The position numbers and the translations under genes were made by a program. DNA of 57,843 nucleotides from Rubrivivax sp. (GTDB lineage Bacteria > Pseudomonadota > Gammaproteobacteria > Burkholderiales > Burkholderiaceae_C), in contig JAHCKS010000026.1 of assembly GCA_026125665.1 (NCBI GenBank), positions 1 through 57,843 of the forward strand, in the 5' to 3' direction. Shown here one piece after another: positions 1 through 57,843 of the stretch; the first letter of the stretch is position 1; each line of letters begins with the position of its first letter. The notes under the pieces are model-generated. The model did no database searches, was not told the origin of the DNA, and saw only the letters and a list, made by a program, of their open reading frames with translations.

Positions 1-1
1 G

Positions 2-3000
2 CGCCTCGTCACCGTCACCGGGCCGGGCGGCATCGGCAAGACGCGCCTGGCGCAGGCCTGGTGCGAAGGCCCGGGCGCGGGCGAGCGCATCGTCTGGGTC
101 GACCTGTCGGGCATCGACGACGCGGCGCAGCTGCCGGCGCTGCTGCTGACGCGGCTGGGCGCCGCGGGCCGGCCCGGCGCGCCGGGGGCGGCGAAGACGA
201 TGCAGCCCGGTGCCGCACCCGCGCCGTCGGACCAGCTTGCCGCGATGCTCGCCCCGCTCGTGCTGACGCTCGTGCTCGACAACGCCGAGCCGATCGCCGC
301 CGACGTGGCCGCGCTCGTGCAGCCGCTGCTCGAGGCGGCGCCGCGCCTGCGCCTGCTCGTCACGAGCCAGGTGCCGCTGCGGCTGCACGCCGAGCAGGTG
401 TACCGGCTCGGCACGCTGCCGGTGCCGCCGCCGCGCGCCACGCCGGCCGAGGCGATGGCCCATGCGGCGGTGGCGCTCTTCGTCGAGCGCGCGCGTGCCG
501 CCGACCCGCTGTTCGAGCTGGCGGCGGGCAACGTCACGTCGGTGGTCGAGATCTGCCGGCGCCTGGACGGGCTGCCGCTGGCGCTGGAGCTGGCCGCGGC
601 ACGCGTGGCGACGATCGGCGTCAACGCGCTCGCCGCGGCGCTCGGCGCGGCCCTCGATGCCGCGGTCGACGCGGCGCGAAGCGACCCCGGCCTCGGCGTG
701 CTCGGCGAAGGCCCGCGCGACGCGCCGCAGCGCCAGCGCACGCTGCACGCGGCGCTGGCGTGGAGCCACCAGCTGCTCGACGCGCCGGCGCGTCGCGTCT
801 TCCGCCGCCTCGGCGTCTTCAGCGGCGGCTTCACGCTGGCGGCGGCGCAGGCGGTGGCGGGCGACGACGATGCGGCCGGCGATGCCGGCGCCGCGGCCGG
901 CGCCGGAGCCGATGGCTCGGCGCCCACGCAGGCGGCGCCCGGCCGCGGCACGCTCGACGCGTGGGGCGTGATGAACACGCTCGGCCGCCTCGTCGAGCAC
1001 TCGCTGGTGGCCAAGGACGGCGCCGAGCCGCCGCGCTTCGGCCTGCTCGAATCGGCGCGGCGCTTCGCGCTCGAGCAGCTCGAACGGGCGGGCGAGACCG
1101 CGGCGACACGTGCGCGCCATCTGGCGTGGTGCCGCACTCTCGTGCACGACGTGCTCGGCGACGGCCGCGCGCCGCCCGGCGCGGCGGCCGCCGCGACCCT
1201 CGCGCTCGAATACGCGAACCTGCGCGCCGCGCTCGAGCACGCGCTCGCGCCCGGCAGCGCACGGCGCCTGAGCCAGTTACGGCGCTGGCCGTCATTTTTG
1301 CTGCCGTATGGCGCGGCGTCGACGACGACGGCGAGCGCCTGCGCTGGAGCGCCCGCGCGGGCCGCACGGGCGCGGCGGCGGCCGCCGCCGGCGAGGCGGC
1401 TGCCGAGGCGCCAGACGAGACGTCCGACGAGGCTGTGAACGAGGCTGGTGACGAAGCGGCTGACGAAGCTGCGAAGGGGGCTGCGAAGGGGGCTGCGAGG
1501 GGGGCTGCGAGGGAGGCCGCGAACAAGGCCGCCAACAAGGCCGCCAACAAGGCCGCCAACAAGGCCGCGACCGAGGCACCGCGGGTGACAAGGGCGGCCA
1601 CCGGCGGGCCGACAGGCGGGCCGGCCGCGCGGGCCGATGCAGCCGATGCGCCCGATGCCGCCGAGGCGGCGGCGCGGCGCGTGCTCGAGCGCCTGCGTGC
1701 CGACGACCTGCTGACGAGCGGCGCCGGCCTCGGCGCCGATGCGGTGGTGGCGCTCGCCCGGCGCGCCGGACCGACGGCGTGCTGGGCCTCGAGCGAGGCG
1801 GTGCACGAACTGCAGCGCGCGGCGATCGCCGCCGCGGTGCGCGGTGGCGCGGCCGACGACGACGACGAGGGCGACCCCGCGGCCGCGGCGGGCCGGCTGC
1901 CGCGCGCTCGACGCCTTCGTTGCCGACGCGCTGGATGGCGCGGCGCTCGCGCGCAGGCGACCCCGAGCGTGCCGGCGCGCAGCTCGACGCGGCGCTCGTG
2001 CAGCTCGAGCGGCGTGCGGCCCGGCAGCACGAGCGGCTGACGCAGGCGCGCCGTACGCTGCACGAAGCGGCGCTGCAGGCAGCGCTGGGGCGCGGCGAAC
2101 CGGCCGCGGCGGTGCGGCACGTCGAGGCACTGGCCGCGCTGGAGCACCCCGCGGCGCCGACGCGGGCCAACGTGTACCGCGAGCGCGCCGCGGCCCTGCT
2201 CGCCGAGGGCGTGGAGAAGAACTCGGCGACAGCACTCGCCGTGGCCGTGCGCCTGCTGCGGCGGCGGCTGGCGCACGCCGCGCCGCCGCAGCCCGCGCCC
2301 GATGGGGCGATGCCGGAGGTTGCCGCCGGCACGCCCGCCGCCGCGCCGGCGGCGCAGGAGGACTGGCGCGACATCGCGCTGTCGCTGGTGCGAGGCCTGA
2401 ACCAGCTGAGCCTGCTCGACACCGACGACGCCGTCCTGCACGAAGCCGGCGAGGTGGCCGAGCGTGCCCTTGCGGCCACCGCCCGCGAGGCGCAGCCGCG
2501 CCTGTGGGCTGCGCTGCATCAGGAGCGGTCGCGCGCGCTCGGGCGCGAGGGGACGCGCCGCGGCGCCGCGGCGCAGATCGACCAGGCGCTGGCGCACTGC
2601 CGCCTGGCGCTGCAGGTGCGCCGCCGCGAGCAGCTGCCGGCCGAGTGGGCCGAATCGATGTTCCTGCTGGCGAGCCTGGAGGGCCGCGCGGGGGCGCTGG
2701 CCAGCGACACCACACACCTGCAGGCGGCCGTGCAGGCGGGGCGTGAGTGCCTGCTCGAGCTGACGCGCGAGCGCTCGCCGCTGCGCTGGGCCCGCGTGCA
2801 GAGCACGATCGGCGCCGCGCTCGGCCTGTGGGCGCGGCGCGAGGGCTCGATGGCGCGGCGGCACGAGGCGGTGGCCGCCAGTCGCGCGGCGCTGGGCGAG
2901 CTCTCGCCCGAGCGCTCGCCGCACGAGTGGGCGGCGGAGCAGTGCAACCTCGGCATCGTGCTGGCGGAGATCGGCGGGCAGCAGCCGGGCGCCGAAGGCA

Positions 3001-3566
3001 GCGAGACGCTGCAGGCGGCGGTCGATGCGTATCGCGCGGCGCTTCAGGTGTTCTCGCGCGATGCCGCGCCGGCGCGTCGGGCGGCGGTGCTGCACAACCT
3101 GGGCGGCGCGCTGCGTCTTCTTGGCGAGCGCGAGAGCGGCACGCAGAGCCTGCGCGAGGCGGCGCTTGCCTTCGCCGAGGCGCTGCAGCACCACACGCGC
3201 GAGAACGCGCCCATGCACTGGGCGGCGGGCCAGAACGACCGCGCGCTGGCGCTGCTGGCCATCGGCCGCCGCGAGCGGCGGCGCGAGCCGGTCGAGGAGG
3301 CCGTGGCGGCGCTGCGCGAGGCCCTGCAGGTGCGCCGGCGCGACGCGGCGCCGCTCGACTGGGCCACGACGCAGACGAGCCTCGCCGAGTCGCTGGTCGC
3401 GCTGGGCGAACTGGCCGGCGAGGCGGCCGCGATGTGCGGCCGCCGCCGCGGCACCTTCGCCGCGCTGGAGGAGCTGACGCCGCAGACGCTGCCGGAGCAC
3501 GCGCTGGCGGCGGCGTGCCTGGCGCAGGCGCGCGCCTGGCTGGAGGCGCGCGGCCAGGCCGCCTGA
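2..3566 (+). CDS. AfsR/SARP-family NB-ARC and TPR regulator, 5' truncated and frame-broken
   Basis: The window opens inside the NTPase domain. The first reading frame shows a P-loop (GPGGIGKTRLA), a Walker B-like LVLDNAE, a sensor-like RLLVTSQVPL and the GLPLALELA motif, which is the NB-ARC arrangement of AfsR/SARP-type ATP-dependent activators. The apparent frame changes at about 1265-1285, again near 1905 and again near 1960, and the protein-like character continues across each change. The C-terminal part (from about 1960) contains six ~50-residue helical repeats with a P-x-x-W-A-x-x-Q signature (for example APLDWATTQ, SPHEWAAEQ), a TPR type seen in signalling proteins. An alanine-rich tetrapeptide-repeat linker lies between. 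The stop is at 3564-3566, just before a large palindrome. Family assignment is firm. Whether the breaks are sequencing errors or real decay cannot be decided here. The N-terminal BTAD domain would lie outside the window. Confidence 0.7.
1426..1575 (+). repeat. 12-bp tandem repeats encoding an Ala-rich helical linker
   Basis: Inside the regulator gene there are about four 12-bp units of the type GCTGCGAAGGGG, followed by four units of the type GCCGCCAACAAG. They encode AAKG/AARG and then AANK tetrapeptides. The stretch before them is acidic (DEA/NEA units) and the stretch after is basic, so the encoded helix goes from negative to positive charge. Unit length is a multiple of three, so copy-number change would keep the frame. 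Confidence 0.8.
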
Positions 3567-3575
3567 GCGGCCCCG

Positions 3576-3742
3576 CTCAGAAGCTGTGAATGAACCGGCC
3601 GCGCCCGAGCGGCACGCCAAACGGCGCCCGATCTAGGCGCAAAGCGCAGCCATAGCTCGGGCTATGGCGAGCATTTGCAACGACGAGCGGGCGTCGTTTG
3701 GCGTGACGAGCGGGCGTGGAGGGTTCGTTCACAGCTTCTCAG
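3576..3742. repeat. 167-bp imperfect palindrome between convergent genes
   Basis: The left arm (starting AGAAGCTGTGAATGAACC at 3579) and the right arm (ending GGTTCGTTCACAGCTTCT at 3739) are reverse complements with scattered mismatches. Complementarity continues through the ACGCCAAACG / CGTTTGGCGT blocks to a central CCATAGC-TCGG-GCTATGG at 3650-3667. It fills the whole gap between the regulator (+) and the FAH gene (-), and the FAH stop codon lies in its right arm. A transcript from either side would fold into one long hairpin, so it may act as a bidirectional terminator, or be a REP/MITE-like repeat. No second full copy was seen in the window. Confidence 0.85.
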
Positions 3743-4920
3743 AGCAGCCCGCGCGCTGCCAGGCTGCGCATCAGTGCCGAAACGCCGAAGGTCCACGGCG
3801 CGATCTCGTCGCTGTGCCCGACCCAGTTGACGAGCGTGCCGAGCCGCTCGCTGGCAATCGCCACGCGGTCGCCGAGGTGGTGCGTGAAGCCCGCACCCGG
3901 CGCGTCGCGGTCCTGGATCGGCGCGAACATCGTGCCGCAGAACAGCACCATGCCGTCGGGGTATTGGTGGGTGCGGCCCATCGCCGCCTGCACCAGCTCC
4001 AGCGGGTCGCGGCTGATCTTCGACATCGAGCTCGTGCCGTCGAGCACGAAGCCGTCGTCGCCCTCGACCTTCAGCGTGATCTCGGCGCGGCGGATGTCGC
4101 CGAGGCCGAATTGCGCGTCGCACAGGCGGATGAACGGGCCGATGGCGCACGAGCCGTTGTTGTCCTTCGCCTTGCCGAGCAGCAAGGCGCTGCGGCCTTC
4201 GAAGTCGCGCAGGTTGACGTCGTTGCCGAGCGCCGCGCCGACGATCTGTGCACGCGAGTTCACGGCCAGCACGACCTCGGGTTCCGGGTTGTTCCAGGTC
4301 GAGCCGGGGTGCAGGCCGACCGGCACGCCGGTGCCCACCGAAGCCATCGGCGCGGTCTTCGTGAAGATCTCGGCGTCGGGCCCGATGCCCACCTCGAGAT
4401 ACTGCGACCACAGCTTCTGCTCGATCAGCACGGCCTTCAGCCGCATCGCCTCGGGCGAGCCGGGGCGGATGGCGGCGAAGTCCTCGCCGACCTCGGCGAC
4501 GACGCGCTCGCGCACCGCCTGTGCACGCGCCGGGTCGCCGCGCGCCTGCTCCTCGATGACGCGCTCGACCATGCTCGTCGCGAAGGTCACGCCGGCGGCC
4601 TTCACGGCCTGCAGGTCGACCGGCGCGAGGAGATGACGATGCGCCGGGTCGGGGCCGTGCTGCACGGTGCTGGCGAGCCACTCTGCCAGCGGCCCGAGCG
4701 GCGCCCCGGCGTGGCCGCGCACGGCCTCGGCCGCATCGGCCCGCTCCAGCAGCGCGGCCATCGTCGGCGCGAGGGTGCTCATGTCGACGAGCGTGCCGTC
4801 GCGCACCGTGACGAGCGTCGGCCCGCCGCGTTCGCCGGGCTGCCAGGCGCGGCCGACGAGCAGTGCCTGCGCCGCGTCGCGCGGCAAGGTCTCTTCCAAC
4901 GTCAGGGTGCGCGGCCTCAT
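3739..4920 (-). CDS. Fumarylacetoacetate hydrolase (FAH) family protein
   Basis: 393 residues starting at the ATG at 4920. The C-terminal two thirds carries the FAH metal-site pattern: NNPEPEVVL supplies two acidic ligands, followed by GNDVNLRDFEG, GKAKDNNGSCAIGP, the DGTSSMS strand and the MVLFCGTMFAP block. Family members hydrolyse or hydrate/decarboxylate 2-oxo acids with a bound divalent cation in the cytoplasm. The substrate cannot be told from sequence; aromatic or sugar-acid catabolism is typical. The stop codon lies within the large palindrome downstream. The patatin-like gene lies 68 bp upstream on the same strand, so the two may be co-transcribed. Confidence 0.88.
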   Translation of the reverse strand: MRPRTLTLEETLPRDAAQALLVGRAWQPGERGGPTLVTVRDGTLVDMSTLAPTMAALLERADAAEAVRGHAGAPLGPLAEWLASTVQHGPDPAHRHLLAPVDLQAVKAAGVTFATSMVERVIEEQARGDPARAQAVRERVVAEVGEDFAAIRPGSPEAMRLKAVLIEQKLWSQYLEVGIGPDAEIFTKTAPMASVGTGVPVGLHPGSTWNNPEPEVVLAVNSRAQIVGAALGNDVNLRDFEGRSALLLGKAKDNNGSCAIGPFIRLCDAQFGLGDIRRAEITLKVEGDDGFVLDGTSSMSKISRDPLELVQAAMGRTHQYPDGMVLFCGTMFAPIQDRDAPGAGFTHHLGDRVAIASERLGTLVNWVGHSDEIAPWTFGVSALMRSLAARGLL

Positions 4921-4988
4921 CGTGCGGGTCTCCTCGTTCGTGTTCGCGGGTCTTCGGTCGGCGGCGCGGCGTCGCGCCACCGGCGGGT

Positions 4989-5813
4989 TCACTTTGCCAG
5001 CAGCTTCGGCGCCAGCTGCACCAGCGCCGCCTCGCCGGCGTCGATCAACGCATCGACGTCGAGCTGCCGGCGCATCAGGTGGTGCACGTCGAGCTTGATC
5101 ACGTGTTCGGCCTGCCGCGTCTGCTCGCGCGCCAGCGCGTTGGTCAGGATGTGCATCGCCTGGAAGGCGTAGTCCGACGCGGACGTCGGCGCTTCCTCGT
5201 AAGGCCGGTAGGCCACGTCGACGGCGACGATGCGCCGGGCGCCGAGCTTGCGTGCGGCGGCCACCGGCACCGGCGCGGTCAGGCTGCCATCGAGCAGCCG
5301 GCGGTTGGCGATGGGCACCGGTTCGTTCCACACCGGCGCGGCACACGAGGCCTCCACGGCCAGGGCCACCGGGCCGGCGTCGACGACGACGCTGTCGCCC
5401 GAGAGCGCGTCGCTGGCCGCCGTGGCGAACGGGATCGGCAGCTCGGCGATGCGGCGGCCGCCGACGGCGCGCTCGATCTCCTCGCGCAGCGCGTCGTTGC
5501 GGCGGCGCGCGCCGAGCAGCGCCGAGATCGCACCGCTGCCCGACTCCCACTTCAGCCGGCGTGCGACCTCGACGATCTCCGCCGCGCCCAGCCCCGCGGC
5601 CCACAGTGCGCCGATGGCCGCGCCGACGTTGCTGCCGGCGATCGCCGCGGGCTTCAGGCCGATGCGTGCGCAGCCGCGCACGATGCCCACGTGGGCCCAG
5701 CCGTGCAGCGCGCCGCTACCGAGCGCGAAGCCGATCGGCGCGCCGTCGGCCGCCTGCGGCGAGGGGGCTGCGGAGGTGACGGCAGCCGCGGTGATGAAGT
5801 CGCGTCGGCGCAT
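4989..5813 (-). CDS. Patatin-like phospholipase family protein, nucleophile replaced (degenerate)
   Basis: 274 residues. The N-terminus MRRRDFITAAAV resembles a twin-arginine leader, so export is likely. The fold is recognisable as RssA-like patatin: the glycine-rich oxyanion loop is LGSGALHGWAHVG (residues 31-43) and the aspartate motif is LLDGS (Asp175). The nucleophile elbow, normally G-T-S-x-G, reads G60-S61-N62-V63-G64, so the catalytic serine position is Asn (codon at 5628-5630) and a serine sits one residue earlier. The oxyanion loop also has His where Arg is usual. The frame is otherwise intact over full family length, so this looks like a pseudoenzyme or altered catalyst rather than a decayed gene. 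Confidence 0.8.
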   Translation of the reverse strand: MRRRDFITAAAVTSAAPSPQAADGAPIGFALGSGALHGWAHVGIVRGCARIGLKPAAIAGSNVGAAIGALWAAGLGAAEIVEVARRLKWESGSGAISALLGARRRNDALREEIERAVGGRRIAELPIPFATAASDALSGDSVVVDAGPVALAVEASCAAPVWNEPVPIANRRLLDGSLTAPVPVAAARKLGARRIVAVDVAYRPYEEAPTSASDYAFQAMHILTNALAREQTRQAEHVIKLDVHHLMRRQLDVDALIDAGEAALVQLAPKLLAK

Positions 5814-5902
5814 GATGCTCGAGGCTGCGGACCATAGTCGCCCCGGCGGCCTGTTTCAAGCCGGCGCCGGTGAACGCCGGGCGAGCCGGTCGTCGGCGGG
5901 GT

Positions 5903-6304
5903 TCAGTCCACCGGGTCGGCGGCCCGCGGCCGGTACTTCGCGACGAGCTCCGGCGTGAAGTCGAAGCGCTCGGCGGCGAAGACGGCCGAGAAGCACAGCC
6001 CCGCGTCGCCGCCACGCCACAGCGTCACGTACAGCCACTGGCCCTGGCGGCGCAGCAGCAGCACCTGCGTCGGCACGAGCGCCCCGCGCTGGTAGAGCGG
6101 GTAGCGGGCCTCGGCCGCCGCGTGCATGCGCCGGCGGTCGCCGGCATCGAGCACGGCGCGCTCGGCAGCGGCCGGCAGGCGCAGCGCCGGGCTGCCGCTC
6201 ACGCAGCTGGGCAGCTCCATCTCTGCCGCGGGCGCCGCGACCGCGCCGGCCGCCCACCCGGCGAGGCCGGCAACCCAGGCGATGCACCGCTGGCGTGTGC
6301 CCAT
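5903..6304 (-). CDS. Small secreted protein of unknown function
   Basis: 133 residues. The N-terminus has a basic start and a hydrophobic core (CIAWVAGLAGWAAGAVAAP) ending in an AxA-type site, which is a classical Sec signal peptide; the mature protein would begin near residue 27. The mature part has two cysteines (in SCVSG and GLCFS) that could form a disulfide, and strand-like segments such as VLLLRRQGQWLYVTLW. No known family is recognised. It is followed by the patatin-like gene on the same strand and preceded by the zinc-ribbon gene with a 92-bp gap. Confidence 0.65.
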   Translation of the reverse strand: MGTRQRCIAWVAGLAGWAAGAVAAPAAEMELPSCVSGSPALRLPAAAERAVLDAGDRRRMHAAAEARYPLYQRGALVPTQVLLLRRQGQWLYVTLWRGGDAGLCFSAVFAAERFDFTPELVAKYRPRAADPVD

Positions 6305-6396
6305 CCGAGCTTCTCCCGTCGGCCGGGTCGGCGACCCGTCGGCGGCAGTCTCGCGCACCGCGGGGGCCGGCGCAAAGCCCCCGGGTTGCGCGGGCC

Positions 6397-6879
6397 TCAG
6401 GCCACGGCGAGCTCGGCCGAGCGAAAGGCGTGCGCGGAAGCCTTCATCAGGTCGTCGAGCATCTGCTCGCGCGGCTCGACGCTCTCCTGCTGGCACACGC
6501 CACAGCGAAAGGTGGGCAGGTCGACCTGCACGTCGAAGGCGTGCAGGCCGTCGATCTCGACGGTGCGATGGGCCTCGACGCGGCCACTGGCGCCGCCTTC
6601 GAGCACGGCCCCGCAGGCCGGGCAGGCGTAGCGCTTGCGCAGCAGGCCGCGGCGGGCGGCCGGGTCGAGCGGCACCAGCGGCTGCCCGGTCACCAGCGCG
6701 TCGAGCAGGGCGCTGGCGAAGGTCGGCGCGACGAAGCGGCGGTGGCCCTTCGGGCAGGTCATCGACGGCATGTGCTTGATGCTGAGGTGCACGCCGTGCT
6801 CCTCGCCCTCGATGCGCTCGAGGTCGGCCAGCGTCATCTCGCCTTCGCATTGGCGGCAGCGGGTGGTGTTGGGCGTCAT
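6397..6879 (-). CDS. Zinc-ribbon protein with three CxxC pairs
   Basis: 160 residues, with start ATG at 6879 chosen because GGAGGAG lies just upstream. It contains CRQC near the N-terminus, then TCPKGH, CPAC (about residue 88) and CGVC (about residue 128), arranged as rubredoxin-like knuckles that probably bind one or two Zn ions. There is no signal peptide or membrane segment, so it is cytoplasmic. The central part is a histidine-containing region (HGVHLSIKHMPS). It could be a nucleic-acid or protein-binding ribbon; no specific family is recognised. Confidence 0.65.
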   Translation of the reverse strand: MTPNTTRCRQCEGEMTLADLERIEGEEHGVHLSIKHMPSMTCPKGHRRFVAPTFASALLDALVTGQPLVPLDPAARRGLLRKRYACPACGAVLEGGASGRVEAHRTVEIDGLHAFDVQVDLPTFRCGVCQQESVEPREQMLDDLMKASAHAFRSAELAVA

Positions 6880-7082
6880 CGGCTCCTCCGTCACGGGTGG
6901 ACCACGCACGCCGGCCTTCACTGCATTCAGGCCGGCGCGCCCTGACCTCGTGTGACATCCAGGCCTGCCCTGGGTTCCCGTGTTGCGGCGCGACAATGCC
7001 GACGCCGCGCGTCGCGGCCCGGCGTCAGGCCCGCCGCGGACCCGGCGCCTCGGACTTCCTTCCGCAAGCGAGTGCTGCCCCC

Positions 7083-7475
7083 ATGAAGCTTGGCTACACC
7101 ATCCTCTACGTGCCCGACGTGGCCGCGTCGCTGGCCTTCTTCGAGCAGGCGTTCGGCCTGCCCCGCCGCTTCCTGCACGACTCGGGCATGTACGGCGAGC
7201 TGGCCACCGGCGAGACGACGCTCGCCTTCGCGAACCACGCACTCGGCGAGGGCAACTTCCCGGGCGGGCACGTGCGCGCCAGCGAGTCGAAGCAGCCGCT
7301 CGGCATGGAGATCGGCCTCGTCACCGCCGACGTGGCCGCGGCGCACGCCCGGGCCGTGCAGGCGGGGGCGAAGGAACTTGCGGCGCCGTCGACCAAGCCC
7401 TGGGGGCAGGTGGTGTCGTACGTGCGTGCACCGGATGGCTGCCTGGTGGAGATCTGCTCGCCGATGGGCGCGTGA
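7083..7475 (+). CDS. VOC (glyoxalase/bleomycin resistance) family protein
   Basis: 130 residues with the start ATG at 7083 matching the beginning of the first beta strand (MKLGYTILYVPDV). The pattern of two beta-alpha-beta-beta-beta modules is visible: ASLAFFEQAFGL, then TTLAFANHAL, then IGLVTADVAAAHARAVQAG and SYVRAPDGCLVEICSPMG. A glutamate in the last strand (VEICS) and a histidine in the middle are candidate metal ligands. Members are metal-dependent lyases, dioxygenases or binding proteins; the substrate is not predictable. It is divergent from the zinc-ribbon gene and convergent with the ApbE gene. Confidence 0.85.
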   Translation: MKLGYTILYVPDVAASLAFFEQAFGLPRRFLHDSGMYGELATGETTLAFANHALGEGNFPGGHVRASESKQPLGMEIGLVTADVAAAHARAVQAGAKELAAPSTKPWGQVVSYVRAPDGCLVEICSPMGA

Positions 7476-7534
7476 GTGCCCCGCGCGCCGGGCAGCGGGC
7501 CGCCGCGGCCGGCGCGGTGCACCCGGCCCGGCGG

Positions 7535-8554
7535 CTACGGCCGGTGCACCTGCCCCTGCGCGTCCACGGCCAGGAAGTCCACCGCCTGCCGCCGCAGGAA
7601 GGCGAGCGCGTCGTCGCTCTTCAGCATCGCGATCGTGCACATCGAGCCGGCCGCCAGGCACAGCGGCGCCACGACGCTGATGCTGCGCCAGGCGCGCACC
7701 GGCCAGCCCGTGCGCGGGTTCAGCACGTGGCAGTAGCGCTCGCCGTCGGGGCCGATGAAGTAGCGCTCGTAGTCGCCGCTGGTGGTGAGCGCACCGTCGG
7801 AGAGCTCGATGGTGGCCAGCGGCCGCTCGTCGTCGCGCGGGTGGCGGATGGCCATGTGCCACGGCGAGCCGTCGGGCCGCGGCCCGACGAGGCGGATGTC
7901 GCCGCCGAGGTTGACGAAGCCGTGGCCGATCGAGCGCTGCTGCAGCAGCACTGCGGCGCGGTCGGCGGCGTACTCCTTGCCGAAGCCGCCGAGGTCGATC
8001 TCCATGCCCGGGCGCAGCAGCTCGAAGGTGCTGCGCCCGCTGGCGCGTTCCAGCCGCGTCAGCGACCATCCGACGCATTGACGCAGCGAGTGCAGCGTCT
8101 CGTGCGAGGGCATGCGGCCGGCACGGAAGTCCCAGGCGCGGCTGAGCACGCCCGAAGTGATGTCGAACAGGCCGTCGCTCAGCCAGTACATGCGGTCGGC
8201 ATAGGCCAGCAGGTCGGCGGTCTCGTCGTCCACCGGCACCGGCGAGCCGTTGCCGGCGGCGGCGTTGACCTGCGAGACGACGCTGTCGGCGCGGTAGCGC
8301 GAGTACTTGGCCTCGATGCGCCGCACCTCGGCGATGGCCACCTGCGCGGCGTTGCGCGCGTGGTCCTCGCTGACGCGGCCGGCGATGTGCACCTCGCAGT
8401 CGCTGCCCATGGCGCCGAACTGGAACACCCACGCTTCGGCGTGGCGAACGGCGTCCGGTGCCTGGGGGAAGGCGGCGGCGTCGCGCCGGGCCGGCCCGGC
8501 CGCACCGTTCGCGCCATTCGCGCCGCGCGGGCCGTGCCGGGGCGTGCCGGCCAC
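7535..8554 (-). CDS. apbE: FAD:protein FMN transferase, ApbE family
   Basis: About 339 residues. It carries the ApbE signature blocks: FGAMGSDC near the N-terminus, DGLFDITSG, DLGGFGKEYAADRA, NLGGDIR, LTTSGDYERYF and HVLNPRTGWPV, then a conserved aspartate region near the end. ApbE enzymes move FMN from FAD onto Ser/Thr of exported proteins, with Mg2+, at the periplasmic face. It is the last gene of an operon with a TlpA-like thioredoxin, a DUF4266 protein and DUF3570, which holds an ApbE target motif. The start is uncertain: the GTG at 8554 follows the DUF3570 stop (8563) by a few bases, suggesting coupling; a TTG at 8566 is the alternative. No clear lipobox was seen in the chosen start. Confidence 0.88.
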   Translation of the reverse strand: MAGTPRHGPRGANGANGAAGPARRDAAAFPQAPDAVRHAEAWVFQFGAMGSDCEVHIAGRVSEDHARNAAQVAIAEVRRIEAKYSRYRADSVVSQVNAAAGNGSPVPVDDETADLLAYADRMYWLSDGLFDITSGVLSRAWDFRAGRMPSHETLHSLRQCVGWSLTRLERASGRSTFELLRPGMEIDLGGFGKEYAADRAAVLLQQRSIGHGFVNLGGDIRLVGPRPDGSPWHMAIRHPRDDERPLATIELSDGALTTSGDYERYFIGPDGERYCHVLNPRTGWPVRAWRSISVVAPLCLAAGSMCTIAMLKSDDALAFLRRQAVDFLAVDAQGQVHRP

Positions 8555-8562
8555 GGGCGCAC

Positions 8563-9729
8563 TCAAAACCGCCTCGTCAGGCCGATCTGTGCCGAGTACG
8601 CGCGGAACGGCGCCAGGCCCTGCGAGCCGTTGCCGTCCCAGGCCCAGCGGCCGCGCTGCTCGTAGGCCTCGACCTTGCCGTCGATGGTCCAGTCGCGGTC
8701 CACGGCCAGCGCCGCGCCGAGGCCGAGTGCGACGGCACCGAACGACGACAGGCGCTGGTCCAGCGAGATGTAGCGCGGCGGGTTGTTGCGGTCGTAGCCC
8801 ACCGGGAACGGCTCGCCGAGCACCGGGTCGTAGCGCGGCGCGAGGTAGAAGTCGGCTGCCGTCTGCGTGTACAGGCGCAGCGCCGGCAGCAGCCTCACGC
8901 TGTCGCTCACCGGCACCACCCACTCCGCCTGCACCGTGTGCGACTGCACGCCGAAGCTGTCCTGCGTGGCCCGCCAGCTGCTGCGCATCGTCGTGCCGCC
9001 GCCGGTGAAGTGGTGGTTCCAGCGCAGCATCAGCACCGTCTGGCGGCGCTCGCGCGGGCGCTCGTCGAGCACCTTGTACGGGTCGCTGTAGTAGCCGCGG
9101 CCGTCGCTGTAGGCGATGCTCGCCTGCAGGATGTCGGTGCGCGAGGCCACCTTGGTGATGGCGAGCGAAAGCTGCTGCGTGCGCCGCGTCTCGTCGTTGA
9201 CGACGTCGTTCACCGGGTTGATGCGGTCGTCGGAAGTGCCGAGGCCGAGCGCCACCTCGGTGTTCTGGTCCTCGCTCGACCAGCGCAGGTCGAACGACGC
9301 GGCCATCGAGCGGTAGTCGCGCTCGGTCGAGCCGGCGACGCCCGCGCCGACGGCCACGCGGTGCAGGTAGTGCATGACGCGCACCTCGCCGGCCGTGCGC
9401 TTCTCGGTCATGCGCGAGGCGCCGGAGACGGCCGTGTGGTAGCGCGGCGTGGCGCCCGAGACGCTGTCGGCCACCAGCGTGCCGTTGAGCCACCAGTCGT
9501 CGCTGACGAGCGGCGCCACCACCTGGAACGCCGGCGAGACGACGCTGATGCGGTCCAGCCCCGGCTGCGAGTCCTTGTAGGTGAGCGTGCGCAGCGTCAC
9601 CGAGGCCGCATCGGGCTTGCCCTCCGCGCGTGCCGTCGTGGCGACGACGCCGGGCAGCAGCATCGCCGCGGCGACGATCGAGCCCACGGCGGTGCGGCGC
9701 GTGCGCGACGCGCCGCCTCCTTCGGGCAT
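8563..9729 (-). CDS. DUF3570 outer-membrane beta-barrel-like protein with FMN-attachment motif
   Basis: 388 residues. A signal peptide (basic SRTRR, then a hydrophobic AVGSIVAAAMLLPGVVA) ends near residue 35. The rest is a series of alternating amphipathic strands with many aromatic residues and ends in ...IGLTRRF, the terminal Phe typical of outer-membrane barrels. Residues 88-94 read DSVSGAT (9448-9468), matching the D-x-x-[ST]-G-A-[ST] pattern that ApbE flavinylates in NqrC/RnfG-type proteins. A second, weaker copy, AVSGAS, follows at residues 100-105. The ApbE gene is immediately downstream and the DUF4266 gene immediately upstream. Flavinylation here is inference, but motif plus neighbour make it a direct prediction. 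Confidence 0.85.
   Translation of the reverse strand: MPEGGGASRTRRTAVGSIVAAAMLLPGVVATTARAEGKPDAASVTLRTLTYKDSQPGLDRISVVSPAFQVVAPLVSDDWWLNGTLVADSVSGATPRYHTAVSGASRMTEKRTAGEVRVMHYLHRVAVGAGVAGSTERDYRSMAASFDLRWSSEDQNTEVALGLGTSDDRINPVNDVVNDETRRTQQLSLAITKVASRTDILQASIAYSDGRGYYSDPYKVLDERPRERRQTVLMLRWNHHFTGGGTTMRSSWRATQDSFGVQSHTVQAEWVVPVSDSVRLLPALRLYTQTAADFYLAPRYDPVLGEPFPVGYDRNNPPRYISLDQRLSSFGAVALGLGAALAVDRDWTIDGKVEAYEQRGRWAWDGNGSQGLAPFRAYSAQIGLTRRF
9448..9468 (-). other. Predicted FMN-attachment motif DSVSGAT in DUF3570
   Basis: These seven codons encode Asp-Ser-Val-Ser-Gly-Ala-Thr. The terminal Thr (Thr94) would be the acceptor for phosphoester-linked FMN by analogy with NqrC and RnfG. The acceptor protein and the transferase are adjacent genes. 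Confidence 0.6.
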
Positions 9730-9748
9730 GCCGCCTTCGCCATCCTCT

Positions 9749-9970
9749 TCAGTTGCAGCCACAACCACCCCCGCCGACGCCGTAGCCGCCGGAGGCGGCC
9801 TCCTTGCTCTCGTACACCTGCTGGTCCAGCCGCGTGGCGAGCGGGTTCCACGACATCGCCATCTCGGGCCGCGCGATGAACGACTTGTCCCATGCGGCCG
9901 GGCCCGTCGGCCCGGCACAGCCGCCGAGCAGGCCGAGCGCGGCGAGCGCCGGCGGCGGCCAGTGCGCCAG
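9749..9970 (-). CDS. DUF4266 small Cys/Gly-tailed lipoprotein, start codon unresolved
   Basis: The frame reads a lipoprotein-type leader (ALAALGLLGGC, lipobox LGGC), then AWDKSFIARPEMAMSWNPL, YESKEAASGGYG and the terminal VGGGGCGCN. The C-terminal SKEAASGGYG...GGGCGCN pattern is the hallmark of DUF4266. Between the in-frame stop of the upstream thioredoxin (10013-10015) and the lipobox there is no ATG, GTG or TTG. The coordinate given uses a CTG at 9970; initiation could also be coupled or non-canonical, or a base may be wrong. It lies between thioredoxin and DUF3570. Predicted location is the periplasmic side of a membrane, with two closely spaced cysteines available for thioredoxin or metal. 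Confidence 0.7.
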   Translation of the reverse strand: MAHWPPPALAALGLLGGCAGPTGPAAWDKSFIARPEMAMSWNPLATRLDQQVYESKEAASGGYGVGGGGCGCN

Positions 9971-10012
9971 CGCCGCCTCGCCGCCGCGGCGGGCGAACCA
10001 CCTGCGCCGCGC

Positions 10013-10633
10013 TCACGGGGCGGCCCGGGGCTGCGCCACCATGGCGCCGCCGGTCAGCGCCGCGGTGGCGCGCAGCGCCTCGGCGATCGAGGCTTCGAGC
10101 TGCTCGCGGTCGCGCGCCGTGAAGCCGGCGTGCACCAGCAGCACCTTGCCCTGCGCGTCGATCAGCATCGAGGTCGGCATCGTCTTCACGTCCACCGACT
10201 TGGCGAACGCGCCTTCGCGGTCGAAGACGACGGAGAACGCTGCCGGGTGGCTGGCGAGGAAACGCTCGGCGTCGCTGCGCTTCGCGTCGACGCTGACGGC
10301 GACGATGCGCAGCCCCTGCGGGCCGAACCTGGCGTGCATCTCGTTCATCCACGGAAACGACTGCCGGCACGGCGCGCACCACGAGGCCCAGAAGTCGACG
10401 TAGGTCAGCCGCGCGCGCCCGGCCACCAGCGGCTGCGGCCCGGCGGCGGAGTCGAGCCAGCGCTGCGGCAGCGTCTCGCCCACCTGCACTGCGCCGGCCG
10501 GCACGGCGGCCACGGCGAGCAGCAGCGTCGCGGCGGCGGCCAGGCGCCGGCGCATCGCGGCGGCGGGGCGACCCGGTTGCCGGGGCGTTGCGAAGAGGCA
10601 CGTGGCCAGGCACACGCGCGGGGGTTCGTTCAT
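10013..10633 (-). CDS. TlpA-like periplasmic thioredoxin
   Basis: 206 residues from the ATG at 10633, preceded by AGGAGG eight bases upstream. The N-terminus has a long leader whose hydrophobic core (LAAAATLLLAVAAVPAGA) ends near residue 48. The domain is a TlpA/ResA-type thioredoxin: YVDFWASWCAPCRQSFPWM contains the CAPC active site, and VKTMPTSMLID supplies the cis-proline loop. The product should be a periplasmic disulfide reductase. It heads the operon with DUF4266, DUF3570 and ApbE. Its substrate may be the terminal Cys-Gly-Cys of the DUF4266 protein (inference). The stop codon is followed at once by the DUF4266 frame. Confidence 0.87.
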   Translation of the reverse strand: MNEPPRVCLATCLFATPRQPGRPAAAMRRRLAAAATLLLAVAAVPAGAVQVGETLPQRWLDSAAGPQPLVAGRARLTYVDFWASWCAPCRQSFPWMNEMHARFGPQGLRIVAVSVDAKRSDAERFLASHPAAFSVVFDREGAFAKSVDVKTMPTSMLIDAQGKVLLVHAGFTARDREQLEASIAEALRATAALTGGAMVAQPRAAP

Positions 10634-11163
10634 CGGGTGTCCTCCTGCCGGCCGCGCCGCGCGGGAGGCGCGGGCTTCGGCGTGACGAGATCGGGTGGAT
10701 GCCGGGCCGGATGCCGGCGGGATGCGGGCGCGATGCTGCCGCCCCGCCAAACGCCCGACCTATAGCGAATGCGTCGCCTGTGACAGGTCGCATGCCGCGA
10801 AAGGGGCGCCGCAGGCGCGCCGCCGCGCGCCGCGGCTGCGAGTGCCGCGTGCGTGCCGGCACGCCAGCGCGGTGCGGTGCGGCGGTGTTGGCGCGCGACA
10901 CGTGTGCGCTGCGTCAGTCACACGCCGTTGCGGGGAACCGCGTGCCGTGCGGCCGGTCGCGCTCGAGCGTTCCCATCTGTTTCCGTGGCGCGCCGGCTCG
11001 CGGCAACGTCGTGCGCAGCGCCTCGGCCACGCCGTGCCGATGGTGGCTCGCAGCGGCCGGGCAGGGCGCGAGAACGCTGCCCGCGCAGACGCAACTGTGT
11101 CGAGGTCTCAACACGCGGTTGCAAGTCGCCTTGCACCTGCTCGCGAGACTGGCTGCATGCACG

Positions 11164-11181
11164 CGGGCCATCGGTGGCCCG
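11164..11181 (+). promoter_or_regulatory. Short perfect hairpin in the leader of the dihaem lipoprotein gene
   Basis: CGGGCCA-TCGG-TGGCCCG forms a 7-bp stem with a tetraloop, 27 bases before the ATG. It may stabilise the leader or affect initiation. The rest of the 575-bp divergent gap (10634-11208) should hold promoters for both operons; no confident -35/-10 pair was identified. Confidence 0.4.
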
Positions 11182-11208
11182 TCGTCGATGGAAGGACCAG
11201 GAGGCCGC

Positions 11209-13587
11209 ATGCCCAAGAAGATTCGTGCCGCGACACGTTCGACCGCCCCGCTCGGCCCGCCTGGCGCCCGGCACGCGCCACGGCGGCGCGTGCCTTTGCT
11301 GCTCACGGCCCTGGCGGGTGCGGCGCTGCTCGCCGCCTGCGGCATCGACGGCGACGACAGCGGCTCCGGCCGCGCACGCCCCGCGGCCACCAGCGCCTGC
11401 ACCACGGCACCGGCGCTCTTCACGAGCTCGGTGTGGGCCAGCTTCGAGGAGACCTGCACCACATGCCACCTGCCGGGCGGCATCGCCGGCGGCTCGGCGC
11501 TCGTCTTCGCCCTCGGCGGCGACCCGATCGCCAACTACAACATCTTGCGCGACTACACGCTCGCCTACCCGGCGATGCTGCTGTCCAAGTCGATCGGCGA
11601 GCCGAACCACGGCGGCGGCAAGCCCTTCGTCGACGCCGGCTCGCAGCGCTACCGCGACCTCGAGTCGCTGATCCCGCAGATGACGGCGCAGTCGTGCGCC
11701 ACGCGCAGCGCCACCGCCGGCGGCAGCGAAGGCGGCGGCTTCTGGAAGGGCGTGGGCATGAGCAGCGACGCTGCCGTGCTGGCCAAGGCGGCGGTGCTCT
11801 TCGCTGGGCGCAACCCGAGCGGCGCCGAGAGCGCGGCCGTCGCATCGGGTGGCACCGCCGCGCTGCGCGACACGATCCGCGGCTACATGCAGGGCCCGGC
11901 GTTCGAGCGCTTCCTCGACGACGTCGGCGACACGCACTTCCTGAGCCCGGGTGCCATCGCGCGCGGCAACGGCGGCTACAACGCCGCCGACTGGCCGAGC
12001 GCCGGCAGCGTGCTCGGCGCCACCGGCGTGACGCAGGCCGACAACGCGACGATCAACCGCTTCCAGGCCAGCGTGCGCCGCGAAGGCGTCGAGCTGATGA
12101 AGCACATCGTGCGCAGCGAGCGGCCGTACACCGAGATCGTCAGCGCCAACTACACGGTCGTCAACGGCCTGCTGGCGCGGCTGCTCAACGCCACCGTCGA
12201 GGGGGCCTTCGTCAACCCCGACGACGACAACGAGTGGCGCCCGGCGACGCTGCCCGACCAGCGCCTGGGCGGCGTGCGCGAGCACGCCGGCGTGCTGTCG
12301 ACGCAGGCCTGGCTGTCGCGCTTCCCGACCACCGACACCAACCGCAACCGGCACCGCGTGAACATGCTCTACAAGCAGTTCCTCGCCACCGATGCCACGG
12401 CGCTGGCGGTGCGGCCGCTGGAGAACCCCGCCACGTTCCGCGTGCCGACGGTGGAGAACCCGGCCTGCGCGGCGTGCCACAACACCATCGACGCGGTGGC
12501 CGCCGGCTTCCAGAACTGGAACGAGGCCAACCGCTACCTCTCGGTGCGCACCAACGGCATCGACCACGCGCTGCCGCAGAGCTACCGCTCGAACAACTAC
12601 CCGCGCGACAGCGGCAACATGGCCTTCTTCCGGCTCGGCGACAACTGGTTCCGCGACGGCAAGGAGCCCGCCTACGGCGCGACGCTGATGCCCGGCGGCT
12701 TCACCGGCAACAGGACGGCGCTGAAGTGGCTGGGCGAGCAGGTGGCCGCCGACTCGCGCTTCGCGCTCGGCGCGGTGCACTTCTGGTACGAGGGCCTTGT
12801 TGGCCGCCCGGCGCTGAAGCCGCCGCTGGACTCCGCCTCGCCGCAGTTCGCCGCGCAGCTGGCCGCCTACAACGCGCAGAACGAGGAGCTCCGCACGCTG
12901 GCCACGCGTTTCGCCGCGGGCAACGGCCGCGGTGCGTACAACGTCAAGGACCTGCTGGTCGAGCTGATGCTGAGCCCGCTGACACGGGCCGAGAAGGCGG
13001 CCGACGCGGCCACGCGCGCCGGCGAGCTGCACGACCTGGGCAGCATGACGATGCTCTCGCCCGCGCAGCTCAACCGCAAGCTCACCGGCCTGGTGGGGCA
13101 GGGCTGGAACGAGTTCAACAACCCGTACGCCGGCTGGGCGCTGAACTACGGCGACTTCGACGGCATCTCGCGCACGACGAAGGCGCAGTCGCACACGATG
13201 ATGCAGACGATCACCATCGACCGGATGCTCTCGGTGCGCAGCTGCACCTTCGCGCGCGACGACTTCGTGAAGCCGGCGGGCGAGCGGCTGCTGTTTCCCG
13301 GCGTGACGCTGCAGGACACGCCGGCCAGCGCCGCGGGCCTGGCGGCCATCACGGCCAACGTGCGCCACCTGCACAAGTGGCTGTGGAAGGAGGACGTGCC
13401 GGAGAACGACCCCGAGGTGCAGCGCACGCTGAAGCTGTTCACCGACACCTGGGCCGAACGCGCCGCGGCGCCCGCCCGGCCCGTGAACTGCGCCTTCAAC
13501 AACGGCAACGACCCCACCTACAGCGGCCGTGCCTGGGCCGCGGTGCTGGCCTACATGCTCGGCGACGTGAAGTTCCTCTACGAGTGA
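11209..13587 (+). CDS. Dihaem c-type cytochrome lipoprotein, uncharacterised family
   Basis: 792 residues. The start ATG at 11209 is preceded by CAGGAGG; a second ATG 21 bases upstream is possible. The leader ends in a lipobox (LLAAC, Cys44). Two haem c sites are visible: CTTCH at residues 83-87 and CAACH at residues 420-424, far apart. The large region between and after them is helical (for example SERPYTEIVSANYTVVNGLLAR, trimmed here to the recognisable YTEIVSANYTVVN) and resembles PSD/DUF1588/1592-type cytochromes in layout, although I cannot assign a family. It is followed by a Tat-exported DUF1501 gene after 58 bp, a pairing common for such cytochromes. Probable periplasmic electron-transfer or oxidase role; the substrate is unknown. 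Confidence 0.75.
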   Translation: MPKKIRAATRSTAPLGPPGARHAPRRRVPLLLTALAGAALLAACGIDGDDSGSGRARPAATSACTTAPALFTSSVWASFEETCTTCHLPGGIAGGSALVFALGGDPIANYNILRDYTLAYPAMLLSKSIGEPNHGGGKPFVDAGSQRYRDLESLIPQMTAQSCATRSATAGGSEGGGFWKGVGMSSDAAVLAKAAVLFAGRNPSGAESAAVASGGTAALRDTIRGYMQGPAFERFLDDVGDTHFLSPGAIARGNGGYNAADWPSAGSVLGATGVTQADNATINRFQASVRREGVELMKHIVRSERPYTEIVSANYTVVNGLLARLLNATVEGAFVNPDDDNEWRPATLPDQRLGGVREHAGVLSTQAWLSRFPTTDTNRNRHRVNMLYKQFLATDATALAVRPLENPATFRVPTVENPACAACHNTIDAVAAGFQNWNEANRYLSVRTNGIDHALPQSYRSNNYPRDSGNMAFFRLGDNWFRDGKEPAYGATLMPGGFTGNRTALKWLGEQVAADSRFALGAVHFWYEGLVGRPALKPPLDSASPQFAAQLAAYNAQNEELRTLATRFAAGNGRGAYNVKDLLVELMLSPLTRAEKAADAATRAGELHDLGSMTMLSPAQLNRKLTGLVGQGWNEFNNPYAGWALNYGDFDGISRTTKAQSHTMMQTITIDRMLSVRSCTFARDDFVKPAGERLLFPGVTLQDTPASAAGLAAITANVRHLHKWLWKEDVPENDPEVQRTLKLFTDTWAERAAAPARPVNCAFNNGNDPTYSGRAWAAVLAYMLGDVKFLYE

Positions 13588-13645
13588 ACGCCGGCCCGAC
13601 AGAGTGAACGCGGCAGCCACACCGCCATCCCCACGGAGTTCCACC

Positions 13646-14902
13646 ATGCAACGCAGAGAGTTCCTGTCGCTGGCCGCACGTGCCGGCGTCGCCATCGCCC
13701 CCTGGGCGCTGATCCCCGAGGCGCAGGCCCAGATGTACACCGGCCGCATCCTCGTCAACATCTATGCCGACGGCGGGCTGGACCAGAGCTCGTGGGCCGA
13801 CCCGCGCGAGAGCGACCGCACGCTGAACAACTACGCCGCCGCCGGCACGCCGGCCGGCGTGGCCGGCAGCATTCGCTTCGCGCCGATGGGCAACAACGCG
13901 GCGTTCTTCGGCGCGCACTTCCGCAACATGCTCGTCATCAACGGCGTGCACAGCGAAACCAACGACCACGGCGCGGGTGCCCGGGCCCATGCCGTGGGCC
14001 GGCTGGACATGGGCTACCCGAACATCTCCGAGCTCTTCGCCGCCACCTACGGCAAGGGGCTGCCGATGGCCTGGCTGGCGAGCGGCGGCTACCGCACCGG
14101 CGTCGGCCTGATGGCACCGACGCCGGTGCCCGACGCGAACTCGTTCCGCGCGCTGAGCCAGCCCAACGCCGCCTCGGCAACGAACGACTTCATGAAGCAG
14201 GCCGACGTGAGCCGCACGCAGGCCGTGCGCGCCGAGCGCATGCGTGCGATGCTGGCCCGCGGCGACCTGCTGCCGCGCCAGAAGGTGGCGGTGCAGGAGT
14301 TCATCGACGCGGCCGACTCGCGTGCGCTGCTGCAGCGCGTGGCCGCCGCCACGCCGGCCAACTTCGACCCCTTCCAGCAGGCGCACATCGCGCTCATCGC
14401 CGCTCAGATCGGCCTGACGACGACGGTGCAGCTTTCCACCGGCGGCTTCGACACGCACAGCAACCACGACAACGGCATGGCGAACGCGCTGCCGCGGCTG
14501 ACCAACCTGGTGGACTACGTGTGGCAGAAGAGCGCCGAGATGGGCCTGGCCAACCGGCTCTTCGTGCGCATCTTCTCCGAGTTCGGCCGCACGCCGCTGA
14601 ACAGCGGCAACGGCAAGGACCATCACGAGGTGGGCACGCAGATCCTGATGGAGGCCAACGCGCCGTGGGGCAACCGCGTCTTCGGCCAGAGCGGGCCCAG
14701 GCACCAGGCGGTGAAGATCTCCCCCACCACCGGGCGCGAGGACGCTGCCGGCTTCGTCATCCGGCCGCGCCACATCCACGCGGCGCTGCGCAGCTACCTC
14801 GGCATCCAGACCACCGACCCGCGCTTCGACCTCAAGGTGCCGGCGGGCGAGCTGTTCGACTTCTTCAACCCGGCGTTGAACACGGGGTACGCGACGATGT
14901 AG
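13646..14902 (+). CDS. DUF1501 family Tat-exported protein
   Basis: 418 residues. MQRREFLSLAARAGVAIAPWA is a clear twin-arginine signal. The mature part shows the DUF1501 (sulfatase-like alkaline-phosphatase fold) pattern: ILVNIYADGGLDQSSW at the start, NDHGAGARAH, TTTVQLSTGGFDTHSNHDN, VRIFSEFGRTPLNSGNGKDH. The acidic and histidine residues in these blocks are candidate metal ligands. Family members often neighbour haem-containing DUF1588/1592-type proteins and their reaction is unknown. Here it follows the dihaem lipoprotein gene, and the two probably form an exported complex or pathway. Confidence 0.85.
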   Translation: MQRREFLSLAARAGVAIAPWALIPEAQAQMYTGRILVNIYADGGLDQSSWADPRESDRTLNNYAAAGTPAGVAGSIRFAPMGNNAAFFGAHFRNMLVINGVHSETNDHGAGARAHAVGRLDMGYPNISELFAATYGKGLPMAWLASGGYRTGVGLMAPTPVPDANSFRALSQPNAASATNDFMKQADVSRTQAVRAERMRAMLARGDLLPRQKVAVQEFIDAADSRALLQRVAAATPANFDPFQQAHIALIAAQIGLTTTVQLSTGGFDTHSNHDNGMANALPRLTNLVDYVWQKSAEMGLANRLFVRIFSEFGRTPLNSGNGKDHHEVGTQILMEANAPWGNRVFGQSGPRHQAVKISPTTGREDAAGFVIRPRHIHAALRSYLGIQTTDPRFDLKVPAGELFDFFNPALNTGYATM

Positions 14903-14951
14903 CGCGAGCCGTCTCCCGCGAGGGCGAGAGGGCCGGCGCGGGGCAGCCGCG

Positions 14952-16858
14952 TCAGCGCGGCATCACGTCGAAGGCCACCGTCAGCCGCTCGGCGTCGTCG
15001 TCGAACGGCAGCGTGCCGTGCCACAGGTACGACGGGAACAGCACGAGGCGGCCGACGCGCGGCTGCACGTGCCGTAGCGGCGCAAGGCCGAGGTCGCGGT
15101 CGGGCTGGCCGAATTGCAGCCAGCCGGCGTGGCCGCCGGCGTCACCGGCGGCCACCGACGGCGGCACGCTCACGTAGCAGGCCGAGCTGAGCCAGCCGTG
15201 CGGGTGCACGTGGTGCGTGTGGAAGCCGCCGCGCAAGAGGCGTGACGACCAGCTGTCGGTGAAGCGCCAGCCGCCGGAGCGCGCCTGCGCGGCGCGCGCG
15301 AGCAGCGGGTGCGTGGTGGGGTCGTCGACCGTGCCGTTGCGGGCCCGCTCGGCGAGCGCGTGCACCGTGCGCGTCACGGCCTCGGCGATGCGCTCACGCA
15401 AGGCGGCGACGAGCGGCAGCGCCGGCAGGTCGAACAGGTTGCCCAGCGTCTGCGTGCCGCCGCGCAGCGTCTGGTCCACCGGCGCTCGCCGGTCGTGGTG
15501 GTGCGCGTGCAGCTCCCCGGCCAGCGCGGCACAGAAGCCCGCCATGTCGGCGAAGCCGGGCGGCGGTTGGAGGTCGTGCACGAACACGAAGCGCTCGACG
15601 TCCAGCAGCCAGCCGGCGCGCGCGTCGCCGGCGAGCTGCCAGGCGAGCGCGCGCTGGGCCCACGCGTGCTGGTCGCGCGGCGCCAGCGTGCAGGCACGGT
15701 CGGCGGCGGCCAGCGCCTCGTCGACGCGGCCGGCGGCCAGCAGCGCCGCGGCGTGGTGTGCGTGCAGGTCGCCGTCCGCCGGCGCCAGCGCACGGCACGG
15801 GCGTGCGCGGCCAACGCTTCGTCGTGCCGCCCGAGGCGGCTCAGCGCGCGGCCGAGGCCGTCGTGGAAGCCGGCCGCGGCGGGCTCGCGCTGCAAGGCCT
15901 CGGCGAAGGCGGCGGCGGCATCGTCGTGGCGCTCGGCACGCGCCAGCATGTGGCCGCGCAGGCCGGGGCCGAGCGCCGAAGCCGGCTCGCCGGCTTCCAG
16001 CGCGCGCAGCTCGGCGTCGAAAGGCTCGTCGCCCAGCCGCCAGCGCAGCCGCGCCAGGTCGTAGTGCGCGAGCCGGTGCCGCGGCTCGGCGGCGATGGCG
16101 CGGCGATAGGCGGCCAGTGCTTCCTCGCCGCGGCCGAGCGCCTGCAGCACGTTGCCGTGGTTGTAGTGCGCGCCGGCGGCCGCTTCGCCCGCGCCGCGGC
16201 CGAGGCCGAGCGCCAGCGCCCGTTCGTGCGCCGCCAGCGCCTCGGCGTGGCGGCCCAGGCGGTGCAGCAGCACGCCGCGATTGTGGTGCAACGCCGGCTT
16301 GTCGGGCGCTTCGCGCAGCGCCGCATCGAGCGTGCGCAGTGCGTCCTCGAGCTGGCCGGCGTCCTCGTGCAGCCGGGCGGCCAGTTGCAGCATCGAGGCG
16401 CGCGGGCCGCCGGGCAGCGACAGCGCCGCCTGCAGCGCGCTGGCGGCCTCGGCGGCGCGCCCTGCGCGGTGCAGCACGCGCGCGCGGTTGTAGTGCGCCT
16501 CGGTGTAGCCGGGCGCCAGCGCGATGGCGCGCGCGAAGGCGGCGAGGGCTTCCTCGATCTTCTCGGCGCGGCCGGTGCGCGCGAGCAGGTTGCCGAGGTT
16601 GTTCCACACCGCCGGCTGCGCCTCGTGCGCGGCGAGCGAGCGGCGCCACCAGGTTTCGGCGGCGGTGTCGTCGCCGCCGGTGCGGGCGAACTCGCCCAGC
16701 CAGCGCAGCGCCTCGGGCTGGCCGGGCACGAGCGCGAGCGCGGCCTGCACGGCGGCCGTGGCGCCGGCGAGGTCGCCGCGGCGCCGCGCGACCTCGCCTT
16801 CGCGCATGCGTTCGGCGAAGGCGGCGGCGGTGTGGGCGGCGACCATGGCGGCACGCAT
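14952..16858 (-). CDS. TPR protein with C-terminal 2OG-Fe(II) oxygenase domain, one frame break
   Basis: From the ATG at 16858 (ATG at 16846 is also possible) the protein holds about ten TPR units (patterns such as AVWNNLGNLLARTGR and ALHHNRGVLLHRLGRHAEAL). Near 15795 the frame shifts by one base: ALAAHARAV in one frame continues as ALAPADGDLHAHHAAALL in the next. The C-terminal domain is a putative 2OG-Fe(II) oxygenase (PF13759-like): GGFHTHHVHPHGWLSSACYV, then LVLFPSYLWHGTLPF and ERLTVAFDVMP, which give the His ligands and the 2OG arginine. The role may be hydroxylation of a protein bound by the TPRs. A missing base in the read is as likely as real inactivation. Confidence 0.75.
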
Positions 16859-16973
16859 TGTGAGGGTGCCGAAGCGCAGAGCCGGCCTCGAACCTGAACA
16901 CGGCGCAAGGTGGAGAAGCCGCTCCGATGGGCGAGGACAGAGCCCGAGACGAAGGAGCAGACAGCTTGAGCCG

Positions 16974-17190
16974 CAGCAGGCCGGCGGCATCGGCAGGCGC
17001 GCATCGTTGCGCCCGCGGCACCTCCTTGCTCTTCACCTCGCGCGGCTGCACATGCTGCTCCTGCACGCGCCGGACGAGGTCCTCGTCACCGAGTCAGATT
17101 TGCTGCCGCAGCGCCTGCGGCCAGAGTCCCACGTCGCATGCGGCGGCCACCAGCTCGGCGTATCGGCGCGCTGCGCGGTGCGCAGACCTG
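16974..17190 (-). pseudogene. REP-associated tyrosine transposase (RAYT/Y1) C-terminal relic
   Basis: On the minus strand the frame reads RRYAELVAAACDVGLWPQAL-RQQI, then an in-frame TGA at 17094-17096, then LGDEDLVRRVQEQHV and EVPRAQRCAPADAAGLL. The order LW..LR.Q[ILV]-[YF]LGDE..V.R-[...]-E[VI]P..QR is the C-terminal signature of RAYT transposases. The N-terminal HUH catalytic part is missing. A GGGGTCAGGTCC stretch (17191-17215, minus strand) flanks it. The remaining sequence from 16859 to 16973 has nothing recognisable. Confidence 0.6.
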
Positions 17191-17221
17191 ACCAGGACCT
17201 GACCCCGATTCCCTGTCGAAC

Positions 17222-17644
17222 TCATCGAAACGGATCGACGATCGTCAGCCCCTCCAAACGCTGCCCATGTTGCAGGTCCTCGCTGAGCAAGGTGCGGCAA
17301 CCGGCCGCCAGCGCGGAGGCCACGATCAGCGAATCGTGGAAGCCGTACCGCCAGCGGGCCTGCACGTCCAATGCACGGTGGTAGAGCGACTCGCTGGCGG
17401 TGACCTGCATCAGCGGCAGCAGCACGGCGTCCAGGTAGCTCCTCGCGGCGTCGACCGGCAGGGCCACTTCCGCCTTGCGCAGCGCCACGTTCAGGCACTC
17501 CTGCACCACCTGATAGCTGATGCAGGCATTGCCCGTGGCCAGGCCGTCGCGCACGATGCGCTCGGCGACGCCCTGCTTGCGCCGGTCGGTGTTGTCGAGG
17601 TGATAGACGAAGACGTTGGTGTCGACGAAGAACTCAGCGCTCAT
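17222..17644 (-). CDS. vapC: VapC-type PIN-domain toxin
   Basis: 140 residues. The PIN-fold acidic residues are visible: FFVDTNVFVYHLD (Asp8), QVVQECLNV (Glu), and YGFHDSLIVASALAAGC (Asp), followed by LLSEDLQHG. VapC enzymes are Mg2+-dependent RNases that cut tRNA or rRNA loops. The gene overlaps its antitoxin by 11 bp, the normal arrangement for a TA operon. It lies between a RAYT relic and a collapsed copy of a palindromic element, which suggests a mobile insertion spot. Confidence 0.88.
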   Translation of the reverse strand: MSAEFFVDTNVFVYHLDNTDRRKQGVAERIVRDGLATGNACISYQVVQECLNVALRKAEVALPVDAARSYLDAVLLPLMQVTASESLYHRALDVQARWRYGFHDSLIVASALAAGCRTLLSEDLQHGQRLEGLTIVDPFR

Positions 17645-17855
17645 TCATCGCTTCCCGGCCGAGTTTGCGACCCACCTTCAACTTGCCGCGCAGGCCGCGC
17701 ATGGCCGTTTCGTAGCGCTGCAGGCGTTCGTCAGTCTTCGCGTAGCCCGCGAGCCAGCGGCGGAACTGCTCGTTCAGCGTCGTGTGCTCGGCGCGGGCGC
17801 GGGCGCGGGCGGCCTCGATCAGGGACTCATCGGCGCTGAGGGTGATGTTCTTCAT
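17634..17855 (-). CDS. vapB: VapB-type antitoxin
   Basis: 73 residues: MKNITLSADESLIEAARARA begins like a ribbon-helix-helix antitoxin, with a beta strand (KNITLS) followed by two helices. The C-terminal half (LRGKLKVGRKLGREAMNER) is basic and probably wraps the toxin. The start at 17855 follows a short operator-like palindrome. It overlaps the toxin start by 11 bp. Confidence 0.82.
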   Translation of the reverse strand: MKNITLSADESLIEAARARARAEHTTLNEQFRRWLAGYAKTDERLQRYETAMRGLRGKLKVGRKLGREAMNER

Positions 17856-17890
17856 GGTGGAGTGAGGTCGAGTGGCCGTGCGGACAGTGT

Positions 17891-17905
17891 ACACGAGAGT
17901 CGTGT
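17891..17905. promoter_or_regulatory. Operator-like inverted repeat upstream of vapBC
   Basis: ACACGA-GAG-TCGTGT is a perfect 6-bp inverted repeat with a 3-base spacer, 36 bp upstream of the antitoxin ATG and next to GTGTACACT, which could be part of a -10 region on the minus strand. It fits TA autoregulation by the antitoxin. Confidence 0.55.
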
Positions 17906-17947
17906 TCCCGACCCGGGAGGCCAATGCAGGACCTGCCCCCATTGCCA

Positions 17948-17990
17948 CGCGAAGACCACGAGCGCCACGGCCTCGGACTTGCGCGCCGCG
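17948..17990. repeat. Collapsed copy of the double-hairpin element
   Basis: CGCGAAGACCACGAGCGC matches the sequence just left of hairpin 2 in the 22.6-kb element, and it is joined directly to CACGGCCTCGGACTTGCGCG, which matches the right end of the same hairpin. The ~120 bp in between (the hairpin) is missing, as expected from deletion across an inverted repeat. The rest of the gap 17856-18135 has no gene. Confidence 0.6.
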
Positions 17991-18135
17991 TGAGGTGACC
18001 GAATGCGGCGGGCCAAAGTGGTTGGCGAGGGAGTTGACGAACAACAGTCGTAGGCGGCGGTCCCCACGGGCGCCCGGTGCGTGCCGAGGCAGGGCCTGTC
18101 CCCGGGTCCGTGCCCCGGGCACAATTCCGAACACG

Positions 18136-18687
18136 ATGCGCGCCGCACCGAGCGCCCCCTTCACCCTCCGCCGCGCCGTGCCCGACGACGCGCCCGGCAT
18201 CGCCGAGGCCTACGCCGACCCCGACGTGCTGGCCAACCTGCTGCAGGTGCCGTTCATCAACGTGGCGGCGATGCGCCAGCGCCTCGCCGAGCAGGACGCA
18301 CCGGGCCGCACCGACCTGCAGCTCGTGGCCGAGCTCGGCGGCCGCATCGTCGCCTGTGCCGGCCTGCACCCCGCGGGTGCGCACTTGCGCCGGCGGCACG
18401 TGATGGGCCTGGGCATCGGCGTGGCCACGCCGGCGCAGGGGCAGGGCATCGGGCATGCACTGATGCAGGCGCTGCTCGACCACGCCGACCGCTGGGGCCA
18501 GGTGCTGCGCATCGAGCTCACCGTGTTCACCGACAACACGCGTGCCATCGCGCTGTACCGCAAGTTCGGCTTCCGCATCGAAGGCACGCACCGCGGCTTC
18601 GCGCTGCGCGACGGCGTCTACGCCGACGTGCACTCGATGGCGCGGCTGCATCCGGACCCGCCGGTGCTGGCATGGCCGCCGGAGTGA
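18136..18687 (+). CDS. GNAT family N-acetyltransferase
   Basis: 183 residues. FTLRRAVPDDAPGIAEAY is the usual GNAT opening; VMGLGIGVATPAQGQGIGHALMQALLDHA contains the acetyl-CoA pyrophosphate loop (Q-G-Q-G-I-G), and NTRAIALYRKFGFRIEGTHR is the conserved C-terminal strand/helix. It resembles RimJ/RimL and YhhY-like small-molecule or amino-group acetylases. The ATG at 18136 starts the domain. The next gene starts inside its last codons (18672). Confidence 0.9.
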   Translation: MRAAPSAPFTLRRAVPDDAPGIAEAYADPDVLANLLQVPFINVAAMRQRLAEQDAPGRTDLQLVAELGGRIVACAGLHPAGAHLRRRHVMGLGIGVATPAQGQGIGHALMQALLDHADRWGQVLRIELTVFTDNTRAIALYRKFGFRIEGTHRGFALRDGVYADVHSMARLHPDPPVLAWPPE

Positions 18688-19640
18688 GCGGCGCGGGCGG
18701 TCGTGCGGGCGCCGGCGTGGCAGCCGCCATGGTCGTGGCAGCGATGACGATCCTCGTGACCGGCCTGCCCGCGCACGCGCGGACAGGCGGGGCCGCGACG
18801 CCGCAGCCCGTGCAGGTGCCGAGCCTCGACGCACCCGGCGGCCGCGCCGTGCCGCTGCCGGCCTTCTGGATGCCGGCGGCCACGCCGGCGGGCGAAAGAG
18901 CCCCCGCGCTGCTGCTGCTGCACGGCTGCGGCGGCTTCTTCGATGCCGGCGGCCGCCTGGCCGCGCGTTACACCGGGCTCGCGGCGCGCCTGAACGCGAT
19001 GGGCGTGCACGTGCTCGCCACCGACTCGCTCACGCCACGCGGCGAGAAGGAGCTGTGCACGCAGCGCACCGGCACGCGGCGCGTCACGCAGCTCAACCGG
19101 CGGCGTGACGCGCTCGGCGCTCTGCAGTGGCTGGCGCGGCAGCCGGGGGTGGACGCGGCGCGCCTGGGGCTGCTGGGCTGGAGCAACGGCGGCAGCACGG
19201 TGCTGGCGGCGACGAACGCGCGCCACCCGGAAGTGCATGGTGCGGCGGTGAAGCCGAGCCTCGCCGTCGCCTTCTATCCAGGCTGCAAGGCCGAGCTCGA
19301 GCGCGGCTACCGGCCGGTGGCGCCGCTCTTGATGCTGCTCGGCGATGCAGACGACTGGACGCCCGCGGCGGAGTGCAAGGCGCTCGCCGCGGCGGCCGAA
19401 CCGGGTTCCGCGCCTGCGCGCGAGGGCGGCGGCAACGTGCCTTCGCCGCAGTTCGAGGCCTACGCCGGCGCGCACCACGGCTTCGACGGCACCGCGCCGG
19501 TGCGACTGCGGCGCGACGTGCCGAACGGCGTGAACCCCGGCCACGGCGTGCATGTCGGCGGCCAGCCCGAAGCGCGTGCCGCGGCGGCGCTGCGGCTCGA
19601 GCAGTTCCTGCGCCGCACCTGGGGGCTGGCTCCGCCATGA
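18672..19640 (+). CDS. Dienelactone hydrolase-family exported hydrolase
   Basis: 322 residues from the ATG at 18672; an ATG at 18729 would give a shorter leader. The N-terminus is a signal peptide ([17 protein letters not shown] segment). The fold is alpha/beta hydrolase: [14 protein letters not shown] (oxyanion), [10 protein letters not shown] (nucleophile Ser), [13 protein letters not shown] (acid Asp) and AGAHHGFDG (His). This is the DLH family pattern with a Ser nucleophile. Exported members hydrolyse esters or lactones; the substrate is unknown. The start overlaps the GNAT gene by 16 bp. Confidence 0.85.
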
Positions 19641-19647
19641 ACAGCAC

Positions 19648-20487
19648 ATGAACAGCGCGACCGACGACGAGGTGCCGCCACCGCAGCACCCGCAGGGCGC
19701 GGCACCCGCGGCCGACGACCGCGAGTTCGAAGCCTTCGCCCGCACCTGCGGCCAGCTCGAAGGCTTCGACCGCATGCTCAACCCGTTCCACGTCGACGGC
19801 TGGCTGACGGCGATGGTGGCCGGGCCGGTGCGCCTGCCCACCGAGCAGTGGCTGGAGCTGCTGTGCGGCGACGCCTTCACGCGCGCCTTTGCCGACCCCG
19901 CGGCGCACGGCCAGGCGCTGGCGACGCTGGAAGCGCGCGTGCGCACGCTCACGCGCATGCTCGATGCCGAGGCGCTTGCGACGTGGCCCGACCAGCTGCG
20001 CCTGCGCCCGTACTTCGACGACTGGAACGAGGACGAGGCGCGCGAACTGGGCATGGCCGAGGGCACGAACCTCACGCCGGCCGAGGCGGCCGAGCAGATG
20101 ATCGGCGGCTTCTGGGCCGAAGGCTTCTTCATCGGCCTGGACACCCTGCAGCGCCACTGGGGGCTGCCGGAGCGCGGCGCCGCCGGCGCGGAAGACGACA
20201 TCGGCGCGGCGATCCGCGAGATCTGCGAGCCGATCGACGCGCTGATCTGGGACCCCGACGGCGACGACATGCAGCGCTACGTGGCGGCGCGCCACGGCGG
20301 CAAGCCGCCGGCGCGCGACGTGCTGCTCGACGACGCGTGCTTCGCGGTGCAGGACCTGCGCCTGTTCCTGCTCGACCACGGCCCGCGCCCCGAGCCGCGG
20401 CGCGTCGAGGCGAAACCGGGGCGCAACGACCCGTGCCCCTGCGGCAGCGGCAGGAAGTACAAGAAGTGCCACGGCCTGAACGAGTGA
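19648..20487 (+). CDS. UPF0149/YecA family protein with SEC-C zinc motif
   Basis: 279 residues. The central part ([45 protein letters not shown]) is the YecA/UPF0149 helical domain. The C-terminus [20 protein letters not shown] is the SEC-C metal-binding motif found at the end of SecA and in proteins that associate with ribosomes or SecB. Likely cytoplasmic, with Zn bound by Cys/Cys/Cys/His. It overlaps the ribokinase start (GTGA at 20484-20487), so the two are translationally coupled. Confidence 0.88.
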
Positions 20488-21374
20488 ACACGCTCGTCGT
20501 CGCCGGCTCGCTGAACCTCGACCTCGTCGGCCGCGCGCCGCGCATCCCGGCGCCCGGCGAGACGGTGCTCGGCGGCTCGCTCGCGCGCTTCCACGGCGGC
20601 AAGGGCGGCAACCAGGCGGTGGCGGCGGCACGGCTGGGCGCCGCGGTGCGCTTCTTCGGCGCGGTGGGCCGCGACGCCGCCGGCGACGAGCTGCTCGCCG
20701 GTCTCGTGGTCGAAGGCATCGACGTGGCCGGCGTGGCGCGCGCCGAAGCCGCGGCCACGGGCGCCGCGCTCATCACCGTCAGCGACGCGGGCGAAAACGC
20801 CATCACCGTGCTGCCGGGTGCCAACCTCGAGGTGCCCGCGCCGGGCGATGGTGCACGGGCCGTCTTGCGCGGCGCACGCGGGCTGCTGCTGCAAGGCGAG
20901 ATCCCGCTCGCCGCCAACCGGGCCTGGGCCGAGGCGGCACGCGCCGCGCGGGTGCCGGTGCTGCTGAACGCCGCACCGGCGAGTGCCGGGCTGGCCGCGC
21001 TGCTGCCGTGGGTGGACCTGCTGCTCGTCAACGAGACCGAGCTCGCGCAGCTCGGCGGCAGCGAGGCGGCGATCGGCACGGCCGGCGAGCGAGGGCCGGC
21101 GACGATCGTCACGACACTGGGCGCACGCGGCTGCCGCGCCTGGCACCGCGAGCGCACGTTCGCCGTGCCTGGCGTGGCGGTGCATGTCGTCGACAGCACC
21201 GGCGCCGGCGACACCTTCGCCGGGGCACTCGCCGCGGCGCTGGCCGCCGGCCGCGAGCTGAGCGCGGCCCTGGCCGAAGCCAACCTTGCCGCGGCGCTGT
21301 CGTGCCGCCGCGCCGGCGCCCGCGGCGGCATGCCCACGCGTGCCGAGCTCGACGCGGCGCTCGCCGCGACCTGA
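20484..21374 (+). CDS. rbsK: Ribokinase (PfkB family)
   Basis: 296 residues starting at a GTG that overlaps the stop of the gene before it. [38 protein letters not shown] (sugar-binding GGKGxNQA) and [17 protein letters not shown] (anion hole and catalytic Asp) are the two PfkB signatures in ribokinase form. The reaction is D-ribose + ATP to ribose 5-phosphate, in the cytoplasm. The next gene is an ABC receptor, and nucleoside hydrolase plus adenosine deaminase are elsewhere in the window. The ribose released from nucleosides could be fed into the pentose phosphate pathway here. Another sugar or pseudouridine kinase is a less likely alternative. Confidence 0.88.
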
Positions 21375-21412
21375 ACGACCGACACCACGACACCGACGAG
21401 GAGGAACCGCCG

Positions 21413-22513
21413 ATGAAGACGACACACGTTGCCCCGGCCGCGCGGGCGCCGATCAACCACCGCCGGCGTGCCTTCGCTGCCGCCGGCGCAGCGCTGCTCG
21501 CCGCGGCCGCGCTGCCGCCGGGCACGCCGCCGGCGCTGGCGCAGGGCAAGCGCCAGCTCGTGCTCTCGACCTACGGCCTCAACAACGACCTCTTCAAGCG
21601 CATCGTCTACGAACCGTTCGGCAAGCTGTGCCACTGCGAGCTCGTGCTGGAGACCGGCAACGCCGCCGACCGCCTGGCCAAGCTCGACGCCCGCAAGGCC
21701 AACCCGAACGTCGACGTGGTGCAGATCACCGACTTCCTGGCGCTCGATGCGTCGCAGAAGGGCCTGCTACAGCCGATCGACCACAAGAAGCTCAGGAACC
21801 TCGACCAGATCTACGACTTCGGCCGCGACCCGCTGCGCAACCAGGAGGCGATCGCCTACACGGTGTACTCGGTGGGCCTCGTGGTGCGCACCGACAAGGC
21901 GAGCAAGGACATCAAGAGCTGGAAGGACCTCTGGAAACCGGAGCTGAAAGGCCGCGTGCTGCTGGCCAACATCACCGGCAACCAGGGCCTGGCGCAGCTG
22001 TTCATGGTCGACCGCGTGTGGAACGGCTTCGGCGGCGCGATGGACGCGGGCTTCGCCAGGCTCGGCGAGCTGAAGCCCAGCGTCGTCACCTACTACACGC
22101 AGACGGCGCAGATGACGGCGCTGTTCGCGCAGGACGAGGCCTGGGTGGCGCCGGTGGGCCGTTTCGGCTGGCTGAACCTGAAGAAGACCGGCAAGCCGCT
22201 CGCGTGGGTCGTGCCCGCCGAGGGGCAGGTCGGCATGATGAACACGATCAGCATCGTCAAGGGCACGAAGAACGCCGACCTCGCGCACCAGCTGATCGAC
22301 TTCTGGCTCAGCCGCGAGGTGCAGGAAGCGCTGGCCAACGAGCTGGCCGACTCGCCGGTGAACCGCACCGTGCGGCTCAAGCCCGAAGCCGCCGACGCGC
22401 TGACCTGGGGCAAGGCGCAGATCGACTCGCTCGTCTTCATGAAGCCCGAGATGGTGGTACGCGAGCGGGGCGGCTGGGTGACGCAGTGGAACCGCATGAT
22501 CGCGGCGAAGTGA
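21413..22513 (+). CDS. ABC transporter periplasmic substrate-binding protein (PotD-like), orphan
   Basis: 366 residues, with GAGGAGGA 8-15 bases before the ATG at 21413. The leader carries RRR followed by AFAAAGAALLAAAAL and an ALAQ cleavage site, so export through Tat or Sec. The mature part is a PotD/AfuA-like type 2 periplasmic binding fold: RQLVLSTYGLNNDLFKR, NVDVVQITDFLALDA, YTVYSVGLVVRTDK, ANITGNQGLAQLFMVDR, VGMMNTISIVKGTKN. No permease or ATPase is adjacent. The only importer of this class in the window (52314-55032) lacks a receptor, so the two may belong together. Following ribokinase suggests a nucleoside or ribose-derivative ligand (inference). Confidence 0.85.
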   Translation: MKTTHVAPAARAPINHRRRAFAAAGAALLAAAALPPGTPPALAQGKRQLVLSTYGLNNDLFKRIVYEPFGKLCHCELVLETGNAADRLAKLDARKANPNVDVVQITDFLALDASQKGLLQPIDHKKLRNLDQIYDFGRDPLRNQEAIAYTVYSVGLVVRTDKASKDIKSWKDLWKPELKGRVLLANITGNQGLAQLFMVDRVWNGFGGAMDAGFARLGELKPSVVTYYTQTAQMTALFAQDEAWVAPVGRFGWLNLKKTGKPLAWVVPAEGQVGMMNTISIVKGTKNADLAHQLIDFWLSREVQEALANELADSPVNRTVRLKPEAADALTWGKAQIDSLVFMKPEMVVRERGGWVTQWNRMIAAK

Positions 22514-22557
22514 GCGGCCCCAGGGCCGCGCCGGCCCGGCCTGCCCCCCCAGGGGCT

Positions 22558-22589
22558 TCAGGTTGCCCGGCAAGGCCGGATCAACCTGA
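22558..22589 (+). terminator. Hairpin terminator-like structure after the receptor gene
   Basis: TCAGGTTG (22558-22565) pairs with CAACCTGA (22582-22589), and an inner CCGGC pairs with GCCGG around a 3-base loop. There is no T-run, so it may be a Rho-assisted or mRNA-stabilising hairpin. The double-hairpin element starts at the next base. Confidence 0.5.
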
Positions 22590-23026
22590 GAGCATCCCGG
22601 GCCCGTGACTGCGCCCGGCGTTGGCGAAGACGCTGTGGGCGTCCCACGATCGCGGCGCGCCGGGCCGATGCCGTGGGGCCGCTCGGGGCATGGCACCCGA
22701 ACACACGACGACAGTCCGAGCGAATGCCACCGTCGCCGCCGCGCCTCGGGTGCCAGGCCCTGAGCGGCCCCACGGCATCGGCCCTCGACATGCCCGAGTG
22801 GCGCCCGGGCGGGCGGGAACTCGCAGCGCCGTGCCGCGATTCGAGTGCTCGCGCGCGAAGACCACGAGCGCCTCGAGCGAGTCCGAGGTCGTGGGGGGCC
22901 GCTCGGGGCTTGGCACCCGAGGCGCGGCTGCCGACCTTGGAGCGCAGGCGGCGGTGAGCCGTGTGTTCGGGTGCCGAGCCCTGAGCGGCCCCCCACGGCC
23001 TCGGACTCGCGCGCCGCGACTCCGCA
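22590..23026. repeat. Double-hairpin dispersed element, copy A
   Basis: The block starts GAGCATCCCGGGCCCGTGACTG and ends GCGCCGCGACTCCGCA; it aligns end to end with copy B at 32731-33164, with roughly 85-90% identity by eye. It contains two long hairpins. Hairpin 1 has arms 22663-22698 and 22748-22783 (34 of 36 paired); hairpin 2 has arms 22881-22918 and 22969-23006 (35 of 38 paired). Each loop is about 50 nt. The arms share the core GTGGGG(GG)CCGCTC-R-GGGC-W-TGGCACCCGA. The loop of hairpin 1 resembles the reverse complement of the loop of hairpin 2, so the element is an inverted pair of one module. No coding potential was recognised. The rest of the gap to 23169 shows nothing. Confidence 0.85.
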
Positions 23027-23169
23027 AGCGCAGCTTGCCGGCCACGCGCGCGTTCGGGCCGAGCTCGACCCGGCCGCCGGCCGCCTCTTGCGCGCGCCGC
23101 GGCCTGCCGTTGACCTCGCGCAACCTGCCGGCTGCCGCCTCGGGCATCCTGCGGTCCCACACGAACTCG

Positions 23170-23589
23170 ATGGAACGAACCGCCATGCCCACCCGCAAGC
23201 CCCGCAACCCCGAACTGGCGCAGGCCCTGCGCAGCCTCAACGATGCCGTCCAGCACGTGCGCAACGCCGTGCAAGGCAAGATCGAGCAGGTGCGTGGCAC
23301 CGCGGCGGCCGAGATCGCCAAGGCCAAGGCCTCGCTGCTGGCGAAGACCAACCTCGCGCAGGACAAGGTCGAGTCGGTGCTGAAGAAGACCGAAGCGCGG
23401 CTGCACAAGTCGATCGTCGGCGCGCAGAAGGCGCTCGACAGGGCGGTGCGCGAGGCCGGCCGGCGCGGCGCGGCGCCGGCGAAGCCCGCGGCCGCCAAGC
23501 CGGCGGCAAGGAAGTCGGCGGCCCGCAAGGTGGTGAAGAAGGCCGCGGCGAAGAGCGCGGCGAAGAGCGCGAGGAAGACGGCGCGCTAA
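23170..23589 (+). CDS. Histone H1-like lysine/alanine-rich DNA-binding protein
   Basis: 139 residues from the ATG at 23170; the ATG at 23185 gives 134. The first ~80 residues are a charged helix (NPELAQALRSLNDAVQHVRN, AKASLLAKTNLAQDKVE) with phasin/coiled-coil character. The last ~50 residues are built from AAKPAARKSAARKVVKKAAAK-type repeats, like histone H1 tails and the AlgP/Hc1-like bacterial proteins. Such proteins bind DNA without specificity and affect nucleoid structure or PHA granule attachment. The choice between nucleoid and phasin-like roles is open. The gene is alone, between the element copy and a convergent membrane hydrolase. Confidence 0.72.
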   Translation: MERTAMPTRKPRNPELAQALRSLNDAVQHVRNAVQGKIEQVRGTAAAEIAKAKASLLAKTNLAQDKVESVLKKTEARLHKSIVGAQKALDRAVREAGRRGAAPAKPAAAKPAARKSAARKVVKKAAAKSAAKSARKTAR

Positions 23590-23748
23590 GACCGCGGCGG
23601 CCTGGCAGCCGCTGCCGGTGATCGTCGCGCCGACGCAAGCGCGGGCCGACGACGCGCGGCTCGAGCTCACTGGTTCGGGCCTGGCGCGCCGTTCGGCGAC
23701 GCTGCACGCGGGCGTCGCGCCGGCGCACCGGCGCGCCGCCGCGCTCGC

Positions 23749-24771
23749 TCAGCGCGGCGGCGGCAGTGGCTCGCCGAGCGCGCGCCCAGCGAGCCAGCCG
23801 AAGAGGCGTCGCGGGTCCGGCCGGCTGCCCACCTGTTCGGGCACGGGCAGCGCCGCTGGCGCGCTGTGCCGCTCGGCCACGGCGAAGCGGAAGATGTACG
23901 CGGGTTCCTGCCCCATGCGCAGGTCGGTGATGCCGATGCGCCCGCCGTCCTCCCACACCGCCCAGAAGCCCTTGCTGAAGGCCTGGATGCGACGCACGCC
24001 GTCGATGCCCTGCAGCTGTGCGGCCAGCGCCGTGCCGCGCTCGAAGCGCTCGAACCGCATCGCCGGGCCGTCGTCGAGCAGCGAGCGGAAGCCTTCGTGG
24101 TAATGCGCGCCGTCGATGGCGACGACGCGCCACAGCAGCGAGGTGAACGGGCTCGGCGTGACCAGCACCTGCCCGGTGGCGATGCCCTGCGCCGCCAGCG
24201 CCCGGTGCGCGATGCCCGTGACGTGCGCCTGCGCCGCCACGCCCCAGCCGAGATAGGCCGTGCTGAGCGCCAGCCCGGCGATGTTGGCGAGGCGCCCGCG
24301 CCGCTCGCCCGGCCCGCCGGCGCGCGCACGCAGCGCCCAGACGACACCCACCACCAGCGGCAGCGTGTACAGCGGGTCGATGACGAACACGCTGCCCAGT
24401 CCGAACGGGTGGCTGCTGAACGGCAGCGCGAGCTGCGTGCCGTAGATCGTCATCGCGTCCAGCAGCGGGTGCGTGACGAGCACGAGCCACAGCGCCAGCC
24501 ACCAGCGCTTCCATTGGTGCCACTCGCCGTGCAGCCGCGCCACCGCGGCGGCGAGAGGCAGCGAGGCGAGCGTCTGCCAGAACGGCGCGTGCGTCTCCGC
24601 CCGGTGCAGCACCATGTTGCTGATCGGGTCGCCGTGGTCGATGAAGACATCGAGGTCGGGCAGCGTGCCGGCCACGGCACCCCACAGCGCGGCCTTCCAC
24701 GGCGCCGTGCGCCGGCCCATCGTGGCCACGCCGACGGCGGCGCCGAGGGCGATCTGCGAAAGCGAATCCAT
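23749..24771 (-). CDS. YdjM/DUF457-family metal-dependent membrane hydrolase
   Basis: 340 residues. MDSLSQIALGAAVGVATMGR and GAVAGTLPDLDVFIDHGDP, then MVLHRAETHAPFW, VTHPLLDAMTIYGTQLALPF are the conserved opening of the DUF457/YdjM (LexA-regulated membrane-bound metal hydrolase) family; the Asp and His residues are the proposed metal ligands. About four to five membrane segments are visible (for example WWLALWLVLVTHPLL and TLPLVVGVVWAL). The C-terminal ~120 residues are soluble and fall on one side of the membrane. An ATG nine bases upstream (24780) is an alternative start. Confidence 0.82.
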   Translation of the reverse strand: MDSLSQIALGAAVGVATMGRRTAPWKAALWGAVAGTLPDLDVFIDHGDPISNMVLHRAETHAPFWQTLASLPLAAAVARLHGEWHQWKRWWLALWLVLVTHPLLDAMTIYGTQLALPFSSHPFGLGSVFVIDPLYTLPLVVGVVWALRARAGGPGERRGRLANIAGLALSTAYLGWGVAAQAHVTGIAHRALAAQGIATGQVLVTPSPFTSLLWRVVAIDGAHYHEGFRSLLDDGPAMRFERFERGTALAAQLQGIDGVRRIQAFSKGFWAVWEDGGRIGITDLRMGQEPAYIFRFAVAERHSAPAALPVPEQVGSRPDPRRLFGWLAGRALGEPLPPPR

Positions 24772-24780
24772 GGGAGCCAT

Positions 24781-25105
24781 TCTGCGGGGCTCGGCGGGAA
24801 GGCGCGGGCGCCCGGGCCTTTGTGGAGCCATGGCGCGGCCGCTCGTGCCTGTGCACGGCGACTGCCCGGGCGCCGGCCAGAGCTTCCGCCGACCGCCGCC
24901 GCGTCGCTGACCGAGGTGCGCCGCGTGCGCGACGGGCTGCTGTCGAGCACGGCGGCCGCCCGCGAGGCGCAAGGGCAAGGGCACGGACAAGGACAAGGGC
25001 AAGCCGCGGAAGAAGGCCCCGGCGAAGAAGACCGTGGCGAACAAAGCCGCGCCGAAAGAGACATCGCGGCCGGTCGCGTCTGCCCGGCGCCCTGCCGCGG
25101 CGGGG
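24781..25105. other. Gene-free stretch with a lysine-rich coding relic
   Basis: On the plus strand from about 24965 the frame reads RRKGKGTDKDKGKPRKKAP then AKKTVANKAAPKE, which resembles a bacterial histone-like tail. Upstream (SSTAAAREA in another frame) there is no start, and downstream there is no nearby stop. It is probably the remains of a lysine-rich protein gene; no intact gene is supported. Confidence 0.35.
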
Positions 25106-26332
25106 TCAGTCGCCGGGCTTGCCGTGCGGACGGCCGGGCGAAGCCCGCGGCAGCCAGTAGCCGAGCTGCACCGCCCCGGCCAGCGCCATGAGCCCCGTCA
25201 CGGCGATCGCGGCGCCGAGCGACAGCGCCGCGGCCACCGCCGAAAGCAGCGCCGGTCCGCAGGCCGCGCCGATGTCCGTCAGCAGCCGCCACACGCCGAG
25301 GAAATGCGCGCGCCCGACCCGTGGCGAGTGGTCGGCGCCGATGGTCATGATGAGCCCCGAGCTGATGCCGTTGCCGATGCCGATGAGGCACGCGGCCACG
25401 AGCAGCGTCGTCGCGCCGGAGGCGAGCGGCGTGAGCAGCAGCGCGACGCCCATCAGCACCATCGACGGCACCGCCACCCACGTGCGCCCCTTGCGGTCCA
25501 TCACCCGGCCGGCCGGGTAGAACAGCAGCATCTCGATGCCGGCGGCGACGCCGAAGATCAGCGAGGCCACCGAGGGCTCGAGCGCCAGGTGGTCGGCCCA
25601 CAGCGGGATGATGGCCTGGCGCGAAGAGCGCACGGCGGCCACCAGCGCCACGCCGAAGCCGAGCGTGAGCAGCACGTGCCGGTGGTCGCGCAGCGTGCCG
25701 AGCCAGGTCGGCGCCGGCGCGGCAGTGCCGGGTGCCGCGCCGCCGGCCGCCTCGTGGCCCTCGACCTGCAGGTCGGGCAGCCGCGCCGCGACCACGGCCG
25801 CGAGCAGCAGCGCGACGACACCCACGCCGTACGCACCGGCGAGGCCGAAGCGCACGATCGCCGCGGCGCCGATGAACGGGCCGACGAACATGCCGATGCG
25901 CATCACGCCGCCGAGCGTGGAGAGCGCCCGCGCCCGGTACTCCACCGGCACCGCCTCGGTGAGGTAGCTCTGCCGCGCCAGGCCGAACACGCCCTGCGCC
26001 ATGCCCACCATCAGGCAGCCGATCGCGAACAGCCACAGGTGTGATGTCCAGGCGCTCATCGCCATCGCCGCGGCGCACCACAGGGCCGCGGCGACGATGG
26101 CCCAGCGCTCGCCGCGGTGCATCGTCAGCATCGATGCGGGGATGTTGCTGATCATCGCGCCGGCGCCGATCAGCATGACGAGCAAGGCCGCCGTCGGCAC
26201 CGAGGCGCCGAGGTCGCGCGCGCTCAGCGCGATGACGGGCAGGATCGCCCCTTCGCCCAGCCCGAACAGCAGCGAGGGGCCGAAGGCGGCGACGGCGATG
26301 CGCCGCAGGCTGAACGCGGAAGGGGGATTCAA
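25106..26332 (-). CDS. MFS transporter
   Basis: 408 residues with 12 predicted membrane segments (for example IAVAAFGPSLLFGLGEGAILP and GVGVVALLLAAVVAARL). The cytoplasmic loop 2-3 holds SMLTMHRGERWAIV, an MFS motif A variant, and RSSRQAIIPLW and VMDRKGRTW repeat it in the second half. The substrate is unknown; small hydrophobic drugs or metabolites are typical. The start is a TTG at 26332 directly after the M20 peptidase stop (26350), so it is probably co-transcribed and coupled with that gene. No ATG suits the N-terminus. Confidence 0.85.
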   Translation of the reverse strand: MNPPSAFSLRRIAVAAFGPSLLFGLGEGAILPVIALSARDLGASVPTAALLVMLIGAGAMISNIPASMLTMHRGERWAIVAAALWCAAAMAMSAWTSHLWLFAIGCLMVGMAQGVFGLARQSYLTEAVPVEYRARALSTLGGVMRIGMFVGPFIGAAAIVRFGLAGAYGVGVVALLLAAVVAARLPDLQVEGHEAAGGAAPGTAAPAPTWLGTLRDHRHVLLTLGFGVALVAAVRSSRQAIIPLWADHLALEPSVASLIFGVAAGIEMLLFYPAGRVMDRKGRTWVAVPSMVLMGVALLLTPLASGATTLLVAACLIGIGNGISSGLIMTIGADHSPRVGRAHFLGVWRLLTDIGAACGPALLSAVAAALSLGAAIAVTGLMALAGAVQLGYWLPRASPGRPHGKPGD

Positions 26333-26349
26333 GCGCGGCGCGCGCCGTC

Positions 26350-27672
26350 TCAGGCGCCGCGTGCGAGCCGCTGCACCCCGCACCAGCGCGCGATGAACAG
26401 CGCCAGCACCGCGGTGACCTGCTGCAGCGAATCGATCGACACCCACTCGTCGATGCCGTGGATGTTGGCGCCGCGCGGGCCGTAGCAGGTGGCGGGGATG
26501 TGGCCGTAGAGGTGGAAGAAGCGCACGTCGGTGGTGGCGGTGGCGGCGCGCGTGGCCACCTCGCGGCCGGTGATGTCGCGGTGCGCCTGCATCAGCGTCC
26601 TCAGCGCCGGCTGCTCGAGGTCCACCTCCAGCCCCTCGGCCTGGAAGCCGTGGTAGCTGACGTCCACCTGCACGCTGAGCCGTGCGGGGTGTCCGGCGTG
26701 CGCGCGGCGCACCAGCGCCTCGACTTCGGCGCGCACGTCGGCCGGCTTCACGCCGGGGTAGAAGCCGAGCCGCAGGTCGACGCGGCAATGCGTGCTCACC
26801 GACGAGCTCCACTCGCCGCCCTCGATGCGCCCGAGGTTGAAGTTGATCGGGTGGTCGTGCGCGCAGTACACCGGGTGGCGGTGCGCCGGCTCGTTCCACT
26901 TCGTTTCCAGCTTGCGCAGCTCGGCCACCAGGTACTGCGCGAACTCGATCGCGCCCGTGCCCGTCTGCGCCACCGCGGCGTGCACCGGCACGCCGTACAC
27001 GTCGAGCGTCAGCCACATCACGCCGAGCTGCGCGCTCAGGATCTCGTCCCACGGCTCGGGGATGATGGCCGCATCCGCCGTGTAGCCGGCCACCAGGCAG
27101 GCCAGCGCGCCGTTGCCGGTGCACTCTTCCTCGATGACGCTTTGCAGCGTGACGCGCGCCGCCGGCTCGTAGTCCAGGCGCTGCAGCACCTGCATCGCCA
27201 TCGTGTAGGCGACGATGCCGGCCTTCATGTCGTTGGCGCCGCGGCCGTGCAGGCGGTCGCCGTCGATCCACGGCTCGAACGGCGGCCGTGTCCACAGCCG
27301 CTCGGCGCCCACCGGCACGACGTCGATGTGGCCGTTGAGGATGAGCGAGCGGCCACGCACGGCATTCGAGCCATCGCGCGGGGGCTTCGGCTCGTGCACG
27401 CCGATGACGTTGCGCCGGCCGTCGTACGAGACGATCGATGGCGAGTACCCCGGGTGATCGCGCAGCTTCGCTTCGTCGACGACGAGCTCGGTGACATCGA
27501 GGCCCAGCGCCTCGAAGCGCCGTTTCATCAGCGCCTGCGCCGAAGCCTCGTTTCCCAGCAGCGACGGCTCGCGCACCAGCGCCTGCAGGAACGCGACGGC
27601 CTCGTCGCGCTGCGCGGCGACGGCGGCGACGATCTCACTTTGTGTGAGCGGGTTGAGCGTGGCGGTGTCCAT
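26350..27672 (-). CDS. M20 family metallopeptidase (ArgE/DapE-type deacylase)
   Basis: 440 residues. The dinuclear zinc site is visible: LILNGHIDVVPVG (His, Asp), GRGANDMKAGI (bridging Asp), VIEEECTGNGALA (general base Glu and Glu ligand), then ATATTDVRFFHL and the C-terminal NIHGIDEWV (His). The dimerisation domain lies between. Members deacylate acetyl-amino acids or cut dipeptides; the exact substrate cannot be told. It heads a two-gene unit with the MFS transporter, which may move its substrate or product. Confidence 0.87.
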   Translation of the reverse strand: MDTATLNPLTQSEIVAAVAAQRDEAVAFLQALVREPSLLGNEASAQALMKRRFEALGLDVTELVVDEAKLRDHPGYSPSIVSYDGRRNVIGVHEPKPPRDGSNAVRGRSLILNGHIDVVPVGAERLWTRPPFEPWIDGDRLHGRGANDMKAGIVAYTMAMQVLQRLDYEPAARVTLQSVIEEECTGNGALACLVAGYTADAAIIPEPWDEILSAQLGVMWLTLDVYGVPVHAAVAQTGTGAIEFAQYLVAELRKLETKWNEPAHRHPVYCAHDHPINFNLGRIEGGEWSSSVSTHCRVDLRLGFYPGVKPADVRAEVEALVRRAHAGHPARLSVQVDVSYHGFQAEGLEVDLEQPALRTLMQAHRDITGREVATRAATATTDVRFFHLYGHIPATCYGPRGANIHGIDEWVSIDSLQQVTAVLALFIARWCGVQRLARGA

Positions 27673-27721
27673 GGCGTGGCCCCTGAGCAGCGTCAGATGC
27701 CGTGCATGGTAAGCCGCGCGT

Positions 27722-28870
27722 TCACGCGACGAACTCCGCTACGCGAACGGCCGGAACCACATCGACATGCGGTGCGAGGCGGTAGGGCTTGCTGCCCGGG
27801 TAGATCACCAGCAGGCGGTCGAGCTCCAGGTCCGAAAGCGCGATCCGCATCGAAGGGGTCAGGCTGGGGGCATCCGCCCGCTTGATCTCGACGCCGACGC
27901 GTTTGCCATGCTTGAACATCAGCAGGTCGAGCTCGGCGCCCTGGTGCGTCGCCCAGAAGTACGCCTCGGAGGGGCGCGCGTGGTGCAGCGCCTGCTCGAC
28001 CATGAAGCCCTCCCAGGAGGCGCCGGATTTCGGGTGGGCCATCACCGCCTCCGGCGAATCCAGCTGCAGCAAGGCATGCAGGATGCCGCTGTCGCGCACA
28101 TAGACCTTGGGCGCCTTGACCTGTCGCTTGCCGAGGTTCTGGTGCCAGGGCGGCAGTTGCCGCACGAGGTAGGCGTCGGTCAGGAAGTCGAGGTACCTGC
28201 GCACCGTGTTCTCGCCGACGCCGAGCGACCGCGCGGGCTCGGCCGCGTTCCAGATCTGCCCGTGGTAGTGGGCGAGCATGCCCCAGAAGCGACGCACCGC
28301 CACGGGCGACGCACCCAGCCCCAGCACGGGCAGATCGCGCTCCACCGTCAGGCGGATGAAGCTCTCACGCCATTGCAGGCTGTCCGGCTCCGTTGCCGCC
28401 AGGAAGGAAAGCGGAAAGCCGCCGCGGCTCCACAGGGCTTCGATGTGCCGCGCGCCGACCTCGGCCAGTGACAGCGGGTCCACCTCGATGATCTCGAGGC
28501 GGCCGGCCAGCGACTCGCCCGACTGCCGCAGCAACGCCGGCGACGCGCTGCCCAGCAGCAGGAACTGCCCGGGCCGGCGCTCCCGGTCGATCAACACGCG
28601 CAGCACGTCGAACAGGTCCGGGCGGCGCTGGACCTCGTCGATCACGACCAGCCCGCGCAGCGCCTCGAGCGCGGTCATCGGTTCGTCCAGGCGCCGCAGG
28701 TCGCGCGGATCTTCCAGGTCGAAGTAGCGGGGCGAGCCGCCGGGCAGGAGCCGCCGCGCGAGCGTGGTCTTGCCGACCTGGCGCGGGCCGATCAGCGCCA
28801 CGGCGCTGCTGCGCGCCAATGCGAGGCGGACACGCTCTTCGAGCGCTGCGCGGCGAAGCTGGGGTGTCAT
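27722..28870 (-). CDS. AAA ATPase with DUF4143 domain
   Basis: 382 residues. The N-terminal AAA_14 ATPase holds IGPRQVGKTTLARRLL (Walker A), GLVVIDEVQRRPDL (Walker B) and LLLGSASPALL (sensor 1). The C-terminal DUF4143 domain holds LGVGENTVRRYLDFLTDAYLVRQLPPW and FMVEQALHH...ELDLLMFKHGKRVGVEIK, a PD-(D/E)xK-like core (E-L-D...E-I-K). The family is scattered among bacteria and archaea, often next to mobile DNA, with no settled function. It stands alone, with a perfect palindrome just upstream. Confidence 0.9.
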   Translation of the reverse strand: MTPQLRRAALEERVRLALARSSAVALIGPRQVGKTTLARRLLPGGSPRYFDLEDPRDLRRLDEPMTALEALRGLVVIDEVQRRPDLFDVLRVLIDRERRPGQFLLLGSASPALLRQSGESLAGRLEIIEVDPLSLAEVGARHIEALWSRGGFPLSFLAATEPDSLQWRESFIRLTVERDLPVLGLGASPVAVRRFWGMLAHYHGQIWNAAEPARSLGVGENTVRRYLDFLTDAYLVRQLPPWHQNLGKRQVKAPKVYVRDSGILHALLQLDSPEAVMAHPKSGASWEGFMVEQALHHARPSEAYFWATHQGAELDLLMFKHGKRVGVEIKRADAPSLTPSMRIALSDLELDRLLVIYPGSKPYRLAPHVDVVPAVRVAEFVA

Positions 28871-28887
28871 CGTGCGCCGAACAGTAT

Positions 28888-28922
28888 CATGAAATTCCTC
28901 CATGACGTGGAGGAATTTCATG
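28888..28922. promoter_or_regulatory. Perfect 15-bp inverted repeat upstream of the DUF4143 gene
   Basis: CATGAAATTCCTCCA (28888-28902) and TGGAGGAATTTCATG (28908-28922) are exact reverse complements separated by TGACG. It sits 17 bp upstream of the ATPase ATG and about 100 bp upstream of the D-aminoacylase, and is more AT-rich than its surroundings. It is a good candidate for a dimeric repressor site; both arms contain AGGA, which could also sequester a ribosome-binding site. Confidence 0.7.
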
Positions 28923-29024
28923 GACGGTGCGGCTCGCCGACCTTGCGCTACCCTCCCGCGCGTAACGCCGTTCCGGCGATGGCGTGGGCGCCATGCGGAG
29001 GCGAACGCGACAGGAGCCCGCCGT

Positions 29025-30554
29025 ATGCCGACAGACCTCGACCTCGTCATCGAAGGCGGCACGGTGATCGACGGCACGAAGGCACCGCGTTTCGACGCCG
29101 ACATCGGCATCGTGGGCACGCGCATCGTCGCCGTCACGCGGCCGGGCGGGCTGGCCAGGCACGCGGCGAAGCGGCGCCTGGCCGCACACGGCCGCATCGT
29201 CGCACCCGGCTTCATCGACGCGCACACGCACGACGACCTGGCGCTGCTGCGCCGCCCGGCGATGGAGTTCAAGGTCTCGCAGGGCGTGACGACGGTGGTC
29301 ACGGGCAACTGCGGCATCAGCCCGGCGCCGCTGGAGGCCGACACGCCGACGCCGCAGCCGATCTCGCTGGCGGTGCACGACGGTGAAGACGATGGCGACG
29401 GCAGGAACGGCGCCGTCGGCCGCGGCCGTTTCCGCGCCTTCGGCGCCTACCTGGATGCGATGCGCGCCGCCCCGGCCGCCGTGAACGTGGCCCCGCTGCT
29501 CGGCCACACGACGCTGCGCGCCCGCTGCGTGGCCGACCTCGGCCGTGCCGCCAACGAGGCCGAGGTGCGCGCGATGCAGGCGCACGTGCGCGAGGCGCTC
29601 GAAGCCGGCGCCATCGGCGTTTCCACCGGCACCTACTACCCGCCGGCCGCGGCCGCCAGCACCGAGGAGATCATCGAGGTGTGCCGGCCCCTCAGCGGCG
29701 ACGGCGGTGACGGCGGCAGCGGCCCCCGCGGCGTCTATGCCACGCACATGCGCGACGAGCAGGACGCGGTGCTGGCTTCCATCGACGAGACGCTGCGCAT
29801 CGGCCGCGAGCTCGGCGTGCCGGTGGTCATCTCGCACCACAAGGTCACGGGGCAGGCGAACTGGGGCCGCAGCACGGAGACGCTGGCGAAGATCGGCGCG
29901 GCGATGCGCCACCAGTGCGTAGCGCTCGACTGCTACCCCTACACGGCCGGCAGCACGATGCTGCACAACGACCCGGTGCGCCTGCAGGGCCGCGTGCTCA
30001 TCGCGCACAGCGAGCCGCACCCCGGCACGGCCGGCCGCGAGCTGGCCGACATCGCCGCCGAGTGGGGCTGCGACAAGATGGAAGCGGTGCGCCGCCTGCA
30101 GCCCGCCTCGGCCATCTACTTCATGATGAGTGAAGCCGACGTGCAGCGCGTCCTGGCCTTCGAGCCGACGATGATCGGCAGCGACGGCATCCCGCTCGGC
30201 CCGCGGCCGCACCCGCGGCTGTGGGGCACCTTCCCGCGCGTGCTGGGGCACTACAGCCGGCAGCTGAACCTCTTTCCGCTGGAGACGGCGGTGTGGAAGA
30301 TGACGGGGCTCACCGCGGGCAACTTCGGGCTCGAGGGGCGAGGGCGCATCGCCGAAGGGGCGTTTGCGGACCTCGTGGTGTTCGATGCCGACGCGGTGCT
30401 CGACACCGCCACGTACGAGGAACCGCAGCGGGCATCGGCCGGCATCGATGCGGTGGTGGTGAACGGGCAGGCGGTGTGGGGCGCGGGAGGCGACACCGGG
30501 GCGCGGCCGGGGCAGGTGCTGCGGCGCGGTGGGTCGCGGATGCAGCGGGGCTGA
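29025..30554 (+). CDS. N-acyl-D-amino-acid deacylase (amidohydrolase family)
   Basis: 509 residues, with ACAGGAG upstream of the ATG at 29025. The amidohydrolase TIM barrel begins with IEGGTVIDGTKAPRF. Metal ligands are in GFIDAHTHDDLALLRRP (H-x-H), VTTVVTGNCGISPAP (with Cys), VVISHHKVTGQANWG and IGSDGIPLGPRPHPR (Asp and His). The pattern FGLEGRGRIAEGAFADLVVFD is the usual end. The product removes acyl groups from D-amino acids, freeing D-amino acid for catabolism. Possible substrate classes are N-acyl-D-Glu/Asp or neutral residues. Cytoplasmic; no signal peptide. Confidence 0.87.
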   Translation: MPTDLDLVIEGGTVIDGTKAPRFDADIGIVGTRIVAVTRPGGLARHAAKRRLAAHGRIVAPGFIDAHTHDDLALLRRPAMEFKVSQGVTTVVTGNCGISPAPLEADTPTPQPISLAVHDGEDDGDGRNGAVGRGRFRAFGAYLDAMRAAPAAVNVAPLLGHTTLRARCVADLGRAANEAEVRAMQAHVREALEAGAIGVSTGTYYPPAAAASTEEIIEVCRPLSGDGGDGGSGPRGVYATHMRDEQDAVLASIDETLRIGRELGVPVVISHHKVTGQANWGRSTETLAKIGAAMRHQCVALDCYPYTAGSTMLHNDPVRLQGRVLIAHSEPHPGTAGRELADIAAEWGCDKMEAVRRLQPASAIYFMMSEADVQRVLAFEPTMIGSDGIPLGPRPHPRLWGTFPRVLGHYSRQLNLFPLETAVWKMTGLTAGNFGLEGRGRIAEGAFADLVVFDADAVLDTATYEEPQRASAGIDAVVVNGQAVWGAGGDTGARPGQVLRRGGSRMQRG

Positions 30555-30736
30555 GGCGACCTTGCGCGTTAGGCCGACTGAGGCGGTTGTGCCTGCGCAC
30601 TTCGCACCGGGTGGCGGCCGTCCAGATCTCGTTGCCGCAAACCTGCCGTTCGGCCACGCCTGGAGGCACGCCCGAAGGGCACCCCTCTCGGCGGCGCAGG
30701 CCACGAGGACGGACGGCGCACGACTGGCGGCTCACA

Positions 30737-30755
30737 TATGGTATCGTGTATGGCA
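30737..30755 (+). promoter_or_regulatory. Direct repeats upstream of the second TA operon
   Basis: TATGGTA (30737-30743) and TATGGCA (30749-30755) are repeated with a 12-base period, about one helical turn, in an AT-rich spot just before the antitoxin start. This is compatible with a -10 region and an RHH operator. It is a short motif, so confidence is limited. Confidence 0.35.
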
Positions 30756-30976
30756 TGGAGAAGACCACTGTCTATGTGCCGCCCGAGGTCAAACGTGCCC
30801 TCGGCCGATTGGCCAGCGCGCGCGGCACCAGCGAGGCAGAGCTGATCCGGGAGGCCTTGCGCAAGATCGTTGCCGAGGCGCCCGCGCCGCGGCCCCGCCT
30901 GCCGCTGATCGAGAGCGGCAAGCCCTTGCTCGCCGAACGCCTGGACGAGTCGCTCGAAGGCTTCGGCAGCCCGTGA
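30755..30976 (+). CDS. Ribbon-helix-helix antitoxin (CopG/VapB-like)
   Basis: 73 residues: MEKTTVYVPPEVKRALGRLA, then ARGTSEAELIREALRKIV is a textbook RHH_1 domain with the DNA-contacting strand TTVYVP. The C-terminal third (PRLPLIESGKPLLAERLDESL) fits toxin binding. The stop overlaps the toxin GTG start (GTGA at 30973-30976), which is typical of TA operons. Confidence 0.9.
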   Translation: MEKTTVYVPPEVKRALGRLASARGTSEAELIREALRKIVAEAPAPRPRLPLIESGKPLLAERLDESLEGFGSP

Positions 30977-31392
30977 TCCTGCTGGACACGAGCGGCCTTC
31001 TCGCCGCGCTGGACGCCAGCCAGCGCCAGCATCCGCCGTGCCGCGCGGCCCTGGAGGCGGCCAAAGGCCCGTTGCTGCTGTCGCCCTTTGTTCTGGCCGA
31101 ACTGGACTATCTCTTGATGCGGCATGTTGGCGCGCATGCACAAGCGGCGCTGCTGGACGAGGTGGTGCGGGGCGCCTACAGGTTGGAGAGTTTCACGGCC
31201 GACGATGTTGAGCGAGCCCGTGACATCATGCGGCGCTACGGCGACTTGCAGATCGGGCTTGCCGATGCCTCGATCGTGGTGCTCGCCGAACGGCACGCAA
31301 CCACGGAGGTCCTGACGCTGGACCTTCGTCACTTCCAGGCACTTCGCGTTGGTGGCCGCAAGCGGTTCCGCATCTACCCCACCGACACCTGA
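30973..31392 (+). CDS. VapC-type PIN-domain toxin
   Basis: 139 residues with a GTG start overlapping the antitoxin stop. The PIN acidic triad is seen in VILLDTSGLLAALDA (Asp5), FVLAELDYLLM (Glu) and IGLADASIVVLAERH (Asp), then LTLDLRHFQAL. Predicted Mg2+-dependent RNase inhibited by the adjacent antitoxin. It is unlike the first PIN toxin in the window (17222) in sequence, so the two loci are independent. Confidence 0.9.
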   Translation: MILLDTSGLLAALDASQRQHPPCRAALEAAKGPLLLSPFVLAELDYLLMRHVGAHAQAALLDEVVRGAYRLESFTADDVERARDIMRRYGDLQIGLADASIVVLAERHATTEVLTLDLRHFQALRVGGRKRFRIYPTDT

Positions 31393-31787
31393 CTCGACGC
31401 GCCGCGCGAGAGGTCCTGAATCCTCCTTGCTGACTGCCGCAGACGGCGGCTCATGGCCGAGAGCGGGCACTCGTGACGAGGGGTTTGTCCACGTCTCGTG
31501 ACCCACCACCCTCCCGCAAGGCCGCGCGCGCATCCGCATCTGACTCGCCGCGGGTGTTCGAGTGGCACGAGCGAAGCGAGTGCAACGAGTTCCGCGGCGG
31601 GACCACGCGGTGCGAGCATCGCAGCGGAGTCGGGGCGCCCAGCGCCCCGACCGCCGACCTAAGCCCCGCCAGCGGCCCGGCGCGCGCGGCCTTGCGGGCG
31701 AAGTCGCATTCGGTCTCGAAACGGCACGCGAGCAGCAGCCACATCTCGTGAGCCTCGCCGCAACGTCGTTCCGCTAAGCTCCCCCGC
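31393..31787. other. Gene-free stretch with palindromes
   Basis: The region contains an imperfect palindrome centred near 31573, with outer arms beginning CGCCGCGG (31546) and ending CCGCGGCG (about 31599), and a perfect hairpin GTCGGGGCGC-CCA-GCGCCCCGAC at 31629-31651. A short plus-strand frame across it reads RVFEWHERSECNEFRGG, which looks like translated repeat rather than a protein. No gene is supported. Confidence 0.5.
31629..31651. terminator. Perfect 10-bp stem hairpin
   Basis: GTCGGGGCGC (31629-31638) pairs with GCGCCCCGAC (31642-31651) over a 3-base loop. It lies 237 bp after the VapC stop and 137 bp before glutaminase. No T-run follows; terminator function is tentative. Confidence 0.4.
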
Positions 31788-32732
31788 ATGCGCACCACCC
31801 CGCACGGCCCACCAACGCCCGACTTCCAGCCCCTGCTGGACGAGATCGCCGCCGCGCTGCGCCCGCAGGCCGGGCAGCAGGGCAAGGTGGCCAGCTACAT
31901 CCCGGCGCTGGCGCGGGTGAACGCGGCGCAGTTCGGCATCGCGCTGCGCACCTGCGAAGGCGCCGAGGCCGCGGCCGGCGACTGCGACACGCCGTTCTCC
32001 ATCCAGAGCGTCTCCAAGCTGTTCTCGCTGACGATGTGCCTGCAGCTCATCGGCGAGGCGCTGTGGCAGCGCGTCGGGCGCGAGCCTTCGGGCAACCCGT
32101 TCAACTCGCTCGTGCAGCTCGAGAGCGAACACGGCCTGCCGCGCAACCCGTTCATCAACGCCGGCGCCATCGCGGTGGCAGACCGGCTGGTCAGCCAGGG
32201 CCGCAGCGCGGGCGACCTGGCCGCGATGCTCTCCGACCTGGCCGGCACCGCCATCGAGATCGACGAGGAGGTGGCCGCGTCCGAGGCGGCCACCGGCTTT
32301 CGCAACCATGCGCTGGCCAACTTCATGAAGAGCTTCGGCAAGATCGACAACGACGTGGCGCCGGTGCTCGAGCTGTACTTCCGCCAGTGCGCGCTGCGCA
32401 TGAACTGCCGGCAGCTGGCGCGCGCCGCGGGTTACCTGTGCCGCGACGGCGGCCACCCGGGCGGCGGTGCCACGCCGGTGCTCACCGAGCGGCAGGCGCG
32501 CCGCGTCAACGCGCTGATGCTCACCTGCGGCACCTACGACATGGCCGGCGAGTTCGCCTTCCTCATCGGCCTGCCGTGCAAGAGCGGCGTGGGCGGCGGC
32601 ATCGTTGCCGTCGTGCCCGACCGGCTGACGCTCAGCGTATGGTCGCCCGCGCTCGATGCCAGCGGCAACTCGTGGCTCGGCATGCGCGCGCTCGAGATGT
32701 TCGTCGCGCGCACGGGGCTGTCGGTGTTCTGA
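31788..32732 (+). CDS. glsA: Glutaminase A (serine-dependent)
   Basis: 314 residues, the standard length of the GlsA family. The beta-lactamase-like active site S-x-x-K is at Ser74-Lys77 (SIQSVSKLF). Other conserved blocks are SGNPFNSLVQLE, NPFINAGAI, GFRNHALANFMKSFG, GGHPGGGATPVL, MLTCGTYDMAGEFAF, GLPCKSGVGGGIVAVVPD. The reaction is L-glutamine to L-glutamate plus ammonia in the cytoplasm. The stop codon is the first base of element copy B. A ~70-bp fragment of its 5' region is duplicated at 34754-34823. Confidence 0.95.
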   Translation: MRTTPHGPPTPDFQPLLDEIAAALRPQAGQQGKVASYIPALARVNAAQFGIALRTCEGAEAAAGDCDTPFSIQSVSKLFSLTMCLQLIGEALWQRVGREPSGNPFNSLVQLESEHGLPRNPFINAGAIAVADRLVSQGRSAGDLAAMLSDLAGTAIEIDEEVAASEAATGFRNHALANFMKSFGKIDNDVAPVLELYFRQCALRMNCRQLARAAGYLCRDGGHPGGGATPVLTERQARRVNALMLTCGTYDMAGEFAFLIGLPCKSGVGGGIVAVVPDRLTLSVWSPALDASGNSWLGMRALEMFVARTGLSVF

Positions 32733-33164
32733 GCATCCCAGGCCCATGACTGCGGCAGGCGTTCGCGAGGAAGCCGTGGGCGGCCCACGATCGCGGCGCG
32801 CCGGGCCGACGCCGTGGGGCCGCTCAGGGCATGGCACCCGAACACACGACGAAGGTCCGAGCGACCGTCACCGCCGCCGCCGCGCCCGGGTGCCATGCCC
32901 TGAGCGGCCCCACGGCATCGGCCCTCGACGTACTTGGGTGGCGCCCGGGCGGGCGGCGACTCGCAGCGCCGTGCCGTTCGAGTTCTCGCGCGCGAAGACC
33001 ACGAGCGCTTCGAGCAAGTCCGAGGTCGTGGGGGGCCGCTCAGGGCTTGGCACCCGACGGCGCGGCTGCCGACCTTGGAGCGCCACCGGCGGTGCGCCGT
33101 GTGTTCGGGTGCCGAGCCCTGAGCGGCCCCCCGCGGCCTCGGACTTGCACGCCGCGATTCCGCA
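32731..33164. repeat. Double-hairpin dispersed element, copy B
   Basis: This matches copy A (22590-23026) along its whole length with the same architecture. Hairpin 1 has arms 32804-32839 and 32888-32923 (35 of 36 paired); hairpin 2 has arms 33018-33055 and 33107-33144 (35 of 38 paired). Some positions differ from copy A in a way that restores pairing (GCTCAGGG against CCCTGAGC), which argues for selection or for recent mechanism-driven copying of paired arms. It lies between glutaminase and a lipase gene, both on the plus strand. The remainder to 33422 shows nothing recognisable. Confidence 0.85.
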
Positions 33165-33422
33165 TGAAGCTGCGCCAGCTGCGCGCCGGCGTCACCGTCG
33201 CTCGCCTGGCGAGGCGCACGCCGCTGGCCTGGTGGCCCCGGCGCCGCCCCCACTCGAAAGGGGGTGCGCGCCAAGGCATGTCCGTATCGGCGCATGCGGG
33301 TCGTTTAAGCCTCCGACGGGCCAGGCCGGCCCGCGCTCGGAGACGGTTCTTGTGCGGCGTTCACCGCACGGGCACGGCCGCGTTCGTGCGCATCCACCAC
33401 CCCTGACGCCAAGGAGCCACCG

Positions 33423-34460
33423 ATGGGACTGAACGTCGACCTCGCTCTCGAGATGCTGTGCCTGAGCGACCTGGCCGAGCGCCACCGCGGCGCGCAGTTC
33501 GAGGCGTTGGAAGAGCTCGAGGCGCCGACCTCGACCTTCCTGAACCTGAAGAGCGGCAACCCCGCGAGGCCGGTGCGCGTGCGCGACTCGCCGATCCGCG
33601 CGCCGAAGGGCGTGGTGGCGAGCACCGCCCGCGCCGACACCGAGTGCTTCGTCGCGCGCAGCGACGCCGGCGACGTGGTGGTCGCGTTTCGCAGCTCCGA
33701 GTGGCCGCCGTTCGGCAAGCAGGGCCAGTTCAAGGACTGGTTCCTCACCGACCTGCAGAGCACGCGCATCCACTACCCGCCGGCGCCGGGCTCCACCGGC
33801 GACCGCCGCTGGGTGCACTCGGGCTTCTGGCATGCCTACGAGCCGCTGGGCAAGCGCCTGCTGGCCGAGGTGGCGCGCCAGGCCGACCGCGGCGGCGCCA
33901 AGGCGCGCGCGGTCTACGTCACCGGCTTCTCGCTCGGCGGCGCGCTCGCGGTGCTGGCGGCGCTGGACATCGCCGACGCGCTGCGCTCCACCGACGTGCA
34001 CCTGGTCTCCATCGCCGCACCGCGCGCCGGCGACGCGTCGCTCGGCCGGCTGCTCGAGGAGCGCACGAAGAGCGCGTGCACGATCGGCTTTCGCGGCGAC
34101 CCCACGGTGCACGTGCCGCCGATCGGGCCGAACCTGCCGCTGACCTTCACGCACGCGGTGAAGATCGACCTCGGCACGGTGCAGCTCGGCCTCGGCCGGC
34201 CGGTGGTGCCGCAGTTCTTCCAGCAGTACCGCACGCCCGGCGACGTGTACTACATCGACGACGCCTACGAGCTGCACGAAGGCTGGCCGCCGCTGCAGGT
34301 GGCGCTGAACTTCCGCGACCACGACTTCGTCCGCTACCGCAACGCGCTGTACGCGGTGCGCCACGACCGGCGCGAGGCGGCCGAGGCGATTGCCGCCGCG
34401 CCGCGCGACGGCCGCCTCGAAGGCGTGCTGCAGATGATGCTGGGCGGCACGCCCGCCTGA
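33423..34460 (+). CDS. Lipase class 3 family protein
   Basis: 345 residues with no signal peptide. VYVTGFSLGGALAVLAALDIAD holds the nucleophile elbow G-F-S-L-G (Ser170). The preceding block VVVAFRSSEWPPFGKQGQFKDWFLTDL and VHSGFWHAYEPL is the usual lipase_3 core, followed by VSIAAPRAGDASLGRL and later VPPIGPNLPLTF and HDFVRYRNALY. The Asp and His of the triad are probably in FRGDPTVHVPP and ELHEGWPP or NFRDHDF. Hydrolyses acylglycerol or similar esters; cytoplasmic or released without a Sec signal. AAGGAGCC precedes the ATG. The small gene at 34501 follows after 40 bp. Confidence 0.85.
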   Translation: MGLNVDLALEMLCLSDLAERHRGAQFEALEELEAPTSTFLNLKSGNPARPVRVRDSPIRAPKGVVASTARADTECFVARSDAGDVVVAFRSSEWPPFGKQGQFKDWFLTDLQSTRIHYPPAPGSTGDRRWVHSGFWHAYEPLGKRLLAEVARQADRGGAKARAVYVTGFSLGGALAVLAALDIADALRSTDVHLVSIAAPRAGDASLGRLLEERTKSACTIGFRGDPTVHVPPIGPNLPLTFTHAVKIDLGTVQLGLGRPVVPQFFQQYRTPGDVYYIDDAYELHEGWPPLQVALNFRDHDFVRYRNALYAVRHDRREAAEAIAAAPRDGRLEGVLQMMLGGTPA

Positions 34461-34500
34461 GTCCGACCCCTCCCGCAACCCACGAACCAAGGAGCCTGCC

Positions 34501-34728
34501 ATGACCATGCGCGTCGTCACCGGCCGCGTCACGAAGCTTTCCGTGAACGAGAGCAGCCTGCTCTTCTACCTCGGCAATGACCCGGCGCTGCTGTCGGTTT
34601 CCACCGCCGAGAAGAACTACAACGCGATGGCCTCGACGGTGTTCCTGGCCACCGCCAACAACTTCGAGATCACGGTGAAGACCGACAGCGACGGCCGCGG
34701 GGTGAGCCTGATGACGCTGGAGACTTGA
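34501..34728 (+). CDS. Small protein of unknown function, linked to lipase gene
   Basis: 75 residues with AAGGAGCC ahead of the ATG. It shows alternating strand-like segments (RVVTGRVTKLSVNES, FEITVKTDSDGRGVSLMTLE) with many Thr/Ser and no cysteine. It looks like a small beta barrel or sheet (OB-like or carbohydrate-binding-sized). Not recognised. It lies directly after the lipase gene on the same strand with 40 bp between, so co-expression is likely. Confidence 0.6.
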   Translation: MTMRVVTGRVTKLSVNESSLLFYLGNDPALLSVSTAEKNYNAMASTVFLATANNFEITVKTDSDGRGVSLMTLET

Positions 34729-34753
34729 GGCGGCGAGCGAGCGGGACGAGGTT

Positions 34754-34823
34754 GCCGCCGCGCCGCGCCCGCAGGCCGGGCAGCAGGGCCAGGTGGCCAG
34801 CTGCGCCCGGCGCTGGCGCGGGT
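34754..34823 (+). pseudogene. Duplicated 70-bp fragment of glutaminase
   Basis: The sequence GCCGCCGCGCCGCGCCCGCA and what follows matches glsA 31848-31918 along about 70 bp with a handful of substitutions and one base gap. It starts and ends inside the gene, so it is a detached internal piece and not coding in its new context. It marks the left edge of a decayed island. Confidence 0.7.
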
Positions 34824-34834
34824 CTCGGCCGAAC

Positions 34835-35181
34835 TCAGTGTGCGGCTTGGCGCAGCGCATGCAGGGCAGGCAAGAGCGCGGGCACGTCGCCGGCGACGAT
34901 GCTCCACAGCGTGTCGTTGTCGATGCCGAGATAGGCAAAGGCGGTTGCGCGTGGCGATGATCATGCGCCACGGTACCTGCGGGTGCGCAAGCCGGACGTC
35001 GTGCGGCACATGGGTCGCCGCCTCGCCGATCAGTTCGAGGTTTCGCAGCGTCGCGTCGTAGACGAGCGTGTTGGCAGCGAACGCCTGCTGGTCAAGCCCG
35101 GCGGTGTATGCAAGGACCCTTCTCGCCGAACCCGATCATGTCGTCCACGTAGAAGCGCCATGCGCGGGCAAGCTCAGACAT
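34835..35181 (-). pseudogene. HepT-like (DUF86) HEPN RNase toxin, disrupted
   Basis: Correcting two frame changes gives: MSELARAWRFYVDDMIGFGEK, then (after a one-base change at about 35118) VLAYTAGLDQQAF, TLRNLELIGEAATHVP, VPWRMIIATRN, then (after a change at about 34950) AYLGIDNDTLWSIVAGDVPALL. This is the HepT layout. The expected R-x4-H-x-Y motif would be R-N-R-L-A-H-A-Y; here it is R-N-R-L followed directly by AYLG out of frame, consistent with a 5-bp deletion (GCCCA) that also removes the catalytic His. The stop is at 34835. Confidence 0.7.
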
Positions 35182-35450
35182 GCACGGCCTCGCGTTCCAC
35201 GAAGGGGCGCAGCTCCGGACGAAGCGCCTTGTCGGTGACCAGATCGACACGTCGGCCGAGCAGATCCTCGAGGAAGAACTGGACGCCGAAGTAGGGCGCC
35301 GACGTGGCTGGCCCGTCGAAGGAGACCAGGATGTCCACGTCGGAAGGGGTGCCCCGACCGGCCGGTGTTCTACGGGGCAGCCAGGACGGCCTTGCGCGAG
35401 CGCTCGCGCGCGAGGGGCGTGGGCACTGCGAACAGCGTGCGCTGCGTGTC
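35174..35450 (-). pseudogene. MNT-type nucleotidyltransferase antitoxin relic
   Basis: The C-terminal part is clear: GTPSDVDILVSFDGP, YFGVQFFLEDLLGRRVDLVT, LRPELRPFVEREAVHV, with the D-V-D of the catalytic site. The upstream GS of the GSx10DxD motif is missing: RKAVLAAP ends at a TAG and the frame restarts at RTPAGRGTPSDVD. The stop overlaps the HepT start by 8 bp (ATGTCTGA), as in working HepT/MNT loci. The N-terminal part is a mosaic with an unidentified fragment. The gap 35451-35618 holds no gene. Confidence 0.65.
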
Positions 35451-35618
35451 GAAGGTCAATGCCGCCCACGATCACCCAGCCGATCTCGTGCCGGCTCTCG
35501 GCGCCTGCGCCGCTGGCGACGGCCAGGGGCAGCGCACCGGCCACCATGGCGCGCCGGTGGTCATCAGGATCTGCCGCATCGGCGCGACGGCCGCCGCGCT
35601 CGTGTTTGCGACGGCCGC

Positions 35619-37225
35619 CTAGCCCGGATCTTTCGCCAGCAGTAGGTCGGCAGCCTCGTGCCTGAGCCCGTTGTCATAGGTATCTGACGCCAATGACAAC
35701 CGAGGACTGCCGATGCCAAAGTGTACCGATGAGACCGTTGAGTTCGGGCGGGTGGGGAGGCGCCTTGTCCAGGCCGCGTTCGATGGCGGGGACATCGTCA
35801 GCGATGGTGGCGTGCTGCTGCTCAAGCGGGTCGATGAACGGTTGGGCCTGACAAGCGCGGCGGCGCGGGCGTTGGGCGACGAGCGCCGTAGCGCCAGCAT
35901 CGAGCACAGCATGCACAGTCTGCTGGCGCAGCGCGTCTATGGCCTTTGCCTGGGCTGGTCCGACGTGTGCGACCACAACGTGCTGCGCAACGACTTGGTG
36001 ATGCAAACGGCCGTTGGCCGTGCTCAGGCGTTGGCCTCGGCACCGACGCTGAGCCGGCTGGAGAGCGGGGCAACGGCCGCACATGCCGCAGCACTGCACC
36101 GCGTGCTCATGCACCAGTTCATTGCGAGCCACAGCAAAGCGCCCGAGGAACTGGTGCTGGATGTGGATGCCACCCACGTGCCGCTGCACGGTGAGCAGGA
36201 GCGCGGCCACTTCCACGCCTACTACGACAACTACTGCTACTTGCCGCTGTACGTGTTCGTCGGGCAGGACATGCTGGCGTGCGTGCTGCGCCCGAGCGAC
36301 CGGGATCCGGCCAGCGTGGTGAGTGCGCTGATCAAGCGGCTGCTGTTGCCGCTGCGCCAGGCGTGGCCCAAGACCAAGATCATCGTGCGGGCCGATTCGG
36401 GCTTTTGCCGCCCGCGGGTGCTGCAGCGCCTGGAGCGCTGGGGCGTGAGCTACATCATTGGTCTGCAGAAGAACTCGCGCCTGGCGCAGCAGGTGGAACT
36501 GGCTGAGCTGGCGCTGGCCGAACAGTACGCAGCCAGCAAGACCAAGCAACGCATGTTCGGCGAGTTCAAGTACGCCGCAGGGACGTGGAATAAGCCCCGC
36601 CGTGTGATCGCGCGGCTGGAACACGGCGAGCAAGGCGCCAACCCCCGCTTCATCGTCACCGATCTGCCTGGTTCTGCGCAGGCGCTATACGAACGCAGCT
36701 ACTGCGCACGCGGGGAAGCGGAGAATCGGATCAAGGAAGCGCAGTTGGATCTGTTCGGCAGACGCGCCAGCTGCCACCGCTTCTGGGCCAATCAGCTGCG
36801 CCTGCTGCTGGCCGCACTGGCCTACACGCTGATGATCAACCTGCGCCGATTGGCGCTGCAGGGCACCGAGCTCGCGCAGGCGTGCACCGCAACCATCCGC
36901 ACCAAGCTGCTGAAGATCGGTGCAGCGGTGCTGCGCAACACCCGCCGAGTGCGGGTGCTGCTGGCATCGGCCCACCCGATGAAGCACGTCTTCATCGTCG
37001 CGGCGCGCGCGCTCAGCCCATAGCGTTCATCCAGTGCTTGGCCCGCGCGTTGACAGCAAAACGGCCCGCATCCCAAGCCGGGGAAGGGGTAAGCACGCCC
37101 ACCACCGCAGGATCACCACCTCGCAGCGCAATAAACACTGCGCCGGCGACATGAGTCGCTCAAGAAAGTCTCAACTGGGCCCCACCGTGCCATCCAGTAC
37201 CGGACTGGCGAAATATCCGGGCTAG
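35619..37225 (+). mobile_element. IS1380-family insertion sequence, complete
   Basis: Terminal inverted repeats CTAGCCCGGATCTTTCGCCAG (21 bp with CTAG included; 35619-35639) and its near-exact reverse complement at 37205-37225 (one mismatch) bound a 1.6-kb element with one transposase gene. CTAG at both ends is probably the duplicated target; without it the element runs 35623-37221. The right end falls on the TAG stop codon of the FHA-transglycosylase gene. The left side is the decayed TA region. GC content of the transposase is lower than that of neighbouring genes. Confidence 0.9.
35713..37023 (+). CDS. IS1380 family transposase
   Basis: 436 residues, standard for the family. The DDE residues are seen as EELVLDVDATHVPLHG (Asp150/Asp152), IIVRADSGFCRPR (Asp228) and SYCARGEAENRIKEAQLDLF (Glu335 or 337). 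GGVLLLKRVDERLGL near the start and LRLLLAALAYTLMINLRR near the end are typical of IS1380. The frame is intact, so the element may be active. Confidence 0.95.
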   Translation: MPKCTDETVEFGRVGRRLVQAAFDGGDIVSDGGVLLLKRVDERLGLTSAAARALGDERRSASIEHSMHSLLAQRVYGLCLGWSDVCDHNVLRNDLVMQTAVGRAQALASAPTLSRLESGATAAHAAALHRVLMHQFIASHSKAPEELVLDVDATHVPLHGEQERGHFHAYYDNYCYLPLYVFVGQDMLACVLRPSDRDPASVVSALIKRLLLPLRQAWPKTKIIVRADSGFCRPRVLQRLERWGVSYIIGLQKNSRLAQQVELAELALAEQYAASKTKQRMFGEFKYAAGTWNKPRRVIARLEHGEQGANPRFIVTDLPGSAQALYERSYCARGEAENRIKEAQLDLFGRRASCHRFWANQLRLLLAALAYTLMINLRRLALQGTELAQACTATIRTKLLKIGAAVLRNTRRVRVLLASAHPMKHVFIVAARALSP

Positions 37226-38745
37226 TTGCTCAGCCCGTACTTCTGCGCATTGCTCCCGACGATGGCCGCGGCCAGCACGCGCGGCACGTACTCGCGCGTT
37301 TCCTCGGGCAGCAGCTTCAGCCGGTACAGGTGCCAGAAGTCGCGCTTGTCCTTGCGGAAGCCGCCGGGCTCGCGCGCCACCTGGCGCAACGCGCGGCGCA
37401 CGCCGTTCTCGCCGCGGTTGTAGCTGGCCAGCACCAGCATGAACGAGTCCTCGCCGAACTCCGACATCAGCGTTGCCAGGTAGCGCGCGGCGGCCCGTGT
37501 CTGCTTCTCGGGGTCCAGGCGCTCGTCGAGCGCGTCGTTCACCGTCAGCCCGAGCGACTGCGCGGTCGTCGTCGTCATCTGCCACAGCCCGGTGGCGCCG
37601 GCGCTGCTGCGCGCTTCGGGGTCGAAGCCCGATTCGACCCAGGCGATGTAGGCCATCTCCTCGGGCAGGCCGAGCGCGCCGAACTCCCGCATGATGGCCG
37701 GCCAGTAGCGCTGCTTGCGGCCGTACATCGACCTGCGGTTCCCGGCGCTGGCGAGCTCGTCGATGTGGAACTGCAGCCGCTCGCGGAAGATCGGCGGGAT
37801 GGCGTAGGTCGAGGCGTTGAACTTGGCGAGGATCTTGCGGATCTCGCGGTCGAGCTCGTCGCTGCCCGCGGCCGAGAGCCGTGCCGCGCGCGCCTCGTCC
37901 TTGAGCTGCAGCCGCGCGAGCGTGGACTGGGCCGACCCGGTGAGCGCGATGAGGTTGTCCTCGAGGGCCGCCAGGCGCGCCGTGTCGGTCTCGGCCTGCA
38001 TGCGCTCCTGCAGCGCCTGGATCTGGCGGTCGATGCTGGCCTTGGCGTTGACGAGCTGGTCGATCTCGCGCTGCTGGAAGAAGACCACGCCGCCCAGCAC
38101 GCCGATGACCAGCAGCGCCGTGCCGCCCACGCCGGCGAGCACCTTGACCCACTTGCTGGTGGTGTGGCTGCGCACCGACTCGGTGGCCTGGTTCATCGCC
38201 TGGGCCAGGATGATGACCGTGTCTCCCGAGCTCTGGCCACCGGCCTTGGCGCGGCGTTCGGCCACGCGCCGCGCGGCCTGGTCGGCGACGAGGATCGTCT
38301 TCGCATCGCGGGCCCCGGCCTTCAGCGCCCTGGCCATGCGTTCGGCGTCCTGCTCGGCGTCGTAGGCCGGCACCGACCCCCTCGGTGCGCTGGCCACCGT
38401 CTTCACCCAGGTGCTGCGCGGCACCGAGGTGATCTCGCTCGCGTCGATCTCGATCTCGGCTTCGGGCCCCCCGGGGAAGCCGAAGCAGACCCGGTCGCCC
38501 GAGGCGAGCTTGTGCTTGCTGATCCTGCGGCCGTTGAGCAGCGTGCCGTTGGTGGAGCCGGTGTCCACCAGAAAGTAGGCGCCGCTTTCGTAGACGATCT
38601 GCGCGTGGTGCGTCGAGACGACGGCGTCCTGCGGTTCGCCGAAGCAGAGCTCGGCGCTGGCACTGCGTCCCACGCGCACCGGTTCGCGCCCGAAGCTCAC
38701 GGTGTTGCCGCGGCGAGCTCCGGAAACGAACTTGAGGCGGATCAC
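37222..38745 (-). CDS. FHA-domain membrane-bound lytic transglycosylase
   Basis: 507 residues. Residues 1-100 form an FHA domain (GREPVRVGRSASAELCFG, STHHAQIVYESG, DTGSTNGTLLNGRRI) that binds phosphothreonine. One membrane segment lies at about 199-223 (VKVLAGVGGTALLVIGVLGG), then a coiled coil (230-300), then a C-terminal SLT domain: MAYIAWVESGFDPEARSSAG holds the catalytic Glu371, followed by GLWQMTTTTAQSLGL and VLASYNRGENGVRRAL. The FHA domain would be in the cytoplasm and the glycan-cutting domain in the periplasm, so a kinase signal may control murein cutting. The TAG stop is in the IS1380 target site CTAG. Confidence 0.9.
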   Translation of the reverse strand: MIRLKFVSGARRGNTVSFGREPVRVGRSASAELCFGEPQDAVVSTHHAQIVYESGAYFLVDTGSTNGTLLNGRRISKHKLASGDRVCFGFPGGPEAEIEIDASEITSVPRSTWVKTVASAPRGSVPAYDAEQDAERMARALKAGARDAKTILVADQAARRVAERRAKAGGQSSGDTVIILAQAMNQATESVRSHTTSKWVKVLAGVGGTALLVIGVLGGVVFFQQREIDQLVNAKASIDRQIQALQERMQAETDTARLAALEDNLIALTGSAQSTLARLQLKDEARAARLSAAGSDELDREIRKILAKFNASTYAIPPIFRERLQFHIDELASAGNRRSMYGRKQRYWPAIMREFGALGLPEEMAYIAWVESGFDPEARSSAGATGLWQMTTTTAQSLGLTVNDALDERLDPEKQTRAAARYLATLMSEFGEDSFMLVLASYNRGENGVRRALRQVAREPGGFRKDKRDFWHLYRLKLLPEETREYVPRVLAAAIVGSNAQKYGLSN

Positions 38746-38824
38746 CGTGGCACCGTGTGGCGGGGCGGGGCGGCGATTCTATCGACGGGCCCTGCTGGGC
38801 CCAGCGGGCAAACCAGCAGGCGCC

Positions 38825-40699
38825 CTACTTGCGCAGCAGGTCCTGCAGCTTGTCGCCCAGGCGCCGCCTGGCGTCCTCCTTCAGCTGCTCGCGCTTGCGA
38901 TCCAGCTGCGCCTCGGCCGCCTCCTTCAGCAGGCTGCCGAAGTCGATGCGCCACTGGATGGCGTCGAACGGGCCGCTCAGCTTGACGGGAACCGTCTGCC
39001 CGCGCAGTTCCTGCAGCTCGGCGCCGCCCTGCCCCTGCAGCGTGTCGACGACGGTGGCGCGCACGGTGTAGTCGAGGCGGTTGTTGCCGAGATCGATGTC
39101 GCCGGCGCCGCCGATGCGCAGCAGCGGCGAGCGGGCCGCGAGGTCGTCGTTGCGCGCCACGCCGCCGGCGATGCGCAGCGTGGCCGTGAGGTCGCTGAAG
39201 TCGGTGGCTTCGCCGCGCGCCGCGGTGCCCAGGCTCGCCGCCGTGCTGCCGCTGGTGAGCGCGGCCTTGCCACCCCGGGCCGCTTCGCGCGCCGCCTTGG
39301 CCACGCGCAGGATCTGCGCCAGGTTCACGCCGCGCACCGCGCCGTCCTTCAGCTCCAGCTTCGCGTGGCCGCCGAGCGCCTTCATCATCGCGCCCACCGT
39401 CGCACCTGCCGTGCTGACGTCGAGCGTCACGGTGCCGCGGCCGCGCACGGCGTCGTTGCCGGTGAAGTCCTTCAGCAGCGGGCCGATGGCGATGCCTTCC
39501 AGCGTCTGCTGCAAGCCCACGCGCGCCGGCACCGCGGTGGCCGTGACGCTGGCGCTGCCGGCCAGCTTGCCTTCGTACAGGTTGGCGGCCAGCGGGTTGA
39601 GCAGCACGCGGCCACCGCTGGCGCGCAGGCCGGCGCGCACCTGCGCCAGCTTCAGGTTCATCACCTGCAGCGCGCCGATGCGCAGGTTGCCGTTGGCCTC
39701 CAGGTCGCGCAGCGCCGAGAGGTCGAGCGGCTTCTCCGGGCCGCCCCCGCCCGAAGGTGCCGCGCCGCCGCCGCGGAAGTGGTCGACGTTCAGGTGCTCG
39801 AACTCGGCGTCGAAGGTGTAGGCCGCGGGTGTCAGCCGCGGCATCGTCAGCGCCACCTTGAAGGGCGCGCCGTCGAACTCGCCGCCGAGCTTGGCTTCGA
39901 GCTTGCCCTTGCCTTCGAGCTCGGCGGTGACGCCGCCCTCGAGCTTCGCCTTCAGCGGCGTGCCGTCGAGCTTCGCGTCGATGACGGCATCGAGCGCGTC
40001 GAAGACGATGCGGCCCGGCGCGGGCCCGAGCTGCAGGTTGCCCTTGATCGCGATGTCGGCGCCCAGCTTCGGCGCGTCGGTGTCCAGCCGTGTGGCCAGC
40101 GACACCGGTGTGCTGCGGCCCGGGGCGATGCGGCCGGTCTCGAGCGAGAGCTTCGAGAGCTGCACGCGGCGCGGCGCGCGCCGGTCGTCGAAGCTCACTT
40201 CGGCGTCCGTGACGGCGACCCCGGCCACGTCCAGCGCGATGGCCGAGCGGCCATCGGAAGGCTGCGGTGCCGATGCGGCCGGGGCCGCGGCCGCTGCGTC
40301 GCCGCCGAGCAGGTCGTCGATGCTCAGCTTGCCGTCGCGCGTGCGCACGACGCGCGCGCGCAGGCCGGCCACTTCCACGCGGTCGGCGACGACCCGGCCG
40401 CGCAGCAGCGGCCACAGCGCCAGCGACACGCGCGCCGATTCGATGGCCGCGAAACGTTCCTTGCCGCCGCGCTCGGAGAGCGACACCTCGCCGAGCTTGA
40501 CGCCGATGTTCGGGAAGAGGCTGAGCGAGATCGGGCCGGGGATGGCGAGCGTGCGCTGGGTGCGTTTCTGCACCGTCTCGGCGAGCAGCGGCTTGTAGGC
40601 GTTGGGGTCGAACGTGGCGGCGATGAACGCGACAACCGCCACGAGCAGCAGCAGCACGCCGCCGATGGCGCCGAGCGTGATCTTCAGGGGCTTGGACAT
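38825..40699 (-). CDS. AsmA family protein
   Basis: 624 residues. The N-terminus has a membrane anchor (LKITLGAIGGVLLLLVAVVAFIAATF) followed by DPNAYKPLLAETVQKRTQRTL and IPGPISLSLFPNIGVKLGEV, the AsmA opening. Repeated beta-strand segments (RVEVAGLRARVVRTRDGKLSI, LKDGAVRGVNLAQILR, DTLQGQGGAELQELRGQTVPVKLSG) form the long lipid-groove domain seen in AsmA/TamB-like bridges. Likely role is phospholipid transport across the periplasm, or outer-membrane biogenesis. A flexible Ala-rich/Gly-Ser loop interrupts residues 130-150. It lies 79 bp from the divergent-side FHA gene, both on the minus strand. Confidence 0.88.
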   Translation of the reverse strand: MSKPLKITLGAIGGVLLLLVAVVAFIAATFDPNAYKPLLAETVQKRTQRTLAIPGPISLSLFPNIGVKLGEVSLSERGGKERFAAIESARVSLALWPLLRGRVVADRVEVAGLRARVVRTRDGKLSIDDLLGGDAAAAAPAASAPQPSDGRSAIALDVAGVAVTDAEVSFDDRRAPRRVQLSKLSLETGRIAPGRSTPVSLATRLDTDAPKLGADIAIKGNLQLGPAPGRIVFDALDAVIDAKLDGTPLKAKLEGGVTAELEGKGKLEAKLGGEFDGAPFKVALTMPRLTPAAYTFDAEFEHLNVDHFRGGGAAPSGGGGPEKPLDLSALRDLEANGNLRIGALQVMNLKLAQVRAGLRASGGRVLLNPLAANLYEGKLAGSASVTATAVPARVGLQQTLEGIAIGPLLKDFTGNDAVRGRGTVTLDVSTAGATVGAMMKALGGHAKLELKDGAVRGVNLAQILRVAKAAREAARGGKAALTSGSTAASLGTAARGEATDFSDLTATLRIAGGVARNDDLAARSPLLRIGGAGDIDLGNNRLDYTVRATVVDTLQGQGGAELQELRGQTVPVKLSGPFDAIQWRIDFGSLLKEAAEAQLDRKREQLKEDARRRLGDKLQDLLRK

Positions 40700-40818
40700 G
40701 GCGGTGCATTTTCCGGCGGGCCGGCCCGCCGCGCGGCGCGCGGGCGTATCGGGGTGTGAGTGCAGACGGCGCCGGAGGTTCGATGCGGGCCGCGTGGCCC
40801 GGCCGCCGCCCGCGGCCG

Positions 40819-42222
40819 CTACGAACGTGCCGGATCGATCGGTTCGACACGCCCTTCGGCCGCTTCCAGCACCTCGCCGGCGTCGAGGCACAGGTCCTCG
40901 CGGAAGCGGCCGGCCATGATCTGCACGCCGGTGCGCAGCATGCCGTGCGTGCCCACCGGCACGGCCAGGCCCGGCAGGCCGAGCAGCGGCGCGGGCAGCG
41001 CCGAGCGCATCGAGGCCAGCACGGCCCCGTGGCCATCGGGCGTGAGGTCGCTCACCTGGCGCGGCGGCAGGTCGCACAGCACCGGCAGCACGACGAGCGG
41101 CCATTGCTCGAGGAAGGCGAGCCAGCGCAGCAGCATCGCGTCGCGCGCCGTCAGCGCGGCCACGTAGGTGGGCAGGTCCACCGGCGGGTGCAGCGCCAGC
41201 CACGCGGCCATCGCGGCCTGCCCGTCGGCGTCGCCCACCTGCTGCATCAGCGGCCACAGGCCGGCGGCGGTGTCGGTGGCGAGGATGTGGTGCCACAGCT
41301 CGACGACGCGCGGCATGTCCGGCGGCAGCACTTCCTCGACGCGGTAGCCCGCGGCGGCGAGGTGCTTGCCAGCCTGGCGCACCGCCGCCGCCTGCGCCGG
41401 ATGCGTGGGGCCGCCGGGCACCTCGGGCACCAGCGCGACGCGCAGCGGCCGCGGTGGCGCGGGGCCGACGAGCGGCGCGTCGGCCCACTTCCAGTCGCGC
41501 CGGTCGCCACGCGACATGACGGACAGCGCCAGCCGCGCGTCGCGCACGGTGCGCGTGTGCGGGCCCTGCACCGACATCAGCTGCGCGCCGATCGGCCGGC
41601 CGCCCGGGGCGCTCGCATTGAACGCCGGGATGCGCCCGAAGCCCACGCGCAGGCCCACGACGCCGCAGCAATGCGCGGGGATGCGCACCGAGCCGCCGAT
41701 GTCGTTGCCGTGTGCGATGGGGCCGATGCCGGTGGCCACCGCGGCGCCGGCGCCGCCGCTGGAGCCGCCTGGCGTGACCGTGGGGTCGCGCGGGTTCAGC
41801 GTGCGGCCGTGCAGCGCGTTGTCGGTGAAGATGCGCATCGAGAACGCCGGTGCGTTGGTGCGGCCGATGACGATGGCGCCGGCGTGCCGCAGGTTCGCAA
41901 CCACCGGGCTGTCCTCGGCGGCGATGGCGTCCTTGTAGGCGACGATGCCGTTGTCGGTGGGGCAGCCGCGCTGGTCGACGTTGATCTTCGTCGTCACCGG
42001 CACGCCGTGCAGCGGGCCGAGGGCCTCGCCGCGGGCACGCGCGGTGTCGGCGGCGTCGGCGGCGGCGAGCGCTTCATCGTCGAGGCGCCGCACGACGGCG
42101 TTGATGGCCGGGTTCACCGCGTCCAGCCGCGCCAAGCACGACTGCACCGCCTCGCGCGCCGAGGCGCGGCCGGTGCGGACGAGGTGGGCGAGGTCGGTGG
42201 CGTCGAGCTGCCAGAGCTGCAT
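40819..42222 (-). CDS. Amidase (amidase signature family)
   Basis: 467 residues. The Ser-cisSer-Lys triad is present: VPVTTKINVDQRG (Lys79), TPGGSSGGAGAAVATG (Ser154) and HGNDIGGSVRIPAH (Ser178). Length and the ...IGAQLMSVQGPHTRTVRDA block match GatA-like small amide hydrolases. Cytoplasmic. Substrate not predictable; it is not GatA because GatB/C are absent. A convergent alpha/beta hydrolase is at 42409. Confidence 0.9.
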   Translation of the reverse strand: MQLWQLDATDLAHLVRTGRASAREAVQSCLARLDAVNPAINAVVRRLDDEALAAADAADTARARGEALGPLHGVPVTTKINVDQRGCPTDNGIVAYKDAIAAEDSPVVANLRHAGAIVIGRTNAPAFSMRIFTDNALHGRTLNPRDPTVTPGGSSGGAGAAVATGIGPIAHGNDIGGSVRIPAHCCGVVGLRVGFGRIPAFNASAPGGRPIGAQLMSVQGPHTRTVRDARLALSVMSRGDRRDWKWADAPLVGPAPPRPLRVALVPEVPGGPTHPAQAAAVRQAGKHLAAAGYRVEEVLPPDMPRVVELWHHILATDTAAGLWPLMQQVGDADGQAAMAAWLALHPPVDLPTYVAALTARDAMLLRWLAFLEQWPLVVLPVLCDLPPRQVSDLTPDGHGAVLASMRSALPAPLLGLPGLAVPVGTHGMLRTGVQIMAGRFREDLCLDAGEVLEAAEGRVEPIDPARS

Positions 42223-42408
42223 GGGGCGGTTCCGGTGAGGGCGGGGAGGGGTGGCGGCCGTGCGCCGGGCGAGTGTCGCCGAGTTCGTGCCGGCCGGGCC
42301 CGGGGGCCTGCTGCGCTCGTCGCGCTCGTCGCTGGGCCCGCTCGACTGGAGGCGCGCCTCTAGAGCCGGCCTGGTGCCGGCGCCGGGCGCGATGCAACAC
42401 TGCGGGCC

Positions 42409-43452
42409 ATGACGAGCGACAGGCTCCCTCGCGGCCCGGGCGCGCTGGCGCGCTTGCAGCAGGCCACGACGCTCGGCCTGCTGCTGGCCGCCGCGGCGTG
42501 GGCCTGGGGCTTCACGCGGGCCGGTCACCCGGGCTGGGCGGCGGCCGGCGCGCTGCTGATCGTCGGCGGCTACGCCCTCGTGCTCGGGCTGGAGTTCGCG
42601 CTGCTGCGGCGCGCGCACGGCGACGACCCGACGCCGCGCGCCACGCCGGCCGAGCTGCTGCGCGCCTGGTGGGGCGAGGTGCGCTGGGCGCCCACGGTGT
42701 TCTGCTGGCGCCAGCCGTTCTTCAGCCGGCGCTTTGCCGACTCGCTGCCGGCCGCCGCAGGGGCCGGCGCGAGCCGCCGCCGGGGCGTGCTGCTGGTGCA
42801 TGGCTTCGTCTGCAACCGGGGGCTGTGGAACCCGTGGCTCGCGCGCCTGCGCGACGCCGGCGTGCCCGTGGTGGCGGTGAACCTCGAGCCGGTGTTCGGC
42901 CGCATCGACGACTACGTGGCGCGCATCGACGAAGGCGTGCGGCGGCTGCACGCACACACAGGGCTCGCGCCGGTGGTGGTGGCGCACAGCATGGGCGGGC
43001 TCGCGCTGCGCCGCTGGTGGGCGGAACACGGCGTGGGCGACGATCGCGTGCACCACGCCATCACCATCGGCACGCCGCACCACGGCACCTGGCTGGCGCG
43101 CTTCGCGCTCACGCCCAACGCACGCCAGATGCGCCGCGCGAGCCGCTGGCTGCAGGACCTTGCCGCGCGCGAGCCGGCCGGCCGCTACACGCGCTTCACC
43201 TGCTTCTACAGCCACTGCGACAACATCGTCTTCCCGCCGGCCACGGCCACGCTGCCGGGTGCCGACAACCGGCACCTCGCCGGCGTGGCGCACGTGCACA
43301 TGGCCGACCGGCCCGAGCCGTGGCACGAGCTGCTGCGCTGGCTCGAACTGCCGCCGGCCCCGACCGCGCCGTCGCGAGTGAATTCGATGGCAGGCTCGTC
43401 GGCGGGCCCGGCAGCAGGTCCGCCCGCCGGCGCGCCCGCGGCGTCACGCTGA
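42409..43452 (+). CDS. Alpha/beta hydrolase with two N-terminal membrane segments
   Basis: 347 residues. The N-terminal ~65 residues contain two hydrophobic stretches (LGLLLAAAAWAWGF and AGALLIVGGYALVLGLEFAL), so the protein is anchored in the inner membrane. The catalytic core has GVLLVHGFVCNRGLW (oxyanion), VVVAHSMGGLALR (Ser nucleophile), ITIGTPHHGTWLARF and FYSHCDNIVFPPATATL (Asp), VAHVHMADRP (His). This resembles lipase/PGAP1-like esterases. The acceptor side and substrate are unknown. The tail after residue 320 is low-complexity Ala/Gly/Ser/Pro. Confidence 0.83.
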   Translation: MTSDRLPRGPGALARLQQATTLGLLLAAAAWAWGFTRAGHPGWAAAGALLIVGGYALVLGLEFALLRRAHGDDPTPRATPAELLRAWWGEVRWAPTVFCWRQPFFSRRFADSLPAAAGAGASRRRGVLLVHGFVCNRGLWNPWLARLRDAGVPVVAVNLEPVFGRIDDYVARIDEGVRRLHAHTGLAPVVVAHSMGGLALRRWWAEHGVGDDRVHHAITIGTPHHGTWLARFALTPNARQMRRASRWLQDLAAREPAGRYTRFTCFYSHCDNIVFPPATATLPGADNRHLAGVAHVHMADRPEPWHELLRWLELPPAPTAPSRVNSMAGSSAGPAAGPPAGAPAASR

Positions 43453-43483
43453 GCGGTGCACCGGGTGCGCTGCGCGCGCAGTC

Positions 43484-44467
43484 TCAGCCGCCTTCGCGGC
43501 CGGCGGCCACGAGGGCGGTGCCCGATGGCAGCGCCGCCAGCGCTACCGCAAGCCGCGCACCCACCTCGGCGTTGTGCTTCACGAGCGCGATGTTGGCGGC
43601 GAGGCTCGCGCCGCCGCTGAGCTCGGCGATGCGCGCCAGCAGGAACGGCGTCAGCGCCTTGCCCGTGACGCCCCGATGCGCCGCCTCGGCGAGCGCGGTG
43701 TCGATCCAGCCGTCCACCTGTGCGCGCGGCAGTGCGTCGGCCTCGGGCACCGGCGTCGACAGCAGCACGCCGCCGGCGAGCCCGAGGTTCCACTTCGTGC
43801 GCACGAATCGGGCCTGCGTGGCGGGGTCGTCCAGGCGCAGGTCGGCGCGGTGGCCGCTTTCGCGCACCCAGAACGCGGCGAAGTCGTCCTGCCCGGCGCT
43901 CAGCACCGGCACGCCGTGCGTCTCCAGCACCTCGAGCGTCAGGCCGAGGTCGAGGATGCTCTTGGCGCCGGCGCACACGACCACCACCGACGTGCGTGCC
44001 AGCTCCAGCAGGTCGGCCGAGATGTCGAAGCTCGTGGCCGCGCCGCGGTGCACGCCACCGATGCCGCCGGTGACGAAGACCTCGATGCCGGCGAGCGCGG
44101 CGCAGATCATCGTGCCGGCCACCGTGGTGGCGCCGAGCGCACCCGAGGCGAGCACGCCGGGCAGGTCGCGCCGGCTCACCTTGGCCGCGTCGCGGCCGCG
44201 GCGCGCGAGCTCCTCGAGCCGCGCATCGTCCAGGCCGACGAGGATGCGGCCCTCGGCGATGGCGATCGTCGCCGGCTCGGCGCCGTGGGCGCGCACGATC
44301 GCCTCCACCGCGCGCGCCGTCTGCAGGTTCTGCGGGAACGGCATGCCGTGCGCGACGATGGTGGACTCGAGCGCGACGACGGGGCGGCCGCAAGCCCGGG
44401 CGGCGGCGACGCCGGGGCTGAAGTGCAGCGCGGCGTGCGGCAGCGCGACCGGCCGTGTCTTGTCCAT
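43484..44467 (-). CDS. psuG: Pseudouridine-5'-phosphate glycosidase
   Basis: 327 residues. VVALESTIVAHGMPFPQNLQTA, GRILVGLDDARLEELAR, KVSRRDLPGVLASGALGATTVAGTM, IEVFVTGGIGGVHRGAATSFDISADL, GAKSILDLGLTLEVLETHGVPV and PEADALPRAQVDGWIDTAL are the PsuG blocks, including the Lys and metal-binding acidic residues. It splits pseudouridine 5'-phosphate into uracil and ribose 5-phosphate, in the cytoplasm. No adjacent psuK is seen; the PfkB-type kinase at 20484 is 23 kb away. It is convergent with the alpha/beta hydrolase and divergent from the acyl-CoA dehydrogenase. Confidence 0.93.
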   Translation of the reverse strand: MDKTRPVALPHAALHFSPGVAAARACGRPVVALESTIVAHGMPFPQNLQTARAVEAIVRAHGAEPATIAIAEGRILVGLDDARLEELARRGRDAAKVSRRDLPGVLASGALGATTVAGTMICAALAGIEVFVTGGIGGVHRGAATSFDISADLLELARTSVVVVCAGAKSILDLGLTLEVLETHGVPVLSAGQDDFAAFWVRESGHRADLRLDDPATQARFVRTKWNLGLAGGVLLSTPVPEADALPRAQVDGWIDTALAEAAHRGVTGKALTPFLLARIAELSGGASLAANIALVKHNAEVGARLAVALAALPSGTALVAAGREGG

Positions 44468-44631
44468 CGCGTCGAGCATAGCGGGGGCCCGGCCAGGCAC
44501 AGGTCCTGTGTTCGGGGTTTACCCGCAAGCATGCCGCCGCGGCAAAGATGCTGTGCCGCCCACCGCCTTGGCCGGGCCCGTCGGCGTCCGTAGCCTCCAG
44601 GTCCATCGAACGACTGCCGAGGCCCGCGTCC

Positions 44632-45774
<1,143 letters not shown>

Positions 45775-45825
45775 AGCCCTGCTCGTTTCCCGCCCCCGAA
45801 CCGCACGACACCGACAGGAGACCCC

Positions 45826-46794
45826 ATGAATCGCCGACTCTTCGCCCCGTGGATCGCCGCCCTGGCGCTGCTGCCCGCGCTCGCCGCCGGACAGACCTAC
45901 CCCAGCCGCGCGATCCAGATGGTCATCCCGTACCCGGCCGGCGGCACCACGGACGTGATGGCGCGCGCGCTGCAGGAGCCGCTGCAGAAGGCGCTCGGGC
46001 AGACGATCCTGGTCGAGAACAAGGCCGGCGCCGCCGGCGTGCTGGCGGCGCGCGAGGTGGCGCGTGGCAGGCCCGACGGGCACCAGCTGCTGTTCGTCAA
46101 CAGCGGCATCCTGACCGTGACGCCGCACGTGCAGAAGGATGCCGGGTTCGATGCCGTCAAGGAGTTCGCGCCGGTGGCGCTGGCGACGATGGCACCGCTG
46201 TTCGTGCTGGTGCCGGCCAGCGTGCCGGCCACCGACCTGCGCGGCTTCATCGAGCACGTGAAGAGCAAGCCGGGCGAGCTCAACTACGCCAGCGCCGGCA
46301 TCGGCTCGTTCGGGCACCTCGCCAGCGAGCTGTTCGTCAAGTCGGCGGGCCTGAAGATGACGCACGTGCCGTACAAGGGCCAGGCGCCGACGACAAACGC
46401 CGTCGTCACCGGCGAGGTGGCGCTGCTCATCACGAGCATGTCGAGCACGATGAAGGGCTTCATCGACAACGGCAAGCTCAAGCTGCTGGGCGTGACGTCG
46501 GCCGGCCCGAGCGCGCTTTCGCCGGGCGTGCCGCCGGTCTCGTCGGTGCTGCCGGGCTACGCTGCGGAGACCTGGTTCGGCTTCGTCACCACCGCCGGCA
46601 CGCCGGCCGCGGTGGTGCAGAAGCTCAACAGCGAGATCAACACGATCCTGGCGACCAAGGACATGCAGGAGCGCATGGCCACGCTCGGCCAGCAGGTGCG
46701 CACCGCCACGCCGGCGCAGCTCGGCGCGCTGATCGCCGAGGACCACGCGCGCTGGGGGCAGGTCGTGCGCGACAACCAGATCAGCGCGCAGTGA
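45826..46794 (+). CDS. Bug-family (tripartite tricarboxylate transporter) receptor
   Basis: 322 residues, with CAGGAGAC before the ATG. The signal peptide is MNRRLFAPWIAALALLPALAA with cleavage at AAGQ. The mature start TYPSRAIQMVIPYPAGGTTD and the VPYKGQAPTTNAVVTGEV block are typical of Bug/TctC proteins, which capture carboxylates in the periplasm. The TctA/TctB membrane partners are not in the window. The gene is part of the acyl-CoA block, so it may bind the acid that the block breaks down. Confidence 0.92.
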   Translation: MNRRLFAPWIAALALLPALAAGQTYPSRAIQMVIPYPAGGTTDVMARALQEPLQKALGQTILVENKAGAAGVLAAREVARGRPDGHQLLFVNSGILTVTPHVQKDAGFDAVKEFAPVALATMAPLFVLVPASVPATDLRGFIEHVKSKPGELNYASAGIGSFGHLASELFVKSAGLKMTHVPYKGQAPTTNAVVTGEVALLITSMSSTMKGFIDNGKLKLLGVTSAGPSALSPGVPPVSSVLPGYAAETWFGFVTTAGTPAAVVQKLNSEINTILATKDMQERMATLGQQVRTATPAQLGALIAEDHARWGQVVRDNQISAQ

Positions 46795-46831
46795 GCGCGG
46801 GCGAGACGAGCCCGCACACGAGGAGCCGCCC

Positions 46832-47644
46832 ATGAGCCGCTACGCGAAGTACCAGGATCTGAAGGTCGAGGTCGCCGAGAAGGTCGCCACCGTCACGCTG
46901 AACCGCCCCGGCGCGCGCAACGCCATCAACCAGCGGCTGATCCGCGAGCTGCGCACGATCTGGGATGACCTCGCCGACGACGGGACCGTCGGCGCCGTCG
47001 TCGTCACCGGCGCGGGCGACTTCTTCAGCGTCGGCGGCGACGTGAAGGCGATGTCCGAGCGCCCGGGCGGCGACGTGCTCGAGGAAGGCGAGGTGCACGA
47101 CCCGATGGTCAGCCGCCGCCTCGTCAACCGCCTGCTCGAGCTCGACAAGCCCATCGTCGCCGCCGTGAATGGCGACTGCATCGGCCTGGCGGCGACGATC
47201 GCGCTGCTGTGCGACATCAGCGTCGTCGCCGACGACGCGCGCATCGGCGACACGCATGTCAGCCGCGTCGGCCTCGTGGCCGGCGACGGCGGCACGGTGA
47301 TCTGGCCGCTGCTGCTGGGCGTCAACAAGGCCAAGGAGTTCCTGATGCGCGGCACGCTGCTGAAGGGCGCGGAAGCCGGGCGCATCGGGCTCGTCAACCA
47401 CGCCGTCGCGCGCGCCGAGGTGCTGGCCACCGCCACGCAGATCGCGCACGAGCTGGCACACGGCCCGACCTGGGCCATCCGCTGGACCAAGTTGTCGATC
47501 AACCAGGTCGTCAAGGAGCGGGTGAACCACCTGATGGAGGCGTCGATGGCGCTCGAGCAGGTGACCTTCGAGACCGCCGACCACCGCGAAGCGACGCTCG
47601 CCTTCAAGGAGAAGCGCAAGCCGAGGTTCGGCCAGGGAAGCTGA
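46832..47644 (+). CDS. Enoyl-CoA hydratase/isomerase family protein (crotonase)
   Basis: 270 residues. The crotonase oxyanion loops are seen in VVVTGAGDFFSVGGDVKAMSE and AAVNGDCIGLAATIALLCD. The block usually containing the two catalytic Glu residues reads DARIGDTHVSRVGLVAGDGG, where the first Glu position is Thr-His (a G-D-x-H subgroup) and the second is Asp-like. The exact reaction (hydration, isomerisation, or hydrolysis) is therefore open. AGGAGCC precedes the ATG. It is between the Bug receptor and the LysR gene and is probably part of the same operon as both acyl-CoA genes. Confidence 0.85.
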   Translation: MSRYAKYQDLKVEVAEKVATVTLNRPGARNAINQRLIRELRTIWDDLADDGTVGAVVVTGAGDFFSVGGDVKAMSERPGGDVLEEGEVHDPMVSRRLVNRLLELDKPIVAAVNGDCIGLAATIALLCDISVVADDARIGDTHVSRVGLVAGDGGTVIWPLLLGVNKAKEFLMRGTLLKGAEAGRIGLVNHAVARAEVLATATQIAHELAHGPTWAIRWTKLSINQVVKERVNHLMEASMALEQVTFETADHREATLAFKEKRKPRFGQGS

Positions 47645-47728
47645 ACGCCCTGGCCGCGCCGCGGCCCGGCCGGCCGCGCGGTGCAAGTGCGGCACCAGTC
47701 GCCGCCACCGCCGCAATAGACTGCGGCC

Positions 47729-48625
47729 ATGGTGGCCGCCGACAGCATCCGCGAGCTCGAGTTCTTCCTGCGCGTCTCGGAGGAATCGAGCTTCTCGGCG
47801 GCGGCGCGCAGCCTCGACCTCGATCCGTCGACGATCAGCAAGGTCGTGCAGCGGCTGGAGAACCGCCTGGGCGTGCGCCTGTTCCACCGCACGTCGCGCG
47901 TGCTGAAGCTGACACCCGAAGGCGAACGTTTCCTCGCCGCGGCGCAGAAGGTGATGCAGGCGCTCGAGGAGGCCGAGGCGTCGCTCGGGCCGGCGATGGC
48001 CGAGCCGACCGGCGTGCTGCGCATCGGCTGCACGCCGGCCTTCGCGCGCTTCTGGCTCGGGCCGCTGCTGCCGGCGTTCTGCGCCGCGCACCCGAAGCTG
48101 AAGCTCGAGTTCGTCACGTCGCCCAACGCGGTGGACCTGTTCGACCAGCAGATCGACGTGTCGTTCCAGAGCGGGCCGATCCCCGATTCGTCGCTCGTCG
48201 TGCGGCGCGTGGCCACCGTGTGCTGGCGCATCTACGCCGCACCTGAGTACCTGCGGCAGCACGGCACGCCGGCCGGCGTCGACGAGCTCGCCGCGCACCG
48301 CTGCCTGAACTTCCTGCCCGGCACCTACCGCAGCCACTGGCCGCTGCGCGTGGGCGGCGAGACGCGCAGCGTCGCGCCCACCGGCCCGGTGGCCGCCGAC
48401 AACGGCGACCTGCTGTGCGCGCTGGCGGTGGCCGGCATGGGGCTGGCGCGGCTGGCGGAGTACCGCGTCGCCGCCGAGGTGCCGGCCGGGCGCCTCGTCA
48501 CGGTGCTCGACGACTGCGCCGTCGAAGGCGAGCCCGTGTTCGCCGTCTACGCGAGCCGCCGCCACCTGAGCGTGCGCGTGCGCGCGCTGCTCGAGCACAT
48601 CGAAGGCGCGATCGGCGCCCGCTGA
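47729..48625 (+). CDS. LysR-type transcriptional regulator
   Basis: 298 residues. The N-terminal HTH is IRELEFFLRVSEESSFSAAARSLDLDPSTISKVVQRLENRLG, trimmed here to its key residues SFSAAARSLDLDPSTISKVV, followed by a linker helix and an inducer-binding domain (LRIGCTPAFARFWLGPLLP and GDLLCALAVAGMGLARLAEYRVAAEV). It is on the same strand as the acyl-CoA genes and sits between the crotonase and the CoA transferase, so it probably controls the block, with a CoA-linked acid as inducer. A gap of 84 bp precedes it. Confidence 0.93.
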   Translation: MVAADSIRELEFFLRVSEESSFSAAARSLDLDPSTISKVVQRLENRLGVRLFHRTSRVLKLTPEGERFLAAAQKVMQALEEAEASLGPAMAEPTGVLRIGCTPAFARFWLGPLLPAFCAAHPKLKLEFVTSPNAVDLFDQQIDVSFQSGPIPDSSLVVRRVATVCWRIYAAPEYLRQHGTPAGVDELAAHRCLNFLPGTYRSHWPLRVGGETRSVAPTGPVAADNGDLLCALAVAGMGLARLAEYRVAAEVPAGRLVTVLDDCAVEGEPVFAVYASRRHLSVRVRALLEHIEGAIGAR

Positions 48626-48762
48626 CCGCCGTGCCGTCGGCGGCCGCCGGGCGACGCCGGGCACGCTGTGCCGCCGCGGCACAGATGCTCTTCCGCCAGG
48701 CGCCTTGCCGCGCCGGGCCGCCCGGGCCGATGCTCCCGCCATCCACGAGACCGGAGCCGCCC

Positions 48763-49962
48763 ATGACACCCACCCGCCCGCGTGGCGACGCACTCGCCGG
48801 CCTGCGCGTCGTCGACTTCACGATCGTGATGTCGGGCCCGATGTGCACGCGGCTGCTCGCCGACGCCGGCGCCGACGTCGTGAAGATCGAGCCGCCCGAC
48901 GGCGACGTCGTGCGCCAGCGCGAGCCGCTGCGCGGCGGCATCAGCACCTACTACGCGTCGATGAACTGCGGCAAGCGCTCGGTCGTGCTCGACCTCGGCA
49001 CCGCGGAAGGCCGGCGCATCGCGCGCGAGCTCGCGGTGCAGGCCGACGTCGTGGTCGAGAACTTCCGCCCGGGCGTGATGAAGCGGCTCGGCCTGGACCA
49101 CGAGACGCTGGCGCGCGAGAACCCGCGGCTCGTCTACGCATCGATCTCGGGCTTCGGGCAGGGCGGGCCGCGCGCGATGACCCCGGCCTACGCGCCGGTG
49201 ATCCACGCCGCCTCGGGCTACGAGATGGCGCACAGCGGCTACCAGCGCGGGAGCGAGCGCCCGGCCAACAACGGCATCTTCATCGCCGACGTGCTGGGCG
49301 CGGCGAACGCGTTCGGCGCGGTCCAGCTGGCGCTGGTCGAGCGCGCCAGGAGCGGCCTCGGCCAGTACATCGACGTCTCGCTGATGGATTCGGTGCTCGG
49401 CATGCTGATCTACGAGATGCAGGCGGCGCAGTTCCCGCCCGAGCGTGCGCGCCAGGTGTACGAGCCGGTGCGCGCCGGCGATGGCTGGGTGATGGTGGCC
49501 GCCGTGACGCAGAAGAACCTCGAGGCGCTGTTCGACGTCATCGGCCATCCCGAGGCCAAGACCGACCCGCGCTTTGCGACCGTGGCCGAGAAGGAGGCGA
49601 ACTGGCCAGCGCTGCTCGGCCTGATCGAAGGGTGGACGAGCCAGCGCAGCGGCGCCGAGTGCGAGGCCGCGCTGATGGCCGCGGGCGTGCCTTGTTCGCG
49701 CTACCGCAGCGTTGCCGAGGCGATGGCCGACCCGCAGGTGGCCGCGCGCGGCTTTCTCGCCGAACTGGAACATGGCGGCGCGACGTTCAAGGTCGCCAAT
49801 GCGCCGTTCAAGCTCTCGGCCACCCCCACGGCGGCGCGGCGCGACGTGGCCGCGCTCGGCGAGCACACGGCCGAGGTGCTGCAGGAGCGGCTGGGCCTCG
49901 CGCCTTCGGACATCGCGGCGCTGCGCCGGCAGGGCGTGTTCGGCGCGGCGGCGGCGGCATGA
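48763..49962 (+). CDS. CaiB/BaiF family CoA transferase (class III)
   Basis: 399 residues. LAGLRVVDFTIVMSGPMCTRLLADAGADVVKIEPPDGD is the family opening (trimmed to RVVDFTIVMSGPMCTRLLAD). The catalytic Asp is expected in FIADVLGAANAF, and SISGFGQGGPRA and IDVSLMDSVLGMLIYEMQ are further conserved blocks. It moves CoA between acyl groups in the cytoplasm, activating the substrate acid for the acyl-CoA dehydrogenases. The stop overlaps the next gene start by four bases (ATGA at 49959). Confidence 0.93.
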   Translation: MTPTRPRGDALAGLRVVDFTIVMSGPMCTRLLADAGADVVKIEPPDGDVVRQREPLRGGISTYYASMNCGKRSVVLDLGTAEGRRIARELAVQADVVVENFRPGVMKRLGLDHETLARENPRLVYASISGFGQGGPRAMTPAYAPVIHAASGYEMAHSGYQRGSERPANNGIFIADVLGAANAFGAVQLALVERARSGLGQYIDVSLMDSVLGMLIYEMQAAQFPPERARQVYEPVRAGDGWVMVAAVTQKNLEALFDVIGHPEAKTDPRFATVAEKEANWPALLGLIEGWTSQRSGAECEAALMAAGVPCSRYRSVAEAMADPQVAARGFLAELEHGGATFKVANAPFKLSATPTAARRDVAALGEHTAEVLQERLGLAPSDIAALRRQGVFGAAAAA

Positions 49963-52234
49963 ACATGAACGACGCCCCACCCGGCGCGCTGCCCGGTGCC
50001 GGGGAACGCGCGCTGCTGCGCGACTCGCTGCGCGGCTGGCTCGCGGCCCACTGGCCGGCGGCGACGGCCGTGGCGCACGCCGGCGAGGGCGAGCACGTGG
50101 CGCGGTTGTGGCACGGCCTCGCCGGCCAGGGCCTGGCGGCGCTCGGCGCGCAGCCCAGGAAGGCGGTGTGCGCGGGCTGGTCGTGGCGATGGAAGAGCTC
50201 GGCCGCGCCGCCGCGCCGCCGCCGCTGCCCGGGGCGGCGCTGGTGAACCTGGCGCTGGCGGCGCGGGCCGGCGAAGACGGCGAGGCGGCGCGCCTGCTGG
50301 AGCGCGTGCAGGCGGCCCAGGCGCGCGTGGCGGTCTCGTTCGGCGAGCTCGACCCCGACCCTCAGGCCGCGCAGCTTGCCTGGGACGACGGCCGGCTCGA
50401 CGGCACGCTGCGCTTCGTCGACGGCGCCGCGCACGCCACCGACCTGCTCGTCGTGACGCCCGACGGCTTCGCGCTGGTCGACCTGGCACACGAAGGCGTG
50501 CAGGTGACCCCCGCGCGCGCGCTCGGTGCCGACGGCTGGTGCGAGGTGCGGCTTGTTGCCGTGCCGGCCTTGTCGATCGCCGTCGCCGAAGGGCGGCTCG
50601 ACGAGCTGCGCCGCACCGTGGCGCTGTTGCTGCTGGCGCGCGCGCACGGCGCGGCGCGGCGCTCGTTCGAGCTCGTCGTCGACTACGCGAAGGAGCGGCG
50701 CCAGTTCGGCCAGCCGATCGGCCGCTTCCAGGCCGTGCAGCACAAGCTCGCGAACAACCTCATCGCGCTCGAAGGCGTGCGGCTGACGCTCGAGCACGCC
50801 GCGGAGGCCTTCGACTTCGGGCGCACCGACCGCGGCTACTTCGCGCACGCCGCGCTGGCCTTCGGCGCGCCGGCGCTCAGGCAGGTCGCGCTCGAGACGC
50901 AGCATGTCTTCGGCGCCATCGGCTACGCCGAGGAACACGAGGCGCCACGCCACTTCCGCCGCGTGCACCTGGACACGCTCGTGCTCGGCGGCGCGCGAGC
51001 GGCGCGCGCGGCGCTGGCCGCGCACCTGCTGGATGCCGGGGCCGATGCCGACACCGATGGCGAAGGGGCGCGGCTGCCGGAGTACGAGCTCGGCGCGGCG
51101 GGCAACGCCTTCCGCGACGAGGTGCGGGCCTGGCTCGCGACGCACTGGTCGGGCGAGCGCAAGCGCGCGTTCGACGCGCGGCCGTTCCACGACCGCGAGT
51201 TCGATGCGTCGTTCGCGCTCGACCTCGGGCGCACCGGGTGGCTCGGCATCGCCTGGCCGCGTGCGTTCGGCGGTCAGCAGCGCACGCCGCTGGAGCAGAT
51301 CGGCTTCCTCGAGGTGATGGAGCGGGCCGAGGCACCGCCACGCTTCGGCGCCTCGGTGCAGGCGAACGCGCTGATGATGCACGGCACGACAGCGCAGCAG
51401 CAGCGCTACCTGCCAGAGATCCTGCGTGGCGAGGTGATGCACGGCATGGGCTACAGCGAGCCCGACGCCGGCTCCGACCTGGCGGCGCTGCGCACGAGCG
51501 CCGTGCTCGACGGCGACCAGTGGGTCATCGACGGCCAGAAGATCTGGACCACGACGTGGTGGGGCAGGTACATGTTCCTCGCTGCGCGCACCGACCGCAC
51601 TGCACAGCCGCCGCACGCCGGCATCAGCATGTTCATCGTGCCGATGGACACGCCGGGCATCACGATCAAGCCGGCGACGACGATGTACGACGGCAGCTTC
51701 GCGAACATCTTCTACGACGGCGTGCGCATCCCGCGCGAGAACGTCGTCGGTCCCGTCAACGGCGGCTGGAAGGTGCTGACCGACGCGCTCGCCAACGAGC
51801 GCGGCACGGTGGGCGGCGGCATCGTGCTGAAGGTGGCGCACGGCTTCGAGTGCCTGTGCCGCGAGCTGCGCGCGGTGCCGGCGCTGCGCGACGACTCCGT
51901 CGTGCGCGAGCGCATCGGCACGCTCGCCGCCGAGATCGAGGTCGGCCGCCGGCTGATGATCCATTGCGCCGAGCTGGCGACCGGCGGCACGACGCCGCCG
52001 GCGGTCGGGGCGATCGGCAAGGTGTTCTCCGGCGAGCTGATGGAGCGCTACGGCCAGGCCGCGCTAGAGCTGCTCGGCGCGCGCGCGGCCCTGTCGCAGG
52101 GCGCCCCGGGCGCGCTGGCCAACGGTCGCTTCGAACAGCAGCTGCGCCACTCGCTGATGTGGGTCATCAGCATCGGCACCAACGAGATCCAGCGCAGCCT
52201 CATCGCGCAGCGCGGCCTCGGGTTGCCGCGCTGA
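49959..52234 (+). CDS. Fused double acyl-CoA dehydrogenase, one frame break
   Basis: About 756 residues across one single-base change near 50155 (LAALGAQPR continues one frame over as RGLVVAMEELGRAAAP). Two acyl-CoA dehydrogenase modules are present. The N-terminal one (to about residue 370) has AKERRQFGQPIGRFQAVQHKLA and FGAIGYAEEHEAPRHFRRVH but lacks a recognisable catalytic Glu; it may be structural. The C-terminal one has GMGYSEPDAGSDLAALRTSA, IDGQKIWTTTWWGRYMFLA, SIGTNEIQRSLIAQRGLGLPR and is complete. Fused pairs of this kind act on cyclic or steroid-like acyl-CoAs in actinobacteria and burkholderias, often as heterodimers. It overlaps the CoA transferase. Confidence 0.82.
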
Positions 52235-52313
52235 GGCGGGCGCCGCGCGACCCGCGCCGGGCGCCTAGCATCGGCGCCATGCAAGCTCGTGCCGGCGCCG
52301 CCGGACCCCGCCC

Positions 52314-53183
52314 GTGAGCCATCGTGTCGCCTGGTGGCTGCTGGCGCCGGCGCTCGCCTTCGTTTCGCTGTTCTTCGTGCTGCCGGTGCTGGCGCTGCTG
52401 GCTGGCGCGTTCAACGTCGGCGGCGTGCCGGGCTTGGCGCACTTCGTCGCCTTCTTCGCCGAGCCGCTGCACGAGCAGGTGTACTGGCGCACGCTGCGCA
52501 TCGCGCTGGCGGCAACGCTGGTGAGTGCCGTGGTCTGCTACCCGGCGGCGATGGCGATGATCCGCGTGCCGCCGCCTTGGCGCGGGCTGCTCACCGGGCT
52601 CGTCATCCTGCCGCTGATGGTGAGCCCGATCGCGCGCACCTACTCGTGGATCGTGCTGCTGGGGCGCAACGGCGTCGCCAACTCGCTGCTCGTCGGCACG
52701 GGGGTCGTCGACGAGCCGGTGACGCTGCTCTTCACCGAAGGCGCGGTGTTCGTGGGCCTGCTGCAGCTGATGATGCCGCTGATGCTCGTCTCGCTCGTCT
52801 CGGCGCTGGAGAACCTCGGCCCCGACGTGCTGGCCGCGGCGCGCACGCTCGGCGCCGACCGCTGGCAGACGTTCTTGCGCGTGACGCTGCCGCTGACGCA
52901 GGAGGGGCTGATCATCGGCGGCACGCTCGTCTTCACCGGCTGCGTCACGGCCTACATCACGCCGGCGATGCTGGGCGGGCCGAAGGTGCTGATGCTGGAG
53001 ACGCTGCTCTACCAGAAGGTCAACGTGGCGGCCGACACGACGGCGGCGAGCGTCATCGCCGTGCTGCTGCTGGTGACGACGGTGCTCGTGAACCAGGGCT
53101 TGAGGCGCATCGGGCGTGTGCGCGTGGCGCGGACTGCGGCGGCGGCGGGCGGGGACGTGCAGGTGGCGGGGGCGCGCGCGTGA
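52314..53183 (+). CDS. ABC transporter permease, PotB-like
   Basis: 289 residues starting at a GTG. Six membrane segments are visible (for example [21 protein letters not shown] and [20 protein letters not shown]). The EAA-type loop is [22 protein letters not shown], which contacts the ATPase. The class is the type I importer of the spermidine/putrescine-AfuB group. Stop and next start overlap (GTGA at 53180). Confidence 0.9.
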
Positions 53184-53962
53184 ACACGCTGTCGCGCCCG
53201 GCGCTGGCGATGCTTTTCGCCGCGCTCGTGTTCCTGCTCGGTCCCTTCGTCGTCGTCTTCGTCGCCGGCTTCTCGGGCGACGAGACGCTCGCCTTTCCGC
53301 CGAAGAGCTGGTCGTGGCGCTGGATCGCGCACGTGTTCACGGTCGACGCGTTCCGGCGCAGCTTCGCGACGAGCCTCGTCGTCGGCGTCGGCAGCACGCT
53401 CGGCGCGCTGGCGCTCGGCGTGCCGGTGGCCTGGGCGCTGGCCAGGCGGAAGCTGCCGGGGCAGGAGGTGGCGCGCACGCTGCTGACGCTGCCGCTCATC
53501 GTGCCCGGCATCATCGTCGGGCTGGCGCTGCTGAACCACATGGTGCTCGTTTACGACCTGCCGGTGCTGGCGAGCCTGCTCGTCGGGCACACGGCGCTGC
53601 TGCTGCCGTATGCGGTGCGCGTGGTCTCGGCGAGCCTTGCCAACCTGCGCGCCGACATCGACGACGCCGCGGTGACGCTCGGCGCGACACGCGCGCAGGC
53701 CTTCTTCAAGGTGGTGCTGCCCAACATCCGCGGCGGCATCGCGGCGGCGGCGGTGCTGGCGTTCATCACCAGCTTCAACCAGGTGCCGGTGAGCCTGTTC
53801 CTCACGGGGCCGGGCATCAGCACGTTGCCGATCGAGATGATGGCGTACATGGAAACGAGCTACGACCCGTCGATCGCGGCGCTGTCGACGCTGCTCGTGG
53901 GGTTCACGATCGGCGTCGTCGCGGCGACGGAGAAGCTGCTGGGGATCAGCCGGTACGTATGA
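53180..53962 (+). CDS. ABC transporter permease, PotC-like
   Basis: 260 residues with a GTG start. The EAA loop is [23 protein letters not shown]. Membrane segments include [21 protein letters not shown] and [17 protein letters not shown]. It overlaps both neighbours by 4 bp, which indicates strict translational coupling within the importer operon. Confidence 0.9.
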
Positions 53963-55032
53963 GCGACCTGTCGTTGCGCCAGCTCACCGTCGCCTACGGC
54001 CGCAAGGGCGCGGCGGCCACCGTGCGCGCGCTCGACCTGGAAGTGCCGAGCGGCCAGCTCGTCTCCTTGCTCGGCCCCAGCGGCTGCGGCAAGACGACGA
54101 CGATGCGCGCCGTGGCCGGGCTGCTGGCGCCGCGGGCCGGGTCCATCGTGCTCGGTGGCGAAGACATCACCACGACTCCAGCGCACAAGCGCGACATCGG
54201 CCTCGTGTTCCAGAGCTACGCACTGTTCCCGCACCTCTCGGCGTTCGAGAACGTCGCCTTCGGCCTGCGCCTGCGCAAGGTGGGCGAGGCCGAACTGAAG
54301 CGCCGGGTCGACGAGGCGCTGGCGTCGGTGAACCTGGCGGAGCTCGCGCACCGGCTGCCGGCGCAGCTCTCGGGCGGCCAGCAGCAACGCGTGGCGCTGG
54401 CGCGCGCGATGGTCATCCGGCCGCGCCTGCTGCTGCTCGACGAGCCGCTGTCGAACCTCGATGCGGCCTTGCGCCTGGAGATGCGCGCCGAGGTGCGGCG
54501 GCTGCAGCGCACGCTCGGCACGACGATGCTGTACGTGACGCACGACCAGGACGAGGCGCTGGCGCTGTCGGACCGCATCGTCGTGATGCGCGCCGGGCGC
54601 ATCGAGCAGGACGCGGCACCGGCCGAGCTGTACGAGCGGCCCGCGACGCCCTTCGTCGCGGCGTTCATGGGGCACGAGAACCTGTTCGAGTGGCGCGGCG
54701 GCGCGCTGCACGGGCCGCGCGGTGCGGTGCCGCTGGCGCTGAACGGCGCGGCGGTGGCCGGCGGCGGCATGCCCGTCACGCACCTCGCGTGGCGGCCGGC
54801 GCAGGTGCCGGTGGTGGCAGCGGGCGCCAGCGGTTCCCTCGCCGGCCGCGTGCTCGCCCGCAGCTACCTCGGCGAGGCGGTGCAGTACCTCGTCGACACG
54901 CCGCTCGGGCCGGTGAAAGGCAGCGCCGGGCCGCAGGCGCCGTGGCAGGAAGGTGATGCGGTGGCGGTGCAGCTCGACCCTGCGCGGGCAGCGCGCATCG
55001 CGCACAGCGAAAGCGGAAGATCCGGGCCATGA
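53959..55032 (+). CDS. ABC transporter ATP-binding protein, PotA-like
   Basis: 357 residues. [20 protein letters not shown] (Walker A), [21 protein letters not shown] (Q-loop), [15 protein letters not shown] (signature), [16 protein letters not shown] (Walker B) and [18 protein letters not shown] (H-loop). A C-terminal TOBE domain begins at about residue 245 and includes [15 protein letters not shown]. It energises the import carried out by the two permeases before it. No receptor gene is in this operon. Stop overlaps the nucleoside hydrolase start by 4 bp. Confidence 0.94.
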
Positions 55033-56015
55033 AGAGCACGACATCGCCGCCGGCCGGTGCGGCGGCCACCGAGATCTGGCTCGACACCGACCCAGGCTTC
55101 GACGACTGGTTCGCCTGGGCGCTGCTGGAAACCGACCCGGCCGTGAAGCTGCACGGCGTGAGTGTCGTCGCCGGCAACGCGCCGCTGCCGCTGGTGCTTT
55201 CGAACGCGCAGCGCATCCACGCGCTGCACGGCTGGCGCACGCCGCTGTGGGCCGGCGCCGACCGGCCGCTCGTGCAGAAGCAGGTGACGGCGCAGGACGT
55301 GCTGGGGTCGATGGGCATGCGCACCGTGGGCGCCGCGCTGCCCGAGGCGGCGAGCGCGCTGCAAGGCGGCCACGGCGTCGACGCGATGATCGAGGGCATC
55401 CGCGCCCACCCGCGGCGCATCACGCTGCTGGCGATCGGCCCGCTGACGAACGTGGCGCTCGCGTTCGCGAAGGCGCCTGAGCTGCCCTCGCTGCTGGCCG
55501 GCCTCGTCGTCATGGGCGGCAGCCAGGGCGCCGGCAACACGACGCCGGTGGCCGAGTTCAACATCTACGCCGACCCCGAAGCCGCGGCGCAGGTGTTCGC
55601 GCAGGCCGCCAGGATCCCTGGCGGCGCGCGCATGTTCGGCATCGAGGTCTGCCGCCAGGTGCAGGGCGGCGACGTTCACGTGGGCGCGCTGCGCGCGGCC
55701 AGCCGCGACGCGCGCGACCGCGCGGCGATCTTCGCCGACCACCTCGACGGCTACATCGACATCGCGCGCCGGCGTGGCCGCATGAGCGCGCCGATGTACG
55801 ACCCCACGCCGGTGGCCTGGCTCGCCCACCCCGAGTGGTTCTCGCTCGCGCCGGCGCGCGTGGACGTCGAGCTCACCGGCACCTACACGCGCGGCATGAC
55901 GGTGTGCGAGCTGCGCGTGCCGCGCCGCGCGGCGCCGAACGCCGAGGTGGCGCTGAGCGCCGACGGGGCGAAGGTGATGGACTGGGCGGTGGAGCTGCTG
56001 CGCAGCACGCTGTAG
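55029..56015 (+). CDS. Nucleoside hydrolase
   Basis: 328 residues. The family DTDPGFDD (residues 19-26) binds Ca2+, and [56 protein letters not shown] give the nucleoside pocket. The reaction splits purine or pyrimidine ribosides into base and ribose. It overlaps the ATPase gene and precedes adenosine deaminase, so imported nucleosides are probably deaminated and cleaved here. Preference for purine or pyrimidine is not visible from sequence alone. Confidence 0.93.
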
Positions 56016-56035
56016 GCAGCGCACGAGGCCCAGCG

Positions 56036-57133
56036 ATGGCGCAACTCCCCGAGCACTTCTTCCAGGCTTTGCCGAAGGTGGAGCTGCACTGCCACCTGCT
56101 CGGCACCGTGCAGCGCGCGACACTGACCGAGTGGGTGCGGCGCGCCACCACCGCGGCCGGGGCGCCGATCGCCGACGCCGCGATCGAGGCCTTCTACACG
56201 CGCGGCGACAAGCCGCTGGGCGTGCTGCGTGTGCTGCGCGCGCTGGAGCAGCAGCTGATGCGCCATGCCGACGACCTGGCGCGGCTCGTGCGGGAGTACC
56301 TGGCGGCAGCGGCGGCCGACAACGTGCGCCACGCCGAGTTCTTCTGGAACCCCACCGGCGCAGCGCGCGACAGCGGCATCACCTATGCCGACGGCCTGGC
56401 CGCGATGGCCGGGGCGATGCACGAGGCCGAGCGCACGCACGGCATCACGTCCCGCCTCGTCCCCGCGATCGACCGCGAAGGCACGCCGCGCGAAGCGCTG
56501 GAGATGGTGCAGTGGGTGGTGGCGCACCGCCGCGGCTTCGAGGAGGTGGTGGCCGGCATCGGCATCGACTACCGCGAGACCGACCGGCCGCCCGGACTTT
56601 TCGCCGAGGCCTATGCGCTGGCCCGGCGGCACGGCCTGAAGGCCACCGCGCACGCCGGCGAGTTCGGCTGCCCGTGGCACAACGTGCGCACGGCGGTCGA
56701 GCTGCTCGGCGTGGACCGCATCGACCACGGCTACACCGTGGTCGACGCGGCGCGTGAAGAACCCGAGGCGGCACGCCCCTTCATCGACCGCTGCACCGAG
56801 CGCGGCATCGTCTTCACCGTCGTGCCGACGAACTCGTACTACCTGCGCACGCTGCCGCGCGAGCGCTGGGCGGCCGAGCATCCGATCCGCGCCATGCCGG
56901 GCCTGGGCATCGCGATCCACCCCAACACCGACGACCCGACGCTGCACCTCGTGACGCCGAGCGAGGCCTGGCGCAAGATGCACGTGGACTTCGGCTTCGA
57001 CGCGGCGGCGCTGCGCGGCTTCACGCGCCACGGCATCGACGCGGCCTGGGTGGACGAAGCAACGAAGGCGCGCTGGCGCGCCGGGTTCCTGCCGGCCTTC
57101 GATGCGCTCGTCGCGGGCGCCGGCGCAGCCTGA
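56036..57133 (+). CDS. add: Adenosine deaminase
   Basis: 365 residues. The zinc site is formed by VELHCHLLGT (H-x-H), ATAHAGEFGCPW (H-A-G-E with catalytic Glu), RIDHGYTVVD (His) and IHPNTDDPTLH (Asp-Asp). The usual R-I-G-H-G is R-I-D-H-G here, and the N-terminal block has L-L-G instead of L-E/D-G, so it may be an adenine/adenosine deaminase variant with a shifted substrate. It follows nucleoside hydrolase by 20 bp. Product inosine would be split by the hydrolase. Confidence 0.87.
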   Translation: MAQLPEHFFQALPKVELHCHLLGTVQRATLTEWVRRATTAAGAPIADAAIEAFYTRGDKPLGVLRVLRALEQQLMRHADDLARLVREYLAAAAADNVRHAEFFWNPTGAARDSGITYADGLAAMAGAMHEAERTHGITSRLVPAIDREGTPREALEMVQWVVAHRRGFEEVVAGIGIDYRETDRPPGLFAEAYALARRHGLKATAHAGEFGCPWHNVRTAVELLGVDRIDHGYTVVDAAREEPEAARPFIDRCTERGIVFTVVPTNSYYLRTLPRERWAAEHPIRAMPGLGIAIHPNTDDPTLHLVTPSEAWRKMHVDFGFDAAALRGFTRHGIDAAWVDEATKARWRAGFLPAFDALVAGAGAA

Positions 57134-57178
57134 AGGCGGCGCGCCGTGGTCGACGAGCACGGTCCCGCATCGCAGCCG

Positions 57179-57843
57179 ATGAACCTGCGCCTGTTGCTGC
57201 TGGGTGCCCCGGCCATCGAGAACGACGGCCGCGTGGCGGCGCTGCCCTTCGAGCGCCGCCACCAGCTGCTCGTCTACCTGGCCCTGCGCCGCGACTGGGT
57301 GGCGCGGGCAGAGCTGGCGGCGCTGCTGTGGCCGGATCTGCCGGCCGCGCATGCGTACACCAACCTGCGCAAGAGCCTGCACCGCGCGCAGACGCAGCGA
57401 TGGAGCGCCGCGATCGAGAGCGAAGGCACGGCGCTGCGTTGCTTGCTGCCGACCGATGTCGCCACCTTCGAGCAGGCCCTGCGCGAAGGTCGGCAGGGGC
57501 GGGCGGCGGCGCTGCGCGGCGCCGAGCTGCTGCGCGGCTTCGACGATGCGGGCAACGAGGCCTGGACGGCGTGGCTGAGCTACGAGCGCGAGCGCGTGCG
57601 CATCGCCTGGCGCGGTGCGGCGCTGGCCGCGCTCGGGGCGACCCGCGACGGCCTGGCGCACGCCGAAGCCGCGGCGCTGTCGGTGCGCCTGCTCGAGGCC
57701 GACCCGCTGGACGAGGCGGCGCTGCGCGCCCACCTGCAGGTGCTGGCGGCCGGCGGGCAACTCGCGCCGGCGCGCCAGGCCTTCCGCGACTACGCGGCGC
57801 GGCTGAAGAGCGAGCTCGGCCTGGAGCCCGGGCGCGAGCTGGC
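57179..57843 (+). CDS. SARP/AfsR-type regulator BTAD domain, 3' truncated by window end
   Basis: 221 residues to the window edge without a stop. MNLRLLLLGAPAIENDGR then ALPFERRHQLLVYLALRRDWVARAELAALLWPD is the winged-helix opening of SARP regulators; LRKSLHRAQ and a helical BTAD domain (LLRGFDDAGNEAWTAWLSYERERVR, then AALSVRLLEADPLDEAALRAHLQVLAAGG and ARQAFRDYAARLKSELGLEPGREL) follow. A GTG at 57146 in the same frame is an alternative start. The missing part should be an NB-ARC and repeat region, as in the gene at the start of the window. Confidence 0.85.
   Translation, partial: MNLRLLLLGAPAIENDGRVAALPFERRHQLLVYLALRRDWVARAELAALLWPDLPAAHAYTNLRKSLHRAQTQRWSAAIESEGTALRCLLPTDVATFEQALREGRQGRAAALRGAELLRGFDDAGNEAWTAWLSYERERVRIAWRGAALAALGATRDGLAHAEAAALSVRLLEADPLDEAALRAHLQVLAAGGQLAPARQAFRDYAARLKSELGLEPGREL

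Follow-up and report, generated by a model that had tools for sequence, protein, structure and literature searches.

The analysed stretch, hereafter the window, comprises 57,843 nucleotides of a Rubrivivax sp. contig and carries, on the minus strand between positions 7535 and 10633, the genes for a thioredoxin, a DUF4266 protein, a DUF3570 protein and an ApbE flavin transferase in that order (Table 1). The original prediction had placed four same-strand genes here, and all of their families were recovered by Pfam: Redoxin/Thioredoxin_8 (about 1e-15), DUF4266 (2e-19), DUF3570 (PF12094, 7e-50) and ApbE (PF02424, 7e-75). For comparison the 80 loci most similar among 395 relatives of the window DUF3570 were chosen, a set which is therefore biased to close kin, together with a wider phylum sample of 31 DUF3570 loci.

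Table 1. Features of the operon and its neighborhood (positions in the window).
Feature	Position	Strand	Basis
ApbE FAD:protein FMN transferase without signal peptide, start TTG 8566 or GTG 8554	7535..8566	-	Pfam, leader score
DUF3570 protein, signal peptide, 16-strand outer-membrane barrel, mature part without cysteine	8563..9729	-	Pfam, model
Flavinylation motif 2, SGAS, residues 102-105	9415..9426	-	Conservation, published relative
Flavinylation motif 1, DSVSGAT, residues 88-94	9448..9468	-	Conservation
DUF4266 small lipoprotein, lipobox LLGGC, Gly-rich tail GGGGCGCN	9749..9970	-	Pfam, sequence
TlpA/ResA-like periplasmic thioredoxin, CAPC	10013..10633	-	Pfam, leader by eye
Lipoprotein with two CxxCH (CTTCH at about 11455, CAACH at about 12466), possible partner	11188..13587	+	PSCyt3/PSD4 below Pfam cut-off
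DUF1501 protein, Tat-like start MQRREF, possible partner	13646..14902	+	Pfam

Clusters of this kind, with and without DsbD, have been reported by Meheust et al. (2021; PMC8238504), and the window operon is an additional member of the published ApbE/DUF3570/thioredoxin/DUF4266 type, sharing the same four families, the two flavinylation motifs and the CXC tail described there. The thioredoxin differs in that its best matches are Redoxin/Thioredoxin_8, whereas the published cluster names PF13899, which is absent among the Pfam matches of the window protein. The periplasmic thioredoxin with CAPC of the original prediction was recovered, and its start lies more likely at 10555, as judged by eye from the leader. 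The tiny Cys/Gly-tailed lipoprotein is likewise borne out, since the DUF4266 protein combines a lipobox with the C-terminal end GGGCGCN, a CXC tail which is present in the same form in 74 of 79 relatives and for which redox cycling has been proposed (PMC8238504). Its structure model reached a pLDDT of 64.7, the tail being without confident fold. Between the stop codon of the thioredoxin gene and the lipobox the frame contains no ATG, GTG or TTG, leaving CTG 9970 as the sole candidate, whereas the four closest relatives start with ATG, so that the start of this gene is uncertain in the draft assembly.

The DUF3570 protein was predicted as a 16-strand barrel with a pLDDT of 92.6, modelled as a single chain without membrane or partners, and it displays a leader (by eye), an even number of strands and a C-terminal aromatic residue, as expected of outer-membrane barrels. 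In the fold comparison the model matched barrels of known orientation nearly end to end; no match named as a flavoprotein occurred among the 50 matches listed, which excludes nothing. PF12094 was the only family matched at E <= 0.1, and FMN_bind (PF04205), the NqrC/RnfG type, was not among the matches. The motif DSVSGAT is found at the predicted residues, and DxxSGA[ST] recurs in the DUF3570 proteins of 79 of the 80 loci, which are close kin. The background frequency of D..[ST]GA[ST] in the other open frames of these loci is 0.013 per 1000 amino acids (11 in 858442). Within motif 1, S56, G57, A58 and P60 (mature numbering) are invariant among 51 sequences. Motif 2 had been called weaker, but with G in 78% and A in 80% of the same number of sequences it is not weak. 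Moreover, both [ST]GA[ST] motifs of the DUF3570 protein from Chlorobium luteolum were flavinylated according to in-gel detection (PMC8238504).

In the barrel model both motifs are located in the loop between strands 3 and 4 on the side of the long loops, which is the predicted extracellular side; residues 65-68, touching motif 2, have a pLDDT below 50. Of 27 invariant columns 24 fall on this side, and at the 90% conservation level the distribution is less one-sided (47 of 70 columns, p 0.064). The flavin sites thus modelled seem to face the cell exterior.

In the wider sample, [ST]GA[ST] is present in 21 of 22 DUF3570 proteins with apbE within about 1.5 kb, but 13 of the 80 close loci lack ApbE despite an intact motif, two of them ending less than 700 bases from the DUF3570 gene. 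Nine of the 31 loci are without a near apbE. The site is kept in L028 at the homologous place and in L019 slightly farther on; it reads S[NS]AS in seven, and L002 has SGAT only in the leader part. Flavin-free DUF3570 clusters which had lost motif and apbE together were considered for these nine loci. This assumption was dropped because ApbE was found farther off, at about 6-12 kb in five of the nine genomes (G000, G246, G366, G015, G007) and on other contigs or about 100 kb away in the remaining four, and because a contig end truncates L019.

For the location of ApbE a simple hydrophobicity score was used, with 2.0 taken as leader-like. The window ApbE scored 0.4; the frame from either start has no leader, a point overlooked in the original prediction, and neither the signal peptide nor the lipobox of classical periplasmic ApbE was found in this protein. 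None of 58 scorable linked ApbE attained 2.0, whereas 74 of 80 linked DUF3570 proteins did; seven of the ApbE reached 1.6. The wider sample gave only 14 of 31 DUF3570 proteins at 2.0, a lower share in which misplaced anchors of distant members may play a part. ApbE follows directly behind DUF3570 in 64 loci, with the catalytic core beginning about 9-57 codons past the DUF3570 end. Judged from sequence, the linked ApbE seems to stay inside the cell, and the missing leader-like stretch implies flavinylation before export. For C. luteolum the cloning text of PMC8238504 leaves the presence of an ApbE leader undecided. Leader-less ApbE of Klebsiella pneumoniae and trypanosomatids, which like the window protein have no signal peptide, are described in PMC12052999 as modifying intracellular fumarate reductases, in contrast to the barrel with a signal peptide that would be the target here.

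Concerning the electron source, no DsbD family was detected by Pfam among the ten window neighbors scanned, as is the case in 316 of the published clusters. DsbD_TM proteins are encoded elsewhere in the window genome (C20 and C225), a DsbD match was obtained in 34 of the 80 loci, and TrxB adjoins the module in fewer loci than DsbD. The original prediction had regarded the electron source as not described; however, DsbD is named as the source in some bacteria (PMC8238504), where a hybrid thioredoxin/flavin route is also suggested, in agreement with the service of the small lipoprotein by the thioredoxin, which we infer as well. As a whole, the outer-membrane flavoprotein of the original prediction is upheld by motif conservation, linkage, barrel model and the flavinylated relative, but such a protein is not undescribed, and the missing ApbE leader and the side of the motifs had escaped notice.

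From these data we propose, with a probability of about 0.55, that the operon builds a thiol-to-flavin electron conduit of the outer membrane. While the DUF3570 protein is still unfolded, a cytoplasmic, leader-less ApbE would place FMN on at least one of its two SGA[ST] motifs; the protein would then be exported and fold into the 16-strand barrel, whose extracellular opening would carry the flavins. Thiol electrons for the periplasmic thioredoxin presumably come from a DsbD/CcdA protein whose gene lies at another place in the genome. From the thioredoxin they may move on to the CxC near the end of the Gly-rich DUF4266 tail and then to FMN, the mature DUF3570 protein being free of Cys, before reaching an acceptor outside the cell, a role for which the CxxCH proteins of neighboring genes are possible candidates. 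The timing before export, the step from DUF4266 to FMN, the direction and the acceptor are what we infer. A more far-reaching version is tentative and stays below even odds: FMN attached before export and travelling along as a covalent load, its display on the surface and a glycine-tethered DUF4266 CxC reaching in from the periplasm could together form a haem-free wire across the outer membrane, in which electrons from thiols would become flavin electrons and be handed to surface haems or to acceptors outside the cell. Haem conduits of the MtrCAB type likewise hold redox cofactors in an outer-membrane barrel; there a multihaem subunit sits inside the barrel, whereas covalent FMN and thiols would serve here, and the window system is not a member of that type. 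If true, the operon would combine ApbE flavinylation ahead of export with a thiol-driven surface flavoprotein; pre-export loading would bypass the need for periplasmic FAD, and Gram-negative bacteria would gain a surface electron outlet that needs no multihaem cytochromes.

The same conduit could also be built if ApbE entered the periplasm along a route not recognised from its sequence and modified DUF3570 there, before or during barrel assembly, in the manner of classical ApbE, which are periplasmic lipoproteins (PMC12052999). A second module type, of which the window genome holds one copy, has a leader-like start on two of three ApbE examined; however, the scores of the linked ApbE, all below 2.0, and the short distance to their catalytic cores make this route unlikely. 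Slightly less probable still is that the flavins work on the periplasmic side in iron reduction or thiol repair and that the barrel is a scaffold through which no electrons pass. Thioredoxin and DsbD are periplasmic and inner-membrane thiol parts, and a VIT1 iron transporter occurs in 25 clusters (PMC8238504), but loop lengths, invariant residues and the match to barrels of known orientation place the motifs outside.

Flow in the opposite direction, in which surface haem proteins and FMN would oxidise an extracellular substrate and pass its electrons to a periplasmic thiol or haem pool, appears improbable: CxxCH proteins do adjoin the module and no sequence feature fixes the direction, yet the adjoining DsbD and, in fewer loci, TrxB suggest a reductant from inside. 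It would be most surprising if the motif were decorative and ApbE served another cytosolic protein, leaving DUF3570 unflavinylated in this organism. The fumarate reductases mentioned above provide a precedent, but the motif is nearly universal in the relatives, the C. luteolum protein is flavinylated, and FMN_bind and DUF2271 had no match in the window genome, which is 88.6% complete so that such absences are soft. The conduit loaded before export is the preferred reading.

Apart from the two possible partners, the ten window proteins comprised TPR, 2OG-Fe(II) oxygenase, glyoxalase, patatin and FAA-hydrolase families according to Pfam, with no further candidate for electron transfer, and a scan of viral contigs with query A2 yielded no relative. 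The CxxCH lipoprotein is the sole PSCyt3 match in the genome and the DUF1501 neighbor one of three DUF1501 matches. As a fixed part of the system both were rejected, since phmmer detected them beside the module in only three of the 80 loci (L052, L054, L055), all very close relatives. PSD/PSCyt matches also exist in L122, where they exceed the cut-off, and in L189, where a PSD2 match stays under it; these were missed by phmmer with the window proteins, and the two genes are therefore rated as possible partners only. The outer-side barrel model, the leader-less ApbE, the second-type operon and frames joining CxxCH/Ig-like proteins to the thioredoxin were not found in the available parts of PMC8238504. 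Such joined frames occur in 14 of the 80 loci. Both the CxxCH lipoprotein gene and the DUF1501 gene are oriented divergently from the operon.

The original prediction of an operon on one strand, in the order thioredoxin, DUF4266, DUF3570 and ApbE, was confirmed by Pfam for each family and by the frame positions, the ApbE frame overlapping the DUF3570 stop. Upstream of the DUF4266 lipobox the window frame contains no ATG, GTG or TTG, only CTG, unlike its four closest relatives (L052-L055), in which an ATG start is present. The genome is represented by a draft of 268 contigs at 88.6% completeness, which leaves room for an assembly error at this point.

Features of the window operon and of related modules
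Feature	Position	Strand	Basis or remark
Thioredoxin	10013-10633	minus	Pfam
DUF4266 lipoprotein	frame 9749-10012	minus	Pfam
DUF3570	8563-9729	minus	Pfam
ApbE	7535-8566	minus	Pfam
Motif 1, DSVSGAT	DUF3570 residues 88-94	minus	sequence
Motif 2, SGAS	DUF3570 residues 102-105	minus	sequence
One open frame combining a CxxCH, HYDIN/ASH-type Ig repeats and the module's thioredoxin	L085:4006-6684, L070:4051-6696		also in 12 further loci
Second thioredoxin-DUF4266-DUF3570 module, window's genome	G000:C52 (L032, 191-8986)		

For comparison a close sample was compiled, comprising the best 80 of 395 relatives from a contig scan with a three-sequence alignment; it consists mostly of Burkholderiales with some Chlorobiaceae and others, and its counts are biased to near kin. 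A wider sample of 31 loci was drawn from PF12094-matching genomes of the phylum (29 of 398 matched) and the window's own genome. Conservation of the flavinylation motif, named beforehand as a check, was borne out in the close sample: DxxSGA[ST] was present in 79 of 80 loci, the remaining one reading EHVSGAT, against a background of 11 D..[ST]GA[ST] matches per 858442 aa in other frames. Within 51 aligned sequences the S, G and A of motif 1 and the following P are invariant and D occurs in 98%, while motif 2 retains G in 78% and A in 80%. At least two [ST]GA[ST] motifs were found in 65 of these best 80 DUF3570s, a few second matches lying off the homologous place. ApbE was found in 67 of the 80 loci, in 64 of them directly behind DUF3570.

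The full-text match for DUF3570 and DUF4266 alike was Meheust et al. 2021 (PMC8238504), whose matching passages report two conserved [ST]GA[ST] motifs in ApbE-associated DUF3570s, both of them flavinylated in the Chlorobium luteolum protein, and describe clusters with or without DsbD. The window cluster is of the kind without DsbD. The original prediction of an outer-membrane flavoprotein is thus broadly correct, though it had already been published. The cluster belongs to this published kind and adds testable refinements that were not found in the matching passages or by the literature searches.

An AlphaFold2 model of DUF3570 (51 sequences, 353 residues, pLDDT 92.6, pTM 0.86) is a 16-strand barrel, and the 50 structural matches listed are outer-membrane barrels, most aligning over nearly the whole model. 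Loops comprise 2 to 40 residues after odd strands and at most 5 after even strands. Known barrels with an even strand number have both ends in the periplasm, and the loops after odd strands would therefore be extracellular. Both motifs are modeled at the strand 3-4 loop on the odd-strand-loop side, so that the flavin sites are predicted on the outer side of the barrel; only residues 65-68, touching motif 2 (model residues 67-70), fall below pLDDT 50. This half, with 203 of 353 positions, holds 24 of 27 invariant columns (p 0.00045), including all 11 charged ones; when the cut-off is relaxed to 90% conservation, the excess shrinks to 47 of 70 columns (p 0.064).

To score leaders, the most hydrophobic 10-residue stretch between any start codon and the catalytic core was taken. 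In the close sample a score of at least 2.0 was reached by 74 of 80 DUF3570s, 73 of 79 DUF4266s and 54 of 69 thioredoxins, and by none of 58 linked ApbEs (nine of the 67 left no room for a scoring window), seven of which reached 1.6. In the wider sample none of the 19 scored ApbEs (of 22) reached 1.6; only 14 of 31 DUF3570s reached 2.0 there, and the score therefore misses distant leaders or the anchors are off. Of 30 ApbE loci taken from the bacterial family, nine score at least 2.0, and in each of the nine an RR precedes the hydrophobic stretch; the 30 include the window's own ApbE, which lacks a leader (score 0.4). Thirteen ApbE loci of this family (L132-L144) all stay below 1.6, most of them apparently not linked to DUF3570, judging by score. 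The window's genome has only one other ApbE match, in the second DUF3570 operon on C52 (L138), likewise without leader-like stretch (0.89); FMN_bind and DUF2271 had no match in this 88.6% complete genome.

A review of ApbE names leader-less forms, though for fumarate reductases inside the cell (PMC12052999). Flavinylation of an unexported DUF3570 chain is feasible, because the flavinylated Chlorobium luteolum DUF3570, cloned in the manner of the authors' signal-peptide-truncated DUF2271, was found mostly in the pellet and purified denatured (PMC8238504); the passages concerned leave open whether the C. luteolum ApbE has a leader. The sole ApbE found here in a Chlorobiaceae locus (L119) has no hydrophobic stretch.

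The most economical reading of the window operon is a putative thiol-to-flavin conduit in the outer membrane. Mature DUF3570 has no Cys, and a thiol donor would therefore have to pass electrons directly to its FMN. The obvious candidate is the CxC-containing glycine tail of DUF4266, which ends in GGGCGCN in 74 of 79 relatives, with C-G-C among the invariant columns of 42 sequences. DsbD matches occurred in 34 of the 80 loci, mostly just downstream (one weak, two upstream on the other strand), and TrxB matches in 13, four of them weak; the DsbD match is borne out by Pfam in L119 and in L085, the latter also having a pyridine-nucleotide disulphide oxidoreductase. The DsbD_TM proteins of the window's genome lie on contigs other than the window's. 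In two loci, L077 (8056) and L088 (8152), the flavin motifs are intact and DUF3570 is followed by a DsbD match, but the locus yielded no ApbE.

In 14 of the 80 loci the thioredoxin forms the end of one open frame with CxxCH and Ig-like repeats. Pfam finds Ig-like repeats and Redoxin in both L070 and L085, with a cytochrome c match below cut-off in the former and one CxxCH and no cytochrome match in the latter. A related frame occurs in 28 further loci, counted by phmmer match alone (some weak, two on the other strand). In a subgroup (L090, L100, L101, L110, L122) a related frame lies downstream of DUF3570, identified in L100 as a glycosyl hydrolase of family GH6; the subgroup also has an upstream frame, which in L122 encodes a PSD/PSCyt-type protein. 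Genes for a lipoprotein with two CxxCH and for a DUF1501 protein lie beside the window module, and 3 of the 80 loci have this pair. The Chlorobiaceae loci L119, L127, L129, L130, L120 and L121 have two to four DUF3570 matches each, and L119 and L127 have a gene for an eight-CxxCH protein nearby.

The second module type is part of a larger gene set in ten loci; in L041 this set encodes, among others, TPR proteins, an OMP_myx_plus barrel, an SH3/barrel protein and an HZS_alpha-like protein. Its HZS_alpha-like proteins carry two or three CxxCH; that of the C52 module is encoded at L032:4761-8123. ApbE lies about 6-18 kb away in seven of the ten genomes. In the flavin motif of this type G is often replaced by N or S, the homologous site in the C52 module reading DAVSNAS.
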